From Enterococcus haemoperoxidus ATCC BAA-382 (GTDB lineage Bacteria > Bacillota > Bacilli > Lactobacillales > Enterococcaceae), in assembly GCF_000407165.1 (NCBI RefSeq), contig NZ_KE136480.1, positions 62,001 to 126,000 on the forward strand: a DNA stretch of 64,000 nucleotides, in the 5' to 3' direction. Position numbers and translations under genes: made by a program. Under the pieces are notes generated by a model that searched no databases, was not told where the DNA came from, and was given only the letters and a program-made list of their open reading frames with translations. Every line of letters begins with the position of its first letter. Within the stretch, counting starts at the first letter, position 1. Shown here in pieces: positions 1 to 64,000 of this stretch.

Positions 1-40
1 TCATCGTGTAACGCCACATCAATTTCAATCAATCATCTCC
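1..40 (-). other. possible 5' end of a leftward gene (partial)
   Basis: Read on the minus strand, the edge shows a GGAGATGA ribosome-binding-like sequence followed by open frames with TTG or ATG starts that run off the window. One frame reads LIEIDVALHD after a TTG; another reads MKLMWRYTM. Too little is visible to choose a frame or name a product. The divergent layout with the next gene is the main support. Confidence 0.25.
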
Positions 41-222
41 TATTCCAATTTTTGACCCAGTACTTTCACTATAGCATAAAACCAATAGCTAGGTAAATTA
101 TATTTGAATGAAAATCGAACACTTTTCAACTGAATAATAAACTGGACCATTTTTACTATGGTATAATGAAGATTACTTTAATTTTCGCACTAAAATAGAA
201 TGAAAGTGATGGGATCAACGTA

Positions 223-612
223 ATGAAAAAAATACTGTATATTTCTTTAGGCTGCCTCGCATTTGGCTTGGGTACGTTAGGGATTTTTCTGCCTATTTTA
301 CCTACGACAATTTTTTATATTTTAACTGCATTTTTCTGGATGCGTAGCTCCGAATATCTGTATACAAAATTTATCGAATCAACCTATTATCAAAAATATA
401 TTCAAGCGTCTATTCTAGAAAAGAAAATCACTCCTCTCGGTCGAGTAAAACTGTTTTCAACTTTATTTGTAATTTTTGCGATTCCATGTGTCATCGTCCG
501 CAATCCAATTATGACAACTACTTTAGCTATCATCTTTTTGATACATTTAGTTGGTCTAAATTTATATTTCAATAGAAAGAAAGTCACGCCTTTAAAAGAA
601 CCAAATGAATAA
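223..612 (+). CDS. DUF454 (YbaN-like) small membrane protein
   Basis: A 129-residue inner-membrane protein. It opens with a hydrophobic stretch carrying the family pattern GLGTLGIFLPILPTT (about residues 15-29) followed by a phenylalanine-rich FFWMRSSEYL segment, which is the DUF454/YbaN signature. Two further hydrophobic segments lie near residues 75-95 and 97-115, and the C-terminus is basic. The family has no settled biochemical role. A TATAAT box sits at about 160-165, and the gene stands alone upstream of the rpoY-rnjA leader. Confidence 0.8.
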   Translation: MKKILYISLGCLAFGLGTLGIFLPILPTTIFYILTAFFWMRSSEYLYTKFIESTYYQKYIQASILEKKITPLGRVKLFSTLFVIFAIPCVIVRNPIMTTTLAIIFLIHLVGLNLYFNRKKVTPLKEPNE

Positions 613-664
613 TAAGTTTTTCTTTAAAGTAACAAGTCTGTTTCTATACTTATTCGCTGTTTTG

Positions 665-904
665 TGATAAAATACGATTAATTGTTGTACAACACAACAC
701 AAGGGACGGTTGAAAGAAAGTACAGTTTCCATAAAACAAGTAAAGTGAAGCAAAGTCGAGGCTTCATTTCATCATCAACGAATGTTTTTGATGTCAATTG
801 TTTTTAGGGTGGACAGCCACCTCATTTTGTTGTGTTCAAAAATTACAGTAAAAAATATAAAAATAAATAATTAACTGCTTTGGCAGATAAAGGAGAAAAC
901 ACAT
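665..904 (+). promoter_or_regulatory. long structured 5' leader of rpoY-rnjA
   Basis: An extended -10 box (TGTGATAAAAT, about 663-673) would start a leader of roughly 220 bases before rpoY. The leader holds several stems: GAAGC/GCTTC near 747-768, GGTGG-aca-GCCACC near 808-823, and a long-range pairing of AACACAACA (about 692-702) with TGTTGTGTT (about 828-836). Such length and folding suggest post-transcriptional control, possibly by RNase J itself. That role is inference. Confidence 0.4.
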
Positions 905-1117
905 ATGATATATAAAGTTTATTATCAAGAAACAAAAGTAAGAAACCCAAAAAGAGAAGATACAAAATCTATTTATGTTGAAGCAGAAAGTGATGTTATC
1001 GTGCGCCAACAAGTAGAAGAAAATACCCCATATAACATCGAATACATTCAAGCACTTGATGAAAATCACCTAGCTTATGAACAAGAGCACGCGGAATTCT
1101 CTTTAACGGAGTTTTAA
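905..1117 (+). CDS. rpoY: RNA polymerase epsilon subunit
   Basis: A 70-residue protein of the DUF1447/RpoY (YkzG) family, a small accessory subunit of Firmicute RNA polymerase. It begins [11 protein letters not shown] and carries the conserved NPKRE(D)TKS segment and an acidic C-terminal half ending SLTEF. Length and sequence fit the family well. A clear AAAGGAG ribosome binding site precedes the ATG. It lies directly before rnjA with one base between stop and start, the standard Firmicute arrangement, so the two are almost certainly co-transcribed and translationally coupled. Confidence 0.93.
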
Positions 1118-1118
1118 T

Positions 1119-2789
1119 ATGAAAGTAAATATAAAAAACAATGAAACCGGCGTTTTTGCAATAGGCGGTTTGGGCGAGATCGGAAAAAACACTTATGGGG
1201 TTCAATTTCAAGATGAAATCATCATTATTGACGCTGGAATCAAGTTTCCAGAAGATGATTTACTTGGGATCGACTATGTTATTCCCGATTACAGCTATAT
1301 CGTCCAAAATCTGCATAAAGTTAAAGCGTTAGTTATCACTCATGGACATGAGGATCATATTGGTGGTGTCCCTTATTTATTGCGTCAAGCAAATATACCA
1401 ATTTACGCTGGTCCGCTAGCCTTAGCTTTGATCACCAATAAATTGGATGAACATGGTTTATTACGTGATGCTGAGATGCATGAAATCAATGAAGATACTG
1501 TGATTCGCTTCCGTAAAACAGCGATTAGCTTTTTTAGAACGACCCATAGTATCCCTGATGCTTTAGGTGTAGTCGTTAAAACACCCTCCGGTAATATTGT
1601 TGCAACAGGAGATTTCAAGTTTGACTTTACACCAGTTGGTGAACCTGCAAACTTGCACCGTATGGCAAAACTAGGTGAAGAAGGTGTCTTATGTCTGCTT
1701 TCTGATAGTACAAATGCGGAAATTCCAACTTTTACTAAATCAGAGAAAACGATTGGCTCTTCTATTTTAAAGATTTTTGAAAAGATTGAAGGAAGAATTA
1801 TCTTTGCTAGTTTTGCTTCAAATATTTTCCGTCTCCAACAAGCCGCAGATGCTGCCGTTGCAACGGGACGTAAGATTGCAGTATTTGGTCGTAGTATGGA
1901 AAATGCAATCGTTAACGGCGAACATTTAGGATATATCAATGTACCCAAAGGAACGTTTGTAGATGCGAGCGAGCTGAATCAACTTCCTGCTGGCGAAACA
2001 ATGATTTTATGTACAGGTTCTCAAGGTGAACCGATGGCAGCATTAAGTCGGATTGCAAATGGAACTCACCGTCAGATTTCAATACAGCCTGGTGATACAG
2101 TGATCTTTTCAAGTTCACCGATTCCTGGAAACACAACAAGTGTTAACCGTCTGATCAACTTGCTTTCAGAAGCAGGTGCTGAAGTTATTCATGGAAAAAT
2201 CAATAACATCCATACTTCAGGTCATGGTGGCCAAGAAGAGCAAAAATTAATGTTGAGTTTAATGAAACCTAAATATTTTGTGCCTGTACATGGTGAATTT
2301 AGAATGTTGAAAATCCATGCATCGTTAGCACAAGATGTTGGTGTGCCAGCGGACAATTGTTTTATCATGGAAAATGGTGATGTTTTAGCTTTAACGGCTA
2401 ATGAAGCTCGAATCGCTGGTCATTTCAATGCCAGTGATGTTTACGTAGATGGTAACGGTGTCGGTGATATTGGTAATGTTGTCTTGCGTGATCGCCGGAT
2501 TCTTTCTGAAGAAGGTTTGGTTTTAGCAGTAGCGACAGTGGATATTAAAAATAAAGAAATTCTAGCTGGTCCAGATATCTTATCTCGCGGATTTGTCTAT
2601 ATGAGAGAATCGGGAGAAATGATTCATGAAGGACAGCGTTTATTGTTCAATGCAATTCGTGAAGCATTACGAGATGAAAATTGTACAGAGGCGAAATTGT
2701 GTGATGCCATTTCAGCTGCTTTACAACCCTTCTTGTTTGAAAAAACAGAACGTCACCCGATGATTTTACCAATGATCATGACTTCATGA
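1119..2789 (+). CDS. rnjA: ribonuclease J1
   Basis: A 556-residue metallo-beta-lactamase/beta-CASP ribonuclease acting as both 5'-3' exonuclease and endonuclease in mRNA decay and rRNA maturation. The metal-binding motif THGHEDH is at residues 74-80 (His75, His77, Asp79, His80), with further ligand motifs TTHSIPD and ATGDFKFD. The C-terminal part holds HTSGHGG and the PVHGEFRML segment typical of RNase J. Full family length. It is coupled to rpoY upstream and shares its structured leader; a strong hairpin terminator follows at 2805-2837. Confidence 0.96.
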
Positions 2790-2802
2790 GTGTGAATACA
2801 AA

Positions 2803-2841
2803 AAAGCAACTGATGGATAAAGTCCATCAGTTGCTTTTTGT
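2803..2841. terminator. bidirectional terminator between rnjA and usp
   Basis: Inverted arms AGCAACTGATGGA and TCCATCAGTTGCT around a five-base loop, with an A-run on the left and a T-run on the right, so it can end transcripts from both the rightward rnjA and the leftward usp gene. Confidence 0.9.
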
Positions 2842-2843
2842 CT

Positions 2844-3293
2844 CTATACTACATTATTCACTACTAAAACGTTGGCTTTTGTATGGTTAACAACATAAGA
2901 AGTCGTTGATCCAACCATTAACCTTTCAAAACCGTTTAAACCTGTTCTGCCGATTACAATTAGATCGATCGGTTCTTTCGACTCTGTAAAATCAGCGATC
3001 AACGTTTTGGGATAACCATACATAACATACGTGAAAACTTGAGAAACACCTTGTTCAAGTGCTTTTGACTCGCGTTCTTTCATCTCTTCTTCTTCTCTTG
3101 TACGAAGATCTTCCATCAGTGTTCCCATCGACATTGTTAGTTCACCAAAATAATTACCCATCTCTTCAATAACAGATAAAACGTGTAAAGCCGCGTCATT
3201 TCGTTTGGCAATTTTGATTGCTTCTTGAAAAGCTTTTTCTGACTGGTCAGAACCATCTACAGCAACTAAAATATTCTTATAAGATTCTCCCAC
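2844..3293 (-). CDS. universal stress protein (UspA family)
   Basis: A single-domain Usp of 149 residues. The N-terminus reads NILVAVDGSDQSEKA, and the C-terminal part has the nucleotide-binding pattern GRTGLNGFERLMVGSTT (G-2x-G-9x-G-S/T), so this is probably an ATP-binding Usp. I place the start at the GTG at 3293-3291 because AAGGAGG lies eight bases upstream; the longer reading frame to 3350 has no such site and adds residues foreign to the family. The exact physiological role cannot be read from sequence. It is monocistronic. Confidence 0.85.
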   Translation of the reverse strand: MGESYKNILVAVDGSDQSEKAFQEAIKIAKRNDAALHVLSVIEEMGNYFGELTMSMGTLMEDLRTREEEEMKERESKALEQGVSQVFTYVMYGYPKTLIADFTESKEPIDLIVIGRTGLNGFERLMVGSTTSYVVNHTKANVLVVNNVV

Positions 3294-3471
3294 GATAAAA
3301 ACCTCCTTCTTTGTTATTTCTATTATACTACTTAAAAGGGCTTTCAACAAAAAAATTTGCCGCGTAAAAAACTTTCTTCTTTACACTTCTAAAAAGCCGT
3401 GTTATAGTAATCATGGAATTTCGTTATCAGATATCGTTGCCTTTCATAAGAATCAAGAGAGGAGAATTATT

Positions 3472-3621
3472 ATGACATTTGGTAATAAAGTATTAAAATA
3501 CCGTGTAGCACTTGATACAAAGAGAAATTTGTTTATGGCTATCGATGCAAATAACCAAGCAAACATTGCTTATGGTATCACGATTACACAAGCAGTAAAA
3601 GAATTGAAAAAATCTATTTAA
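3472..3621 (+). CDS. small conserved-looking protein, 49 aa
   Basis: ATG at 3472 preceded by AGAGAGGAG. The 49-residue product starts MTFGNKVLKYRVALDTKRN and ends VKELKKSI: soluble, basic, with no membrane segment or signal peptide. A good ribosome binding site, coding-like sequence and a terminator soon after (3667-3703) support a real gene. I do not recognise the family and assign no function. It is flanked by usp and a cold-shock gene on the opposite strand. Confidence 0.65.
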   Translation: MTFGNKVLKYRVALDTKRNLFMAIDANNQANIAYGITITQAVKELKKSI

Positions 3622-3666
3622 GGAGTTATCAACCTAAATGAGCGATTCAAGTTCTAATACGATTTA

Positions 3667-3705
3667 AAGGCGTCTAGTGAATGTTAATCACGGATGCCTT
3701 TTTTG
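3667..3705 (+). terminator. terminator after the 49-aa gene
   Basis: AGGCGTC and GATGCCT arms followed by a run of T residues. A nine-codon ORF (3638-3667) with an AGGAG upstream sits just before it, but that is too short to support as a gene. Confidence 0.75.
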
Positions 3706-3775
3706 TTTTGTATTACATCTTAATTAAGAATACTGTTCAACATCTGCTTTGCATTGTACTCTCAATATTTAACAG

Positions 3776-3812
3776 CAAAAAAAAACATCTGACAACTGTC
3801 AGATGTTTTGGA
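3776..3812 (-). terminator. cold-shock gene terminator
   Basis: On the minus strand, ACATCTGACA-gt-TGTCAGATGT is followed by ten T residues, 10 bases after the cold-shock stop codon. Confidence 0.85.
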
Positions 3813-3821
3813 ATGGACTAA

Positions 3822-4022
3822 TTAGTTTTTAACAACGTTAACTGCTTGAGGTCCACGATCAGAATCTTCAACGTCGAAGCTTACTGATTGGCCTTCTTCG
3901 ATTGTTTTGAATCCTTCACCTTGAATTGCTGAGAAATGTACGAATACATCGCTACCATCTTCGCGAGAGATAAATCCAAATCCTTTTTCTGCGTTAAACC
4001 ATTTTACTGTTCCTTGTTCCAT
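3822..4022 (-). CDS. cold-shock protein (CspA family)
   Basis: A 66-residue single OB-fold nucleic-acid chaperone. RNP1 is KGFGFI (residues 13-18) and RNP2 is VFVHF (26-30), with the usual [10 protein letters not shown] start and AVNVVKN end. GAGGAGG precedes the ATG. The roughly 120-base AT-rich stretch upstream to radC probably holds the promoter and a long leader, as is common for cold-shock genes whose mRNA refolds with temperature; the leader fold is not established here. Confidence 0.95.
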
Positions 4023-4170
4023 TCTTTTGTTCCTCCTCGTGCTTAAGCACTAAATATTGTAACATTGCCCGTATACGATAGAGGGTTTTAAAATTAAAAC
4101 TTCTATATTGTCCCAAACAAGATTACACTAACATTGTACATGCGAACCCTTATTTTTGCAAGAAATCTAG

Positions 4171-4872
4171 TTAGTCTGCCGCAAAAAAATTTTCTTCTCT
4201 CATGCTGATGTAAACTTGTTCTCCGATGATAATATGATCCAATACTTCGATCCCCATCATCTTTCCACATTTCTGCATTCTTTGCGTAAAATGAATGTCA
4301 CTTTCTGACGGAGTCGGATTACCGCTCGGGTGATTATGAGCGAGGATTAAACGTGCCGCAGAGTATTTCACTGCACTACGAAAAATCTCTCTAGGATGCG
4401 CCACTGACTGATTCAACGACCCTTTAAAAACTGTTTCTTGTTTGATTACCTCATTCTTCGTATTCAAATACAAACAAACCAAATGCTCTTGGTGAAAATC
4501 TTGTAATTCATACATTAAATTTTGAGCAATTTGATAGCTAGAAGACACCTTACCCAATTTTAGCTGGGTACTTTGTTGGATTCGGTAACCAAACTCAATC
4601 GCTGCTCTTAGTTCGATTGCTTTGATTCGCCCAATTCCTTTGATTTTCATCATTTCGGTAAGCGTGGCATTTTTCAATTCATATAAATGATTGAAATAAT
4701 TCAAAAACTTAGAGGCTACCTCCATCACGTTCGTATTCTTTGAACCAGTTCTTAATAAAATCGCTAATAGTTCTTGGTTCGATAAGGCTTTTTCACCTAC
4801 GACCTCTAATCGTTCACGAGGTAAACAATCTTCTGGCATTTCTCTAATAAATAGTTTTTCTTCTTTGATCAA
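4171..4872 (-). CDS. radC: RadC-family JAB-domain protein
   Basis: A 233-residue protein. An N-terminal helix-hairpin-helix segment (MMKIKGIGRIKAIEL, about 74-88) is followed by the JAB/MPN metalloprotease-like domain with the metal-binding signature HNHPSGNPTPSESD (179-192). Historically named a DNA-repair protein, although the RadC repair role has been questioned. Translation appears to begin at a TTG (4872-4870) after AAAGGAG. It is followed at 54 bases by the HAD phosphatase gene on the same strand, whose own leader is 3' of radC only by transcription from further upstream. Confidence 0.92.
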   Translation of the reverse strand: MIKEEKLFIREMPEDCLPRERLEVVGEKALSNQELLAILLRTGSKNTNVMEVASKFLNYFNHLYELKNATLTEMMKIKGIGRIKAIELRAAIEFGYRIQQSTQLKLGKVSSSYQIAQNLMYELQDFHQEHLVCLYLNTKNEVIKQETVFKGSLNQSVAHPREIFRSAVKYSAARLILAHNHPSGNPTPSESDIHFTQRMQKCGKMMGIEVLDHIIIGEQVYISMREENFFAAD

Positions 4873-4925
4873 AAAATCACTCCTTTATACGCTTCTAGTA
4901 AAAGATACGCAAAGGAGTGACGTTT

Positions 4926-5585
4926 TTATTTTTTTAAATAAGCTGGAGCTTGAGATAAACTTTCAAAAATTTCTAACGTTTTTTCTTTAACTTCATCTGT
5001 TGGTGCTAACAGATCTGGAACCATAATCACAGGAATCCCAGCTGCATTTGCCGCTGTTACTCCATGAAATGAGTCCTCAAAAATCAAAGTGTTATCAGCT
5101 TTTGTGCCTAGGTTGGCTAATGCTTTTTGGAATATTTCTGGATCTGGCTTCGCTCGAGTCACATCTTCTGCTGAAACAATTCCTGAAAAGCGTTCCTTGA
5201 TTCCAGCGCCCTCTAATAATAATTCAATTGCTGGACGAACATTACTTGAAGCTACGATTCTTGGAATTTCATGTTGATCAAGAAAATCAAGTAATTCCAG
5301 AACCCCCTCTTTTAATGGAACTTTGCCTGATTCAAATACTTGGTAGGTATCGTCATATGAACGCTCGATAAACTCTTCTACTTTTGCTTTACCGAAATCC
5401 TTATAGATTCGATGATAATTCTCTTGTACCTCTTCATCTGATACACCTAAAAATTCTAAATAAAGTTCTTTGCTGTATGGAAAGTTCATTGCATCAGCTA
5501 TTTTTTGCGTTGACTGATAATAAATCAGCTCTGTATCAAATAATAAACCATCCATATCAAAAATTACTCCGTCAATTTGTTTCAT
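4926..5585 (-). CDS. HAD-superfamily phosphatase, beta-phosphoglucomutase-like
   Basis: A 219-residue HAD hydrolase. Motif I is DMDGLLFD (nucleophile Asp10, acid/base Asp12), followed by a helical cap, motif II (VASSN), the lysine of motif III (AKPDPEIF) and motif IV (FEDSFHGV). The layout matches beta-phosphoglucomutase-like and small phosphosugar phosphatases; the substrate cannot be told. The start has CCTCC/GGAGG immediately upstream. Unusually, its 5' leader is a triple tandem copy of a 122-base structured element (5599-5962), described separately. Confidence 0.85.
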   Translation of the reverse strand: MKQIDGVIFDMDGLLFDTELIYYQSTQKIADAMNFPYSKELYLEFLGVSDEEVQENYHRIYKDFGKAKVEEFIERSYDDTYQVFESGKVPLKEGVLELLDFLDQHEIPRIVASSNVRPAIELLLEGAGIKERFSGIVSAEDVTRAKPDPEIFQKALANLGTKADNTLIFEDSFHGVTAANAAGIPVIMVPDLLAPTDEVKEKTLEIFESLSQAPAYLKK

Positions 5586-5598
5586 GATTTCCTCCTAA

Positions 5599-5962
5599 AT
5601 TAAAAGCTGAACGAGCCCATTCAGCCTTGACAGAAAAATAGGAAATTATGAGTGTGGCGCTTTTAGCCACAATCATAATTTATCTTTTTTCCGAAAGGCT
5701 AGCTCGTGAAGCTAGATACAATTAAAAGCTGAACGAGCTCATTCAGCCTTGACAGAAAAATAGGAAATTATGAGTGTGGCGCTTTTAGTTACAATCATAA
5801 TTTATCTTTTTTCCGAAAGGCTAGCTCGTGAAGCTAGATACAATTAAAAGCTGAACGAGCCCATTCAGCCTTGACAGAAAAATAGGAAATTATGAGTGTG
5901 GCACTTTTAGCCACAATCATATTTTATCTTTTTTCCGAAAGACTAGCTCGTGAAGCTAGATA
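5599..5962 (-). repeat. three tandem 122-bp structured leader elements
   Basis: Nearly identical copies begin at 5599, 5721 and 5843, an exact 122-base period. Read toward the HAD gene, each holds: a stem CTAGCT/AGCTAG with loop TCACG; AGCCTT pairing with AAGGCT; an internal long stem built on GTGGC/GCCAC flanked by AATTATGA/TCATAATT; a GGAAAAAAGAT segment opposite TTTTTCTG; and a final stem GCTGAA/TTCAGC just before the ribosome binding site. The first, second and last stems share bases, so alternative folds are possible. A diverged copy lies before the ykkC-like gene (49880-49992). Confidence 0.85.
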
Positions 5963-5995
5963 ATACATAGCGCAATCGACCTTGTCTAGTTGAGA

Positions 5996-7315
5996 CTAGT
6001 CCCCATCGCCAGATCCTATGTTCAACAACAATTCACGGACTTGTGAAACAAAATAAAGTGAGCCCGTCACTAACATCAAATCGTCTGCAGACATTTTTTC
6101 TAAAATTTCACCTAAGCCGAATTGCCACAATGAAACAATCTCTGTTTTATCATCTTCAAAATGTTCCATCTTTGTTAATTCAATTGCTCTAGGATAATCA
6201 AAAGTGGTCAAATATAAATGAACATTGGGCACTTTTCTTAATATCGCAATCATTTGATCGATATTTTTTGACGCTAATGCCGAAAATAAAATATGGATAT
6301 CCCGATTTGGAAATTCCTTTTTCAGATTTTCAGCTAAGCGGCGCATCGCATGGTCATTATGGGCACCATCTAAAATAATTAATGGTTCAGCACTTATTTT
6401 TTCCATCCGAGCAGGCCATTGAGCCTGAGCTAACCCTTGATAAACATCTCTATCTGTAAAATTGATTTGGCGCATTTCACAGTAAAGATAGAACAGCTGG
6501 ATTGAAACAGCCGCATTTTCTACTTGATGACGACCTAATAAAGGTACTTTGACTTTAGGTAACTTACCTGCGTCACCATAAAAATCAAAGATTTCGCCCC
6601 AATTTTTGTCGGGATGTCGATATTCTGCTTTATAATCTTTTTCATAACGATACACGCTACTGTGTTTTTCTGTCGCGACTTCATTGATCACGACAAACGC
6701 TTCTTCCTCGATGTTGCCAGTTACAACTGGAATTCCTTCTTTGATGATTCCAGCTTTTTGGAAGGCAATTTTTTCAAGTGTATCACCTAATATTTCTGTA
6801 TGGTCTTTACCGATCGTAGTGATTGCTGTTAACATCGGTCTCACAACATTGGTACTATCTAATAAACCGCCAAGTCCAACTTCAACAATGGCGATATCAA
6901 CTTGTTCATCTAAAAAATAATCAAGCGCCATAACAGTTAATGTTTCAAATTCAGTGATTCCTGCACTCTCAGGCTCTTGATCCATTTCTTTGATCAACTC
7001 TTGATATTTTTCCACATACTGGATGATATGATTGTCTGATATTCCATGTCCGTTAATGGCAATTCGTTCATTAAAATGTTCGATATACGGAGAAGTAAAA
7101 GTTCCTACGGTAAGTCCTAATTCTTCTAACATACAGCGTAAATATGTGACTGTAGAGCCTTTTCCATTTGTACCTGCAATGTGGATGGTCGGTACTTTTT
7201 CTTCAGGATTACCGACTCTTTTCAGTAATGCCTCCACCCGATCAAGACCTGGCCTAGATCCAAAGGGTAGTCTACTATGAATCCAATCGATTGCTTCTTC
7301 TATCGTTAATGACAT
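5996..7315 (-). CDS. folC: folylpolyglutamate synthase / dihydrofolate synthase
   Basis: A 439-residue Mur-ligase-like enzyme that adds glutamate to folates (and probably dihydropteroate). The ATP-binding P-loop GTNGKGST is at residues 48-55, followed by the family segments GLGGLLDSTN, the central ITTIGKDHTEILG and LGRHQVENAAV, and the C-terminal ILDGAHNDHA. Normal length; GAGGAG precedes the ATG. In many enterococci and lactobacilli folC lies next to valS; here two membrane-protein genes on the other strand separate them. Confidence 0.95.
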   Translation of the reverse strand: MSLTIEEAIDWIHSRLPFGSRPGLDRVEALLKRVGNPEEKVPTIHIAGTNGKGSTVTYLRCMLEELGLTVGTFTSPYIEHFNERIAINGHGISDNHIIQYVEKYQELIKEMDQEPESAGITEFETLTVMALDYFLDEQVDIAIVEVGLGGLLDSTNVVRPMLTAITTIGKDHTEILGDTLEKIAFQKAGIIKEGIPVVTGNIEEEAFVVINEVATEKHSSVYRYEKDYKAEYRHPDKNWGEIFDFYGDAGKLPKVKVPLLGRHQVENAAVSIQLFYLYCEMRQINFTDRDVYQGLAQAQWPARMEKISAEPLIILDGAHNDHAMRRLAENLKKEFPNRDIHILFSALASKNIDQMIAILRKVPNVHLYLTTFDYPRAIELTKMEHFEDDKTEIVSLWQFGLGEILEKMSADDLMLVTGSLYFVSQVRELLLNIGSGDGD

Positions 7316-7679
7316 CTTATCAACTCCTCATTATCCATTATATCGAAAGCTGAGGTGCTTTTCACTAATTAACGCCTTTAATTCTGTAATTGATCGATTC
7401 TATAAAAAAGAGTTAACAAATGGTTCATCACTTTCAAATAAAAACTACTATGATAAAATAAACAAGTCTCTATGTATGAACTAACTACTAATTCTTTTGC
7501 ACCAACACCTAATCCCATGATAAACTAGAGTCTTGGAGAGAAATCTAACCACGTTTGTTTTATAAATAACGAGTTTTCAAAATTAATATTGTTGCAGGTA
7601 GTTCGTTTGATTTTCAAGGATTGATTGAACCTTTATCCTAAAACAGTTACAAATCATTAGAATAGAGGAGCAGTATAGT
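7316..7679. other. intergenic region between folC and yfhO-like gene
   Basis: A 364-base AT-rich divergent gap. A possible rightward promoter has the -10-like sequence GATAAAAT near 7449-7456, which would give a leader of about 215 bases for the yfhO-like gene. I see no coding frame, tRNA or convincing stem-terminator here. Confidence 0.4.
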
Positions 7680-10247
7680 ATGTCAAAAACAAAAAAAAGT
7701 TTATTGGTCACTGGAAGTTTTCTTCTTCCTTTCCTATTATTAATCATACTCTGGTCGATTTTAGGTTTAGCACCGTTAGGAAATAACAATCTCTTGGTAA
7801 GTGATTTAGGTACACAGTATATGCCATTTTTAAGTTCATTGAAGCAGTTTTTCCAAGGAGAAACTTACTCTTTATATTCATTTTCTGATGCCCTTGGTGG
7901 AACTATTTTACCCTTAAGCGCTTACTATTTATTAAGTCCTTTCAATAGTTTAGTCTTGCTGTTTTCTTATGAGCAATTGCCGATTGCTATCTTATTGATC
8001 ATTACATTAAAAATTTCCCTCATGGGCAGCTCGATGTTTTATTATCTTCAAAAAACGTATCGGCAATCAACCATTTCAACTTTACTTTTTTCAACATCTT
8101 ATAGCTTATGTGGCTTTGTAACGGTCTATTGTTTGAATTTCATGTGGTTGGACGCATTGGTTTTGCTCCCTTTACTAGTATTGGGGATTCAGCGATTATG
8201 GGATCATAAAAAGTATGTTCTTTATGCAGTCTCATTATTTTCAGCCATCGTAACCAATTATTATATGGGCTATATGCTCTGCATTTTTGCTGTATGCTAC
8301 AGCATTTATTGGTATTATCAAAAAACAGAACCATCTAAAAAGAAATCGATTTGGCTATTTATTAAAGAAAGTCGTTTGTTTTTCGTTACTTCTTTCCTAA
8401 CTGGGATTAGCACAAGCTTTATTTTGATTCCAGCTGTAGAAGGAATGTTAGCGACAAAGAAAACTAATTTTGAGTGGCAAACATTTTTACCGACACCTAA
8501 TTTTGGTTTTAATTTTCTTTCGCAATTAGGTCTTGGCAGCGTTAATTTTGAATGGCGTTTAGAACATCTACCGACGATTTTTTCTGGAATCTTGATGGCC
8601 TTGCTTTTTATTGCTTATTTTCAGCTGTCAGCTATTTCTAAGAAAGAAAAAATTGGCGCTGCGTTTTTAGTTGGGTTTATTTTCTTGAGTTTCTGGTTGG
8701 AACTTGTCAATACGATTTGGCATATGTTTCAAAGTCCTGCAGGATTTCCGTATAGAAATACGTTTATCTTTAGTTTTTTGGTGATAAAATTTGCCTATGA
8801 AGCGTTTCTAAAATTGAAGGATGGCGCAAGATTAAAGATAGTTGTTCCTTGTATTTTTTCTGGATTGTTGCTTATTGGTTATATTGCTTTAAAATTTTCA
8901 AAAGAGAAAATCTTTTTACTGTCCGATTATTATGTTGTTCTCAGTCTATTTAGTATTTGGTTGATATTTGGTTTAATTGTCTTAATTCAAAAAATGCACG
9001 GCTCAAAAAGAAGCGGCCTTTATGTACTATTATTCCTAGTCGTTTGTTCTGAATTAGTCTTTAATTTTTGGATCAGCTTTAAGGATATTCCATTTGGAAA
9101 CCAAGAAAAATTTGCACAAACCTATAAAATTCAGGATAGAATCATTTCTGATTTACAAAATAAACATCCTCATTTATTCAGGATAAAACAAACGATTGAT
9201 TCCGATGATGCAGGTTATAATGAAAAAAATAATGGCTACAATAATCCAATTTTATATGGCTATGCTGGTGTTTCCAGCTATACCTCTACTCTAGATGCTA
9301 AAACCCAAGATACGTTACATGCTTTAGGTTTATATCAAAAAAATGACCGTAGAATCGCTTATGTGGATGAGTCGAAAGTTATCAACTTACTTTTAAATGT
9401 GAACTATCAGCTCACACCAGAAATTAAGTCATACCAAGAGAATAGTTCAAGTGATCCTTCAACAAATGTTTATGAAAATGAAGAAGCAATTGGCATGGGC
9501 TTTTTGGTCCCACAGAAATTCGGTGACCTTAAATTAGCTAACGATCAGCCTCTAAAAAATCAGGAAATGATTCTACAACAGATCCAAGAAAATAAACAAG
9601 GTTATTTTCAAGAAACACAAAAAGTAGCTTGGACAACTCAAGTAGACAATCAATACACACTCACTACAAAAACAACAACAGATGGTGAACTTTATCTTTT
9701 TGCACCAGAAATCGACTGGAAAAAGATCACTTCTTTTAAAGTAAATGGGGGAAAAATCCAGCCTGCGGTTTATATCGCAACAAATCAATTATTTAATCTT
9801 GGCTACTTCAAAAAAGATGACGTTGTTCAATTACAACTTGAATCTGAAAAAGAGCTTGAAGAAAAAACAATTGAATTAAAAACCTTACAAGAAGAAACCT
9901 TTGATTCATTAATTACCAAACAAAAGTCTAAAGCGATTCAGCTTGAAGAAGAAGTCTCAGGTACTTTGACTGGAAAAATCACCGTAACTGATCCAGAAAA
10001 TTCATTGCTTTACTTGGCGATTCCCTATGATAAAAATTGGCAGATCACAGTCGATGGCAAAAAGGTCAAAGCTAAGTCGGTTTTAGGTAATTTTACTGGG
10101 ATTGAATTAACTTCTGGTAAGCATCAAATTAAAATGCATTACCAACAACGAAACTTTATTATAGGAGTTTTGATTAGCATTTCTGTTCTTTTGAGCGTAT
10201 TATTTTATCAACTAATAAAATACTTTACACGACAAAAATCAACCTAA
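7680..10247 (+). CDS. YfhO-family multi-spanning membrane protein
   Basis: An 855-residue integral membrane protein. The first roughly 450 residues are a series of hydrophobic helices with the family segments SDLGTQYMPFLSSL and NFMWLDALVLLPL; the C-terminal part is a large extracytoplasmic domain ending in one more helix (about 825-845) and a basic tail. YfhO proteins are GT-C-like and linked to glycosylation of teichoic acids with lipid-linked sugars in Bacillus. That role is knowledge of the family; the donor and acceptor here are unknown. GAGGAG precedes the ATG, and the next gene follows 21 bases on. Confidence 0.85.
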   Translation: MSKTKKSLLVTGSFLLPFLLLIILWSILGLAPLGNNNLLVSDLGTQYMPFLSSLKQFFQGETYSLYSFSDALGGTILPLSAYYLLSPFNSLVLLFSYEQLPIAILLIITLKISLMGSSMFYYLQKTYRQSTISTLLFSTSYSLCGFVTVYCLNFMWLDALVLLPLLVLGIQRLWDHKKYVLYAVSLFSAIVTNYYMGYMLCIFAVCYSIYWYYQKTEPSKKKSIWLFIKESRLFFVTSFLTGISTSFILIPAVEGMLATKKTNFEWQTFLPTPNFGFNFLSQLGLGSVNFEWRLEHLPTIFSGILMALLFIAYFQLSAISKKEKIGAAFLVGFIFLSFWLELVNTIWHMFQSPAGFPYRNTFIFSFLVIKFAYEAFLKLKDGARLKIVVPCIFSGLLLIGYIALKFSKEKIFLLSDYYVVLSLFSIWLIFGLIVLIQKMHGSKRSGLYVLLFLVVCSELVFNFWISFKDIPFGNQEKFAQTYKIQDRIISDLQNKHPHLFRIKQTIDSDDAGYNEKNNGYNNPILYGYAGVSSYTSTLDAKTQDTLHALGLYQKNDRRIAYVDESKVINLLLNVNYQLTPEIKSYQENSSSDPSTNVYENEEAIGMGFLVPQKFGDLKLANDQPLKNQEMILQQIQENKQGYFQETQKVAWTTQVDNQYTLTTKTTTDGELYLFAPEIDWKKITSFKVNGGKIQPAVYIATNQLFNLGYFKKDDVVQLQLESEKELEEKTIELKTLQEETFDSLITKQKSKAIQLEEEVSGTLTGKITVTDPENSLLYLAIPYDKNWQITVDGKKVKAKSVLGNFTGIELTSGKHQIKMHYQQRNFIIGVLISISVLLSVLFYQLIKYFTRQKST

Positions 10248-10268
10248 GAACGAGAGGAATTTGCAGCC

Positions 10269-10862
10269 ATGGGGAGAAAAATTCTGAAACGAATTATCTA
10301 TGTACTGCCTATTGTAGGAGTTATTTGTTTCACTGGTCTAGTGGTTTATGGATACTATAAAGGTATTTTTCATTCTGTTCAATCTTTACAGGACTTCATG
10401 AAACAATTTGGAGAATACGCAGTGTTGATTTTTATCTTTTTACAAATGCTTCAAGTGATTGTGCCAATTCTTCCAGGTGGAATTTCAACACTTGTTGGAA
10501 TGCTGATGTTCGGAAGTCTACCTGGCTTACTCTATAGTTATATTGGTTTGATGATAGGTGATGTTATCGTCTATTGGCTAGCACGTTATTATGGGAAACC
10601 TTTTGCCCAGCTTATCCTTTCTAAGAAACGGTATTTAAAATTCGAAAAAATGTTGGACCAGCCTGAAAAAGGAATTAAGAAATTGATGATTGTTACGTTA
10701 TTGATTCCTTTTGCACCAGATGATTTGACGTGTTTGGTTGCAGGTCTGGCTGATCTGCCGTTTAAGGAATATATGAAAGTGTTATTGCTTTTTAAACTTT
10801 GGTCCGTTGCGACTTATGGATATGCGTTGTTGTTCTTGTTTAATCGGTTTTTGATTAGTTAG
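10269..10862 (+). CDS. TVP38/TMEM64 (DedA-like, VTT domain) membrane protein
   Basis: A 197-residue membrane protein with an N-terminal helix, then the VTT domain pattern: VPILPGGISTLVGMLMFG (about 75-92), GLMIGDVIVYWLARYYGK, and the C-terminal LIPFAPDDLTCLVAGL segment. Members are thought to handle lipids or undecaprenyl-phosphate at the membrane; the specific role here is unknown. It likely forms an operon with the yfhO-like gene upstream, which fits a shared function in lipid-linked envelope chemistry (inference). A bidirectional terminator follows. Confidence 0.85.
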   Translation: MGRKILKRIIYVLPIVGVICFTGLVVYGYYKGIFHSVQSLQDFMKQFGEYAVLIFIFLQMLQVIVPILPGGISTLVGMLMFGSLPGLLYSYIGLMIGDVIVYWLARYYGKPFAQLILSKKRYLKFEKMLDQPEKGIKKLMIVTLLIPFAPDDLTCLVAGLADLPFKEYMKVLLLFKLWSVATYGYALLFLFNRFLIS

Positions 10863-10868
10863 AACAAT

Positions 10869-10916
10869 TAAAAAAGACAGAAATGGCATAAAAAATGTCA
10901 TTCCTGTCTTTTTTGT
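10869..10916. terminator. bidirectional terminator between TVP38-type gene and valS
   Basis: AAAAAAGACAG...CTGTCTTTTTT with inner imperfect pairing ATGGCA/TGTCAT; A-run on one side and T-run on the other, serving two convergent genes. Confidence 0.85.
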
Positions 10917-10919
10917 TTA

Positions 10920-13565
10920 TTAATTCACTGTACGTAATTGTGCAATTCGTTCTTTCACAACTACTTGTTTCTCTAAATAATCTTTCTCTTTAGCTTTTTC
11001 TGCTTCCACAACATCATTTGGCGCATTAGAAACGAAGCGTTCATTCGCTAATTTTCCTTGAACACGTTTGACCTCTTGCGTCCATTTATCCAATTCTTTC
11101 TCTAAACGGGCTATTTCTTCTTCCACATTGATCAAGCCAGCTAATGGCAGATACAGCTCTGCTCCAGTTAGAACAGCTGACATCGCTAATTCGGGTGCAA
11201 TAATGTCACTTGCAATCGTTAATTCTTCTGGATTACAGAAGCGCTCGATGTAGTTTGTGTTTTCGATTAAAAATTTATCAACTGCTTCATCATTAGTTTT
11301 AATTAACAGTGTGATTGGCTTAGATAACGGTGTGTTCACTTCAGCACGAATATTACGTACTGAACGAATCACTTCTTTTAAAACTTCCATGCCACGAGCG
11401 GCTGTTTCATCTGAAAACGCTTCGTGAACAACTGGGTAATCAGCAACTACAAGAGATACACCTTCATGAGGAATATTTTCCCAGATTTCTTCTGTCACAA
11501 AGGGCATGATTGGATGCAATAGACGTAAAATTTGGTCTAGTGTATACACCAAAATACTGCGTGTTGTTTGTTTGGCAGATTCATTTTCTCCGTAAAGAAT
11601 TTCTTTACTCATTTCGATATACCAGTCACAAAAATCGTCCCAGATAAAGTTATATAACTGACGACCTGCTTCACCAAATTCAAAGCGGTCAAATAAATCA
11701 GTCACACGAGCAATTGTTTCATTTAAACGTGTCAAGATCCAGCGATCTGCGACAGTTTTTTCACCACTAAAGTCGATATCTTCATAAGACATTCCCTCAA
11801 CATTCATGATCACAAAACGGCTGGCGTTCCAGATTTTATTGATAAAGTTCCAAGAAGCATCCATTTTTTCGTAACTGAAACGCATATCTTGACCAGGTGT
11901 TGAACCATTTGACATAAACCAACGTAATGCATCTGCTCCGTATTTATCGATGACTTCCATTGGATCGATGCCGTTTCCTAGAGATTTACTCATTTTCCGT
12001 CCGTCTTCTGCTCTGATTAATCCATGCATCAAGACATTTTTAAATGGCGCTTGTCCTGTAAACTCTAAACTTTGGAACATCATACGGCTAACCCAGAAAA
12101 AGATAATATCGTAGCCAGTTACCAGAGTGCTTGTTGGGAAATAATGCTGATAGTCAGCTGCTTTTTCATCAGGCCACCCCATTGTTGAAAATGGCCATAA
12201 TGCTGAGCTGAACCATGTATCTAATACATCTGAATCTTGTGTCCAATTTTCTGCATCAGTTGGTGCTTCCATGCCAACATACATTTCGCCTGTTTCTTTA
12301 TGATACCAAGCTGGGATTTGATGTCCCCACCATAATTGGCGTGAAATTACCCAGTCATGCACATTTTCCATCCAACGTAAGAACGTTTGGTTAAAGCGTG
12401 GTGGATAAAATTCTACCGCATCATCTGTTTCTTGATTTTTAATTGCTTTTTCAGCTAACGGTGCCATTTTAACAAACCATTGTGTGGATAAACGAGGTTC
12501 AACAACAACACCAGTCCGTTCTGAATGCCCTACGCTATGATTCATTGTTTCAATTTTAATTAAACGACCCATTTCTTTAAGATCAGAAACGATCAATTTA
12601 CGTGCAGCAAAACGATCCATACCAGCATATTTACCAGCTAAATCATTCATAGAACCATCTTCATTCATTACATTTACGCGAGGTAAATCGTGACGGTTAC
12701 CGACTTCAAAGTCATTGGGATCATGAGCTGGTGTGATTTTTACTACCCCTGTTCCAAATTCCATATCCACATATTCATCAGCAATGATTGGAATTTCTTT
12801 GTCTACTAAAGGTAGCGTAACTGTCTTACCGATTATTGCTTGGTAACGCTCGTCATCAGGATGAACGGCAATCGCTGTATCTCCTAACATTGTTTCAGGA
12901 CGAGTCGTAGCGATTTCCACAACGCCTGTTCCATCAGTCAGTGGATAACTCATATGGTAAAACGCACCTTCGATATCTTTGTGGATAACTTCGATATCAG
13001 ATAAGGCTGTTTTGGCTTTTGGATCCCAGTTGATAATGTATTCACCACGATAGATCAAGTCTTTTTCATATAAAGAAACGAAAACTTTGCGGACAGCTTC
13101 AGACAAGCCCTCATCTAAGGTAAAACGTTCACGGCTATAATCTAGTGACAAGCCCATTTTTGCCCATTGTTCACGGATATGAGAAGCATATTCTTCTTTC
13201 CAATCCCAAACTTGCTCAACAAATTTTTCGCGACCTAAATCGTAACGAGAAATATCTTGCTCTGCTAATTTTTCTTCTACTTTTGCTTGTGTTGCAATCC
13301 CAGCATGATCCATTCCTGGAAGCCATAAAGTATCAAAACCTTGCATTCTTTTTTGACGGATAATCATATCTTGTAAAGTTGTATCCCAAGCATGACCTAA
13401 ATGTAGTTTACCTGTAACGTTTGGTGGCGGAATGACAATTGAATAAGGTTTTGCTTCTTTGTTGCCGTTTGGTTTGAATAAGTCTTGATCTAACCATTTT
13501 TGATAACGGCCTTGTTCTACTTCTGTGGGTTGGTATTTAGTTGGCAGATTTTTTTCTTCTGTCAT
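10920..13565 (-). CDS. valS: valyl-tRNA synthetase
   Basis: An 881-residue class Ia synthetase charging tRNA-Val. The HIGH-type motif is HLGH (residues 55-58) within [16 protein letters not shown]; the KMSKS motif appears as [11 protein letters not shown] (about residue 523-533). The editing domain segment [17 protein letters not shown] and the C-terminal coiled-coil tRNA-binding arm ([14 protein letters not shown] onward) are present. Length matches the family. Expression is controlled by the T-box leader upstream. Confidence 0.97.
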
Positions 13566-13631
13566 GTAGATTCCTTCTTTCTATAACGTGTTAGTATTCT
13601 TTTGAAATATCTGTGATGAGCATATAAAAAA

Positions 13632-13880
13632 GCCCTAAAATACTTTCGTATTTTAGGGCGTATATACGTATACGCGGTACCACCTAAATTGTGTCTGACT
13701 ATCCAAACACCACTCATTCGTGAGGTAACGATCACTACTCGAATCATTCTACTACATTCAAATCATCGACTCCCAAGCTACCTTCTTACTGGTTATGTGA
13801 AAATCTTCCACCAAGTGATTTTCTCTCTATAACGATGCCAGTAATACTCCTCTTGTTCATAGTCTTTGACTCATTTTAAC
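13632..13880 (-). promoter_or_regulatory. T-box riboswitch of valS
   Basis: On the minus strand the canonical T-box sequence AATTTAGGTGGTACCGCG lies at 13690-13673. It is followed by an intrinsic terminator, GCCCTAAAATAC/GTATTTTAGGGC plus T-run, at 13659-13626. Upstream is a long stem I region with arms TTACTGG/CCAGTAA and a loop containing GAAGGTAGC, in which GTA fits a valine specifier codon. Uncharged tRNA-Val would favour the antiterminator. The specifier call is inference from position. Confidence 0.93.
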
Positions 13881-13913
13881 ATTGAAGATGAATAGAAGTC
13901 AATTTGAAATAAA

Positions 13914-14405
13914 TTACCGAGCTGCTTTTGCCTTTTCCAACGCAGTAACATAATCAGGTTCTTCCGCAATTTCTGCAGAAATTGCTTCGTAAACTATGTT
14001 GCCTTCTTTATCAATCACAAAAATGCCACGAGCTAAATGTTCCATTGCTGGAATAAATAAACCATATGCTTCGCCAAATTTGCCATCAGTATCATGTAAA
14101 ATTTCCATATCGACACCTTCAGCTGCACACCAATTCGCTTGTTCTTCTTTTGTATTATTAGAAATCGTAATGAATTTTACCCCTTCAACATTCGCGGCTT
14201 CTTGATTGAAACGTTTTGTTTGTAATGAACAGATTCTAGTATCGATATCTGGTACAACACTGATCAAAACGGGTGTTCCAATAAAATCTGATAGATTTAC
14301 TATTTTATCGTTTAAATTTCCTAATGAAAAATCAGGGGCTTTCGTGCCGATCTCAGGTTGTACACCAATTATTTCTACTTCTTCGCCTTTTCTTGTAACT
14401 TTCAT
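13914..14405 (-). CDS. tpx: thiol peroxidase
   Basis: A 163-residue atypical 2-Cys peroxiredoxin that reduces hydroperoxides using thioredoxin. The peroxidatic cysteine is Cys59 in PDIDTRICSLQ; the resolving cysteine is Cys93 in ANWCAAEGVD. Length and start (MKVTRKGEEVEIIG) match the family. GAGGAGG precedes the ATG. The leader contains small hairpins (AACGC-attca-GCGTT) ending in TTTAAATTAGAGGAGG, a layout resembling the leader element before the HAD gene but too diverged to call a copy. Confidence 0.94.
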   Translation of the reverse strand: MKVTRKGEEVEIIGVQPEIGTKAPDFSLGNLNDKIVNLSDFIGTPVLISVVPDIDTRICSLQTKRFNQEAANVEGVKFITISNNTKEEQANWCAAEGVDMEILHDTDGKFGEAYGLFIPAMEHLARGIFVIDKEGNIVYEAISAEIAEEPDYVTALEKAKAAR

Positions 14406-14547
14406 TAATTTTTCCTCCTCTAATTTAAACGCTGAATGCGTTGTTGGTTAATGAAGCTAGATACTTAAGCTTCAAAGCTCACTCAGTTAAATTTCTCTCT
14501 CTATTTAGTATAGAGGAAGGACGAACAGAAGACAAAGTTCTTGCTTT

Positions 14548-15201
14548 CTATGCTCGTTTACTTGAAAAGGTTTCATCAAAATAAATCAATGTCTGTAACT
14601 CTGTTGTTAAATCGATATATTGAACATTCACATTATGAGGTACAGTTACTCTGTCCGGCGCAAAATTCAAAATTGCAGTAATACCAGCATCAACGATTTT
14701 ATCGATCGCCTCTTGTGCAAATTGACTTGGTACCGTGGAAATCGCAACAGTCACACCCGTTTTTTTAACTTCTTCTGCTAAGTTTCCCATTGGTTGGATA
14801 ACAATATCGTCGATCGTTAATCCTACAAGTTCTTCTTCAGAATCAAATGCACAAACAATGTTCAGGTTTTCATTTCTTCGGAAATTATTTTTTACCAATG
14901 CTTTTCCTAAATTACCACAACCGATCAAAGCAATGCGTTTTTCTTCTTGCGTATTTAAAATATGACTAAAAACTTCAATCAGGTAAGGCACATCATAGCC
15001 ATAGCCACTGCGTCCTAATTCACCTAAGTGGGAGAAATCTCGACGAATCGTCGCTGATGGTACTTGGATCACATCACTAAATTCTTTCGATTTGATCCGA
15101 GTTACACCGGAATCTCCTAACATTTTCAGATAACGCAAATACAAGGGTAGTCTTCTTGCGGTTGCTTTGGGCATTTTTTTTTCTTTATGTAATTCTTTCA
15201 T
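14548..15201 (-). CDS. rex: redox-sensing transcriptional repressor Rex
   Basis: A 217-residue repressor that senses the NADH/NAD+ ratio. The N-terminal winged helix (about 15-75) has the conserved SATIRRDFSHLGELGRSGYGY recognition region; the Rossmann domain has GCGNLGKA (94-101). A C-terminal domain-swap helix ends in TLIYFDETF. Targets normally include fermentation genes. A TTGTGAAAAAAATAG sequence near 15277-15291 resembles half of a Rex operator and could reflect autoregulation; this is only suggestive. Confidence 0.95.
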   Translation of the reverse strand: MKELHKEKKMPKATARRLPLYLRYLKMLGDSGVTRIKSKEFSDVIQVPSATIRRDFSHLGELGRSGYGYDVPYLIEVFSHILNTQEEKRIALIGCGNLGKALVKNNFRRNENLNIVCAFDSEEELVGLTIDDIVIQPMGNLAEEVKKTGVTVAISTVPSQFAQEAIDKIVDAGITAILNFAPDRVTVPHNVNVQYIDLTTELQTLIYFDETFSSKRA

Positions 15202-15310
15202 TTTCCAACCTCCTTGTTACTTTTTTCACATATATATAGTTTAGCATGCTTAAAGATCGTGGGCAACTTGTTTGTGAAAAAAATAGCAGGTATTAGAAAA
15301 AACTAATAAA

Positions 15311-15350
15311 AAAGAACAGATTCGATAGCGTTATCAAGTCTGTTCTTTCA
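15311..15350 (-). terminator. terminator of the nifZ-thiI operon
   Basis: On the minus strand, AAGAACAGA-ctt-GATA / TATC-gaa-TCTGTTCTT is followed by a T-run, directly after the thiI stop codon. Confidence 0.85.
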
Positions 15351-15354
15351 ACTT

Positions 15355-16560
15355 TTATAGTAAATCAGAAAATTCTTCGTTTTGTTCGCTCAGTTCAGTT
15401 ATTTCACTAACTTTTAAACTAGCCATTGACCGTGCCATCAGTCCTTCTATATCTAGTCTAGCTTCATAGGCTTGCGCTTTATCTAATTTGGGTCTGGTTT
15501 TTGGTTGAGGTGGCGCAAAAATCGTACAACAATCTTCAAATGGTTGAATGGCCAACTCAAAAGTATCGATTTTTTCAGCAATTTCGATGATTTCACCTTT
15601 ATCCATCGATACAACTGGGCGAATGATTGGTGTTGTGGTTACTTCATTGATTGCTACCATGCTTTGTAATGTTTGTGATGCAACCTGTCCCAATGATTCT
15701 CCATTGATGATGACTAGCCCTTTTCTTTGAACACGTATCGCATCAGTCAAGCGCAACATCATTCGACGTGTCACCGTCATTAAATAGCCTTCAGGCACTA
15801 CTCGTTTAATCTCTTCTTGGATTTCCGTAAACGGTACTTCGATGAACTGTATACTACCAGCATAAGGCGCAATTTTTGCAGCTAGATCCTTAGCTTTTTG
15901 TAGAGCTTGCTCACTTGTGTATGGCGGGCTAGCAAAATGGACAGCTTCCACTTCTACACCTCGTTTCATTGACAAGTAACCTGCAACAGGTGAATCAATT
16001 CCACCAGAAAGCATCAACATACCGCGTCCACTAGTTCCAACAGGCAATCCACCGGCACCACGAATCGTTTCATAAGAAAGATAAGCACCTTCTTTGCGGA
16101 TTTCTACACGGATTTCAATATTTGGTTTTTTCATTTGTACAGCAATTTCTGGAAAAACCTCAAAAACAGCACCACCAAGTTCTCGGTTTAATTCATTTGT
16201 ATCCAATTCAAAGCTATGATCAGAACGTTTAGAGGTAATTTTAAATGTTTGCCCTGGCTGATAGGCTGATTTTATAATCGTTTGGACCATTTCACGAATT
16301 TCTGGCATTGTTTTTTCTACACGAACACTTGGAGAAAAATTTTGAATACCGAAAACTTTTTCTAACTTAGGCAAGATTTGTGCACTGTCCTCACCATTTA
16401 ATATTAGGTGCATCCGATCTCGGTCAGCATGGATTTTGACAGCTGGAAAATCACCAAGTACTCTTTTGACATTTTGGGCTAATTGAGAGATAAATAATTT
16501 TCTATTTTTCCCTTTCGTTGAAAGCTCGCCGTAACGAACCATAATTTCAGTATATTTCAC
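15355..16560 (-). CDS. thiI: tRNA 4-thiouridine synthetase
   Basis: A 401-residue enzyme that places 4-thiouridine in tRNA. The N-terminal ferredoxin-like and THUMP domains (about 1-165) are followed by a PP-loop ATP pyrophosphatase domain with SGGIDS at 185-190. There is no C-terminal rhodanese domain, as is normal for Firmicutes, where the partner NifZ supplies sulfur. The start appears to be GTG (16560-16558) after an AAAGGAT site. The cysteine desulfurase gene lies 42 bases upstream, making a functional operon. Confidence 0.95.
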
Positions 16561-16602
16561 AATTTTTCAATCCTTTTCTATAAAGCTTGATTTTTTATTC
16601 CA

Positions 16603-17751
16603 TTAGCTATTTAACACTAAGAATTTTTTATATAGTTGATTAAAAATAATCATAAATTGTTCCGCTTCTGCAATCGTATTGCTTTCATCTAAGCTAAGAC
16701 GAATGGCGGATGTTGCTAAAGCGTCAGGTACTTTCATAGCGTGCAACGTGCTGCTAGCCATTTTTTTCCGACTTGAACAGGCGCTAGTCGTTGATGTATA
16801 AATTTGTTTTTCTTCTAATGCATGTACAAGCACTTCTCCCCGAATTCCTTTTAAAGCAAAACATAAAATATGAGGTGCAAAGTCAAATGTTTCTTTTGAA
16901 AATACCGTAACATTGGTATATTCCTGCAATGCTTCGATCAAATAACGACGAATCGTTGCAGTATGCTCTGGTTTTTCTGCTTTCTTGTCTGTATACAAAC
17001 GTAACGCTTTAGCCATTGAAACGATCCCAGCAACATTTTCAGTCCCGCTTCTTTGATCATTTTCTTGACCACCACCCGTTAATAGCGGTGCAAGCTTACG
17101 ACCATGTTTCCAATAAATAAACCCTATACCTCTAGGACCGTGAAACTTATGAGCAGAAAAAGTGGCAAAATCCACGCGAGGTGTTAACCATTGTTCTTGA
17201 CTGACTTTACTGATTGCTTGAACCGCATCCACATGAAAATGAATCGTTGGGTAATTTGCTAAGCAGTCACTAATTGCTTTAATCGGCTGGATTGAACCTA
17301 TTTCATTATTCACTGCCATGATCGAAACAAGGATCGTATCCTTACGAATCAATTTAGCTAATTCATCGACTTTCACAAATCCGCGTTCATCAACTGGAGC
17401 AATTGAAAGTTCAAAACCATTCTCTGCGAGTTGCCTTGCTGTTTCAGAAACAGCTGGATGTTCAATATTTGAAATAATGATATGACGACCAAACGACTTC
17501 TTCTCTAAAGCTGTTCCTTTTAAAACCCAATTATCGCCTTCCGTCCCACCACTTGTAAAATAAATCTCGTTTGACTTTACTTGGATCAAATCAGCTATTT
17601 GCTTACGAGCTTGTTCCATCAGACGACTGGCTTGATTGCCTAAATCATGTAGACTAGACGGATTCCCAATAATACGTTGGCTTACTTTTACATATGTATC
17701 TAACGCTTGTGGATAAATCGGTGTTGTTGCACTGTTATCAAAATATATCAT
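16603..17751 (-). CDS. nifZ: cysteine desulfurase, NifZ/IscS-like
   Basis: A 382-residue PLP enzyme that removes sulfur from cysteine. The PLP lysine is Lys202 in FSAHKFHGPRG; the catalytic cysteine is Cys325 in TSACSSRKK, a short active-site loop. Other family marks are SGGTEGDNW and HVDAVQAISK. Its place directly upstream of thiI matches the Bacillus nifZ-thiI pair, in which it donates sulfur for 4-thiouridine; I therefore prefer this role to general Fe-S assembly. AGAAGG precedes the ATG. Confidence 0.92.
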   Translation of the reverse strand: MIYFDNSATTPIYPQALDTYVKVSQRIIGNPSSLHDLGNQASRLMEQARKQIADLIQVKSNEIYFTSGGTEGDNWVLKGTALEKKSFGRHIIISNIEHPAVSETARQLAENGFELSIAPVDERGFVKVDELAKLIRKDTILVSIMAVNNEIGSIQPIKAISDCLANYPTIHFHVDAVQAISKVSQEQWLTPRVDFATFSAHKFHGPRGIGFIYWKHGRKLAPLLTGGGQENDQRSGTENVAGIVSMAKALRLYTDKKAEKPEHTATIRRYLIEALQEYTNVTVFSKETFDFAPHILCFALKGIRGEVLVHALEEKQIYTSTTSACSSRKKMASSTLHAMKVPDALATSAIRLSLDESNTIAEAEQFMIIFNQLYKKFLVLNS

Positions 17752-17854
17752 CTAAAAAACCTTCTTCTTTTGAAATTCTTTCCTATTATATACTTTCTAT
17801 TTTAGTAGTTCAACCAAACTACTAGAATTCATTAAATAATAAATTGAAACAAAC

Positions 17855-17885
17855 AAAAAGACGAGACCACAGTCTCGCCTTTTTA
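17855..17885 (-). terminator. ezrA terminator
   Basis: On the minus strand, GGCGAGACTGTGGTCTCGTC is followed by TTTTTG shortly after the ezrA stop. Confidence 0.85.
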
Positions 17886-17899
17886 CATTTTACTTACTA

Positions 17900-19621
17900 T
17901 TACATTGCATCAAGATTGTTGAAATAAAAATCTTCAATTCTTCTAAATGCGCCTGGCTCCACTCGTTCAAGTGCAGTTCCAATCTCATCTAAAGCATCTT
18001 GATATCTGTATTCTTTTGAAAATAGTTCTAAACTGTTTTCCATCGCTACACGAATCGCTTCATGTGTGTGACGGTAACGGTTTGCATACTGCATCATTTG
18101 TTCTGTCAACGCTGCAGAGTTAACTAAATCTTTGGTTTTTTTATCTAGTAAGTCTAAATCTTCATTACAAAGATCAGAAAGTTTTTTGATTTCTTCCATA
18201 TTGATTCTAATTCTGTTTAGAGCTTTACTTAATTCTTCAATACGATCAGTTGCTACAAAGAAGAATTCCAAGTAATCAGCTGGCAATCCAGGTAAGCGTT
18301 GTTTTTCAACATATCGTTTGATGTTGCGTAAACGGAAATCATATTGATCAACTTTTTCTTGGGCAGCTTTTTCGCCTTTGCGCAATTCTTTTAATGAGTC
18401 ATCAATTTCAACTTGTTGATTTTCAATATCATCCAAAATTTTGTAGCAATCTTTGAAGAATGCTTGTACTTCTGAATAAGGAATTGTATGTTCATTCATT
18501 TTTGGTTCAAAGTCTTCATAACGGCGAATCAGTTCTTCGATCTCTGTTTGGAAACCTCTTGAACGTCCTAACTCATTATGGTTCAATGTATAACTTTGTG
18601 ATATATGATCTAATTCAATCATCAATTGACGATTATTTTTCAATGCATGAGCAATATAATCTCCGACCACTTTATGGTTCGTCATCACATATTTTTTAGC
18701 GTTGATCTCACGTTCCATGATTTCATATAGCGCATCAATTGCATTAGCTGTGTCACGATTAGCAACTTCTACTGCATCGACTTCTGTCTTCTCTAAATCG
18801 ACTGTTGAATTTTTGACACGTTTTTGAACACGTCTTAGTTCATCTTCGAAATTCTTTTCAGGGAAAACATAATGATCTGCAAGCAGGCGTTTGTATCCTT
18901 CTTCGATCTCTTTTAGTTGATCCGGGAATGTCCGATTCAGTTCGTCGTAAAGTGGTGGAATGCGTTTCATCACATCGTCTAATTCATACGTATGACGTTC
19001 AGCATTTTCCAAAACTTCACGCGCTTCGATTGGATCTCCTGACGTATTCAATGTCACAAACTGAGTAAATTCGATTTCGATATTTTTGATTTGCTTTTGT
19101 AATTCAGGATAGGCAGAACCAAATTCTGATTTTTCATCATGAAGTAATTTACTGATTTCTTCGTAAACGTCTAAAGCTTTTTGGACTTCAAGTGAATTAC
19201 GTTCTTCACTTTCACGTAATTCTTTCAATCCATTACGGATGATCTCAACTTCTGATTCCATCTCAGTCATTGTTTGATCAGCTTCAGCAACTGCTTTTTT
19301 CGCTTTCATAAAACGGAAGGTTTCATTTAAATTCTCAACTTCAAAAATCTGACTTTCTAGCTCTGCAAAAGAACGAGTAGAAATCTCGGTCCAACGCTGA
19401 TTCCATTCTCTAAACGTGTTCTGACTTTGCCCGACCATGTGCATCTTTTTGACATCGTCGACCTCTTCAATCACTGGTAAGTCGAACAGTTCTTCTTTCC
19501 TCTTTTCCAGATCATCGAGTTTCATTTGATTTTTCTTTCTCATAAAATAACCAACTAAATACAAAACTGCTGCGATGATTATTATAGCTAAAACTACGAT
19601 AATGATCAGATTATTCTTCAT
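17900..19621 (-). CDS. ezrA: septation ring formation regulator
   Basis: A 573-residue membrane-anchored cytoplasmic protein that regulates FtsZ ring assembly. One N-terminal transmembrane helix (about 4-26, outside-in) is followed by a basic patch (FMRKKNQMK) and then almost entirely spectrin-like coiled-coil helices, very rich in Glu, Lys and Leu. The end GAFRRIEDFYFNN matches EzrA. GGAGGAACC precedes the ATG. Single gene with its own terminator. Confidence 0.95.
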   Translation of the reverse strand: MKNNLIIIVVLAIIIIAAVLYLVGYFMRKKNQMKLDDLEKRKEELFDLPVIEEVDDVKKMHMVGQSQNTFREWNQRWTEISTRSFAELESQIFEVENLNETFRFMKAKKAVAEADQTMTEMESEVEIIRNGLKELRESEERNSLEVQKALDVYEEISKLLHDEKSEFGSAYPELQKQIKNIEIEFTQFVTLNTSGDPIEAREVLENAERHTYELDDVMKRIPPLYDELNRTFPDQLKEIEEGYKRLLADHYVFPEKNFEDELRRVQKRVKNSTVDLEKTEVDAVEVANRDTANAIDALYEIMEREINAKKYVMTNHKVVGDYIAHALKNNRQLMIELDHISQSYTLNHNELGRSRGFQTEIEELIRRYEDFEPKMNEHTIPYSEVQAFFKDCYKILDDIENQQVEIDDSLKELRKGEKAAQEKVDQYDFRLRNIKRYVEKQRLPGLPADYLEFFFVATDRIEELSKALNRIRINMEEIKKLSDLCNEDLDLLDKKTKDLVNSAALTEQMMQYANRYRHTHEAIRVAMENSLELFSKEYRYQDALDEIGTALERVEPGAFRRIEDFYFNNLDAM

Positions 19622-19850
19622 TCATGGTTCCTCCGTTTATTAGTCCATATATGATATGTAGCAACCGATAAATAACAAAAATAGTTTTATCTGCCGTTAC
19701 ATTATGCTCTTATCTACTTAAATTTTCTTAAAAACACCTACAGAAAATTATAGCACAAACCAGTCCATCAAGCACTAACTAATTGTATTTTTTTAAGAAA
19801 TATTTTGAGTTTGCACAATTGTAACAAATCCATTCCAACTATTAGTCAGT

Positions 19851-20516
19851 TTAACCGACTTGTTCTATATTTTGCAACTTTTTGCACATATCACTTAAAG
19901 TATCCAACTGCAGGTCAGCCAGTTGCTGGTCCATTCCAAAGCGAGTATCTTTTAAGGCCCACACAACTGTGCCTGCATCATGTGCTGCACGAATTCCTTT
20001 TTCAGAGTCTTCGATGGCCAGACAATTATGGGGCTCAATGCCCATTTCTTGTGCTGTGTATTTATAGATTTCGGGATTTGGTTTACTTTTTTCAAATTTT
20101 GTGCCGCTTACAACCACATCAAAATAACTTGTTAATTGCCCAACTTTCAGGACTTCTTGAATCACTTCCAAAGTTGAAGAAGAAGCTAAGCCTATTTTAT
20201 AGCCTTTCCTTTTAAAAAATTGCAAGACTCGTTTAGCATCTGGATCGATCAAATTGGCGTAATCAATAGGATGTTCCTTTTTATACTGGTGATATTTCTC
20301 GCTCAAGAAAGCTTCATCATAGATTGTATCATTAACTTCAAAAATCGTCTCCCATAAGCTTCGCATATCTGCTCCGATAAAGGATGGGATCGGTATTTGT
20401 TCAATAGATAAATCATATTCTTTAAGAAATGCTTTTCTACGTTGATAATAAAACCCTTCACTATCGACCAACACGCCGTCCATATCGAAAATAATTCCTT
20501 CATATTCCTGCGTCAT
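19851..20516 (-). CDS. HAD-superfamily hydrolase, beta-phosphoglucomutase-like
   Basis: A 221-residue HAD enzyme: motif I DMDGVLVDSEGF near residue 11, a helical cap, motif II LASSST, motif III KSKPNPEIY, motif IV AIEDSEKG. It belongs to the same broad subfamily as the 4926-5585 gene but is clearly distinct in sequence. Substrate unknown; a small phosphosugar is likely. AAGGAG precedes the ATG. It is divergent from the aspartate kinase gene. Confidence 0.85.
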   Translation of the reverse strand: MTQEYEGIIFDMDGVLVDSEGFYYQRRKAFLKEYDLSIEQIPIPSFIGADMRSLWETIFEVNDTIYDEAFLSEKYHQYKKEHPIDYANLIDPDAKRVLQFFKRKGYKIGLASSSTLEVIQEVLKVGQLTSYFDVVVSGTKFEKSKPNPEIYKYTAQEMGIEPHNCLAIEDSEKGIRAAHDAGTVVWALKDTRFGMDQQLADLQLDTLSDMCKKLQNIEQVG

Positions 20517-20711
20517 TTTGGCGCTCCTTTTTTTGACTATTCTTATTCAGCTCTACCAGTCTAACAAAAGTTTGAAAAAAAATGAAGAAATTTGTTGAAA
20601 ATAAACGGAAAAGAACGAATAATTATCATTTTTACAGTTGCTTTTCAGACCATATTTCGGTATTCTTTTACTATTATAATGAAAAATCTATTAAAATTAG
20701 GAGTGAAAAAA

Positions 20712-22064
20712 GTGAAAGTCATAAAATTTGGAGGTAGCTCATTAGCCTCTGCAGCACAATTAGAGAAAGTTTTACAAATCGTAAAAGAAGACGCTTCACG
20801 AAAGTTTGTTGTTGTTTCAGCTCCTGGTAAGCGTTCTTCACAAGACATTAAAGTAACAGATTTACTTATTACTTACTATAATACCTATTTAAATAATGAA
20901 AATACCACTGAAATTATCGGAAAAATTGTTGGTCGTTATGAAGCGATTTTAGATGAGTTAGGTATTAGTAAGGAAGTTTTAGGTAATATTCAGCAAGCGA
21001 TTCAAAACTTAGCAACCTTACCTAAAGAAGATAATCCCCATTTGTTAGATGCTTTTTTGGCTAGTGGTGAGGACAACAATGCTAAATTAGTAGCTTCATT
21101 TTTCCAACAACGTGGCTTGAATGCCCGTTATAAAAACCCTTTAGATCTTGGAATCATTGTGTCAGATGAACCTGGTAACGCACGCATTTTGCCTTCTTCT
21201 TCAAGTAAAATCAATCACTTTAAAACAACAGAAGAGATTCTAGTGATTCCTGGATTTTTTGGTTTCACTGAAGCGGGGGATATCTGTACGTTTTCCAGAG
21301 GAGGATCAGATATCACTGGTTCGATTGTAGCCGCGGGTGTAGAAGCTGATATCTATGAGAATTTTACTGATGTAAATGGAATTTTTGTTGCCCATCCTGG
21401 TATTGTTCACGAGCCAAAAACGATCAAAGAACTAACTTATCGAGAAATGCGGGAATTGGCTTATGCGGGTTTTGCTGTGCTTCATGATGAAGCCTTGATG
21501 CCTGCTTATCGTGCCAATATTCCGGTGGTCATCAAAAACACAAATAATCCTGAACATCCTGGAACTTTGATCACCACTTCTAGAACAGTAAAACACGATC
21601 CGGTAGTTGGGATCGCCAGTGACCAAGGATTTGCCAGTATTTACATTAGTAAATATTTAATGAATAGAGAATTAGGTTTCGGTCGGCGTTTACTACAAAT
21701 TCTGGAAGAACTAGGACTTAGTTACGAGCATATGCCTTCTGGAATTGATGATATTTCGATTATTTTAAGAGAGCGTCAGTTAACGATTGAGATCGAAGAA
21801 GAATTAATGAAACGTTTAGAACATGAACTGGAACCTGATGAATTGCGGATTACTCATGGTTTATCGATGCTAATGGTCGTTGGTGAAGGGATGCGTCAAC
21901 GAATTGGGGTCATGGCTGACAGCACTGCCGCTTTAGCTTTCAACAAAATCAACTTGGAAATGATCAACCAGGGATCTTCTGAGGTCAGTATTATGTTTGG
22001 CATTCGTGAAGATCAAGAGACAAAAGCGATTCAGGCATTATATCAAACATTTTTTAAAAGCTGA
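20712..22064 (+). CDS. aspartate kinase
   Basis: A 450-residue monofunctional aspartokinase, first step of the lysine/threonine/methionine pathway and of diaminopimelate for the cell wall. It starts VKVIKFGGSSLAS, with the kinase segments FTRGGSDITGS (here FSRGGSDITGS) and the C-terminal pair of ACT domains (ASIYISKYLMNRELG and MVVGEGMRQRIGV). I choose the GTG at 20712 because AGGAG lies just upstream and the family motif begins there; the longer frame from 20592 adds unrelated residues. A TATTATAAT -10 region is at about 20673-20681. Confidence 0.92.
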   Translation: MKVIKFGGSSLASAAQLEKVLQIVKEDASRKFVVVSAPGKRSSQDIKVTDLLITYYNTYLNNENTTEIIGKIVGRYEAILDELGISKEVLGNIQQAIQNLATLPKEDNPHLLDAFLASGEDNNAKLVASFFQQRGLNARYKNPLDLGIIVSDEPGNARILPSSSSKINHFKTTEEILVIPGFFGFTEAGDICTFSRGGSDITGSIVAAGVEADIYENFTDVNGIFVAHPGIVHEPKTIKELTYREMRELAYAGFAVLHDEALMPAYRANIPVVIKNTNNPEHPGTLITTSRTVKHDPVVGIASDQGFASIYISKYLMNRELGFGRRLLQILEELGLSYEHMPSGIDDISIILRERQLTIEIEEELMKRLEHELEPDELRITHGLSMLMVVGEGMRQRIGVMADSTAALAFNKINLEMINQGSSEVSIMFGIREDQETKAIQALYQTFFKS

Positions 22065-22192
22065 TTAACTAATTTATGCACAGAAAACTCTAAATAGTAG
22101 TTTTCTGTGCTTCTTTATAGAAAGCATTTTATTCGTGAAATGATTGGAGTACAATAATAGTAAGATAGTTAATATGAAAAGGTGGGGTAATT

Positions 22193-22957
22193 ATGATTGA
22201 GTTAGTGAATGTCAGTAAAACTTATGGAACCAAACAAGCCTTGAAAGAGTTAAGTTTGACGATTAAACAGGGAGAAATTTTTGGCTTTCTTGGACATAAC
22301 GGTGCAGGTAAATCCACAACAATCAAGAGTTTAGTAAGTATTATTCAACCATCCAGTGGCGTAATCAAGGTTGATGATTTAGACCTATCCGAAAATCGGC
22401 AAGCAATCAAGAAAAAAATTGCTTATGTTCCTGATACACCTGATATATTTTTACAGCTAACCGCTGGTGAATATTGGGATTTGATTGGTGCTGCATATGA
22501 GCTTGATAACACACAAAAACAAACTCGTTTGAATGAGCTTGCTTCTTTATTTGATATGTTGAGTCATCAAGATGAAACTTTAGCCAGTTTTTCTCATGGT
22601 ATGCGACAAAAAACTATCATCATCGGTGCATTATTACCTGACCCTGATATTTGGATTTTAGATGAGCCTTTGCAAGGTTTAGATCCTCAAGCGGCCTTTG
22701 ATTTAAAAGAAATGATGAAAGCGCACGCTGCTAAAGGAAAAACAGTGATTTTCTCAACCCATGCTTTAGATACTGCACAGCAGTTATGTGATCAATTGGC
22801 TATATTAAAAAAAGGCGAGCTCATCTACAACGGTTCTGTCAATGAATTATTGGAACAATCCCCCAATGAATCTTTAGAAGCAATTTATTTAAAAATGGCG
22901 GGACGTCAATCGGATACACAATTATTGGCACATATTGAAGGTGATCGTTATGAATAA
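22193..22957 (+). CDS. ABC transporter ATP-binding protein
   Basis: A 254-residue ATPase of the exporter type. Walker A is GHNGAGKST (about 34-42), Walker B is IWILDEPLQGLDP, with an H-loop FSTHALD. The signature region reads FSHGMRQK rather than the usual LSGGQ, which is common in this drug/bacteriocin-exporter (EcsA-like) subfamily. Its stop overlaps the ATG of the permease gene, so the two form one translationally coupled transporter. Substrate unknown. Confidence 0.9.
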   Translation: MIELVNVSKTYGTKQALKELSLTIKQGEIFGFLGHNGAGKSTTIKSLVSIIQPSSGVIKVDDLDLSENRQAIKKKIAYVPDTPDIFLQLTAGEYWDLIGAAYELDNTQKQTRLNELASLFDMLSHQDETLASFSHGMRQKTIIIGALLPDPDIWILDEPLQGLDPQAAFDLKEMMKAHAAKGKTVIFSTHALDTAQQLCDQLAILKKGELIYNGSVNELLEQSPNESLEAIYLKMAGRQSDTQLLAHIEGDRYE

Positions 22958-24533
22958 AACACAGTTGGTTGAATTAACACGGGTCAACTTACGTTATGCC
23001 AATCCTCAAGTAACAGATCGAGCTCGAAGAAAAGGCAAGAGTGGAAAAGCGTTAACTCGAGCACTAGTCAATCAATATTTACTTTCTGGGGTTTTATTTT
23101 TAGTCATCTATGGGATGACAATGTTCCTTATTGATTTCAGTCAGATGCCTGGTTTCTTTACTTATTATGTAGCTTTGTTTAGTATTTTGGCTTTTTCACA
23201 AGGAATCTCAGTTATTTATAACGTCTTTTTTGAAAGTCAGGATTTACCAGCTTATTTGCCTCTGCCTTTTCGCCAAAGTATGATTTTTACGGCGAAGATC
23301 TTAGTTGTTGTGCTAACGGTCACCCCCTTTGTCTTTCCAATGCTTGTAGTATTTTTATTGACAGGATGGCGGGCGGGCATTTTTCTACCACTCGCAATTG
23401 TTCTAGCAATTTTACTTTTTTTGTTAGTCTTAGCAACAGTCTTCGCTATTTGTTGTCTGATTGTTTTTGGATTAACAAGAACGAAATTTTTTAAAGAACA
23501 TAAAAAAGTCGTTACTAGTTTGTTATTAGGTATTTCAATGACGATTGCAATTGTCGGAATTGTTTTTATGAATGGACAAAGCTCTGACACTCAAACAGGC
23601 CAAATAGATCGTCATCCTATTGCCATTTTATTGCCGTTGTTCCATATTGTATCTAACCCCTTTTCTATGTCAGGTATGCTCAGTTTCGTTGGATTGATCG
23701 CCTTATTTTTAGTGTTGATGTTGGCTATCAAAGTCTTGATTCTGCCAAAATTTTATGAGCAATTGACCGATTCAACCACTGCCAAAGGTACAGGTCGGAA
23801 AAAACATAAAGCTAATCAAAATTTAGGACAATTGCTTACAAGTTATAATACGCAGTTATTGAAAGAACCCAATTTAATTATGCAAGTATTGTCTAATTCT
23901 TTACTGATGCCTGTCATTTTTATCGTGACGTTTGCGATTGGCGGTTCAATGAATTTAAGTCATTTGGATTCTCGTTTTATTGGTGTTGTCTTTTTAGCCG
24001 GAATTGCTTTAACATGGATGACGATCAATCAGACTTCTTTTATCAGTAATCTAATTTCTCTTGATCAGGAAAATTTCAATTTTGTACAGTCTTTGCCTAT
24101 TTCAATGTCTAAATATATGAAACAAAAATTTTTCGTTGGCTTTATTGTACAAACCGTGTTAAATGGCGCGATTGCTTTGCTTGGTGGGATTGTGTTCCGG
24201 TTGCCACTTCTCTTTATCCTAAGTTTATTGACCGGTTCATTGTTAGGTAGCTATCTACTTTGTCTACGATTTTTTGCAAGAGATTATCGCTTTATCTCGC
24301 TAAATTGGACAAGTATTAGTCAACTGTTTAATCGAGGAGCTGGAAATGTCGGCTTAGTAATTACCATGTTAGGCTCGATTTTTGGCAGTTTGATTTGTTT
24401 GGTGCTTTATGGTTTCGCCGCAATGTATTTGCCCTTTTGGCCACTTAATTTAGGTGTACTCGCAATTATAGTCGTCGTGACGTTTCTGTGGATTCGTCAT
24501 TATCAAAAAAACTTTTGGAATCATTTTGAGTAA
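22950..24533 (+). CDS. ABC transporter permease
   Basis: A 527-residue membrane protein with about ten to twelve hydrophobic helices and a short basic N-terminus. The start is the ATG at 22950, which overlaps the ATPase stop in ATGAATAA; a longer frame from 22935 is less likely. It is the membrane partner of the preceding ATPase. The arrangement recalls exporter permeases of the EcsB/ABC-2 kind, but no substrate can be named. Confidence 0.85.
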   Translation: MNKTQLVELTRVNLRYANPQVTDRARRKGKSGKALTRALVNQYLLSGVLFLVIYGMTMFLIDFSQMPGFFTYYVALFSILAFSQGISVIYNVFFESQDLPAYLPLPFRQSMIFTAKILVVVLTVTPFVFPMLVVFLLTGWRAGIFLPLAIVLAILLFLLVLATVFAICCLIVFGLTRTKFFKEHKKVVTSLLLGISMTIAIVGIVFMNGQSSDTQTGQIDRHPIAILLPLFHIVSNPFSMSGMLSFVGLIALFLVLMLAIKVLILPKFYEQLTDSTTAKGTGRKKHKANQNLGQLLTSYNTQLLKEPNLIMQVLSNSLLMPVIFIVTFAIGGSMNLSHLDSRFIGVVFLAGIALTWMTINQTSFISNLISLDQENFNFVQSLPISMSKYMKQKFFVGFIVQTVLNGAIALLGGIVFRLPLLFILSLLTGSLLGSYLLCLRFFARDYRFISLNWTSISQLFNRGAGNVGLVITMLGSIFGSLICLVLYGFAAMYLPFWPLNLGVLAIIVVVTFLWIRHYQKNFWNHFE

Positions 24534-24554
24534 AAATTACTTTTCTACAAACGA

Positions 24555-24628
24555 TTTGCTTTTTTCCCGCTGTTTATTCAAAGCAAGAGCTCAAAACAAA
24601 ACTGCTTTTCAGTTTTGTTTTGAGCTCT
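24555..24628 (-). repeat. dispersed hairpin repeat, copy 1 (inverted)
   Basis: On the minus strand: a perfect 19-bp stem from 24628 to 24586 (AGAGCTCAAAACAAAACTG with five-base loop) followed by TTTGAATAAACAGCGGGAAAAAAGCA-like sequence in two parts. The same hairpin-then-AATAAACRGCGAGAAAAAA layout recurs at 31044, 37335-37498 and 49138. It lies between two convergent genes and probably acts as a terminator. Confidence 0.75.
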
Positions 24629-24645
24629 AACTGTTTTCTATAAGT

Positions 24646-25167
24646 TTATTCCGTTTCAGCAGCTTTTGTTTGCCTCTCTATTTCTGCTTTGATCTTTGGT
24701 TCCGGTGCAAAATCGGCTTCCCAATTATCTGGTTTTAATACTTTGTGCGTTACTGGATGGTAGTGTGGCTTACCATCTGGAAATATTTTCCCCATGTTGG
24801 CTTCATGAACGATGGAAAATATTTCTGTTGGATCAACGCCTAATAATGAAAATGAACCATACGTGAAATACAATAGATCAATCAGCGCATCTACTTGTTC
24901 CACCAAAGGGTCCGTTACTTTCTTTTGCTTATCAAGCACCTTTACTTGTGCTTGATCGACAGATACTTTTAACTGATTTACTAATTGGTTAAAGACTTCG
25001 GGATCATTGTTCGCTGATCCGTATAAAAATTCAACTAATTCTTCCACTTTAAAACCAGCTCGATCTGATGCTTGTTTAGCAGAAAAATTGGTTGGAGTTT
25101 TAGGTTTTCTATTATCAAATTTTGCATGAAATGCTTCAGTTTTTTCAAATGGATTATCGATTTTCAT
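24646..25167 (-). CDS. MazG-like all-alpha NTP pyrophosphohydrolase
   Basis: A 173-residue protein. The helical core has RAGFKVEELVEFLYG (about 36-50) and VDALIDLLYFTYGSF (about 92-106), matching the acidic EEXXE...DXXXD metal-binding layout of the MazG/PRA-PH superfamily. The C-terminal part (NMGKIFPDGKPHYH) also fits this group. Probably hydrolyses a nucleotide or related pyrophosphate; substrate unknown. Its leader forms a stem GCGGACT/AGTCCGC ending in TTTAAATTAGGAGG. Confidence 0.75.
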   Translation of the reverse strand: MKIDNPFEKTEAFHAKFDNRKPKTPTNFSAKQASDRAGFKVEELVEFLYGSANNDPEVFNQLVNQLKVSVDQAQVKVLDKQKKVTDPLVEQVDALIDLLYFTYGSFSLLGVDPTEIFSIVHEANMGKIFPDGKPHYHPVTHKVLKPDNWEADFAPEPKIKAEIERQTKAAETE

Positions 25168-25230
25168 TGGGTTCCTCCTAATTTAAAAGTGGAGCGGACT
25201 CGTTTTTTTCCGCAAGTTTAGTCCGCACAA

Positions 25231-26070
25231 CTAAACAATTACACCGTAATATTTCAATGCCTGATAAATCCCGTCTTCTTCATTTGTTCCAGTCACATAT
25301 TTTGCAGCTTTTTTAACCTCAGCTTCTGCGTTGCCCATTGCAATACCAAGAGCAACACCGTCAAGCATTTCTAAATCATTCCAGCTATCACCAAACGCCA
25401 TTACCTCATCTAATCTAAATCCAAAGTATTCAGCACATTTTTGAATGCCCACAAGTTTTGAACCGCCACTGGGAATGATATCCACTGTATAGGGATTTGA
25501 TCTTGTCAATTTACAACCTGGTAATTTCTCGTACAAAAAATCAAGCTCTGATTTAGGGCTTAATAACACACATTGATAAATCGGTTCTTTTAAAACATCC
25601 AGGTCATGATAACGTTGTGCCTTTCTATGAATCGAGAAGCGACTGATCAAATTCTTTACAAGTCGTGTAGGAAAATGCTTTGGAAAAAAATGAACCAGTT
25701 TTTTCGCCCATTTCTTTTGCCCAAAACGCATAAGTGAACTACCTTCTATACTACGTCTTGAGCCGAACGTGATTTGACGATGGTAAGAATCTGAAAATGC
25801 CACAATTCGCTTTAATGTTTCATCAGAAAAATGTTCTGATCGGATCGTTTCTTCCTTTGTATAAACCAGTTGACCATTGTAAGTAACAAAAACGTCTAGA
25901 TTCAATTCATCAACTTGCTGGCTTAAATGAACTGGTCCGCGACCTGTTGCTACTCCGCAAATGATTCCTTGTGCTTGCGCCTTAGCAATTGCTTGTTTAG
26001 TTGATGCCAAGGCCTTAGCATTTTTGTTCACTAATGTACCATCGATATCAAAGAAAATAGCTTTAATCAT
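25231..26070 (-). CDS. Cof-type HAD-IIB phosphatase
   Basis: A 279-residue HAD-IIB hydrolase: motif I FFDIDGTLVN (nucleophile Asp8), motif II VATGRG, a C2 cap, the motif III lysine in GGSKLVGIQKC and motif IV FGDSWNDLEML. These enzymes dephosphorylate sugar phosphates or cofactor-related phosphates such as flavin or PLP; the exact substrate is not readable. AAAGGAATACC precedes the ATG. The DUF72 gene lies 33 bases upstream on the same strand, suggesting co-transcription. Confidence 0.88.
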   Translation of the reverse strand: MIKAIFFDIDGTLVNKNAKALASTKQAIAKAQAQGIICGVATGRGPVHLSQQVDELNLDVFVTYNGQLVYTKEETIRSEHFSDETLKRIVAFSDSYHRQITFGSRRSIEGSSLMRFGQKKWAKKLVHFFPKHFPTRLVKNLISRFSIHRKAQRYHDLDVLKEPIYQCVLLSPKSELDFLYEKLPGCKLTRSNPYTVDIIPSGGSKLVGIQKCAEYFGFRLDEVMAFGDSWNDLEMLDGVALGIAMGNAEAEVKKAAKYVTGTNEEDGIYQALKYYGVIV

Positions 26071-26103
26071 GGTATTCCTTTCTCAAATGAATCTGTATGT
26101 TAT

Positions 26104-26937
26104 TTAAAATAAGCCCATTTGTTTTGGGTTTAAATTCTTGTATTCCAATTTCAGTGCAGCTTTCATTTCTAGTAGGTTGCCTGCAGCATCGCCGCCAGAA
26201 TTATTATTAAAAATCACGCCAACCTCTTGTGTCTCATTAGCCACTTTTTCCACAGCCTCACTCAACTCTGCGATTTCTTCTGAATTGTAGCGATATAAAG
26301 TACGTTTTTTACGCCAATCTTTGTCGTTTGCCATCCAACCTGCAGCATTACGTCCATGAAACCGAAATAACACAAATTGGTCATTTGTAACATAAGGGAA
26401 AAATGGTACTGGATTGGTCGGGATCTGGGGTTCATCGACTACAACTAATGAAAACTTATTATTTTTCATAAATGCCACTGTTTGTTTAATATATTTAGCC
26501 GTATACCATGAACCATTTCTTAATTCTATCGCAATCGGAAAACCTGCAAACCAGTGGCGAATCTTTTCTAGATATTGAACATTTTCCTTTGTACAACTAA
26601 AAGTTCCAGAAAATTGAATCAAAAAGGCAAAAAGTTTCCCACTTTCAATCATAGGTGCCATGCTTGTCAAAAATGCTTCTACCATCTCTTCTTCATTTTG
26701 ATAATACTGTTGCCACTCTCCCTGACAGCTGATGCCGCTATATACTTTCATCACAAAACGAAAATTTTCAGGAACTGATTTAGTCCACTCCCTAACAGAG
26801 TCTTGTTTGGGAATGCCATAGTATGCTGTATCCATCTCGACGAGCGGTAAGTAGCCCGCATATTCGTATAATGTAGAACGCTTTTTTCCGGTTAATTTAT
26901 CATGTTCATTAAAAGAAGTCAAACCTAATCGAATCAT
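26104..26937 (-). CDS. DUF72 (YecE-like) TIM-barrel protein
   Basis: A 277-residue protein with the DUF72 family marks: LGLTSFNEHDKLTG near the start, LVEMDTAYYGIP, FRFVMKVYSGIS, IAIELRNGSWY and the C-terminal VIFNNNSGGDAAGN (in place of the usual YFNNTxxGxA). The family forms a TIM barrel of unknown biochemical function. Its gene is followed by the Cof-type HAD gene, likely in one transcript. Confidence 0.88.
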   Translation of the reverse strand: MIRLGLTSFNEHDKLTGKKRSTLYEYAGYLPLVEMDTAYYGIPKQDSVREWTKSVPENFRFVMKVYSGISCQGEWQQYYQNEEEMVEAFLTSMAPMIESGKLFAFLIQFSGTFSCTKENVQYLEKIRHWFAGFPIAIELRNGSWYTAKYIKQTVAFMKNNKFSLVVVDEPQIPTNPVPFFPYVTNDQFVLFRFHGRNAAGWMANDKDWRKKRTLYRYNSEEIAELSEAVEKVANETQEVGVIFNNNSGGDAAGNLLEMKAALKLEYKNLNPKQMGLF

Positions 26938-27014
26938 AGCATATGTTTATCCTTTCTATTTTCATCAAACCACTATTATATACATATAGTTAAAATGATT
27001 ACTCTTTTATTTTA

Positions 27015-27058
27015 TACTAAAAAAGACCAAGACAAAACAAAAAAATGTCTCAGTCAAA
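27015..27058 (-). terminator. terminator of the acyl-ACP thioesterase gene
   Basis: On the minus strand, GACTGAGACA...TGTCTTGGTC (two G-U pairs) followed by TTTTTT, 22 bases after the stop codon. Confidence 0.7.
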
Positions 27059-27079
27059 AAATGATTTGCTCCTACAGTC

Positions 27080-27820
27080 CTATTGGCTTTCTTTCCATTT
27101 CATGTTTGCTTCACAATAGGTTTGACCGTCAATTCGGATTTCATGCCGTGTCATTTTTCCATCTTCAGTATCAAGCAATTCATAATGGCTTTCTACGACC
27201 TGACCATATTCTACTTCCTTATCGAATTTTACATTGATAAATGTCGGCTCATGCTTACTTAGAAAATCATACCCTAAAACATCAAGTAACCAATTGAAAT
27301 AGATTGCATTGTTAACATGCTGATTTCCATCAATATCAAAATATCGGACACGATAAGGTAAAAATTCACCGTTTTCTACCTTTTCAATTTTTTCACCACG
27401 GTAAATTTTCTTGATTTTTTCACTTTCGTACGGCTCGATGATCTCAGGTAGTACACTGCTCATTTTACGGTTTTCTTTATCCATCAAGACAAAAGTTGAC
27501 TTGATCAATACGCATTCATTACCTTCTTCATCATGAATCCAAAAGTTCCGATAACAAAAATATTTATTGTAAGCCATCGCTTGAGTCGTCACGGCAAGTT
27601 TTTCTCCCACTTTAGGTAAACGTGTGATATGGATTTCATAGTTCGTTATGACCCAACCAAGGCCAAACGAAGCAACAAAATCGCTTCCTCTATCTAAGGC
27701 ATCGCTTTGTTCTTCAGACGTTTTGATCACAACGGCCAACATTGACGGAATCGTCATTTTCCTAGTAATATCGCCATCATAATAAGCTACTTCATATGGG
27801 GTCGTAAATTTTTTTGCCAC
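27080..27820 (-). CDS. acyl-ACP thioesterase
   Basis: A 246-residue double hot-dog protein that releases fatty acids from acyl carrier protein. Family segments: the start KFTTPYEVAYYDGDITRKMT, the substrate-tunnel stretch GLGWVITNYEIHI, and the catalytic-region NxHxxN...: DIDGNQHVNNAIYFNWLLD (about 166-184), where Asn and His are the expected catalytic residues. The start is a GTG with GAGGAGGAGATCCA upstream. Length is typical of bacterial members. Confidence 0.92.
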   Translation of the reverse strand: MAKKFTTPYEVAYYDGDITRKMTIPSMLAVVIKTSEEQSDALDRGSDFVASFGLGWVITNYEIHITRLPKVGEKLAVTTQAMAYNKYFCYRNFWIHDEEGNECVLIKSTFVLMDKENRKMSSVLPEIIEPYESEKIKKIYRGEKIEKVENGEFLPYRVRYFDIDGNQHVNNAIYFNWLLDVLGYDFLSKHEPTFINVKFDKEVEYGQVVESHYELLDTEDGKMTRHEIRIDGQTYCEANMKWKESQ

Positions 27821-28002
27821 TGGATCTCCTCCTCTTTATGCTTGTATAGCTAGTTAAATTATAACATAATATGTCAAACCGATGATAAAAAAAAACGACG
27901 ATCTGTACTGGTTCCGTTCGTGTACACTCTACTAAAAATTCTTAAAAAAATATACTTTAATAGAATAAAAAATGATGGAATAACTATATCTTTAGGATAT
28001 AT

Positions 28003-28056
28003 TAAAAAAAACTTTTCAAAATAGAAGTGTGAATTCTTCCATTCTAAAAAGTTTTT
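28003..28056 (-). terminator. terminator of the 20-residue peptide gene
   Basis: On the minus strand an imperfect 20-bp stem, AAAAACTTTTTAGAATGGAAG pairing with CTTCTATTTTGAAAAGTTT in two parts, is followed by eight T residues. Confidence 0.7.
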
Positions 28057-28107
28057 CAGTCCTACCTATTTGTTAAAAAATAAACTCTAATCACTAATTT
28101 TTTCACA

Positions 28108-28170
28108 CTATACGTGTCCAGTATTACCATAGCCAAGCACTTCATTCAACAAGTATAAAAGCGTTTCCAT
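28108..28170 (-). CDS. short peptide gene, candidate pheromone of the RNPP regulator
   Basis: ATG at 28170-28168 preceded by GGAGGGATAGAC, then 20 codons giving METLLYLLNEVLGYGNTGHV and a TAG stop. A stem-and-T-run terminator lies about 50 bases on. It is transcribed divergently from a regulator with the architecture of peptide-sensing RNPP proteins, 96 bases away. Ribosome binding site, terminator and position make a real gene likely. A signalling role is inference: the peptide has no lysine-rich signal sequence, but some known short pheromone precursors also lack one. Confidence 0.6.
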   Translation of the reverse strand: METLLYLLNEVLGYGNTGHV

Positions 28171-28207
28171 GTCTATCCCTCCAAAAAAATTAGTTGATTC
28201 CAAAAGA

Positions 28208-28225
28208 ATAATACCATACTATTAT
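28208..28225. promoter_or_regulatory. inverted repeat in the divergent promoter region
   Basis: ATAATA-ccatac-TATTAT lies between the divergent peptide gene and the RNPP regulator gene, near a TATAAT sequence (28238-28243) serving the regulator. It could be the regulator's operator; there is no direct evidence. Confidence 0.35.
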
Positions 28226-28266
28226 ATAAACTAGAACTATAATGCATAGACATAGAGGGGAAAAAT

Positions 28267-29112
28267 ATGAGAATCAAAGGAGACATCATCCGCACAGTCA
28301 GAAAACAAAAAAAGTTGTCGCAAGTAACTTTAGCCGCTGGAATTTGTACACAAGGAACTGTTAGTAATATTGAAAATAAAAATGTTTGTGATAGCCTTGA
28401 GATCCTTGATGCAATCTGTAAGAGATTAAATCTTAGTCTAGAAAGTGTCTTAGATGATAATGATGAAAAGAAGTTAACTTCTTTATTAAACCAAGTAGAA
28501 GAATTGTGTAATACATTTGAACATAAAAAAGCCCACTCATTGTTAAAAGAAACATCAATCAATGTGGCTGATTTTCAAAATAAAGAGTTAGAAGTACGCT
28601 GGTTCTATTTTATGGGAATCACTAATCTGCTCGGCTACAACAATACAACCGATAGTTTGTTTTATTTTTACAGAGCCGATGAACTTGGCGATTCAAATTC
28701 AATTTATGCAATTCTTTCAGTCAACAGCTTAGGAATTGTCTATGAAATGGCCGATGAGTTGGATAAAGCACAAGTTTATTACGAAAAATCCATTGATATG
28801 TTGAAAAAAATGACGATCAAAATGCCAATTGAAGCAACAAAAGTCTTCTTCAATACTGCGAAATTTTATTCTTTGATCAAAGATTATGCTGCAGCTTTTG
28901 ATTTATCGTCTCAAGGAATTGCCCTAAATAAAACCTATCAATCTTTGTATATGCTAGATCTCTTAGCTTACGAAGCAGCTTTTAATGAATTTATGAAGTC
29001 ACCAAATCTAAAAGCACCAGATTTTAATAGTGCAAAAGTTTTTGCAGCTTTCAATGACAATCAAAATTTATTAGCAGTTATCGCTAATGATGAAAAAACA
29101 TTGACTCGTTAG
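28267..29112 (+). CDS. RNPP-type (PlcR/Rgg-like) helix-turn-helix regulator with TPR domain
   Basis: A 281-residue regulator. The N-terminal XRE helix-turn-helix (about 4-60) reads GDIIRTVRKQKKLSQVTLA...TVSNIE; the rest is helical with TPR-like repeats such as SLGIVYEMADELDKAQVYYEKSIDML and TAKFYSLIKDYAAAFDLSSQGI. This is the layout of cytoplasmic peptide-binding RNPP proteins. GAGGGG precedes the ATG. The divergent 20-residue gene is the natural ligand candidate. The downstream LPMO and chitinase genes, after a terminator, are possible targets. Confidence 0.82.
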   Translation: MRIKGDIIRTVRKQKKLSQVTLAAGICTQGTVSNIENKNVCDSLEILDAICKRLNLSLESVLDDNDEKKLTSLLNQVEELCNTFEHKKAHSLLKETSINVADFQNKELEVRWFYFMGITNLLGYNNTTDSLFYFYRADELGDSNSIYAILSVNSLGIVYEMADELDKAQVYYEKSIDMLKKMTIKMPIEATKVFFNTAKFYSLIKDYAAAFDLSSQGIALNKTYQSLYMLDLLAYEAAFNEFMKSPNLKAPDFNSAKVFAAFNDNQNLLAVIANDEKTLTR

Positions 29113-29156
29113 ATTAATCGTTATTATAAAAACACTTTTGAGAGCATTGCAGTGAC

Positions 29157-29199
29157 CCCCAAAAGTTAGACCTGAAAATCTAACTTTTGGAGTTTTTTT
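29157..29199 (+). terminator. terminator of the RNPP regulator gene
   Basis: CCAAAAGTTAGA and TCTAACTTTTGG arms with an eight-base loop followed by AGTTTTTTT. Confidence 0.88.
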
Positions 29200-29337
29200 A
29201 TTTTATTCATAACAAACCACAACAGACAAACGCCTTCGTACAAAAGAACTTTTTTCACAAAAACTCTCACTAAATTATCATTTTGAAAATAGTTGCATAT
29301 CATTTGAATAATATAAAACAACATGTTACATTTACCA

Positions 29338-29352
29338 TTGTAAGCGCTACAA
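29338..29352. promoter_or_regulatory. probable cre site (CcpA operator) before the LPMO gene
   Basis: TTGTAAGCGCTACAA is a near-palindrome that matches the catabolite-responsive-element consensus at most positions (WTGNAARCG core intact). It lies 25 bases before the LPMO start codon, close to the ribosome binding site, where CcpA binding would repress. Carbon-catabolite control of chitin utilisation would be expected. Confidence 0.6.
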
Positions 29353-29376
29353 AAAATACTTTTAGGAGGATTCACA

Positions 29377-29961
29377 ATGAAAAAAACAATGCTCAAAACC
29401 GTTCTTACACTTAGTTTATTAGCAGGAGGTTTATTTGTTTCTTCTACGGTCACACATGCTCACGGGTATGTTTCATCGCCAGGAAGTCGCGCATACTTCG
29501 GCAGTAGTCAAGGTGGAAAAATAAATAAAAATGTTGGTCGTGCTGAATGGGAACCTCAAAGTATCGAAGCTACTAAGAATACATTTATTACAGGAAAACT
29601 AGCTAGTGCAGGCGTTAGCGGATTCGACCCATTAGATGTTCAGACAGCTGATCGTTGGTATAAATCTGATATTACAACAGGCCCTCTTGCAATCAACTGG
29701 ACGTTAACTGCCCGTCACAGAACTTCTACATGGGATTACTATATGACAAAACAAGGGTGGAACCCAAACCAGCCTTTAGATATTAAAAACTTCGATTTAA
29801 TCGGTCGTGTCGATGATAAAGCTGCGATTCCTGAAGCTTCTGTTAATCATACAATTACTGTTCCTAGCGATCGCAAAGGCTATCATGTGATTTATGCTGT
29901 TTGGAACGTTTACGACACAACAAATGCTTTTTATCAAGCAATCGATGTTAATGTAAAATAA
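29377..29961 (+). CDS. chitin-active lytic polysaccharide monooxygenase (AA10)
   Basis: A 194-residue secreted single-domain copper enzyme (formerly CBM33) that cleaves crystalline chitin oxidatively. The signal peptide ends THA, and cleavage after residue 28 leaves His29 as the mature N-terminus; His114 (ARHRTSTW) is the second histidine of the copper brace. TWDYYMTKQGWNP and the C-terminal VIYAVWNVYDTTNAFYQ are typical. It closely matches the known Enterococcus faecalis enzyme in length and histidine positions. AGGAGG precedes the ATG; the GH18 gene follows after 21 bases. Confidence 0.95.
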   Translation: MKKTMLKTVLTLSLLAGGLFVSSTVTHAHGYVSSPGSRAYFGSSQGGKINKNVGRAEWEPQSIEATKNTFITGKLASAGVSGFDPLDVQTADRWYKSDITTGPLAINWTLTARHRTSTWDYYMTKQGWNPNQPLDIKNFDLIGRVDDKAAIPEASVNHTITVPSDRKGYHVIYAVWNVYDTTNAFYQAIDVNVK

Positions 29962-29982
29962 CAACTGAAAGGAGCTAAATAC

Positions 29983-31032
29983 ATGAAAATCAAACAATTG
30001 ATCCCTGCTTTTTTACTACTTTCAGGTATTACTGCTGGTAGTTTATTTGCAACAACACCTGTTGAAGCCGCTGATTCTGCTAGTGAAATGGTCAGTGTAG
30101 CGAATAAAAAAGTTCTTGTCGGCTATTGGCATAATTGGGCTTCTAAAGGCAGAGATGGTTACAAACAAGGAACATCTGCAAATATTTCATTAGCAGACGT
30201 GAATAAAGCATATAATGTAGTACCCGTTTCATTCATGAAAAGTGACGGTGTCAACCGGATCCCAACATTCGCTCCATATAACAAAACAGATGCTGCTTTT
30301 CGTCAAGATGTGGCCCTGCTCAACAGTCAAGGTCGTGCTGTTTTGCTTGCGCTAGGTGGTGCTGATGCTCATATCCAATTAAAATCTGGAGATGAACAGG
30401 CTTTTGCTGATGAGATCATTCGTCAAGTAGAAACTTATGGTTTTGATGGACTGGACATTGATCTAGAACAGTCCGCTATTACAGCAGGTGATAACCAAAC
30501 GGTGATCCCAACTGCTTTGAAAAAAGTTAAAGAACATTACAAAGCCCAAGGGAAAAATTTCATCATCACAATGGCGCCTGAATTTCCTTACCTAAAACCA
30601 GGTGGTGCTTATGAAAAATACATTACTTCCTTAGAAGGTTATTATGACTACATTGCACCACAGTTATATAATCAAGGCGGCGATGGTGTTTGGGTGGATG
30701 AAATCAATAAATGGATTCCACAAAGCAACGATGCTTTGAAATATGAGTTTCTTTATTATATGTCTGACTCTATGATCCATGGTACAAGGACATTCTTAAA
30801 GATTCCAAATGACAAACTTGTTCTTGGACTTCCTGCCAATGTTGATGGTGCCGGTAGTGGCTATGTGATTGATCCAACGGCTGTCTATAAAGCGCTTGAT
30901 CAACTAGCTAAAGATGGAAATCCAATCAAAGGCTTGATGACTTGGTCTGCTAACTGGGATGTTGGCACCAACGTAAACGGCGTAGCTTACAACAATGAAT
31001 TTGCTACAAGATATGCACGAATTTTACAATAA
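29983..31032 (+). CDS. secreted GH18 chitinase
   Basis: A 349-residue glycoside hydrolase family 18 enzyme. A signal peptide ends near VEAAD (about residue 30). The catalytic signature GFDGLDIDLE ends in Glu162, with Asp158 and Asp160 completing DxxDxDxE. APQLYNQGG and the C-terminal LMTWSANWDVG complete the barrel. No chitin-binding domain is attached; the adjacent LPMO would open crystalline chitin for it. GAAAGGAG precedes the ATG. The gene pair order, LPMO then chitinase, is the known enterococcal one. Confidence 0.94.
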   Translation: MKIKQLIPAFLLLSGITAGSLFATTPVEAADSASEMVSVANKKVLVGYWHNWASKGRDGYKQGTSANISLADVNKAYNVVPVSFMKSDGVNRIPTFAPYNKTDAAFRQDVALLNSQGRAVLLALGGADAHIQLKSGDEQAFADEIIRQVETYGFDGLDIDLEQSAITAGDNQTVIPTALKKVKEHYKAQGKNFIITMAPEFPYLKPGGAYEKYITSLEGYYDYIAPQLYNQGGDGVWVDEINKWIPQSNDALKYEFLYYMSDSMIHGTRTFLKIPNDKLVLGLPANVDGAGSGYVIDPTAVYKALDQLAKDGNPIKGLMTWSANWDVGTNVNGVAYNNEFATRYARILQ

Positions 31033-31043
31033 GTAAATAAAAA

Positions 31044-31212
31044 AGAGCGCGAAACAAAACTAAAGAAAAGTTTTGTTTCGCGCTCTAAATCCGAATAAAC
31101 GGCGAGAAAAAAGCAGCTCCTTCGGAAATAAGCTGAAATTCTCAAAAATTTGAAAAGAAATTTTCGTGAATTCCCTCTTATTTCTCGGAGCTAAACGCTT
31201 TTGTCTCGGCCT
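31044..31212 (+). repeat. dispersed hairpin repeat, copy 2 (left edge of island)
   Basis: A perfect 18-bp stem (31044-31061 with 31069-31086, arm AGAGCGCGAAACAAAACT), then AAATCCGAATAAACGGCGAG and AAAAAAGCAGCTCC. A second long imperfect palindrome, GCTCC..CGGAAATAAG against CTTATTTCTCGGAGC (31116-31191), is followed by TAAACGCTTTTGTCTCGG. It terminates the chitinase operon. The same ordered blocks are in copy 3 (37335-37498), and the first part is in copies 1 and 4. Confidence 0.8.
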
Positions 31213-31221
31213 CTTTTTACT

Positions 31222-31845
31222 CTATTTCTTTTCTCCACTACTGACTAATACTTTACTGCTGTGCAACACATCAGTTGTATTTTTTGTTCGATAAACGCCC
31301 TCTTTTCTTAAATGATGGTAAATCGTTGAGGTAGAAATACCACAACGTTTTGAAATTTTTTCTGTTGGCATATCGGTGTTATGGTATAGCTCCAGCGCTT
31401 CATTAACTTGATTGACAAGTGGCGGGCGACCCAAAATAACACCGTTTTTTTTAGCTGCGCTCAACCCTGCTAAAACACGTTCACGAATCAACTCGGCTTC
31501 CATTTCAGCAAATGCTCCCATGATCGTAAAAAAGAATCGCCCCATTGGAGTAGAAGTATCTATGCTGTTTTCAATACTGACAAAATGAATATTTCGTCGA
31601 TCAAATTCTTCTAGTAAACCTAACAATTGCTTAGTTCCTCTAGCCAACCGATCTAGTTTAAAAATCACAAATGTATCGCCTGGTTTCAAAATTGTCAATG
31701 CTTTATTCAATTCGTTCCGAAAGCTTTTACGTCCACTTTCATATTCTTTGAAAATTTTATCGACACCATAATCTTTCAATGCTTGATATTGAGAATCAAA
31801 TTTTTGATAATGAGTGCTGACACGCATATAGCCAATAACTGCCAT
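31222..31845 (-). CDS. serine recombinase (resolvase/invertase family), left
   Basis: A 207-residue small serine recombinase. The catalytic serine lies in YMRVSTHYQKFDS (Ser10); conserved arginines are in KLDRLARG, and the E helix is MGRFFFTIMGAFAEMEAELIRERVLAGL. The C-terminal helix-turn-helix is KISKRCGISTSTIYHHLRKEG. I start at the ATG at 31845 after GGGGGAG; the frame continuing to 32001 is extra. It is roughly 70 percent identical by eye to the right-hand recombinase, which points the other way. Confidence 0.9.
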   Translation of the reverse strand: MAVIGYMRVSTHYQKFDSQYQALKDYGVDKIFKEYESGRKSFRNELNKALTILKPGDTFVIFKLDRLARGTKQLLGLLEEFDRRNIHFVSIENSIDTSTPMGRFFFTIMGAFAEMEAELIRERVLAGLSAAKKNGVILGRPPLVNQVNEALELYHNTDMPTEKISKRCGISTSTIYHHLRKEGVYRTKNTTDVLHSSKVLVSSGEKK

Positions 31846-32001
31846 TTTATTCTCCCCCTTATTCTCGAAGTTGAAACAGACATGCTTATTTCCGAAGTCT
31901 TCAAACCTTGATGATTTAGTACTTAAACCAGGACATAACACTTTGAGTTCTATAGCAGCCTCAAAAAGTCCGAATAAACGCTTTAACTGGATGCCGATCA
32001 T

Positions 32002-34146
32002 TTATTCTGCGATATTCATTGGATCAAAATAGATTGAATGATAATATCCTTCTAAAGCTAATAATTCTTGATGTGTTCCTTCTTCAACGATTCTTCCTTG
32101 ATCCATCACTATTATACGATCGAAATGTTTGATCGTATTTAAACGATGAGCCACAATGATGCAGGTAAAATCGTAGGTCTTTAAACGATTCATAATAAAG
32201 TTTTCCGAGATATTATCTAACGAACTTGTTGGCTCATCCATTAGGAGTAAGCTTGTTTCTTTTACCAATGCCCGCGCAATAGAAATACGTTGCATTTGCC
32301 CGCCAGATAAATTCATTCCACCTTCAGAAATCTGGGTTTCCAAGCCTAAAGGTAAATTCATGATAATTTCATCAACTCTTGAATCAAAAATTGCTTGTTC
32401 TACGCGATCATCTGTTGCATCTTCTTGATTCAAGACAATATTGTCATATAAAGAAGCGTTAAAAATCGTCGGCTTTTGATTAACAATGCTGATGCAGCTT
32501 TTTAATGAAGCATCATCGATTTGTTTTAGATCGATCGTATTGAATTTAATTTGTCCTGAAGTTGTATCGTATAACCCTGCTAGTAATTTTAAGAGTGTGC
32601 TCTTACCAGAACCACTTTTACCAACGATTGCGACTTTATCCCCACGTTCTATTTGGAAGGAAACAGAATGCAAGATATCTTCCTCGAAATAACTATATTT
32701 AAACGAAACATCTTCAACATCCACTGAATCGATTGTCGAAATTTTTTCCCCTTCGATCGCCAGGCGTGGATTGTCTTTAGCTTCTAAAATTTCATTTAAC
32801 TTGCCAAAATAAGAACGCAACAGTAAAAATTCTGTATAAGAATCAAAGACCGTCACGATCGGTGCAATAAATGCTCCTGATAACGCATTAAAGCTGATAA
32901 GTTCTCCCAATGTTACTTGACCTTTCGTAACTTGAAACAGCCCCACATAAATCAGCACGATCGGTAAAATAAATTGAATCGATGTTTGGATCGTTCTGAC
33001 CCAAGTTGAAAAACGATTCTTCTCTGCTCGCAACATGATCTGATTTTTGAATTCATTACGCCATTTCGTATAGAATTGATTCTCAGATCCAGATGACTTG
33101 ACCGTTTCCATCCCTTCAAATAATTCTACTAAAATACGCTGTACTTTAGATTGGGCAATCAGTTCTTTGTTGGTGATACTTTGTACTCGTTTGGAATTGA
33201 CGACTGAAATTGCCCCCATCGTAAATGCACCAAATATCGCGATCAACGTTAAATTCAATGACAGATTGACCATTAAAATCAGATAGATAAATACAAACAG
33301 AAAGTCCACCGAAATCGTCAACATTCGTTGACTCATGATTTGCTGGATTATCACACTAAGATTGGCTCTAAAAATCAAATCCCCAGTTGAACGGTTCACA
33401 AAAAATCGTAATGGTAAATGAATGATTTTTTTCATAAACGCTTTCATCAAAGTTAAATCGAATAGATTTTCCAAAACGATCAAAACTAAACCTCTAGCAA
33501 CTTGCAATAAATAATACGCAATAAATAGAATGATAATCGTTGAACCGATTTGAAAGATATTTGAAACGGCAATATTCGAATTATCAATGATTGTTTGGGT
33601 TAGTCTTGGGATTGCAATTGTCACCATTTGGATCAAAAGTGTTAAAGCAATAAATAGCGCAACTTTTGATTTTTGATCGCTTAAAATATCTTTTAAAATC
33701 GTCCAAGTTGCGTTTTTCTTTTTCTTTCGTTGTGTGATCGTAACATCAACATCTGTTAGAATCAACGCAATATTAGAGAAACTTGCTTGAAATTCGGCTC
33801 TTTTGATTTTTTTCCGTCCACTTGCTGGATCAAGGATCGTTGCTTCTTTTGCTGTTAATTTTTCTAGTACAACATAGTGCCGCTCTTCCCAGAAACAAAT
33901 TGTTGGTGTGGTTTGTTCCTCTAAGATTTCTAGATCTAACACTCGAATTGCTTTTGTTTCGATCCCGCGATCCAATAAAATTTGATTTAGATTGGTCAGT
34001 GTATTCCCACCTTTAGGAACACCGTACACATCGCGAAGATGGCTTAGCGTTACATTGTCATCATAATAGTTCAAAACCATTGCTGTACAAGCTAGCCCGC
34101 ATTCACTATGTTCACTTTGTTCAGTAAATGGCACTTTTTTAGTCAA
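32002..34146 (-). CDS. lanT: lanthipeptide transporter/leader protease (C39 peptidase-ABC exporter)
   Basis: A 714-residue bifunctional exporter. The N-terminal C39 cysteine protease has Cys16 in HSECGLACTAM and the catalytic His in ERHYVVLEKL (about residue 92) followed by the Asp-containing ATILDPASG. Six membrane helices follow (about 160-430). The ATPase has Walker A GKSGSGKST, signature LSGGQMQRISIARAL and Walker B LLMDEPTSSLD. It should cut the precursor after its Gly-Ser site and export the core. A TTG start follows AAGGGGG; lanM ends 12 bases upstream. Confidence 0.93.
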   Translation of the reverse strand: MTKKVPFTEQSEHSECGLACTAMVLNYYDDNVTLSHLRDVYGVPKGGNTLTNLNQILLDRGIETKAIRVLDLEILEEQTTPTICFWEERHYVVLEKLTAKEATILDPASGRKKIKRAEFQASFSNIALILTDVDVTITQRKKKKNATWTILKDILSDQKSKVALFIALTLLIQMVTIAIPRLTQTIIDNSNIAVSNIFQIGSTIIILFIAYYLLQVARGLVLIVLENLFDLTLMKAFMKKIIHLPLRFFVNRSTGDLIFRANLSVIIQQIMSQRMLTISVDFLFVFIYLILMVNLSLNLTLIAIFGAFTMGAISVVNSKRVQSITNKELIAQSKVQRILVELFEGMETVKSSGSENQFYTKWRNEFKNQIMLRAEKNRFSTWVRTIQTSIQFILPIVLIYVGLFQVTKGQVTLGELISFNALSGAFIAPIVTVFDSYTEFLLLRSYFGKLNEILEAKDNPRLAIEGEKISTIDSVDVEDVSFKYSYFEEDILHSVSFQIERGDKVAIVGKSGSGKSTLLKLLAGLYDTTSGQIKFNTIDLKQIDDASLKSCISIVNQKPTIFNASLYDNIVLNQEDATDDRVEQAIFDSRVDEIIMNLPLGLETQISEGGMNLSGGQMQRISIARALVKETSLLLMDEPTSSLDNISENFIMNRLKTYDFTCIIVAHRLNTIKHFDRIIVMDQGRIVEEGTHQELLALEGYYHSIYFDPMNIAE

Positions 34147-34158
34147 TCTGATTCCCCC

Positions 34159-37100
34159 TTATTCCATTGGTAATGCCAATGTTAGTATGTCTGCTGCCTG
34201 ATTGGCATCATGGATCCGTAAAAGTTGATGACCGATGCCTGACAAACCTGTAAATAACCCATATTTCGGAATTGTTGGCAGACCTTCAAAAATATAATTT
34301 CCTTCATGAATTTTCTGATACGCATTTTTTACTTTCATTTTGATATGTTCCTTTTGTTGTTGTGTTGCCCATGTTGTTTTTCCATACTCAATCAAGAATT
34401 CCAAATCGCCAAAATTTCCGTGACATAAGCAATCATCTCTTTTTTCCTGTTGAATCAATCGTTCTGCTGCAATTTGAACTTCTTCAGCCAAACGAGAATC
34501 TTCAAAACCACTCTTTAACAAATCTAAATACGCCAACCCAATTCCTGTTGAACCGTAACACCATAAATCATTGACCATTGGAGGTGTTGGTCGAAGATCT
34601 AGCCAGCCTTTTTGGACAGGATCAAAAGTCGTTCTTTCTTTGACTAAACATTTTTTGATCAATAGCGTGATTTCGGGATCTTTTTCAACTTTTAACAAAC
34701 TATTAGCCGCATGAATCACACCGGAATACCCATGAGCAAAACCGCCCTGCGTGATTTTAGTAAGATCTAAATCTAGAAGAAGTTGTTTAGCAAAGGCCAC
34801 GTATCTTTCTTTTTTTGTCACTTGATACAAATGAACAAATACTTTTATGATTGATGCGGTACCGCCATTCCAATCATAACTTTCAATTTTCTCTTTTTCG
34901 TAACTTGTCATATAGTGTGCAGCAATCGATTCAGCCGCTTTTAGTAGTTTAAGATTATGAGTGTAACTATAGCTATAAAGTAACGGATACACTGCGGCAA
35001 ATGAGCCATAGAAAGCTGAAACGCTGTCTACATAGTCTTCTTCAAGTTTCAATACTAATGCTTCTGCCAACTCGTATGGTTTTTGAAATTTCTGCTCGTT
35101 CGTAACATGATATAACTCACTAAAGTATAAATACATCCCGCTAATTCCGTCATAAAAATTTTCATTCATGACATTCACAACATAGTTATCAGGTGACGTT
35201 TCTTCAATATCTTTCCACGCAATCGACTCTTCCCCAAGAAATGCAGCATCAAGAACAGCTTCTCCAACTGCTAGCGCGCCATCCAAAAAGTTTACTTGAT
35301 GCGTCTGTTCTTTTAGTGGAATTGTTTTTTTCTGTAAATCGGTCGAATGATACAAACCAAACGAGGTTTTTAGGTAATCTAATTGTTGGTCTTCTTCTAT
35401 TTTTGAATAATTTTTTAGTCGCAACACTTCAAGGTCGATAGCTTTTTCTAGATACATATCTTTGATGATCTCACCCTGACTAGCAATCAGATCTTTTGTG
35501 CTTGTTGGATTAAAGAAAATCGGCACATCATGCTGCAACATATCACGTACTTCATAAGGAACAGGTTTTGAATTGGAATAACCGTGCATCCATAGATTTT
35601 CAAAGAGTTTTTCACGTTCGATATAATCGATCATACAGGTAGGATGTGTCGAGTAATCTAATAAATCACCATAACTTTGCGTTGTTTTGATCACATTACG
35701 AACTAGACAATCTGAAAATGTTTTTTCTGCTAAATGAGCCAATGTCTCCTTATTTTCCATAGCGAATGCTGAAAACTCTTTAAATCCTTCAATGATCGTG
35801 TCGATGTACGGGACAAAATCAACTTTCTCACCATTAAATAAAGGAATGTTTTCAGCTGCATCCGTGATATGTTCTTGGTACATAAATTGCATATTGACCG
35901 AATCGAAATTAATTAGTTTCAAGACCTTATAAGGTAATTTCTGTTCTCCACCGCTAAGAGCACTCAACTGAATTCCTTTTGTTGCCCCTTCCACATCTGC
36001 TTCTGCTCGTTCTTCAAACAAATAGATTGGCACTAAGCCACTCATAACGACAGATTCACCATTTTCCTGCATTACTTTCACGATTGCATTTTCACTGTCC
36101 GGCATTGGAAAATGATTTTGGATGATCGTTTCAAGATCGATCAAAACTGGATATTTTCCAAAGGCAAGAACATTTTCTAAGTGAAAATCATTCCCATTCA
36201 ATAAATAAACTAAAGCTACCGTTTGACCAAATTGACGGTAATAATGGGTGATTTCGTCTTGTGTTAAGCATTCTGAATAAATCAGGCGCTCTTCAAATGT
36301 ATAATTTTCTTTTACTATTTTTGTGGTTAAATAAAAATCAAATGCTGGTTCCATCGTATTGACTTCTTGTACAAAAGAATCAAACCGCGCACCAATCATC
36401 AAATTTTTAGGTTTATAAACAACATCGATTCCATTACCAAATGTTAGGATCGCTACCGATTTTCCTTGGTCATGCGAATCTCCCGCTCCCATTTTTAAGC
36501 CAGTTAAACAAATAGGTCTTTCGACTTGGAAAACTTGGTTTAGATCCGTTTCAGTTTCAGCAAGTGCTTGCATCAACTCTCGGAAATTAGCAAGCTGAAA
36601 ATCGATTGTTTCTGCGTAAAGTCTAGTTAAGACTGGGTAGTGATCAAAAAAATCAATCAGCTTTTCTCGTGTATCAAAACGATTGATCAAGTATTGTTTA
36701 AACCCTTCTTTTTCATCAAGTGATTCTGAAAAAGATATCTTTTCTTTTTCTACATGTAAGTCGTACACAAAAGTCCGTAATCCTATGTCCATAAAACGAT
36801 TGATCACTTCACCGATATAATCTGCTAAGGCGGTTGGATGAATCTTAAGTGTTGGAAATTCAGCTATTATTTGCTGTAATTGTTTCTCAAAGTAATCAAT
36901 ATGCAGACGTAGAGAATACGTAAAATTCGCCTTTTCCTCATCGAAAACATCTTCAGATAAGCGATCTTCTTGTGATAAAATCAGCTTCGTAGTCTGCACC
37001 CATTGCTCTTTAGAAATTATTGTAGCAATATACTCTTTTTCCTGTGTCGTTAATTCTTTTATTGCTAAACCGAAATCCTCTTCTGTTAACTCTAATGAGT

Positions 37101-37272
37101 CCAAAATCTCTTTGAATCGCTCATCCGTCACAGTCGTAGGACGCTTGCGCCATTTTTTATAATTTTCACGTTGATTTTCAGGACAGGTCATATGCTTTTG
37201 TTGATAATATTCTTTTAGAGCATCGTATCGTTGTCGGATCGATGTGCCTTTTGCTAGATTTTTAAGACTCAT
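34159..37272 (-). CDS. lanM: class II lanthipeptide synthetase LanM
   Basis: A 1037-residue bifunctional enzyme. The N-terminal dehydratase (about 120-600) has the kinase-like segments VVYKPKNLMIG and NGNDFHLENVLAFG...LIDLET, which phosphorylate and eliminate Ser/Thr. The C-terminal LanC-like cyclase (about 690-1037) has zinc ligands Cys905 in WCYG and Cys950-His951 in CHG, and the GLFTGLSGIGHQLLR end motif. All key residues appear present. AAAAGGAG precedes the ATG. Its substrate is almost surely the adjacent serine-rich precursor. Confidence 0.95.
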   Translation of the reverse strand: MSLKNLAKGTSIRQRYDALKEYYQQKHMTCPENQRENYKKWRKRPTTVTDERFKEILDSLELTEEDFGLAIKELTTQEKEYIATIISKEQWVQTTKLILSQEDRLSEDVFDEEKANFTYSLRLHIDYFEKQLQQIIAEFPTLKIHPTALADYIGEVINRFMDIGLRTFVYDLHVEKEKISFSESLDEKEGFKQYLINRFDTREKLIDFFDHYPVLTRLYAETIDFQLANFRELMQALAETETDLNQVFQVERPICLTGLKMGAGDSHDQGKSVAILTFGNGIDVVYKPKNLMIGARFDSFVQEVNTMEPAFDFYLTTKIVKENYTFEERLIYSECLTQDEITHYYRQFGQTVALVYLLNGNDFHLENVLAFGKYPVLIDLETIIQNHFPMPDSENAIVKVMQENGESVVMSGLVPIYLFEERAEADVEGATKGIQLSALSGGEQKLPYKVLKLINFDSVNMQFMYQEHITDAAENIPLFNGEKVDFVPYIDTIIEGFKEFSAFAMENKETLAHLAEKTFSDCLVRNVIKTTQSYGDLLDYSTHPTCMIDYIEREKLFENLWMHGYSNSKPVPYEVRDMLQHDVPIFFNPTSTKDLIASQGEIIKDMYLEKAIDLEVLRLKNYSKIEEDQQLDYLKTSFGLYHSTDLQKKTIPLKEQTHQVNFLDGALAVGEAVLDAAFLGEESIAWKDIEETSPDNYVVNVMNENFYDGISGMYLYFSELYHVTNEQKFQKPYELAEALVLKLEEDYVDSVSAFYGSFAAVYPLLYSYSYTHNLKLLKAAESIAAHYMTSYEKEKIESYDWNGGTASIIKVFVHLYQVTKKERYVAFAKQLLLDLDLTKITQGGFAHGYSGVIHAANSLLKVEKDPEITLLIKKCLVKERTTFDPVQKGWLDLRPTPPMVNDLWCYGSTGIGLAYLDLLKSGFEDSRLAEEVQIAAERLIQQEKRDDCLCHGNFGDLEFLIEYGKTTWATQQQKEHIKMKVKNAYQKIHEGNYIFEGLPTIPKYGLFTGLSGIGHQLLRIHDANQAADILTLALPME

Positions 37273-37334
37273 GTCAAACTCCTTTTCTCTTTTTATTTAT
37301 GTAAAATTTCTTTCGTTAAAAACAAGTATGGTTT

Positions 37335-37498
37335 AGACAAAAACGTTTAGCTCCGTTAAATAAGAAGGCCTTCATCGCTTAGAGGTTCAGCTCTTAGAAG
37401 TTGATATGATCTAAACAAAGTATAGTCTACTTTTTACCATCGTTTATTCGGATATAAAGCCCGAAACAAAACTGAATTTTAGTTTTGTCCCGGGCTCA
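37335..37498 (-). repeat. dispersed hairpin repeat, copy 3 (inverted), between lanA and lanM
   Basis: On the minus strand: stem AGCCCGGGACAAAACT / AGTTTTGTTTCGGGCT (37496-37458), then TATATCCGAATAAACG, a variable stretch, and finally CGGAGCTAAACGTTTTTGTCT (37355-37335). These blocks match copy 2 in order. It begins 16 bases after the lanA stop codon, so it likely terminates most lanA transcripts and lets few read into lanM, giving more precursor than enzyme. Confidence 0.75.
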
Positions 37499-37514
37499 AC
37501 TTGATTATTTTAGA

Positions 37515-37703
37515 TTACCATCCACAACATCTTGAAGAGCAGCAGCTATAACTACATCTTGTAGAATAACAACTACTTGATGATGATGACGATGATGATG
37601 AAGACCAGCTCCATCCAAAGAAACTCCCTTGTACCTTATTCATTTCTTCTGGTGTTAATTCCTCGAAAGATTTTCCAACTTTTTTCTCAGCTTGTTTGTT
37701 CAT
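37515..37703 (-). CDS. lanA: class II lanthipeptide precursor with an eleven-serine core
   Basis: A 62-residue precursor. The leader (27 residues) ends FEELTPEEMNKVQGS, matching LanM leaders such as those of cytolysin, with probable LanT cleavage after Gly-Ser. The 35-residue core is FFGWSW, then eleven consecutive Ser, then CYSTRCSYSCCSSRCCGW: 6 Cys against 16 Ser and 1 Thr. The ATG at 37703-37701 follows AGGAGG; the longer frame to 37760 lacks a site. I know no lanthipeptide with such a serine run. Dehydration pattern, rings and activity cannot be predicted. Confidence 0.88.
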   Translation of the reverse strand: MNKQAEKKVGKSFEELTPEEMNKVQGSFFGWSWSSSSSSSSSSSCYSTRCSYSCCSSRCCGW

Positions 37704-37731
37704 AGTGTGTTTTCCTCCTAAATGTTTTTTG

Positions 37732-37758
37732 GATAATAAAATGTGCACTTTTATTATC
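37732..37758. promoter_or_regulatory. inverted repeat just upstream of lanA
   Basis: GATAATAAAA and TTTTATTATC arms with a seven-base spacer (TGTGCAC) lie about 10 bases before the lanA ribosome binding site. No T-run follows on the minus strand, so it is not an obvious terminator. It may be an operator or an mRNA-stabilising hairpin. Confidence 0.35.
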
Positions 37759-37824
37759 ATTTATTTAAAATAGATTGTTGTTTAGGCAATCTATCCTAAA
37801 ACAATTTTTCTTCACTGAATCAGA

Positions 37825-40278
37825 TTAAATTGTTAATCTGATAACCGTGAATTTGTTCGCTTCAATTTTGAATTTTGTCGGTGTAGCTTCTTTTGAATAC
37901 CCTCTTACCATGGGTTCGATTTCGTATTCTCCTGGGGCCAAGTAAATACTGATTTGGCCAAAAGTATTCGATACTACTGTCGTTTCAAAAGCTGTACCTT
38001 TAGTACAAGTGATGTTATATTCCAAACCTTTTAGTCCTTCCTTTGTATCATTACTTGAAAGATAAACTAGCGCACGACCTTGTTCTTGTTTTGGTTTGTT
38101 ATAAAAAATTGCATCTGCAATTTCTTCTGCTACGATTTTTTTAGTTTGTACTGGGGCATCAAGATCATAGCCATCTGGGGCTTTCGTTTCTTTGATTGTG
38201 GCTTCTCCCGCAGGTAAATCTGGAAAGAAGAGCTCCCCTTGTACATCTGTAACTCCTTTATGACTATTCCCAGCTGAGTCAGTTACTTCAAACTCTGCAT
38301 TCGGTAAAACGGTATCTGTTTCATAACCATCTTCATCTTTTGCATATTTTGTGATTTTCAAACCACCTAAGTTTTCTTTCTTAATATTGGCATGACTAAT
38401 TTCAGCTATTTTCCCAGATTCAACCGTTACTTCATAAAATGTTGAATCTTGTTCATAGCCAGGCGGTGCTTGAATTTCGATTACATAGTATTTACCTGGT
38501 TCTAGATTATCTAAAAGGATTTCTCCATTATCATTCGTTGTATATGTGCCGACTAATTGCGTATTGTTGTCATAGACTTCAAAGACTGCACCCGGTAAAT
38601 AAACGACTGGTTTTGAATCTTTCACAAATTTAATGATTTTCAATGAACCTGTAACAGGTAATTCTATTTTTTTGTTGATGATGTCAATTGTAGCCTTGCC
38701 ATTTGGATCATTCTTAGAGAGTGTGATAAATTTTGGTGTTGTGTCTAGTTCATATCCCTCTGGTGCTTTCGTTTCGATCAATTTATATATTCCGTAAGGT
38801 AGATCATTTAGATGAGCAATACCATTTGCATCTGTCGTGACTTTGCCAACTAGCAGATCATTGGCGTTATACACATCAAATTCTGCACCAGCTAGTACCG
38901 TTGAGAATTCATCTTTTTTCACTATTTCAAGCATTCCTGTTGTTTTTTCTTTTTTATTTTCCACAGTTACACTAATTAGACCATTTGGATCACCTTTGGA
39001 GATTACGACTGTTTTCGGTGTTGTATCTAATTCATATCCTTCTGGCGCTTTCGTTTCGATAAGCTGATACTGACCGAATGGTAAATCTTTCAGTGTCCCA
39101 ACTCCGTTAGCATTCGTTGTGATTTTACCAACAACTTTGTCGTTTTTGTCTCGAACTTCAAATTCTGCACCAGCTAATCGTTTGCCTGTCTCGTCTTTTT
39201 TAATAACTTCAAGCGCTCCAGTTGTGATTTGTTTTTTATTTACTACAGTAATACTTGCCTTACCATTTGGATCGGTTTTAGATAATGTAACCTGTTTGGC
39301 TGTTGTATCGAGTTCATAGCCATTTGGCGCTATATATTCAACTACTGTATATTTGCCATATGGTAAGTCCTTCACTACAGCAATTCCATTAGCATTCGTG
39401 GTCACTTGCCCAACTAAAACCCTATCACTATTCATAACTATAAACCCAGCTCCAGCTAAAGTTTTACCATTTTCATCTTTTTTAATTATTTCCAAATCAC
39501 CTGTTGTGACTACTTTTTTATTCACTACATTGATAGTCACTACGCCAGTTGAAGAAATAGTGGCATATCTAGGTGTCGAATCTAGTTGATAACCATCTGG
39601 TGCTTTAACTTCGATTAGCTTATATGTTCCATATGAAAGATTCCCTAATGATGCTACACCGTTAGCATTCGTAGTAATTCTTCCTACAATTTGATTGCTT
39701 GCATTGTAAACATCAAAAACAGCACCAGCTAAAAGTTGATTACTTTCATTCTTTTTAATGACTTTAAGACTCCCTTTTTGACTCGGTAAAGGGATATTGC
39801 ATTTAGTTAAACAAATAAATTGCCCTGGTAAAAAAATGTTGAAGTACATTGGCGTTTTTTCTAACTGATAACCCGTTGGTGCTTTCGTTTCACGGACCGA
39901 GTAATAACCAAGAGGCAATGATCTCGTCTCAGCAATACCATTATAGTTTGTCTGAATGACTTGAACAGCTCGGTTAAAACGATCATAAATCGTAAATTGA
40001 GCGCCTGATAGTCTCGCTTTTGTGTGCTCATCAGATTTGATTATTTGTATGCCCCCACGTAATACTGGAATAAAGAATCTTGGAGTTGCTTTGGGCGTTA
40101 CAGAATATCCTTTTTGTATATTCGACAGCGTATTACCTGCTTGATTACTCGTAATGGATGTCGTCGACCATGATCCATTATTCTCTGTTGCTGCCTCAAC
40201 TTTCTTCGTTCCTAAGGCACTGATTGTTAATAAAATTAAAACAAGTGAATAAAATAAATAGCTAACTTTCCGTTTCAT
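37825..40278 (-). CDS. secreted eight-repeat CnaB/SpaA-type surface protein
   Basis: An 817-residue protein with a signal peptide ending near VEAATEN. It holds eight CnaB-like prealbumin domains of about 85-95 residues. Most show VIKKDE (isopeptide lysine), AGAEFEVYD, TTNANG, ETKAPEGYELD (catalytic Glu) and a closing VxNKK asparagine, so self-formed isopeptide bonds are likely. There is no LPXTG motif or C-terminal helix; it ends KFTVIRLTI. I start at the ATG at 40278, since GGGGGAG lies within the first codons of the longer frame. It lies 121 bases before lanA on the same strand. Confidence 0.85.
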   Translation of the reverse strand: MKRKVSYLFYSLVLILLTISALGTKKVEAATENNGSWSTTSITSNQAGNTLSNIQKGYSVTPKATPRFFIPVLRGGIQIIKSDEHTKARLSGAQFTIYDRFNRAVQVIQTNYNGIAETRSLPLGYYSVRETKAPTGYQLEKTPMYFNIFLPGQFICLTKCNIPLPSQKGSLKVIKKNESNQLLAGAVFDVYNASNQIVGRITTNANGVASLGNLSYGTYKLIEVKAPDGYQLDSTPRYATISSTGVVTINVVNKKVVTTGDLEIIKKDENGKTLAGAGFIVMNSDRVLVGQVTTNANGIAVVKDLPYGKYTVVEYIAPNGYELDTTAKQVTLSKTDPNGKASITVVNKKQITTGALEVIKKDETGKRLAGAEFEVRDKNDKVVGKITTNANGVGTLKDLPFGQYQLIETKAPEGYELDTTPKTVVISKGDPNGLISVTVENKKEKTTGMLEIVKKDEFSTVLAGAEFDVYNANDLLVGKVTTDANGIAHLNDLPYGIYKLIETKAPEGYELDTTPKFITLSKNDPNGKATIDIINKKIELPVTGSLKIIKFVKDSKPVVYLPGAVFEVYDNNTQLVGTYTTNDNGEILLDNLEPGKYYVIEIQAPPGYEQDSTFYEVTVESGKIAEISHANIKKENLGGLKITKYAKDEDGYETDTVLPNAEFEVTDSAGNSHKGVTDVQGELFFPDLPAGEATIKETKAPDGYDLDAPVQTKKIVAEEIADAIFYNKPKQEQGRALVYLSSNDTKEGLKGLEYNITCTKGTAFETTVVSNTFGQISIYLAPGEYEIEPMVRGYSKEATPTKFKIEANKFTVIRLTI

Positions 40279-40331
40279 ACAATAAAACTCCCCCAAAAAA
40301 TTTTGATTTTTGACTCTGCTGGCTTATAAAT

Positions 40332-40367
40332 TTAATATGTGATAAACCAAATAAATAATTTGATCAT
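40332..40367 (-). CDS. 11-residue hydrophobic ORF, candidate pheromone or leader peptide
   Basis: ATG at 40367-40365 with GAGAGGAG nine bases upstream encodes MIKLFIWFITY and a TAA stop. It lies 53 bases before the CnaB gene and is divergent from an Rgg-like regulator, the usual position of short hydrophobic peptide pheromone genes. It is much shorter than typical ones (around 20 residues or more), so it may instead be a translated leader. The strong ribosome binding site is the best evidence. Confidence 0.45.
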   Translation of the reverse strand: MIKLFIWFITY

Positions 40368-40440
40368 TGCACCCAACTCCTCTCATATTTCATATATTTT
40401 CAAAAAAAACAAAAATTAATTTAATTTTCTTTTCATTTAC

Positions 40441-40469
40441 AACTAGTTATTTAATGTTTTTGCTATAAT
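40441..40469 (+). promoter_or_regulatory. divergent promoter region of the Rgg-like regulator
   Basis: An extended -10 sequence TGCTATAAT (box 40464-40469) fits a rightward promoter for the regulator. The 8-bp palindrome AACTAGTT (40441-40448) lies between the divergent genes, and the leftward side lacks a good consensus promoter, as expected if it needs an activator. Confidence 0.4.
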
Positions 40470-40534
40470 AACATAAGTATTATAAATTTTTTCACTAGGT
40501 AAATTATTTTATACCGATAGAGAGGAGAACTATT

Positions 40535-41407
40535 TTGAAAAATTATGGAACATTGTTAAAAAAAATACGACAAGACAAAGGTCTTAGTCAAAAGGACATC
40601 TATGATGGAATCATGACCAGACAAACTTATTATTTAATTGAGACAAATGTCAGTATGCCATCGTTTGACAAATTTTTAATGATATTGGAAAAACTTTTTA
40701 TTTCTGTTGAAGAATTTCTGGATTTACTTGATCATGAGTCTTTTCCACCAGAAAATAATTTGTACCATCAATTAAGCCAAGCTGTTTTCAAAAAAGATCA
40801 GCCAGTATTTGAATCACTTATCAAAGAAACGCAAGAAATCTATACAATGACAAACAATAAAAAATACTTCCACCTAAACTTGGTCACTCAAGCCATGGCT
40901 TGTTTGAATAAAGGAGAGACTGACCCTAAAGCTTTTGAATCGTCAAAAAAATTGATGCAGCCAATCAAACATTACTTAGTTGGTATCGACAAATGGTACC
41001 TCTATGAATTAAAGCTCTTGAATAATTCCTTATATTGTTTTGAACTTCATGAAGCAATTGCTTTAGGAAGTTTAGTCGGGACAAAAATCGATTCACTTAG
41101 CACACTGGAACAGTATCAAGAAATCAAATTAAGGATTTATCTAAATCTTTCTTCCTTATGTCTAAATTACCAAGATTATGAAAATACTAAGCTTTTTTCA
41201 ACATTGGCAAAGCAAAACGCTCAAACTGATTACCGCCTATTTGAATTGCTTGTTGCAAATTTAAATTACGAGATTGCTCAAGTAGCGGATAAAAAAATAC
41301 CTGTTAGCGATCACATTACTAAGTATCTTTCTATTTTAGAAAACTTAAACTATCAGGAAACAGTAAATGAATATAAAAAAATTTTAAATAAAAGTAAACT
41401 TTATTGA
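40535..41407 (+). CDS. Rgg/RNPP-type transcriptional regulator
   Basis: A 290-residue regulator: an N-terminal XRE helix-turn-helix (about 4-60, LLKKIRQDKGLSQKDIYDG...QTYYLIE) followed by a wholly helical domain of the Rgg C-terminal type. Such proteins bind short imported peptides and activate adjacent genes. It starts at a TTG after AGAGGAG. It sits between the lanthipeptide half and the fibre half and is divergent from the CnaB-lanA side, so those genes are the likely targets. Its 3' end meets the VWA gene within 29 bases. Confidence 0.85.
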   Translation: MKNYGTLLKKIRQDKGLSQKDIYDGIMTRQTYYLIETNVSMPSFDKFLMILEKLFISVEEFLDLLDHESFPPENNLYHQLSQAVFKKDQPVFESLIKETQEIYTMTNNKKYFHLNLVTQAMACLNKGETDPKAFESSKKLMQPIKHYLVGIDKWYLYELKLLNNSLYCFELHEAIALGSLVGTKIDSLSTLEQYQEIKLRIYLNLSSLCLNYQDYENTKLFSTLAKQNAQTDYRLFELLVANLNYEIAQVADKKIPVSDHITKYLSILENLNYQETVNEYKKILNKSKLY

Positions 41408-41436
41408 CCTTTATTTGTTTTTTTAATCGTTACTAA

Positions 41437-43692
41437 TTACTGTCCAAACGTATTTACTTTATAATCCCAACTGTAAGGTCTGGGTGAAGTAACGAGTTCT
41501 CCATGACTATCTTTCCCCAATTCAGGTTCAATGAACATCGTTACCCAATACGCATGATTTTTTTGATAATCTAACACAACATTGTTACTCTTCACTAATG
41601 CTGATGTGTTGGTTGATAAATGCGTTACGTTTAAGTTATCGTTTGTTGGTGTAGCAATAAATCCAACTATTCTATAATATTCTGGTATTAAATCAGTGAC
41701 TTTTAGTTGTTTTTGTTGTTTGGTCAATGTGATTTCATATTGAGCGAAAAGTTCTTCTGATACTTCCGTTGAAGTGTCTTTCGTTGTACTTTTAGAATTC
41801 AAATTTAATTTTTGATCGGAGTCATCTATAACGGCTCGATAAAACCCTTTTGAAGGGATGACTAACTCCGAGTTTGGTTTAAGCACACTTTGCCGAATGT
41901 GCAGAATCACTGATTTCTTTTCGGATATTTTCTTATTCGTAACAATTATTTGCTGATGGGCACGTGTATTAGCATCTGCGGCAAATTTAAATTTGCTTTT
42001 GTTGCCTAGAGTGACTAAGCCATTAATATCTATTGATGTTTCATATTCTTGCTTCTCTTTTAAAGTTTCCTCTACAAAATAATCCTGATCGGCTTTCCAT
42101 GGATGGACTATTTTTTTTATGTTATTTGCATGAAGTGAGAATTGATCATTTGTTGTATATTGATCTTTTCCATAGTTGAAATCAAATAATTCTGTCTGAT
42201 TCTCTATCTCTTCTCCATTTTCATTATGCAATTTTTTTTGTAAACTAACGATGATCGGCTTCACTTTTGGCACAAGAAACTCTGCTTGTTTCATCGAGTC
42301 ATTGTAGTCTTTATAAACAATAGTTGTTTTCCCATTAGTTGCTGCTAATCCATTATCATCCATAATATTTGGCTTTAAAATCTCATTTTCGGCATTGAGA
42401 CGATACGTAATTTCAGCAAACATAACATCTTCATCAGGATCATTTGAGACTGGCTTTTTGAGTGCACCTACATTCCAGTTAATCGTAGGACTGCCAAGAA
42501 CATTCTTAATTTCAGTGATTCCTTGAGTAGACGTGACACTGTCCTCCATTTCAAACCCTGCTCCCATTGGATCAACAACAAATGCTGATTTGATGGCCCC
42601 GACGATTTCTCCTGCAATACCGCTGAGAATATCTTCCAGATTATCTGCAGTTGCCGAAAAGCTTTTATCTACTGAAGAAGCCATTTCTTTCATCGTTTGA
42701 TTTCCAGTGACCACTTCATCATCTTGAGAGGTAGAATCCATATCCACACCAATTGTGTAAAAATCATCAATCAACCGCTCACCGTTCGACATTTTCTCAT
42801 TTTTAGTAATCGTGGCTTCCGCTATTGCGCTATGAGCATGGTTCGCCATCAAGCGATTTTTTGATTTTGGTGGCATTTGTTCATATTCTGGATAAAATGC
42901 ACCAATACGGTATTTCGCCCCATTTCCATAATAATTACCGCCCTCTTTGTTGACATAGTCATAATTAAAATTTTCTTTGGGAATTGTTTTCACACTTTCA
43001 TAGTAGTCATATCCATTTTGTAAGTAATCAAATTTTTGCATACCTATTAGCTGATTATATGGTGCCGTTGGCGGATAGCTGTATGTAGGTACCCCATCAG
43101 AGATTAAAACGATTTTCCTTTTTTCTCCCTTTGCTTTAGACATCACTTCTGATGCAGATTTGATTCCAGCTTGAGTAAAGGTTCCTCCATTTTCCACTGG
43201 TTCGAGTTCTCTGATTTTATCGATCAATAATTGTTTATGTTTTGAATCGACAAACTGATTGCTCCAACCAGCTTCATTAAAGGTATAATTTGTCACTACT
43301 GTGTTGTATGAAATAAGGGCAATTCTATTCACATAATCTTTTCTTAAAACCAAGTCTACAAATTTTTCAGCAGCAGCTTTTGATTTGGTCATTCGGTCAT
43401 TTTCATGCATACTCCAAGATGTATCTACGATCAAAACAATATCTGTTGGGGGCGGTGGAAATTGGTTACGTCCTTCAATACGCAGTGTGATATCCCATTG
43501 ATTGACCATACCAGCTACAGGTTCTGCCTTTTTACTTAATCTTACTTGTCCAGGTTGTAATTCTGTTTTTTTAGCGGCTTTAATTGGTGCATTCGTGTAT
43601 AATAATGAAGTTTGGACGACATATACAGAACCAATCAAGCAAAAAATAAGCATGATCCATTTCAAAAATCTTAGTTGTATTTTTTTCTTCAA
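41437..43692 (-). CDS. secreted VWA-domain protein, likely fibre-associated adhesin
   Basis: A 751-residue protein with an N-terminal hydrophobic signal or anchor (about 8-30). A von Willebrand A domain (about 83-370) has MIDAS residues DTSWS (Asp90, Ser92, Ser94), a Thr in NGGTFTQAG and Asp in LISDGVP. Beta-rich domains with SpaA-like features follow (FDFNYGKDQYTT..., LSKKGFYRAV-like regions). It ends YKVNTFGQ with no LPXTG or tail helix. VWA tip adhesins occur in pili; here it is last in the fibre operon. TTG start after GGGAGGA. Confidence 0.82.
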   Translation of the reverse strand: MKKKIQLRFLKWIMLIFCLIGSVYVVQTSLLYTNAPIKAAKKTELQPGQVRLSKKAEPVAGMVNQWDITLRIEGRNQFPPPPTDIVLIVDTSWSMHENDRMTKSKAAAEKFVDLVLRKDYVNRIALISYNTVVTNYTFNEAGWSNQFVDSKHKQLLIDKIRELEPVENGGTFTQAGIKSASEVMSKAKGEKRKIVLISDGVPTYSYPPTAPYNQLIGMQKFDYLQNGYDYYESVKTIPKENFNYDYVNKEGGNYYGNGAKYRIGAFYPEYEQMPPKSKNRLMANHAHSAIAEATITKNEKMSNGERLIDDFYTIGVDMDSTSQDDEVVTGNQTMKEMASSVDKSFSATADNLEDILSGIAGEIVGAIKSAFVVDPMGAGFEMEDSVTSTQGITEIKNVLGSPTINWNVGALKKPVSNDPDEDVMFAEITYRLNAENEILKPNIMDDNGLAATNGKTTIVYKDYNDSMKQAEFLVPKVKPIIVSLQKKLHNENGEEIENQTELFDFNYGKDQYTTNDQFSLHANNIKKIVHPWKADQDYFVEETLKEKQEYETSIDINGLVTLGNKSKFKFAADANTRAHQQIIVTNKKISEKKSVILHIRQSVLKPNSELVIPSKGFYRAVIDDSDQKLNLNSKSTTKDTSTEVSEELFAQYEITLTKQQKQLKVTDLIPEYYRIVGFIATPTNDNLNVTHLSTNTSALVKSNNVVLDYQKNHAYWVTMFIEPELGKDSHGELVTSPRPYSWDYKVNTFGQ

Positions 43693-43725
43693 AACAGCAT
43701 TCCTCCCTGTCTGTAAATTTCTAGG

Positions 43726-44385
43726 CTACTCATTGATTACTTGAATTTTTAATAGGTCATCTATTTGCAATAATGGATTAGTAGTTGGTATTTCTCCGTT
43801 CCACCAAGCATCTCTATATGCAAATTTAGTTACGCTGATTCCTTCTACTTTGATTTCAAATGATAGCAACGCCCCTTTATATTCTTCTGTGATAGTTGCC
43901 TGATTCATTGTTACTTTCGTAAATAAATTAGCGGTGTACATGCTTTTTCCTAGTTTATTTTTATAATAAAAATAGCCATCTTTCCCATCGATCCAGTCAT
44001 TTAAATTGTAATCGATACTCAAAACAGGAGCCGTACCCTCAGTTGTTGCTGGTAATAATGTGATTGAACCGTTTGCCTGTTTCTTTGTAAGAATAGGCAA
44101 TGCTAATACTCGGATAAAACTTTCTTGTTCTCCCGTGTTTTTTATCCTTACTTTTTTCGAATAGTCTATGTTAGGTTCAAATGATGTTGGCGGATCGAAT
44201 TCTTCTTCAATTGTCGTCTGGAGATTGCCTACTCTAAATTCATTCTGCTTTTGATCGCTATCTGTTAAGGCCGCATAAGTTTGATATATACCAAATGAAA
44301 AACTGACAAACATCACGACAAATCCTGTAAATAAAAAGAGTTGTTTGGTGCTTAAATATTTTTTTAACCCTTGCTTTTTTTTCAC
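43726..44385 (-). CDS. SipW-dependent fibre subunit paralogue 3 (BsaA/TasA-like)
   Basis: About 219 residues. A basic N-terminus and hydrophobic segment are followed by YAALTDSDQKQNEFRVGNLQ and then IEEEFDPPTSFEPN and KVRIKNTGEQESFIRV. These blocks match the two other paralogues in the operon and the TasA/camelysin pattern in which a SipW-cut signal precedes a beta-sandwich. I prefer the GTG at 44385 with AGGAG ten bases upstream over the GTG at 44409, which lacks a site. The next-upstream gene's stop lies just inside this region. Confidence 0.8.
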   Translation of the reverse strand: MKKKQGLKKYLSTKQLFLFTGFVVMFVSFSFGIYQTYAALTDSDQKQNEFRVGNLQTTIEEEFDPPTSFEPNIDYSKKVRIKNTGEQESFIRVLALPILTKKQANGSITLLPATTEGTAPVLSIDYNLNDWIDGKDGYFYYKNKLGKSMYTANLFTKVTMNQATITEEYKGALLSFEIKVEGISVTKFAYRDAWWNGEIPTTNPLLQIDDLLKIQVINE

Positions 44386-44401
44386 ACGCTTTCCACTCCT
44401 T

Positions 44402-45274
44402 TTAGTCACTTAATCGATCCCAATATAAGTCATACAACTCTCCAGAAGTCCCTATATTCCATGAACTTAAAAGTCCTTTAGTTCCATCATGTGCATCCAT
44501 GATTGGGTTTAATTGATAGAGTGCACCTTTAAATTTGTTTGGCGCACTTTCGCTTAATCGGATGTTTTTCATCACCGGCGCACTTATTTCGCTAGGCTGA
44601 AGCAATTCAGAATAATAAAAGTATCCATCTTTATATAACCAATAATTTTTCGTTCCCATTGGTGGTGTGGAAACATAGATATTATCAGGAAAGGCTAATT
44701 GAAACCAATGTAGTTCTGTTTTTTCTCTGCCACTATCTTTAAATTTATACATTTCAGTTCCAGTTAGCAGATTGGGGACGAGTGCTTTTTCAGCAATGAA
44801 ATTGTGCCCTTCATGCAAAAACGTTCCACCAGCTTGAGCTGCTGGCTTCCATGAGGTTGTATCCTTTTGATCAACTATTGGTCGTACCTCGTTTGGAGAA
44901 ATAGCTAAATTACCATTGCCAGTTTGATCTGCTGTATCTATTTTGAACGTCAATAAATACTCGTATAAACTGATTCGGACAAAGGTAGGAATATTCCCAG
45001 TATTTTTGACTTGTATAACTTTCTTTGTGATTATACCTGGTTGCCATTCAAATTCAGGTTCAAATTCTTCTACAATCTTGGCTGATAATCGTGATCCCTC
45101 AAAATGGTTGACTTCACTATCTTCTGAGACAAACCAAGCATATGTACTTCCTAGAACCATCAAACCAGAAAAGAGAAAGGTACTAACAGCAATGATCAGC
45201 TTCGTGTTTACTTTTGCTTGTTTCTTTTTTCTTCGTCTATTTCTTTTAGTTGAATATTGCTTACTCTTTTTCAT
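44402..45274 (-). CDS. SipW-dependent fibre subunit paralogue 2 (BsaA/TasA-like)
   Basis: A 290-residue protein with a very basic N-terminus (KRNRRRKKKQ), one hydrophobic segment and YAWFVSEDSEVNHFEG, the SipW-type cleavage region. KIVEEFEPEFEWQPG and VKNTGNIPTFVRISLYE match the paralogues. The C-terminal half contains GYFYYSELLQPSE, also shared. The start is the ATG at 45274 after AGGAGG; the longer frame to 45316 is unsupported. Likely a structural part of a TasA-like fibre. Confidence 0.85.
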   Translation of the reverse strand: MKKSKQYSTKRNRRRKKKQAKVNTKLIIAVSTFLFSGLMVLGSTYAWFVSEDSEVNHFEGSRLSAKIVEEFEPEFEWQPGIITKKVIQVKNTGNIPTFVRISLYEYLLTFKIDTADQTGNGNLAISPNEVRPIVDQKDTTSWKPAAQAGGTFLHEGHNFIAEKALVPNLLTGTEMYKFKDSGREKTELHWFQLAFPDNIYVSTPPMGTKNYWLYKDGYFYYSELLQPSEISAPVMKNIRLSESAPNKFKGALYQLNPIMDAHDGTKGLLSSWNIGTSGELYDLYWDRLSD

Positions 45275-45352
45275 GCTGTACCGCCTCCTATCATTTGATC
45301 GTTCTAAAAAATCCAATTGGCGTTCATGTATTTACTGTCGTTTCTATTTGGT

Positions 45353-46093
45353 CTATCCATTTTTTTCTTGTTTTTTATGTTTGATTATCAGTAAGGAAAT
45401 TAAAATCAAGAACAATCCTATGCATGAAAAAAGCAAGGCGTTTCGCCATTCTTCACCTGTGTTCGGTAATTTAAATTTACTTATTAACGTTTCCAAAAAA
45501 GGTTTTTCCGGTTTTTCTGGATCTAAGGTATTCGGCAACATTGTTTTCACAGCTTTAAAATGCCAGATATTCTCTACAACGTTTTTTTCAAAAAAATCTC
45601 TGTTGGTGTAGGCTTTTCCATCTAATTCAAAATGAGCTTCTAACATTTTTGTATCGCCACCTTTGAAAGTACCTAAATTTAATGGCGTTGATGTGTCTTG
45701 TAGATTTAGCGTTTTGTTTATGCCGGATAATGGCCCTTTATAAACTTCTTTCCCTTCATAAATCAAAGTCATCTGAATAGCTTTAGACAGATCTAAGGAC
45801 CCATTGACCATTGTGGGTTTACTGATATTCATTGTTAAGTGATAAGGGATATCTTTTTCAATGTTGATGATCGTAATTTTTGTAGACCATTTTTTCCCTG
45901 GTGCTACATCTCGAATATCAACGAGATATTGACCATCGTTTTTGATTTTAATGCCTTGATCATCGCCAGCTACTATTCCAGGAGGAAGATTAGATTCAGA
46001 ACTTGCTTCAACAGGTTTTAATGCAAGCGGCAAACTGATTAGTAAGAATAAACTTGCCAGCAACCACTTTATTTTCCTGCGTCTTCTTTTCAT
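45353..46093 (-). CDS. LPXTG wall-anchored protein of the fibre operon
   Basis: A 246-residue surface protein: basic start and signal peptide ending near VEASSES, a beta-rich ectodomain (DIRDVAPGKKWSTKITI resembles the SipW-substrate core), then a proline-rich stalk (LDPEKPEKPF) and a C-terminal sortase signal LPNTG (209-213), hydrophobic helix and KHKKQEKNG tail. A second LPNT without Gly occurs earlier, before LDPE. It is placed between fibre subunits 1 and 2 and is the obvious candidate to fix the fibre to peptidoglycan. AAGGAGG precedes the ATG. Confidence 0.85.
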   Translation of the reverse strand: MKRRRRKIKWLLASLFLLISLPLALKPVEASSESNLPPGIVAGDDQGIKIKNDGQYLVDIRDVAPGKKWSTKITIINIEKDIPYHLTMNISKPTMVNGSLDLSKAIQMTLIYEGKEVYKGPLSGINKTLNLQDTSTPLNLGTFKGGDTKMLEAHFELDGKAYTNRDFFEKNVVENIWHFKAVKTMLPNTLDPEKPEKPFLETLISKFKLPNTGEEWRNALLFSCIGLFLILISLLIIKHKKQEKNG

Positions 46094-46127
46094 CCTTTTT
46101 CCTCCTTAAATAGATAGCTACTTTCAA

Positions 46128-47174
46128 TTATTTAGCTGGCACTAAGCCTTTTAGCGCTGTTGCTAAAGGATCGTTGACACCTGCAGGAAGCCAGTCATCT
46201 ACAGCATCTTTATATGCCGCGATTCCTTGACCTTTTACAGTTAAGTCATAGATCAATTTACTGTATTCATTACCTGCTGTTCCTAGTAATTTCACCGCGT
46301 CCATCAATTGTGTTGTGTTAACACCTGGATTTAGTACGCTTGTATAATAGAAATAACCATCAGCAGCATTGAAATACCACTTGTCCGCAACTTTTGGATC
46401 TGTTGTGATATTGTTAAATGAAATTTGGATATTAGAAGATCCTGTTGCTGCTGGCACATTCCAAACCAATGTCCCGTCTTGTGTAAATGTTGGTGCATAA
46501 ATTGGTGCTGTCGTCCACTCTTTTTCAAAGGTGTTATACTCTAAAGCTACATAACTAAGGGTTGGTGTACCTGATTTTACTTTGATTTGATTGGTTGCAT
46601 TACGTTCAAATCCGTCAATGCCGCTTGCATAGTATAAAACTCCACCTTTTTCAAAAGCATAACGATACGTATAAGTTGTTTTGGTTCCAACCGTTTCAGC
46701 TTTTTCTTTAACCTTCAATGTGTAAACCCCAGCAAAGTCACCAGCTGCCACAGTTATTTTTGGCGCACCTGTACTATCAAAAGTAGAATCTGTGAAGCCT
46801 GCTGGCGCATCTGTTCCTGGTAATACATAAATATTTTTATTTGTTTTCCCTTCAAGTTCAGCACCTGTTGTTGGTTTTGCTTGATGGTCTTTCAATAACT
46901 GTAATGTTTCAGTTAATGAAACACGGATCAAGGCTTTGTATTTACCAATATTTTGGATTGCCACATCTTTATTTACTTCTGAACCCGGATCCCATTCGGT
47001 TGGTGGCTCAAAGGTTTCCACCACTTCAATATCTTTACCTGTTGCAATTTGACCTTCAAAGTGGTTGGTCTTTTGGTCTTCACTAGCGAACCAAGCAAAC
47101 GTTGCTGCTGCTAGTGCTGCAAGTGCAAAGGTGCTTGCTAACGCAAGGACTTTTTTCTTTCTGTTTTTGTTCAT
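46128..47174 (-). CDS. major SipW-dependent fibre subunit candidate (BsaA/TasA-like)
   Basis: A 348-residue protein. After a basic start and Ala-rich hydrophobic segment it reads FAWFASEDQKTNHFEGQIATG (in two blocks, residues 26-46), the BsaA-family SipW signal region, then VETFEPPTEWDPGSEVNKDVAIQNIGKYKALIRVSL-like sequence. The C-terminal half has GYFYYTSVLNPG, shared with paralogue 2. No sortase motif. Being first after the signal peptidase and longest, it is the likely main fibre protein (inference). GGGAGG precedes the ATG. Confidence 0.88.
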   Translation of the reverse strand: MNKNRKKKVLALASTFALAALAAATFAWFASEDQKTNHFEGQIATGKDIEVVETFEPPTEWDPGSEVNKDVAIQNIGKYKALIRVSLTETLQLLKDHQAKPTTGAELEGKTNKNIYVLPGTDAPAGFTDSTFDSTGAPKITVAAGDFAGVYTLKVKEKAETVGTKTTYTYRYAFEKGGVLYYASGIDGFERNATNQIKVKSGTPTLSYVALEYNTFEKEWTTAPIYAPTFTQDGTLVWNVPAATGSSNIQISFNNITTDPKVADKWYFNAADGYFYYTSVLNPGVNTTQLMDAVKLLGTAGNEYSKLIYDLTVKGQGIAAYKDAVDDWLPAGVNDPLATALKGLVPAK

Positions 47175-47263
47175 TTCTCAACTTCCTCCCAATTTTTTTA
47201 TTATCAACCTTTTAACAATAGTGACAGATATATTCTTTCTCCATTATTAAAAAGTAAATATCT

Positions 47264-48016
47264 TTATTTATTCAAAATGTAGTATCTGATGATCGTGATA
47301 AACCCGAAAACTGATATCAAAAAAATGATTGAGACGAATGGATTTTCACGTACAAAATTTAAAAATGCTCCTATTTTAGGGATTACTAGAATTTTTTTAC
47401 CGACTACTTGTTTTTCATTGACCGGAACATCTTCAGCTAAATTGGCATCCCCTTGCGTAATATAGTAGGTTCCTTTGGTTTCGCCTAGATGATCTAACTT
47501 TTTTTTCACTCTATGGGTCAAAAACGCCTGGCTTTTGATACTTGGGCGAAAGGTGATGATATCCCCCACTTCAGCTGCTTCACCAGCAATATTTTTAACG
47601 ATAATCACATCCCCAGAATGAAATCCCCCTTTTTGTTTTTCAGGATTTCTTGGCACCATTGAATCCGTCAAAACACCAAAAAATCGATAACCTAGAACAC
47701 TCTTATCCGCATTTTTAGTGGTTGCAAAAATAATCGATCCAGCAATCATAAATAAAATAAAACCATAGAAAACAATATTAAATAACAGCGTATAAACAGG
47801 GTTCTTATCCTTATGACGAGTGACATTCTTAGTTTTTTTAGAATCTGGATTGGGTTTCCTTTTTTTATTTTTAGGATGTGCATTCCTATTGGTTGCCTTA
47901 CTCGTTGGTTTTGAACGATTCGTTCCTTTTTTATCGTTTATTTGTTGTTTCGTTGGTGGTCGCTTTTTCTTTTGTCTTTTGTCTGACGATTGTTTCTGGC
48001 TTCGTTCTCTCACCAT
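47264..48016 (-). CDS. sipW: SipW-like ER-type signal peptidase I
   Basis: A 250-residue membrane peptidase with an unusual lysine-rich cytoplasmic extension of about 70 residues. Two membrane helices (about 75-98 and 227-247) flank the catalytic domain. The nucleophile is Ser119 in TDSMVP; the general base is His168 in FLTHRV, a Ser-His dyad as in SipW and ER signal peptidases rather than the bacterial Ser-Lys; Asp190 is in QGDAN. Such enzymes process TasA/BsaA-type subunits, which fill the genes just downstream. Its leader contains an intrinsic terminator. Confidence 0.92.
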   Translation of the reverse strand: MVRERSQKQSSDKRQKKKRPPTKQQINDKKGTNRSKPTSKATNRNAHPKNKKRKPNPDSKKTKNVTRHKDKNPVYTLLFNIVFYGFILFMIAGSIIFATTKNADKSVLGYRFFGVLTDSMVPRNPEKQKGGFHSGDVIIVKNIAGEAAEVGDIITFRPSIKSQAFLTHRVKKKLDHLGETKGTYYITQGDANLAEDVPVNEKQVVGKKILVIPKIGAFLNFVRENPFVSIIFLISVFGFITIIRYYILNK

Positions 48017-48074
48017 TTTTCTGAACCCTCACTTTGCTTCGAACTTATCAAAAATAACTAATTTTTAGTATCCT

Positions 48075-48218
48075 TCACACTTTCTTGCTACTAGTCTCTA
48101 ACACAACCTCTTTTTCTAGAGAATTGACATCTTTTGAAGTGTCCAAAAAACTAATGATATTGAGAAAATCAACTAAAACGCAAAAAAGAAATACGCTTGA
48201 ATGGATAAATCCTTTCAT
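48075..48218 (-). CDS. possible 47-residue leader ORF before sipW
   Basis: ATG at 48218-48216 opens a 47-codon frame with a hydrophobic first part (SSVFLFCVLVDFLNIISFL) and charged second part ending TSSKKV. Only a weak TGGA site precedes it. Its start codon lies in the loop of the leader terminator hairpin, so translation could affect attenuation. It may be a real small membrane protein or chance. Confidence 0.3.
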   Translation of the reverse strand: MKGFIHSSVFLFCVLVDFLNIISFLDTSKDVNSLEKEVVLETSSKKV

Positions 48219-48228
48219 AACGTATTTC
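48182..48228 (-). terminator. intrinsic terminator/attenuator in the sipW operon leader
   Basis: On the minus strand, GAAATACG (48228-48221) pairs with CGTATTTC (48195-48188), with inner pairs TGAA/TTCA and GGAT/ATCC, then TTTTTT (48187-48182). It lies between the sipW promoter and the sipW start, so transcription must read through it to express the operon. Confidence 0.75.
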
Positions 48229-48282
48229 CAGATGATTTCTTTTAAAAAAAAATGCAGGCGTTTCTGCTCTATAAAAATCATT

Positions 48283-48311
48283 AGTTTATTATAGAGAAAA
48301 CTTAATGTCAA
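48283..48311 (-). promoter_or_regulatory. sigma-A promoter of the sipW fibre operon
   Basis: On the minus strand, TTGACA (48311-48306), a 17-base spacer and TAAACT (48288-48283). Transcription would begin near 48276, giving a leader of about 260 bases before sipW. Confidence 0.75.
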
Positions 48312-48471
48312 TAGTATTAAAAAAATTTTTTACTCTTTGTATTATTGAACTTAAAGGTGGTGATTACGATGTGACAGTGTGCTTTATTTTTCTACTAATA
48401 ACTATTTAAGAAAAAGGCCCATCGTTATACTAGCAACAATAAAACTATTAAAAATATAGAGGTGTTTATTC

Positions 48472-49041
48472 ATGGCAGTTATTGGCTATATGCGTGTCAG
48501 TACGCATCAACAAAAATTTGATTCTCAGCAAAAAGCGCTTGAGCGCTACGGAGTAGATTTTATTTATAAGGAACGTGAAAGTGGTCGAAAAGCATCTAGA
48601 AGCGAACTCAATAAAGTCTTGTCCTCTTTGAAATCTGGCGACACACTCGTTATTTTTAAGCTTGATCGCTTATCTAGAGGTACGAAACAATTACTCAGTT
48701 TACTAGAAGAATTCGATAAGAGAAACATCCATTTCGTCAGTATTCAAAATAATATAGATACAACGACCGCAATGGGCCGCTTCTTTTTTACTGTTATGGG
48801 TGCATTTGCTGAAATGGAGGCTGAATTGATTCGTGAAAGGGTAATAGCCGGACTTGAAGCAGCCAGAGAAAATGGCAAACAGCTAGGAAGACCACCAAGA
48901 ACAAAAGAGGTAGGCGAAGCAATGAAACTGTATACTAATTCGGATCTATCGGTTCCTGAAATCGCAAAAAAGTGTAATGTATCTGTCCCAACAGTTTACA
49001 ACCATATCAAAAAACAAAACTTACTCAGAAAAGTAAATTAA
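48472..49041 (+). CDS. serine recombinase (resolvase/invertase family), right
   Basis: A 189-residue small serine recombinase. Catalytic Ser10 is in YMRVSTHQQKFDS; KLDRLSRG, MGRFFFTVMGAFAEMEAELIRERV and the C-terminal helix-turn-helix EIAKKCNVSVPTVYNHIKKQ are intact. It differs from the left recombinase mainly in the C-terminal DNA-binding part and lacks its last 18 or so residues. The two genes point outward from the island ends. GAGGTG precedes the ATG. Confidence 0.9.
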   Translation: MAVIGYMRVSTHQQKFDSQQKALERYGVDFIYKERESGRKASRSELNKVLSSLKSGDTLVIFKLDRLSRGTKQLLSLLEEFDKRNIHFVSIQNNIDTTTAMGRFFFTVMGAFAEMEAELIRERVIAGLEAARENGKQLGRPPRTKEVGEAMKLYTNSDLSVPEIAKKCNVSVPTVYNHIKKQNLLRKVN

Positions 49042-49137
49042 ACTCACACACAGTATTTACACATAAAAACTAAGAACAATTTACTTATTATACACACTTT
49101 AAGTATCTGCTCATATTATAAGTAGTACATAATAAAA

Positions 49138-49207
49138 AGAGCGTGAGACAAAACAAAAGATTCGTTTTGCATCACGCTCTAAATCCAAATAAACAGCGAG
49201 AAAAAAA
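49138..49207 (+). repeat. dispersed hairpin repeat, copy 4 (right edge of island)
   Basis: Stem AGAGCGTGAGACAAAAC / GTTTTGCATCACGCTCT (49138-49154 with 49164-49180, two mismatches), then AAATCCAAATAAACAGCGAG and AAAAAAA. Same orientation and block order as copy 2 at the left edge of the island. It probably terminates the recombinase gene. Confidence 0.75.
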
Positions 49208-49219
49208 CCGTTTATTAAA

Positions 49220-49534
49220 TTATCCAATCAGCTTTAATCCAATCACCGATGCCAAGATAACACCAATAAAAATCATTCTACGCCAATCTTTAGATTCACC
49301 ATAAAAAATCATTCCTAAAATAGCTCCTCCAGCCGCTCCAATCCCGGTCCAAATAGCATACGAAACGCCCATAGGCAAAGTCTTCATTGCCAAGTAAAGA
49401 AATATAAAACTGCAACCAAAGGTCAGAAACAATAAAAATAAAGACTTATTATCTTTTTTTTGGTTGAAACGATTGATCGATCCGACACCTAACATTTCAA
49501 ATGTACCTGCAACAATTAAAAATAACCAACTCAT
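49220..49534 (-). CDS. ykkD: SMR exporter subunit, YkkD-like
   Basis: A 104-residue four-helix small multidrug resistance protein. The membrane glutamate is Glu13 in AGTFEMLGVG; MKTLPMGVSYAIWTGIGAAGGAILG matches the family. Sequence and pairing resemble Bacillus YkkD, half of a heterodimeric SMR pair. Its start overlaps the stop of the YkkC-like gene by four bases, so the two are coupled. Transport of guanidinium-like or other cations is plausible but not shown. Confidence 0.85.
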   Translation of the reverse strand: MSWLFLIVAGTFEMLGVGSINRFNQKKDNKSLFLLFLTFGCSFIFLYLAMKTLPMGVSYAIWTGIGAAGGAILGMIFYGESKDWRRMIFIGVILASVIGLKLIG

Positions 49535-49866
49535 TTTTGACTTGCTCCTTTCTCACCTGTTACAAATTTCAATCCCATTACACCCACCAGCAAGACTGCG
49601 ATTAATAGAATTTTAGAAAGCTTGAATTCTTCACCAAAAAATAAAATACCTGTAATCACTGTACCTGCTGTACCCAATCCAACAAATACTGCATACGCTG
49701 TTCCAACAGGTAACGTCTCTCCTGATTTTACTAACGCGTAAAAACTGATAAAAATAAAGACAATCGTCAATAAAACTTCCCACCACGTATTACTATGTTT
49801 CAATCCGATAACCCATAATACTTCAAAAAATGCACCAATCATTAATTTTGTCCAATCCTTATTCAT
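49531..49866 (-). CDS. ykkC: SMR exporter subunit, YkkC-like
   Basis: A 111-residue four-helix SMR protein. Glu15 in GAFFEVLWVIGLKHS is the proton/substrate-coupling residue; the EVLWVIGLK context is that of the Gdx/SugE and YkkC group rather than EmrE. GTAYAVFVGLGTAGTV is conserved. I start at the ATG at 49866 after TTAGGAGG; the frame to 50019 runs into leader RNA. With YkkD it should form a heterodimer. The leader holds a structured element and an attenuator-like terminator. Confidence 0.87.
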   Translation of the reverse strand: MNKDWTKLMIGAFFEVLWVIGLKHSNTWWEVLLTIVFIFISFYALVKSGETLPVGTAYAVFVGLGTAGTVITGILFFGEEFKLSKILLIAVLLVGVMGLKFVTGEKGASQK

Positions 49867-49879
49867 GTAAATACCTCCT

Positions 49880-49992
49880 AATTTTAAAAGATGAAAGAGC
49901 TTGTTCTGCCTTAACAGGAAAATAGAAAAAATAGTTGTGGTACTCTTTGCCACATGCAGATTTTGTCTTTTTTCCGAAAGGTTAGACTGCGA
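49880..49992 (-). repeat. diverged copy of the structured leader element before ykkC
   Basis: On the minus strand it keeps the core blocks of the 5599-5962 repeats: CCTTTCGGAAAAAAGA, a GTGGC...CCAC stem, TATTTTCCTGTTAAGGC, and ends in TTTTAAAATTAGGAGG. Pairings CCTT/AAGG and GGAAAA/TTTTCC are preserved although intervening sequence has changed, which points to a conserved RNA fold. Confidence 0.7.
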
Positions 49993-49997
49993 ACAAA

Positions 49998-50057
49998 TAA
50001 AAAAAGTGTCTACCAACAATTCTATCTACGGCCTAAGAATTGTCGGTCTACACTTTT
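49998..50057 (-). terminator. attenuator-like terminator in the ykkCD leader
   Basis: On the minus strand a long stem: AAAAGTGTAGACCGACAATTC (50057-50037) pairs with GAATTGTTGGTAGACACTTTT in two parts (50022-50002), then a T-run. It lies between the ykkCD promoter and the genes. Its 5' AAAAGT is also used by the preceding palindrome (50052-50090), so the two folds compete. Confidence 0.7.
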
Positions 50058-50090
50058 GCTGATAACCAGCCGGCGCTGGTTATCAAAAGT
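50052..50090 (-). promoter_or_regulatory. palindrome competing with the ykkCD leader terminator
   Basis: GATAACCAGC-CGGC-GCTGGTTATC (50061-50084) is a perfect stem; the flanking ACTTTT and AAAAGT extend it and overlap the terminator arm. This is antiterminator geometry. I do not recognise a known guanidine riboswitch aptamer. Confidence 0.5.
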
Positions 50091-50133
50091 TAGTTTATTT
50101 AATTAAGTATTTAGTCTATTTAAACTGTCTCTC

Positions 50134-50162
50134 ATTCTACTCCATAATAACAGAATTGGCAA
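50134..50162 (-). promoter_or_regulatory. promoter of the ykkCD-like operon
   Basis: On the minus strand, TTGCCA (50162-50157), a 17-base spacer and TAGAAT (50139-50134), giving a start near 50127 and a leader of about 260 bases. Confidence 0.6.
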
Positions 50163-50420
50163 TAGTTGATTTTTCCGACGTTTATTAAATAAAATTTAAT
50201 AAGTTTATATTACCACAAAAATACCTACCAAAAGTGTTGTTACACTTCATAAAACGCATATAATGTTTAATAATCCAATCCTATTTATCACTATTTGTTC
50301 TAACTATACTTCTAAGAAATACGCTCTCTTATAAAAAGTGCAATTTGATCAGATAATTCTGAAAATTTTTGTCTCATGATTTTGTAAATCCAATCAACAT
50401 ATGATACACTTATCTTATCA

Positions 50421-50513
50421 AAAAAAGATTCCTAGTGAATCGGTCAACGTTGATATTACTTACTTTAGGCGGTAGTAATGTCAACGTCTTTCTTTTGTCT
50501 ATACAAATTATAA
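50421..50513 (-). ncRNA. candidate small RNA between ykkC and rsmA
   Basis: A minus-strand TATAAT (50513-50508) would start an RNA of about 80 bases near 50501. It would contain a strong 14-bp stem (50447-50460 with 50474-50487, one G-U pair) and a second stem GATTC/GAATC with T-run ending at about 50421. The larger stem also has a T-rich tail on the plus strand, so an opposing transcript may end here. No peptide of a known toxin family is visible. The rest of 50163-50600 is AT-rich with nothing else I can support. Confidence 0.35.
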
Positions 50514-50561
50514 CACACTAAAATCTTTTTGAAAATATCCGCATACTTAGAGTAATAAAAA

Positions 50562-50592
50562 GTCCCACCTCATATGAGATAGGACTTTTTTA
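50562..50592 (-). terminator. terminator of the tatD-rnmV-rsmA operon
   Basis: On the minus strand, AAAAAGTCCTATCTCATATG / GAGGTGGGACTTTTT stem followed by a T-run after the rsmA stop codon. Confidence 0.8.
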
Positions 50593-50602
50593 CTTTAGTA
50601 AG

Positions 50603-52073
<1,471 letters not shown>

Positions 52074-52077
<4 letters not shown>

Positions 52078-52844
52078 TCGGCTAACCTGAATAAGCGATG
52101 TGCATTGTTTGTTGTTTGTTTTGCTATTTCTTCAAAGGGAACTTCTCGTAGTTCTGCGATTTTTTCCACTACATAACGGGTATAGCCTGGTTCATTACGT
52201 TTACCTCTATACGGTACAGGGGCTAAATAGGGAGCATCTGTTTCAACCAGTAGACGATCTAACGGAACTGCTTTGGCTACGTCTTGCACTTCTAGCGCTT
52301 TTTTGAACGTCACAACACCACTTAGAGAAATGTGCATGCCCATATCTAAAAATTTCGCCATCCACTCAGGATCTCCGCTAAAGCTGTGCATGATCCCGCC
52401 AATATCACGAATGTCTTCTTCTTTTAAAATTTTATACGTATCTTCCATCGCATCTCGTGTATGAATGCTGATTGGTAAATTCATTTCTTTGGCAATGGCG
52501 ATTTGGCGCCTAAACACACGATCTTGAACCTCTTTTGGGTCTTCCATCCAATAATAATCTAACCCGATTTCACCAAGTGCCACTACTTTTGGTGTTGTTA
52601 ATAGTTGTTGAAGATTTTTCTCGATTTCAGGCGTATAACTTCCAGCTTCTGTTGGATGCCATCCGATAATACTTTGGATTTCTTTATATTGTTGGCTAAG
52701 TTTCAGAGACTTCTCAATTGTCGGTGTATCAAACCCTACTACCGCCATCTCTGTTACACCTAATTCTTTTGCATGTTCGATTGTTTCTGGAATATCTTCA
52801 TTAAATTGTTCTGCATTTAAATGGGTATGAGAATCAAAAATCAA
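52074..52844 (-). CDS. tatD: TatD-family metal-dependent DNase
   Basis: A 256-residue TIM-barrel hydrolase (YabD in Bacillus). Metal ligands: DSHTHLN (residues 4-10), [24 protein letters not shown] and [10 protein letters not shown]. Full length. First gene of the tatD-rnmV-rsmA operon. Family members act as 3'-5' exonucleases on DNA or RNA. Confidence 0.95.
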
Positions 52845-52996
52845 GTAAACCCCTCCTCTATCTTCTATACTTTATCACATTTTAGCCAAAAGCTGAATGG
52901 ACAGCACCGATAAATTATCAGCTTCTTATAATTGCTTTATTCAAAAAAATAGCTTATACTATTCGGTCACGGCAATTTATGTCAGGAGGAACCAAT

Positions 52997-55171
52997 ATGT
53001 CAAATGACCGCACACAAGAAACCCAACATTTGCAACAGGTTTACGAAGAATTAAGCCAAGCAAAAGACACGTATCAAACAGCTATTGACGAAGTCAACAC
53101 TACAGGAAAATCGGTGCTAGAACAATTTGGCGGCGATACCAAACTAAATTTTGATAGTTACTCAGATAACTTAGAGACTTTTGCTATGATGGAAATGAAA
53201 AATCGAGAAATCGATCAATTAAATATCCAAAATGCCACTGCAGCAAAACAATTAGAAAAAGTAGAACGCCTATTGAAAGTTCCTTATTTTGGAAAAATTG
53301 ATGTGACGTTTTTAGAGGATGATTCTGATCGTGACGTTTTTTATATCGGTATGAATGACTTTACAAATCTTGAAGGTGAATCACGAATCTATGACTGGCG
53401 TTCCCCTATTGCTTCACTTTTTTATAATAATGTTTTAGGGGATAGTCGTTATTACGTCAATAAAACAGAGATTCCTATTAGCCTAAATTTAAAAAGACAA
53501 TTGATTATTGAAGAAGACCGTTTGATCAACTTTTTTGATACTAGCCTTGCGATTCAAGATGATATTTTACTTCATTCACTTGAAGCGGATTCTTCTCAGT
53601 ACATGAAAGATATCACGACAACGATCCAACAAGAACAAAATGAGATCATTCGTGACGAAAGTCATCCTTTGCTTTTAGTTAACGGGATTGCGGGCAGTGG
53701 AAAAACATCTGCTATCATGCAACGAATTGCTTATTTACTTTATAATCATCGTACACAGATTACTGCCGATGATATTTTACTACTCTCTCCTAATTCAACT
53801 TTTATTGATTATATTTCTCAAGTATTACCAAACCTAGGTGAGCGTAATCCATTGAATTTAACGTTGTTACAATTTCTTAAATTTACATTTCGCGAAAAAA
53901 TGACAATTGAGGGTGAATCAGCTTATTTTAAGCGAATCACTGCAGAACAAGTAAATACACAACAACGGGTGATCCAATCGCAAGCTTTTGTTGACTTTAT
54001 CCAAACGTTTCAAGATCCTTCATTGATCCAACAATCATTATTTAAACCTATCTTATTCAAACGTAAACCTATATTTTCAGCTGAACTGATTTTTGGTTTA
54101 TACCAAGAAACACCAACAACTTTATCAATCAGAGACAGACTTTCAGCAACAAAGGAAAAACTATCTAGTTTATGGAATCGGTACTTGATTAAACAGTCAA
54201 AATCTAAACAAATGATCGATCAAATGCAAGACTTGACTGAAGCCGAACAATTGCGTTATTTTGACACAACCTTTGCTGAGGAAGATGAGGAACAATTAGC
54301 AGAGTTTGCTCTTCAACGGTTGCAACAAAAATACCGCAAAGTAGTGGATGCGATCGCTGATTTTGCTTGGTTCGACCAATGGTTACTTTTCAAAGCATTG
54401 TATCAGCTTTATCAAGAAGATTCGTATGAAAGAACAACGAAAGATTACACGGCAGATGAAGTAGTGATTTTATTATTGCTTAAAGACAGATTCATTGAAG
54501 ACTTATCGAATCGACAAATGGCCTTTATTTTAGTAGATGAAGTACAAGATTATACTGAAGCGCAAATTCTTTTGCTGCTTAAATTATTTCCGCAAGCGAA
54601 TTTCACACTAGCTGGCGATGAAAATCAAGCGATCTTTAATACATCGATCAGTTTTATTGCTCTAAAAGAGTTATTATCTGCTTCTAGTCGTTCCGTTACT
54701 TCTTATCAATTATTGAATAGCTATCGCTCAAGTAAAGAAATCACTCAGCTATTTCAAACGTTAATGACAAATCATGAGAAACTCAAGATTGTTTCTATTC
54801 GAAAAGATGGTGAGAAGCCAGCCTTTGTTTATTGTGACGATGAAGAGGTCTATTTAGATACGTTAACGTCACTGTTAAATTCATTAGCACCCGAGGAAGA
54901 TACTGTGGTGATTACAAAAACTGCAACAGAAGCGGAATTATTGAAACAGCAGTTGCTACAAAAAAATAGTTCGATCGATTATCAAGTTCTTTCGATCGAT
55001 ATGGCGAAAGGACTTGAATTTGATAATGTGATCATTCACGATCCTTCTGCAGTGCGTTATGGTACAACGGAAAGAGAGAAGAAGATTCTTTATACTGCGA
55101 TTTCTCGTGGGATGAAACAAGTCTTTCTGCCTTATGTTGGAGAGCTTTCTGAGCTGTTTAAAGCTGAGTAA
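52997..55171 (+). CDS. helD: HelD-like superfamily 1 helicase
   Basis: A 724-residue protein with an N-terminal coiled coil (about 5-75) that in HelD inserts into RNA polymerase, then split 1A/2A helicase domains. Walker A is GIAGSGKTSAI (about 231-241), DEVQDYTEAQ is motif II, and DMAKGLEFDNVIIHD and YTAISRGMKQVF are later motifs. HelD recycles stalled RNA polymerase. I start at the ATG at 52997 because AGGAGG lies inside the earlier frame from 52979. A hairpin terminator follows. Confidence 0.92.
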   Translation: MSNDRTQETQHLQQVYEELSQAKDTYQTAIDEVNTTGKSVLEQFGGDTKLNFDSYSDNLETFAMMEMKNREIDQLNIQNATAAKQLEKVERLLKVPYFGKIDVTFLEDDSDRDVFYIGMNDFTNLEGESRIYDWRSPIASLFYNNVLGDSRYYVNKTEIPISLNLKRQLIIEEDRLINFFDTSLAIQDDILLHSLEADSSQYMKDITTTIQQEQNEIIRDESHPLLLVNGIAGSGKTSAIMQRIAYLLYNHRTQITADDILLLSPNSTFIDYISQVLPNLGERNPLNLTLLQFLKFTFREKMTIEGESAYFKRITAEQVNTQQRVIQSQAFVDFIQTFQDPSLIQQSLFKPILFKRKPIFSAELIFGLYQETPTTLSIRDRLSATKEKLSSLWNRYLIKQSKSKQMIDQMQDLTEAEQLRYFDTTFAEEDEEQLAEFALQRLQQKYRKVVDAIADFAWFDQWLLFKALYQLYQEDSYERTTKDYTADEVVILLLLKDRFIEDLSNRQMAFILVDEVQDYTEAQILLLLKLFPQANFTLAGDENQAIFNTSISFIALKELLSASSRSVTSYQLLNSYRSSKEITQLFQTLMTNHEKLKIVSIRKDGEKPAFVYCDDEEVYLDTLTSLLNSLAPEEDTVVITKTATEAELLKQQLLQKNSSIDYQVLSIDMAKGLEFDNVIIHDPSAVRYGTTEREKKILYTAISRGMKQVFLPYVGELSELFKAE

Positions 55172-55246
55172 TCAATCTCTTCAACAATATGGTACAAAAA
55201 TTAGAGTAGCAAAATTGTTTCACTCTATTTTACCAATTCTTAAAAA

Positions 55247-55292
55247 ACATCAGGCTAAAACACCGACTTTAGCCCGATGTTTTTTTCCCTAT
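55247..55292 (+). terminator. helD terminator
   Basis: AAAAAACATCAGGCTAAA and TTTAGCCCGATGTTTTTT arms, one mismatch, with T-run. Confidence 0.85.
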
Positions 55293-55347
55293 TCAGCAGT
55301 AAACTTAACTCCAGTCTGATTTTCAATTTGATAGGAGTGAGTGCTTT

Positions 55348-55938
55348 TTGAAAAATTTCTTCGAAGAATCTGACTTTCTAAAATCAACGATTCAAAAGAA
55401 CGTGACGATCCAAAGAAAACCACAGGTCAATACAGTCTGGCATTGGGTATTACTTATTCTCTTCGGCCTATTGGCTTATGGCACCATGACACAACAGTTT
55501 CTTCTAATAGCGATCTTTATAGCTATCGCAGCAATTGTCAAAGGGCCTTTGATGCTTTTATGGGGAGCTATTTACTCGTTTCTAATCGCTTTTTTTCCAC
55601 CCTTAGGAATCGTGTTATCGATTTTATTTTTCTTGATAAATCTTGGAACTATCGCAAAAAGTTGGCGTATCTCATTAACCGGTGCTTATTTTTATCTAGT
55701 GCCATTAATCGGTGGAATTCTTCGGGCTGTGGTTAAAAATGAACCGACTTATGCTGTGTTGATTTTTGTTGCACTTAGTATAGTCGGCCTACATTTTTTA
55801 CTTAATTGGTTATACAAAAACAACAGTTTGAGCCGAACTTTGACTTGGTCAATCATTAACGTGCCTTATGCGGTATTGATCATGCTTTTACCAACTCGGT
55901 TCCGTAGATTTAAATCAAATAGAAAGTTAAAATTTTAG
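55348..55938 (+). CDS. integral membrane protein of unknown function
   Basis: A 196-residue protein with a soluble N-terminal stretch of about 28 residues, then about six hydrophobic helices and a basic C-terminus (RFRRFKSNRKLKF). I do not recognise a family. The start is a TTG ten bases after AGGAG; no better start is in frame. It lies alone between the helD terminator and another terminator, so it is its own unit. Confidence 0.7.
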   Translation: MKNFFEESDFLKSTIQKNVTIQRKPQVNTVWHWVLLILFGLLAYGTMTQQFLLIAIFIAIAAIVKGPLMLLWGAIYSFLIAFFPPLGIVLSILFFLINLGTIAKSWRISLTGAYFYLVPLIGGILRAVVKNEPTYAVLIFVALSIVGLHFLLNWLYKNNSLSRTLTWSIINVPYAVLIMLLPTRFRRFKSNRKLKF

Positions 55939-55949
55939 TAGGGATAGTT

Positions 55950-55995
55950 AGTAAAAAAGCAGCCTCTCATTTGTCGAGAGAGGCTGCTTTTTGTT
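55950..55995 (+). terminator. terminator after the membrane protein gene
   Basis: AAAAGCAGCCTCTC and GAGAGAGGCTGCTTTT arms with a T-run. Confidence 0.85.
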
Positions 55996-56081
55996 ATTAA
56001 TTCAATCGTTCTGCAATGCTAATGCTCAGCCCAAACAATTAACGCTGAACTGATTACCATATTTGTTTACTTCCTATATGT

Positions 56082-57314
56082 TTAAACTGTTCCTGCACTC
56101 AACGCTTTATCTAAAGCGTCATTTAGTTTTTTCATTTGTTCTTCATTGAAAATTTCTTTCGCGCCTTCTCGCGCTTCTTTTGCCTTTTCTTCTGTTACTG
56201 CACTTGGATTAGCTTCGATTTGTTTGATCATTTCATCTAATTGTTCATCCATCAACTTTTGAATCTCCGGATCATCTTTTAAATCACTATAATCAGTTGA
56301 GTCATCATCTAAATCTAGATCTGAATCATCAGAAGTTGTTCCAGTAATGCTTGAAAAAATGTCTTCTAATTCACCTTGGCTGATGATTTCTTTCTTAGTA
56401 GGCATCTTGATTTTCCCGCTATTTTTTTGTGGTGTAACAGAAATCGTCACAACAATGCTCATATTCGCTGCGGTATCATCCTTAGTAGCTAAAGAAATTT
56501 CCATATCTGTCGCTTTTGTTTTTTGATTGATACTGACTTTAAGGTCCATTTTATCCACATCATTTTTCAATGACTTGATTCCATCTTCAATTTCTTTTTG
56601 CTCGCCTGATTTTTTATAGTCTTTATCTTCTTTAGCAACTTCATTGAATTTTTCCATCATTTGGATAATTTCCTTTTTAGTAAATGTATGTGTTACAACA
56701 TCTTTGTCTTTTTTAAATGATTTTTTGTCGAAGCTTTCTATTAGCTTCTTCATTTCTCTCCCCATTTTTGACTCTTCTGAATTAGTAAACATCTTATCTT
56801 TTAATGGATTTGTTTTTTTGTCTAGTTCTCCAGAAGTGAGTGTATCACCGGCTTCAGCAATATCGATGTATTTTCCTTTTAGTTTGTTTAAATCACTTTT
56901 GCTAAGTTCAAGCGGATAGTTAAATGAATTCGCTATATCCACCATACCTGTAACAAAACTAGTAGACATATAGTATTTATCTTTATTCCCCACAAATTGA
57001 AGCGGTAATTTTTCACCGAATAGATTCGCCGTGATCTCCATTTCCATTGTATCGGCTTTCTCATCGATTGCATATTTCCCATCGATACTCATCTCTTTTA
57101 ATTGGTTAGCAAACATTTTTACATATGCGCCACCCTCTTCACCATCGTACGTCAAATCGTTGATCTTCATCTTAAAACTTGCGGCGTTGTAATCATCACC
57201 TTTTGAGCTAAAAAGCTCTTTTGTAAAATCTTTTCTTGGATCTGAACCACAAGCAGCTAATAAAAAAATTGCTACTCCCGTAATGATCCCCAACATATAC
57301 TTCTTCATTTTCAT
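56082..57314 (-). CDS. surface lipoprotein of unknown function
   Basis: A 410-residue lipoprotein. The signal ends in LLAAC with lipidated Cys22. The rest is hydrophilic and lysine-rich, with repeated beta-like segments (MKINDLTYDGEEGG, MEITANLFG, MDLKVSINQKTKATDMEIS) and a strongly acidic linker (SDLDLDDDSTDYSDLKDD) before a helical end. The beta segments recall outer-envelope lipoproteins that bind lipids, but I cannot name a family. CCTCG-preceded ATG; it has its own upstream gap. Confidence 0.75.
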   Translation of the reverse strand: MKMKKYMLGIITGVAIFLLAACGSDPRKDFTKELFSSKGDDYNAASFKMKINDLTYDGEEGGAYVKMFANQLKEMSIDGKYAIDEKADTMEMEITANLFGEKLPLQFVGNKDKYYMSTSFVTGMVDIANSFNYPLELSKSDLNKLKGKYIDIAEAGDTLTSGELDKKTNPLKDKMFTNSEESKMGREMKKLIESFDKKSFKKDKDVVTHTFTKKEIIQMMEKFNEVAKEDKDYKKSGEQKEIEDGIKSLKNDVDKMDLKVSINQKTKATDMEISLATKDDTAANMSIVVTISVTPQKNSGKIKMPTKKEIISQGELEDIFSSITGTTSDDSDLDLDDDSTDYSDLKDDPEIQKLMDEQLDEMIKQIEANPSAVTEEKAKEAREGAKEIFNEEQMKKLNDALDKALSAGTV

Positions 57315-57426
57315 CCAACATTCTCCTCGTTTATTGACTCATTTTTTTTGGTTCTATTCTAATGATACAATAAAATATATTTTTTTGATATACGTTACAA
57401 TATTATTTTTTAAATTATTCGATTTA

Positions 57427-57491
57427 TATAAAAACGACCAGAGTATTTATCTAAATTTGTACTAGACAGATACCCTGGTCGTTTTTATTTA
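57427..57491 (-). terminator. metG terminator
   Basis: On the minus strand, AAAACGACCAGGGTATCT and AGATAAATACTCTGGTCGTTTT pair with few mismatches; T-run follows. Confidence 0.75.
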
Positions 57492-57510
57492 ACTATTTTA
57501 ATCTCTTCAG

Positions 57511-59592
<2,082 letters not shown>

Positions 59593-59620
59593 CTAGAAAT
59601 CCTGATATTTTCTCTAGATA

Positions 59621-59662
59621 AAAAGGTTCCACCAGCTTCATCTTAGAAAAAACTGGTGGAAA
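59621..59662 (-). terminator. terminator of the fumC/malic-enzyme pair
   Basis: On the minus strand, TTCCACCAG and CTGGTGGAA arms followed by CCTTTTT. Confidence 0.8.
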
Positions 59663-59681
59663 CGTCGAATTACCCTTTCGT

Positions 59682-60860
59682 TTAAGCTCGAATAACACCA
59701 TCTTGTACGGCCGCTTCGGCGACTTCTCGAATGATGACATCCACTAACTCTTTGTTGAAAGACGACGGAATAATATACTCACTGGTAAGCTCTGAGTCTG
59801 GAATAATTTCGGCAATTGCTTTTGCTGCTGCTAGTTTCATGTTTTCAGTAATTTTCGTAGCCTCAGCGATAAAAGCTCCTTTAAACAAACCAGGAAAAGC
59901 TAAAACGTTATTGATCTGATTGGGATGATCCGAACGACCCGTTCCAACTACTACTGCGCCTGCATCGATTGCATCTTGATAATCGATTTCTGATTCCGGA
60001 TTAGCCATTGGAAACACAATAGCTCCAGTATTCATTGAAGCAACCATTTCTTTTGAAACTAGTTTCGGTGCGGAAACGCCTATAAAAACATCCGCTCCTA
60101 TCATTGCTTCTTCTAAAGAACCATTGAAGTTTTCAGGATTTGTAATCTCTACAATTTCTTTTTCTAAAAAATTCATGGGTCTTTCCATCGTTTTAGACAA
60201 TACTCCATCAATATTGAATGCCAAGATATTTTTCACACCAAAATAATGCAGCATTTTGATGATTGCACTACCGGCAGCACCGGTTCCTGACACAACAACT
60301 TTGATTTCATCAACTTTTTTATTCACAATTTTCAATGCATTGATCAACGCTGCGATCGTTACAATCGCTGTTCCGTGTTGATCGTCATGAAACACAGGAA
60401 TATCCAATTCTTCGATCAAAGCACGTTCGATTTCTACACAGCGAGGAGCAGAAATATCTTCTAAATTGATCCCGCCAAATGTGGGGGCCATCGCTTTGAT
60501 AATGTTGATGATTTCTTTAGGGTCTTTTGTATCTAAACAAATTGGGATCGCATCTATTCCAGCAAATTCTTTAAACAATAACGCTTTGCCTTCCATAACG
60601 GGTAAAGCAGCTTTTGGACCAATGTCCCCTAAACCAAGAACTGCTGTGCCATCTGTTACGACTGCAACAGTATTTCCTTTCCAAGTGTAGTCATAAACTG
60701 AATTTGGATTTTTATGGATTTTTCTACATGGTTCAGCCACTCCTGGTGTGTAAGCTAACGACAAATCCTCTTTTGTTTTTACCTCAACTTTTGAATGAAT
60801 ATCGATTTTCCCACGCCATTGTGCGTGTGCTTTTAAGGCTTTTTCATAAATATCTGTCAT
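59682..60860 (-). CDS. NAD(P)-dependent malic enzyme
   Basis: About 392 residues. Oxidatively decarboxylates malate to pyruvate. Segments: LAYTPGVAEPCRKI, VTDGTAVLGLGDIGP (cofactor/substrate region), KALLFKEFAGIDAIPI, and the metal-binding DISAPRCVEIERAL; VVSGTGAAGSAI is the Rossmann loop. It is the small prokaryotic form. I prefer the ATG at 60860 over 60872, as the GAAAGGGATGG site abuts the first. It follows fumC by about 33 bases, so the pair converts fumarate to malate to pyruvate. Confidence 0.9.
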   Translation of the reverse strand: MTDIYEKALKAHAQWRGKIDIHSKVEVKTKEDLSLAYTPGVAEPCRKIHKNPNSVYDYTWKGNTVAVVTDGTAVLGLGDIGPKAALPVMEGKALLFKEFAGIDAIPICLDTKDPKEIINIIKAMAPTFGGINLEDISAPRCVEIERALIEELDIPVFHDDQHGTAIVTIAALINALKIVNKKVDEIKVVVSGTGAAGSAIIKMLHYFGVKNILAFNIDGVLSKTMERPMNFLEKEIVEITNPENFNGSLEEAMIGADVFIGVSAPKLVSKEMVASMNTGAIVFPMANPESEIDYQDAIDAGAVVVGTGRSDHPNQINNVLAFPGLFKGAFIAEATKITENMKLAAAKAIAEIIPDSELTSEYIIPSSFNKELVDVIIREVAEAAVQDGVIRA

Positions 60861-60893
60861 GTTTTTTTCCATCCCTTTCTAACTTAACCACGT

Positions 60894-62258
60894 TTATTTG
60901 CCTAACATTTGCTCAGGTTTGACCCAACTGTCGTATTCTTCTTCGGTCACTAGACCTAAAGTCAAAGCTGCTTGTTTTAGCGTTATATTTTCTTCAAAGG
61001 CTTTTTTAGCAATCTTGGCCCCATTATCGTAACCGATATGTCCGTTTAATGCTGTTATAAGCATCAAAGATTGTTCCACATATTGATTCATTTTTTCCTG
61101 ATCTGCCTTGATCCCAACCAAACAGTTTTGATCAAAAGAACGTAACCCATCCGTTAATAATTCAATACTTTGGATCAAATTATATGCCATTACTGGCATA
61201 TAGACATTCAATTCAAAATTCCCCTGCGAAGCACCGATTCCAATCGTTGTATCATTTCCCATGACTTGAATCGCAATCATGGTCAATGCTTCACATTGCG
61301 TTGGATTGATTTTACCAGGCATGATCGAGCTACCTGGTTCGTTGGCCGGAATCGTAATCTCTCCTAACCCACTTCTTGGACCACTTGCCATCCAACGAAT
61401 ATCATTGGCCATTTTCATGACATTGGCGGCAAGTGCCTTTAATGCTCCTGAGGTAAAAACGACAGCATCTTTGCTGGCTAATCCGTGGAATTTATTTGGA
61501 TCTTCTGAAAATTGATTGTTGGTCTCCTCATTCAAGTACTTAAAGAATAATGCAACATATTCTTTCGAGGCATTCAGCCCAGTTCCTACAGCAGTGCCTC
61601 CTATTGCTAGTTGCTTTAGCTCATCCAAAGTCAACGCCAACATTCGATAACTATGTTCTAAACCAGAGCGCCAGCCGCTGATTTCTTGAGAAAAAGTCAC
61701 CGGTGTTGCATCTTGCAAATGCGTTCGGCCGATTTTTATAATTTTTTCATTTTCAGCTTCAAGTTTTTTTAGCGTTTGAATCATTTGATTGATCACTGGG
61801 AATAACTGCTGTTGAACTAAGTTAACTCCGGCTATATGAATCGCCGTTGGAAAAACATCATTTGAGCTTTGAGACATATTGACATGATCATTTGGATGAA
61901 CTGTCACACCTGATTGAGCCGCTAAATGAGCAATAACTTCATTAACATTCATATTCGTTTGTGTGCCGCTGCCTGTTTGCCATAAAGATAAAGGAAAATG
62001 TTCGTCTACTGTCCCTTTAATAATTTTATCTGCTGCTTGTTGAATCGCTTGGCTAGTTGTTGTTTCTAATTTTCCAGTTGCTTCATTTGCTTTAGCTGCA
62101 TTCTTTTTTACCAATGCTAATGCCTGAATAAGTGCCTTGGGCATTTTTTCTATACCGATATTAAAGTTTTTGCGGCTACGCTCAGTTTGAGCACCCCAAA
62201 GTGCCGTTTCTGGCACTTGAATCTCTCCCATAGAATCATGTTCGATACGATATGACAT
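60894..62258 (-). CDS. fumC: class II fumarase
   Basis: A 454-residue aspartase/fumarase superfamily enzyme catalysing fumarate-malate interconversion. The superfamily signature is GSSIMPGKINPTQ; TGSGTQTNMNVNEV, QSSNDVFPTAIHI and GRTHLQDATPVTF line the active site. The ATG at 62258 has AGAGGAG ten bases upstream, so the longer frame to 62297 is not used. Operon with the malic enzyme gene. Confidence 0.94.
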   Translation of the reverse strand: MSYRIEHDSMGEIQVPETALWGAQTERSRKNFNIGIEKMPKALIQALALVKKNAAKANEATGKLETTTSQAIQQAADKIIKGTVDEHFPLSLWQTGSGTQTNMNVNEVIAHLAAQSGVTVHPNDHVNMSQSSNDVFPTAIHIAGVNLVQQQLFPVINQMIQTLKKLEAENEKIIKIGRTHLQDATPVTFSQEISGWRSGLEHSYRMLALTLDELKQLAIGGTAVGTGLNASKEYVALFFKYLNEETNNQFSEDPNKFHGLASKDAVVFTSGALKALAANVMKMANDIRWMASGPRSGLGEITIPANEPGSSIMPGKINPTQCEALTMIAIQVMGNDTTIGIGASQGNFELNVYMPVMAYNLIQSIELLTDGLRSFDQNCLVGIKADQEKMNQYVEQSLMLITALNGHIGYDNGAKIAKKAFEENITLKQAALTLGLVTEEEYDSWVKPEQMLGK

Positions 62259-62355
62259 TCTTTCACTACTCCTCTTTTCTTCTCTAGTTACTATCACTAT
62301 ACTGTAAACGAAACACGATTTACAGTGAAATTCTTTTTTTTGTGAAGAAACAACA

Positions 62356-62391
62356 GAAAAAAATCAGTAACCGTTACGATCACTGATTTCT
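62356..62391 (-). terminator. terminator of the APC permease gene
   Basis: On the minus strand, AAATCAGT and ACTGATTT arms around a CGTAACGG centre, then TTTTT. Confidence 0.75.
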
Positions 62392-62395
62392 TTCT

Positions 62396-63784
62396 TTAAT
62401 TTTTGATTTTACCTTCGTTACTATGTTTATATCCATACGCAAAATAAATAACAAAGCCTAACACCAATGCTATTGCGAAAGCCTTCCAAGTTGCCGCTTG
62501 TAATTGCAACATCAAACCAATACTAACAATGACAAGCAAAATGGGAACAAACGGAACAAATGGAATTTTAAATTCCCCAGGTTTAGGATCGCCAGCTACT
62601 TTTCTCAGGCGAATAATACCAATCGCCATCACGATCAAGTACATCAACGTCACAATATTTGTCAACTCAGCCAAAAGCTCCATCGGAACGAGGCCTGCAA
62701 AAATCATTGTACAAACACCTGCTACATACGTTGCATTTTTCGGTGTGCGATTTTTTTCATCGATCTTACTCATAAATTTCGGCAACAATCCATCTTTACT
62801 GATCGCATAAATGATTCTAGCTAAACTGTACATCATTGAAATTGTTACGGTTAACAGCGTTAAAATCGCTCCAACAGAAATCACTCCCGCCACACCATCA
62901 CGTTGCACAAAACGCATCGCAAACGCTACTGGATCTTTCACACCAAGTGCATCAAACGGTACGATTCCTGTTAAAATCAATGTTACGATCACATATAAGA
63001 CAGTAGCTATGATAATCGAACCAATGATTCCTTTCGGGATATCCTTTTGTGGATTTTTCACTTCTTCAGCTGTCATACTAACCGCATCAAACCCTAAAAA
63101 AGCAAAGAAAACAACCGCTGCACCACTGACAACACCAGAAAAACCAAATGGTATAAATGGCTGCCAATTGTCTGGTTTAACATAAAAAATACCGACAACT
63201 AAAAAGAGCGCAATGATCCCAAACTTTACAAAAACCATCACGTTATTTAAGCGTAAAGCAGTTTTGGCTTCTAAAGAGACCCAAAACATAACAGCTAAAA
63301 GAACTAGCATTGCAATCAAATCAACATATGTACCATTGTCTGGATTATACGCCCCGCTTAACGCTTTTGGTAAATCAACCCCAAGACTATTCAAAAATCC
63401 ATGCACATAACCAGACCAGCCTGATGCCACAGACGAAACTGCTAAAAAGAATTCACAGATCACTAACCAACCTGTCATCCAAGCAACTAATTCTCCAAAA
63501 ACCACATACATATACGCATAGGGACCACCAATTGCTGGGATTCTTGAGGCAAACTCTGCATAGCATAATCCTGCTAAAACAATTGCTCCTGCCGCAACTA
63601 AAAACGAAAGTGACAGTGCAGGACCTGCATATTGTTCTGCTGCAACACCTGTCACAACAAAAATTCCAGTTCCAACAATCGCACCGATCCCAAGCATGAT
63701 CAGATCCATTGTTTTTAAATCCTTTTTCATCGAACTTGGCTCACTTGATACTGCCGTCAGCTCTTTTTTCCGAAACATCGACAT
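62396..63784 (-). CDS. APC-family amino acid permease (CAT-like)
   Basis: A 462-residue transporter with about twelve helices. LIMLGIGAIVGTGIFVVTG (about 29-47) is the APC substrate-binding helix I; AGLCYAEFASRIPAIGGPYAY and FFAFLGFDAVSMTAEEVKNPQKDIPKGI are CAT/YfnA family marks. Substrate is probably a cationic or other amino acid; not decidable here. GGAGG lies eight bases before the ATG. Confidence 0.9.
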   Translation of the reverse strand: MSMFRKKELTAVSSEPSSMKKDLKTMDLIMLGIGAIVGTGIFVVTGVAAEQYAGPALSLSFLVAAGAIVLAGLCYAEFASRIPAIGGPYAYMYVVFGELVAWMTGWLVICEFFLAVSSVASGWSGYVHGFLNSLGVDLPKALSGAYNPDNGTYVDLIAMLVLLAVMFWVSLEAKTALRLNNVMVFVKFGIIALFLVVGIFYVKPDNWQPFIPFGFSGVVSGAAVVFFAFLGFDAVSMTAEEVKNPQKDIPKGIIGSIIIATVLYVIVTLILTGIVPFDALGVKDPVAFAMRFVQRDGVAGVISVGAILTLLTVTISMMYSLARIIYAISKDGLLPKFMSKIDEKNRTPKNATYVAGVCTMIFAGLVPMELLAELTNIVTLMYLIVMAIGIIRLRKVAGDPKPGEFKIPFVPFVPILLVIVSIGLMLQLQAATWKAFAIALVLGFVIYFAYGYKHSNEGKIKN

Positions 63785-63850
63785 TTCTTTTCCTCCAATA
63801 AATCAATCCATTTTCTCGTTTTCATAATTGCAAAATTTCCTTATAAAAAT

Positions 63851-63876
63851 AAGCGTAAATAGGACATTTACGCTTT
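63851..63876 (-). terminator. terminator of the sugar transporter gene
   Basis: On the minus strand, GCGTAAAT-gtcct-ATTTACGC overlaps the stop codon and is followed by TTATTTTTAT. Confidence 0.6.
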
Positions 63877-64000
63877 CATATACCCTAAAAGGATACCACC
63901 TAAAATGACGAATAGGCAACCAATTATCACATATCTCATTTCTTTTTTAGACTTGCGTTCACCAAGTAAGTAGATTCCACCTAAAGTTGAGATGATGATT
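63868..64000 (-). CDS. GRP-family sugar transporter, C-terminal end (partial)
   Basis: The minus strand at the right edge is open and reads IIISTLGGIYLLGERKSKK followed by two-helix-like sequence VIIGCLFVILGGILLGYMKA and a TAA stop at 63870-63868. The ISTLGGI...LGERKTKKE pattern and the LGGILLG end match the GRP (RbsU/GlcU) drug-metabolite-like sugar uptake proteins. The gene continues beyond the window; only about 43 residues are seen. Confidence 0.7.
   Translation of the reverse strand, partial: IIISTLGGIYLLGERKSKKEMRYVIIGCLFVILGGILLGYMKA

Follow-up and report, generated by a model that had tools for sequence, protein, structure and literature searches.

A class II lanthipeptide precursor with a conserved serine tract, encoded within a surface-fibre island of Enterococcus

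Enterococcus haemoperoxidus encodes a small peptide, LanA, in which eleven consecutive serines lie between an aromatic head and a block of six cysteines, raising the question of what such a precursor is made for. Its kind, the class II lanthipeptide, is known; what is new is a member with a conserved Ser tract that is built into a surface-fibre island. We propose, with a probability of roughly one half (about 0.48), that the lanA product is a genuine class II lanthipeptide that serves a SipW/BsaA-type surface-fibre (biofilm-matrix) module as a conserved accessory, and not an ordinary free bacteriocin. Lanthipeptides have been studied mostly as antibiotics; here the ring-forming part is nearly unchanged in 17 of the 22 genomes of the genus and is encoded in a fibre-building island. 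The features of the island are collected in Table 1, with positions counted in the window (the whole 64-kb stretch of DNA that was analysed).

The minus-strand translation of lanA (MNKQAEKKVGKSFEELTPEEMNKVQGS / FFGWSWSSSSSSSSSSSCYSTRCSYSCCSSRCCGW) agrees with the first-pass annotation, which had described a 62-residue precursor with eleven consecutive Ser and the Cys order C-x4-C-x3-CC-x3-CC. The leader (residues 1–27) is of the mersacidin/cytolysin type and ends in QGS, and the core (residues 28–62) has the layout FFGWSW-S11-C-x4-C-x3-CC-x3-CC-GW. The dehydratable residues of the core, previously put at 17, number 18 (17 Ser and 1 Thr), beside 6 Cys. The leader motif had been called LanM-type, and the precursor-family search bears this out with PF16934 (31.7 bits; Pfam cut-off, 27.6), while two NCBIfam precursor models matched with scores below their cut-offs. 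Across the six frames of the window, the lanA tract is the sole run of at least six Ser, and no run of at least seven was found in 398,012 bases from 20 other stretches of the genus. A chance or frameshift artefact is ruled out by the uniqueness of the run, the 17 orthologous loci, and the codon-level purifying selection. The lan locus does not hold the two precursors with alpha/beta cores of a two-peptide lantibiotic: scanning 3-kb and 16-kb stretches for the precursor pattern gave one precursor per lan locus, and a precursor profile search gave a single match in 15 of the 17 genomes, with extra matches on other contigs in G010 (two) and G001 (six).

Table 1. Features of the lan-bearing island in the window
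Feature	Position	Strand	Basis or remark
Serine recombinase 1, outward-facing left boundary	31222..31845	-	Start inferred from MAVIGYMRVS
lanT, C39 peptidase / ABC exporter, 714 aa	32002..34146	-	PF03412 and ABC domains
lanM, class II lanthipeptide synthetase, 1037 aa	34159..37272	-	TIGR03897, PF13575, PF05147
Stem-loop between lanA and lanM	37457..37497	-	-24.7 kcal/mol, z -6.1
lanA, class II lanthipeptide precursor, 62 aa	37515..37703	-	Translation, PF16934, orthologues
SpaA–lanA intergenic region	37704..37824	-	Two inverted repeats by eye
SpaA-repeat surface protein	37825..40296	-	Directly upstream of lanA in 17/17
Rgg/MutR-type regulator, divergent from SpaA gene	40535..41407	+	14/17 loci
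VWA-domain surface protein, 751 aa	41437..43692	-	Full-length orthologues in lanA genomes
BsaA-like SipW-dependent protein	43726..44409	-	TIGR04090 53.6 bits, below cut-off 60
BsaA-family SipW-dependent matrix protein	44402..45316	-	TIGR04090 76.3 bits, cut-off 60
LPXTG-type protein, LPNTG near C-terminus	45353..46093	-	NF053819 29.7 bits, below cut-off 47
BsaA-family SipW-dependent matrix protein	46128..47174	-	TIGR04090 90.8 bits, cut-off 60
SipW-type signal peptidase I	47264..48016	-	TIGR02228 66.3 bits, cut-off 51.85
Serine recombinase 2, outward-facing right boundary	48472..49041	+	68% identical to recombinase 1

Intact lanM and lanT genes do adjoin lanA, as had been noted; both lie directly downstream as whole open reading frames and match their family models, LanM with 683.4 bits against TIGR03897 (cut-off, 304) and with PF13575 (DUF4135 dehydratase) and PF05147 (LanC-like cyclase). 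For the catalytic residues, we assume the numbering of CylM and the roles of 12 checked positions (kinase, elimination, and zinc sites), of which Arg506 and Thr512 are presumably the elimination residues. When LanM was aligned to CylM (PDB ID: 5dzt), all 12 kinase/lyase and zinc positions were invariant in the 17 orthologues, those matching Arg506 and Thr512 among them, so that the synthetase should be able to phosphorylate, eliminate, and cyclise. The C39 domain of LanT keeps Cys, His, and Asp unchanged at their columns in 17/17, whereas its Gln column holds Gln in 14 and Pro in three. The family models, the invariant catalytic residues of LanM, and purifying selection thus sustain the original class II assignment. 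A plasmid origin was rejected, neither the 10-kb locus nor the precursor being matched in the plasmid collection; LanM is 27–29% identical to the 12 listed of 138 matched plasmid records, and all 138 are below 60%. A phage origin was also rejected, with no match confirmed in viral contigs; LanM is 27.3% identical to the LanM of a phage record (OR846606.1, Enterococcus phage Efs 1-1-1), which scores equal to LanM records of Enterococcus faecalis plasmids.

Full-length lanA orthologues occur in 17 of the 22 genomes of the genus and 17 of the 105 of the family, the carriers including E. plantarum, E. crotali, E. caccae, E. rivorum, and E. ureasiticus; the tally of 19/22 obtained at E-values up to 0.1 contains two weak matches with internal stop codons. 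In the order sample (395 genomes), 15 of 17 lanA matches fell in this genus and two, limited to the leader, in other genera; in the class sample (398 genomes), three matches comprised two in this genus and one leader-only match. The comparison of Ser-run length among strains, which the first-pass annotation had proposed as a check, gave 7–14 Ser in 16 of the 17 loci, the window included, and none in one (G004). In that orthologue the run is missing (CWWMPWGSNC) and the C-terminal block is kept, which shows that the conserved C-terminal core can do without the run. Measured between the last Trp and the Cys of CYSTRC, the tract comprises 11 residues in 11 of the 17 orthologues, 10 to 15 in five, and four in G004.

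In the 16 genomes with the run, 175 of the 184 tract residues are Ser. The last two positions are Arg or Asn in some genomes; when these two are excluded, the inner tract consists of 151 Ser and one Thr in 152 residues, both being substrates of LanM. The eleven tracts of 11 residues are encoded by 11 distinct DNA sequences (pS, 0.30; pN, 0.019). Retention of Ser while the codons differ suggests protein-level selection on Ser, although the genomes are relatives and the argument falls short of proof. Recent microsatellite slippage as the sole cause is disfavoured, because the longest perfect TCA repeat spans 2–5 units in the 16 tracts and the codons are a mixture of TCN and AGY. The tract might instead be an unmodified flexible linker that joins the aromatic head to the ringed C-terminus, with LanM modifying the C-terminal block only, and we regard this reading as a serious, if somewhat doubtful, possibility. 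Such a linker could vary in length from 7 to 14 residues as the tract does and could be lost with the C-terminal block kept, as in G004, and no more than six dehydro residues are required by the six Cys; however, Gly, Ala, Asn, or Pro would be expected to be tolerated in it, in contrast to the near-exclusive Ser of the inner residues with their diverged codons. This argument is tempered by the relatedness of the genomes, which are not independent, and by codon slippage, which could favour Ser too. The first-pass annotation had allowed for a long dehydroalanine tract, a partly modified run, or a spacer; the near-perfect retention of Ser, with Thr as the only exception, leans against the last of these in an inert form.

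The tract could also carry another modification of Ser, for example a phosphate left by LanM, which acts via phospho-Ser intermediates. Phosphorylated lantibiotics have been reported from Streptococcus salivarius (PMC13219514), a precedent for lanthipeptide phosphorylation in which, within the available part of the paper, a Ser tract is not described. Against this, the two LanM positions matching the elimination residues are invariant in 17/17, and neither an extra kinase nor a glycosyltransferase family was recognised among the island proteins scanned, the latter absence speaking also against a glycocin; we consider a phosphorylated or otherwise decorated tract very improbable.

The genes around lanA are those of a surface-fibre locus. 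Beside the SipW-type peptidase stand BsaA-family proteins, the third scoring below the cut-off, which is the composition of a SipW-BsaA matrix operon; the island SipW scores 50.3 against the Bacillus SipW equivalog model, below its cut-off of 190. Modelling of one BsaA-like protein gave a structure of poor quality (mean pLDDT, 67.2) without a Foldseek match at E ≤0.001, the TasA fibre 8aur standing at rank 10 (E, 0.13), and no solved relative of that protein was found by sequence at E-values up to 0.001. The order SipW-BsaA-LPXTG-BsaA-BsaA-VWA-(regulator)-SpaA-lanA-lanM-lanT-recombinase 1 is common to all 17 lanA genomes, with the LPXTG gene seen in 16, one stretch having ended before reaching it, and the first BsaA gene seen in 14 in the first, shorter stretches before BsaA and SipW were found in all 16 others. 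In three of the 17 loci, the regulator slot is occupied by a different regulator-like protein, winged-helix by eye. Recombinase 2 lies beyond SipW in the window and all of the 16 other lanA genomes, so that both recombinases are present in 17/17 islands. The open reading frame of recombinase 1 is listed as 31222–32001, with the start at 31845 inferred. The two recombinase genes begin with an identical 29 nt in inverted orientation (31817–31845 and 48472–48500); phase variation by these flanking recombinases found no support, the orientation being the same in all 13 genomes with the GH18 flank. Outside the left boundary, 28267–31032 encodes an HTH/TPR regulator, a chitin-binding LPMO, and a GH18 protein, a flank common to most lanA genomes.

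The island sits between the GH18 gene and an SMR pair in 13 genomes. In three others (G002, G005, and G015), the GH18 gene is absent and recombinase 1 adjoins the LPMO gene, which follows GH18 elsewhere, so that the left boundary probably lies at the same site; the SMR pair was not found in the stretches fetched from these three. At least the same left neighbourhood is therefore kept in 16 of the 17 lanA genomes, and the remaining one, G012, has a complete island with neither usual flank found. Empty sites, in which the GH18 gene directly adjoins the SMR pair, exist in three genomes without lanA (G007, G008, and G017), and two more genomes without lanA (G016 and G020) gave no GH18 match. Full-length VWA and full-length lanA are found in the identical 17 of the 105 family genomes, the VWA match of G007 covering the C-terminus only. 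This shared presence and absence, together with the empty sites, indicates that the lan and fibre genes are kept as one unit.

Fibre genes are also found without lan genes. SipW-BsaA loci of this kind occur in G000 (C1, near 187 kb, and C2, near 996 kb), at further loci, and near metF in six further genomes (L057–L068), several of the metF loci having a recombinase-like protein downstream. Besides its lan-bearing island, G018 has a second, recombinase-bracketed SipW-BsaA-VWA-SpaA unit (L089; G018:C34:82000-98000), in which SpaA adjoins recombinase 1 with no lanAMT between, indicating that the lan cassette was either gained or lost by a unit that is complete in other respects; the second unit of G018 and the lan-free loci also mean that the fibre module does not need the peptide. 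It could thus be supposed that the cassette was inserted once between SpaA and recombinase 1 of an old surface island and is functionally unrelated to it, a supposition that fits the lan-less unit of G018, the other SipW-BsaA loci without a lan cassette, and the left neighbourhood common to 16 of the 17 genomes, as under simple vertical descent. A conserved neighbourhood does not by itself amount to function, and vertical inheritance of a single old insertion would produce an identical gene order. We nevertheless hold a functionally unrelated passenger to be rather unlikely, since the cassette is kept at one position in 17/17 despite the change of the regulator in three and of both flanks in one, and since an N-terminal extension and a Cys column, both present in SpaA of the lan-bearing islands, are missing from the one lan-less SpaA sequence compared.

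The trees of seven island genes have 4 to 10 of 14 splits in common per pair. Those of LanM and BsaA_c0 agree in 10 splits with no strong conflict, those of LanM and VWA agree in seven with five conflicting pairs at support ≥0.9, and those of VWA and recombinase 1 contain six strongly supported conflicting pairs. The deep order of LanM and VWA thus agrees and the shallow order does not always, so that some gene exchange within the clade is possible.

Between orthologues, the lanA leader has a mean identity of 0.924 and a pN/pS of 0.062, and the C-terminal 18 codons have 0.913 and 0.132 (17 genomes), as compared with 0.722 and 0.232 for LanM, 0.627 and 0.336 for VWA, and 0.622 and 0.366 for SpaA, so that the precursor is more tightly constrained than its synthetase. 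LanT and recombinase 1 (pN/pS, 0.155 each) are close to the lanA core, and two flanking genes lie below its 0.132 (GH18, 0.075; regulator c13, 0.115); all these ratios are rough because synonymous sites are near saturation in most genes. With the GH18 gene and regulator c13 exceeding the precursor core in constraint, little can be concluded about role from constraint by itself. The near fixity of the core does bear on the possibility that the product is a free secreted lantibiotic that kills neighbouring bacteria, its genes being merely housed in the fibre island. The lantibiotic-type leader, LanM, and the C39-type LanT all suit a bacteriocin, as does the regulator, Rgg/MutR-type proteins controlling some lantibiotics. 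Bacteriocin cores, however, usually diversify, in contrast to a C-terminal core that is nearly fixed across 17 genomes, and the constant place within the fibre island is a further point against this reading. In addition, no known immunity family (LanFEG, LanI, or Abi-type) was found by Pfam/NCBIfam in lanA and 11 other island proteins, a scan of recognised families that small unrecognised proteins would escape and in which recombinase 2 was not included, having been compared by BLAST only. No two-component system was found among the island proteins scanned. Owing to the lack of a recognised immunity family and the nearly fixed core, the fibre accessory is favoured over a bacteriocin, which we consider unlikely though far from negligible; the first-pass annotation had not placed the gene in a conserved surface-fibre island, a setting that alters the function to be expected of it. 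These readings partly address different questions, some about the tract and some about the peptide, and their confidences do not add up to one.

For the fibre accessory, the following course can be envisaged. LanM would bind the leader, phosphorylate and eliminate Ser/Thr, and close thioether rings in the C-x4-C-x3-CC-x3-CC block. Because at most six of the 18 dehydratable residues pair with Cys, twelve would remain as dehydro residues or free Ser/Thr. The Ser tract would be at least partly dehydrated and form the link between the aromatic patch FFGWSW at the N-terminus and the ringed C-terminus, with the final residues of the tract providing the ring partner of the first Cys of the block; a Ser is always present within the three residues preceding the Cys of CYSTRC, so that the tract end can supply this partner. 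LanT, judging from its C39 domain, would cleave after the QGS motif and export the product, placing it where the SipW-processed BsaA-like, VWA, and SpaA proteins are expected. Outside the cell, the peptide may then act at or in the fibre layer of the SipW, BsaA, VWA, and SpaA proteins, as the fixed gene order suggests. With no recognised immunity gene and a fibre island around it, a structural or adhesive role is directly testable in these culturable bacteria. The tract is likewise an extreme substrate for LanM, the dehydration of eleven neighbouring Ser being a test of processivity, and, if dehydrated, it would form an unusually long run of dehydroalanine, a useful electrophilic scaffold.

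It is conceivable, though improbable, that LanM makes such a long dehydroalanine run and that the exported multivalent electrophile becomes covalently tethered to the fibre, for example through a thioether with Cys162 of SpaA, as a cross-linker or cap. All of the 152 inner tract residues in the 16 genomes with the run can be dehydrated by LanM. SpaA has three to seven Cys beyond residue 40 in 17/17, including a column at window residue 162 that is Cys in 17/17, as compared with 0–2 in the VWA proteins and 0–1 in the BsaA-like proteins, the first BsaA gene being incomplete in many stretches. The large SpaA- and VWA-type proteins of lan-less loci have no or one Cys. An exception, with two, is SpaA of the lan-less G018 island; it carries Val at the Cys162 column, with another Cys in the same domain at a different column, and is without the Trp-containing N-terminal extension found in the 17. 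Extracellular Cys are not unique to lan loci: at the lan-free metF loci, the BsaA_c1 and LPXTG proteins each carry a recurring Cys. Against tethering, G004 has the SpaA Cys and no Ser tract, and the SpaA Cys could be disulfide-bonded.

In comparison with class II lanthipeptides of the mersacidin/cytolysin type (PF16934; CylM, PDB ID: 5dzt), the type of leader, the 12 LanM positions, and the C39 LanT are alike, whereas in lanA the aromatic head and the six-Cys block are separated by an 11-Ser tract, and lanA is a single precursor without recognised immunity genes, nested in a surface-fibre island. The SipW-type peptidase and BsaA-family proteins (TIGR04090 and TIGR02228) are shared with sipW-bsaABC of Clostridium perfringens (PMC7395162) and SipW-TapA-TasA of Bacillus subtilis, to which the island adds VWA, SpaA, and LPXTG proteins, an Rgg-type regulator, recombinases, and the lan cassette. 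BsaA of C. perfringens is reported to polymerise into a filamentous matrix needed for pellicles (PMC7395162). A morphogenetic rather than antibiotic role has been described for the SapB/AmfS lanthipeptides of Streptomyces (PMC13380574), which are of class III and for which no homology is claimed.

The first-pass annotation knew of no described lanthipeptide like this one, and in open-access PMC we likewise found none with a poly-Ser tract or tied to a SipW-BsaA locus; subscription papers and preprints may differ. The SapB/AmfS cores are, to our knowledge, without a Ser tract. In thiopeptides, which are made by other enzymes and have another scaffold (azoles and a pyridine ring), core Ser become dehydroalanine. 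The nearest run found is the eight-Ser run in the core of the thiopeptide sulfomycin (SCTTTGCTTSSSSSSSS; PMC8448680); this RiPP core resembles lanA in its run, which, however, is C-terminal in sulfomycin, and no homology is claimed. PMC8448680 is also the sole open-access PMC paper to combine an eight-Ser string with the term 'lanthipeptide', and it was set aside as concerning a thiopeptide precursor. The E. caccae peptide of PMC9576775 was discarded as a thiazole peptide and not a product of this cluster. As far as their texts are available, PMC10134562 has a single mention of E. caccae and one of E. haemoperoxidus, both in its strain list, and PMC12715929 has no description of the lan locus; none of the terms sought occurs in PMC11251773.

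Strong stem-loops are present in the lanA–lanM gap of 15 of the 17 loci, the other two having gaps of 7 and 13 nt. The stem-loop in the window differs from those of the 14 other loci, and its gap measures 242 nt as against 100–146 nt. The segments 37335–37506 and 31036–31206 have inverted similarity (76 nt at 76% and 40 nt at 85%), resembling a MITE-like element; the latter is the region after the GH18 gene, and the gap is lengthened (by ~100 nt or more) in the window genome only. Of the two inverted repeats seen by eye 5' of lanA, both are present in 14 of the 17 loci and the first in 17/17, the second being missing from the minimum-energy fold in some of the 14. These elements would fit attenuated read-through yielding precursor in excess over enzyme. 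A shared operator was rejected, the 23-bp palindrome upstream of lanA occurring once in the window, and a promoter and terminator scan gave no signal above shuffles.

Other lanthipeptide loci exist in these relatives. A second, stand-alone LanM is encoded outside the window at G000:C1:130075-132720 (L053/L054), and LanM matches at 27–31% identity occur in 20 of the 22 genomes of the genus, one of them split. A recurring association of the second LanM with the second BsaA locus was rejected, ~13–14 kb of housekeeping genes lying between them in six genomes; in the window genome, the two are >50 kb apart. Downstream of the stand-alone LanM, six of the eight loci scanned have a tiny precursor with a leader ending in GG and a core of WTKLICF, WTRLICF, WSRLVCWP, or WSRIICLP; having one Ser/Thr and one Cys, it is possibly a single-ring, pheromone-like lanthipeptide. 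G010 encodes, on the minus strand of a 19.5-kb stretch in which no LanM match was found (L042:9412-9630), a second peptide with a lanA-type leader (KVGKSFEELTMEEM) and an Asn-rich core, which might be modified in trans by LanM of the lanA locus. Another class II cluster, in G001 (L043), has a LanM 38% identical and a LanT 50% identical, with several repeated precursors.
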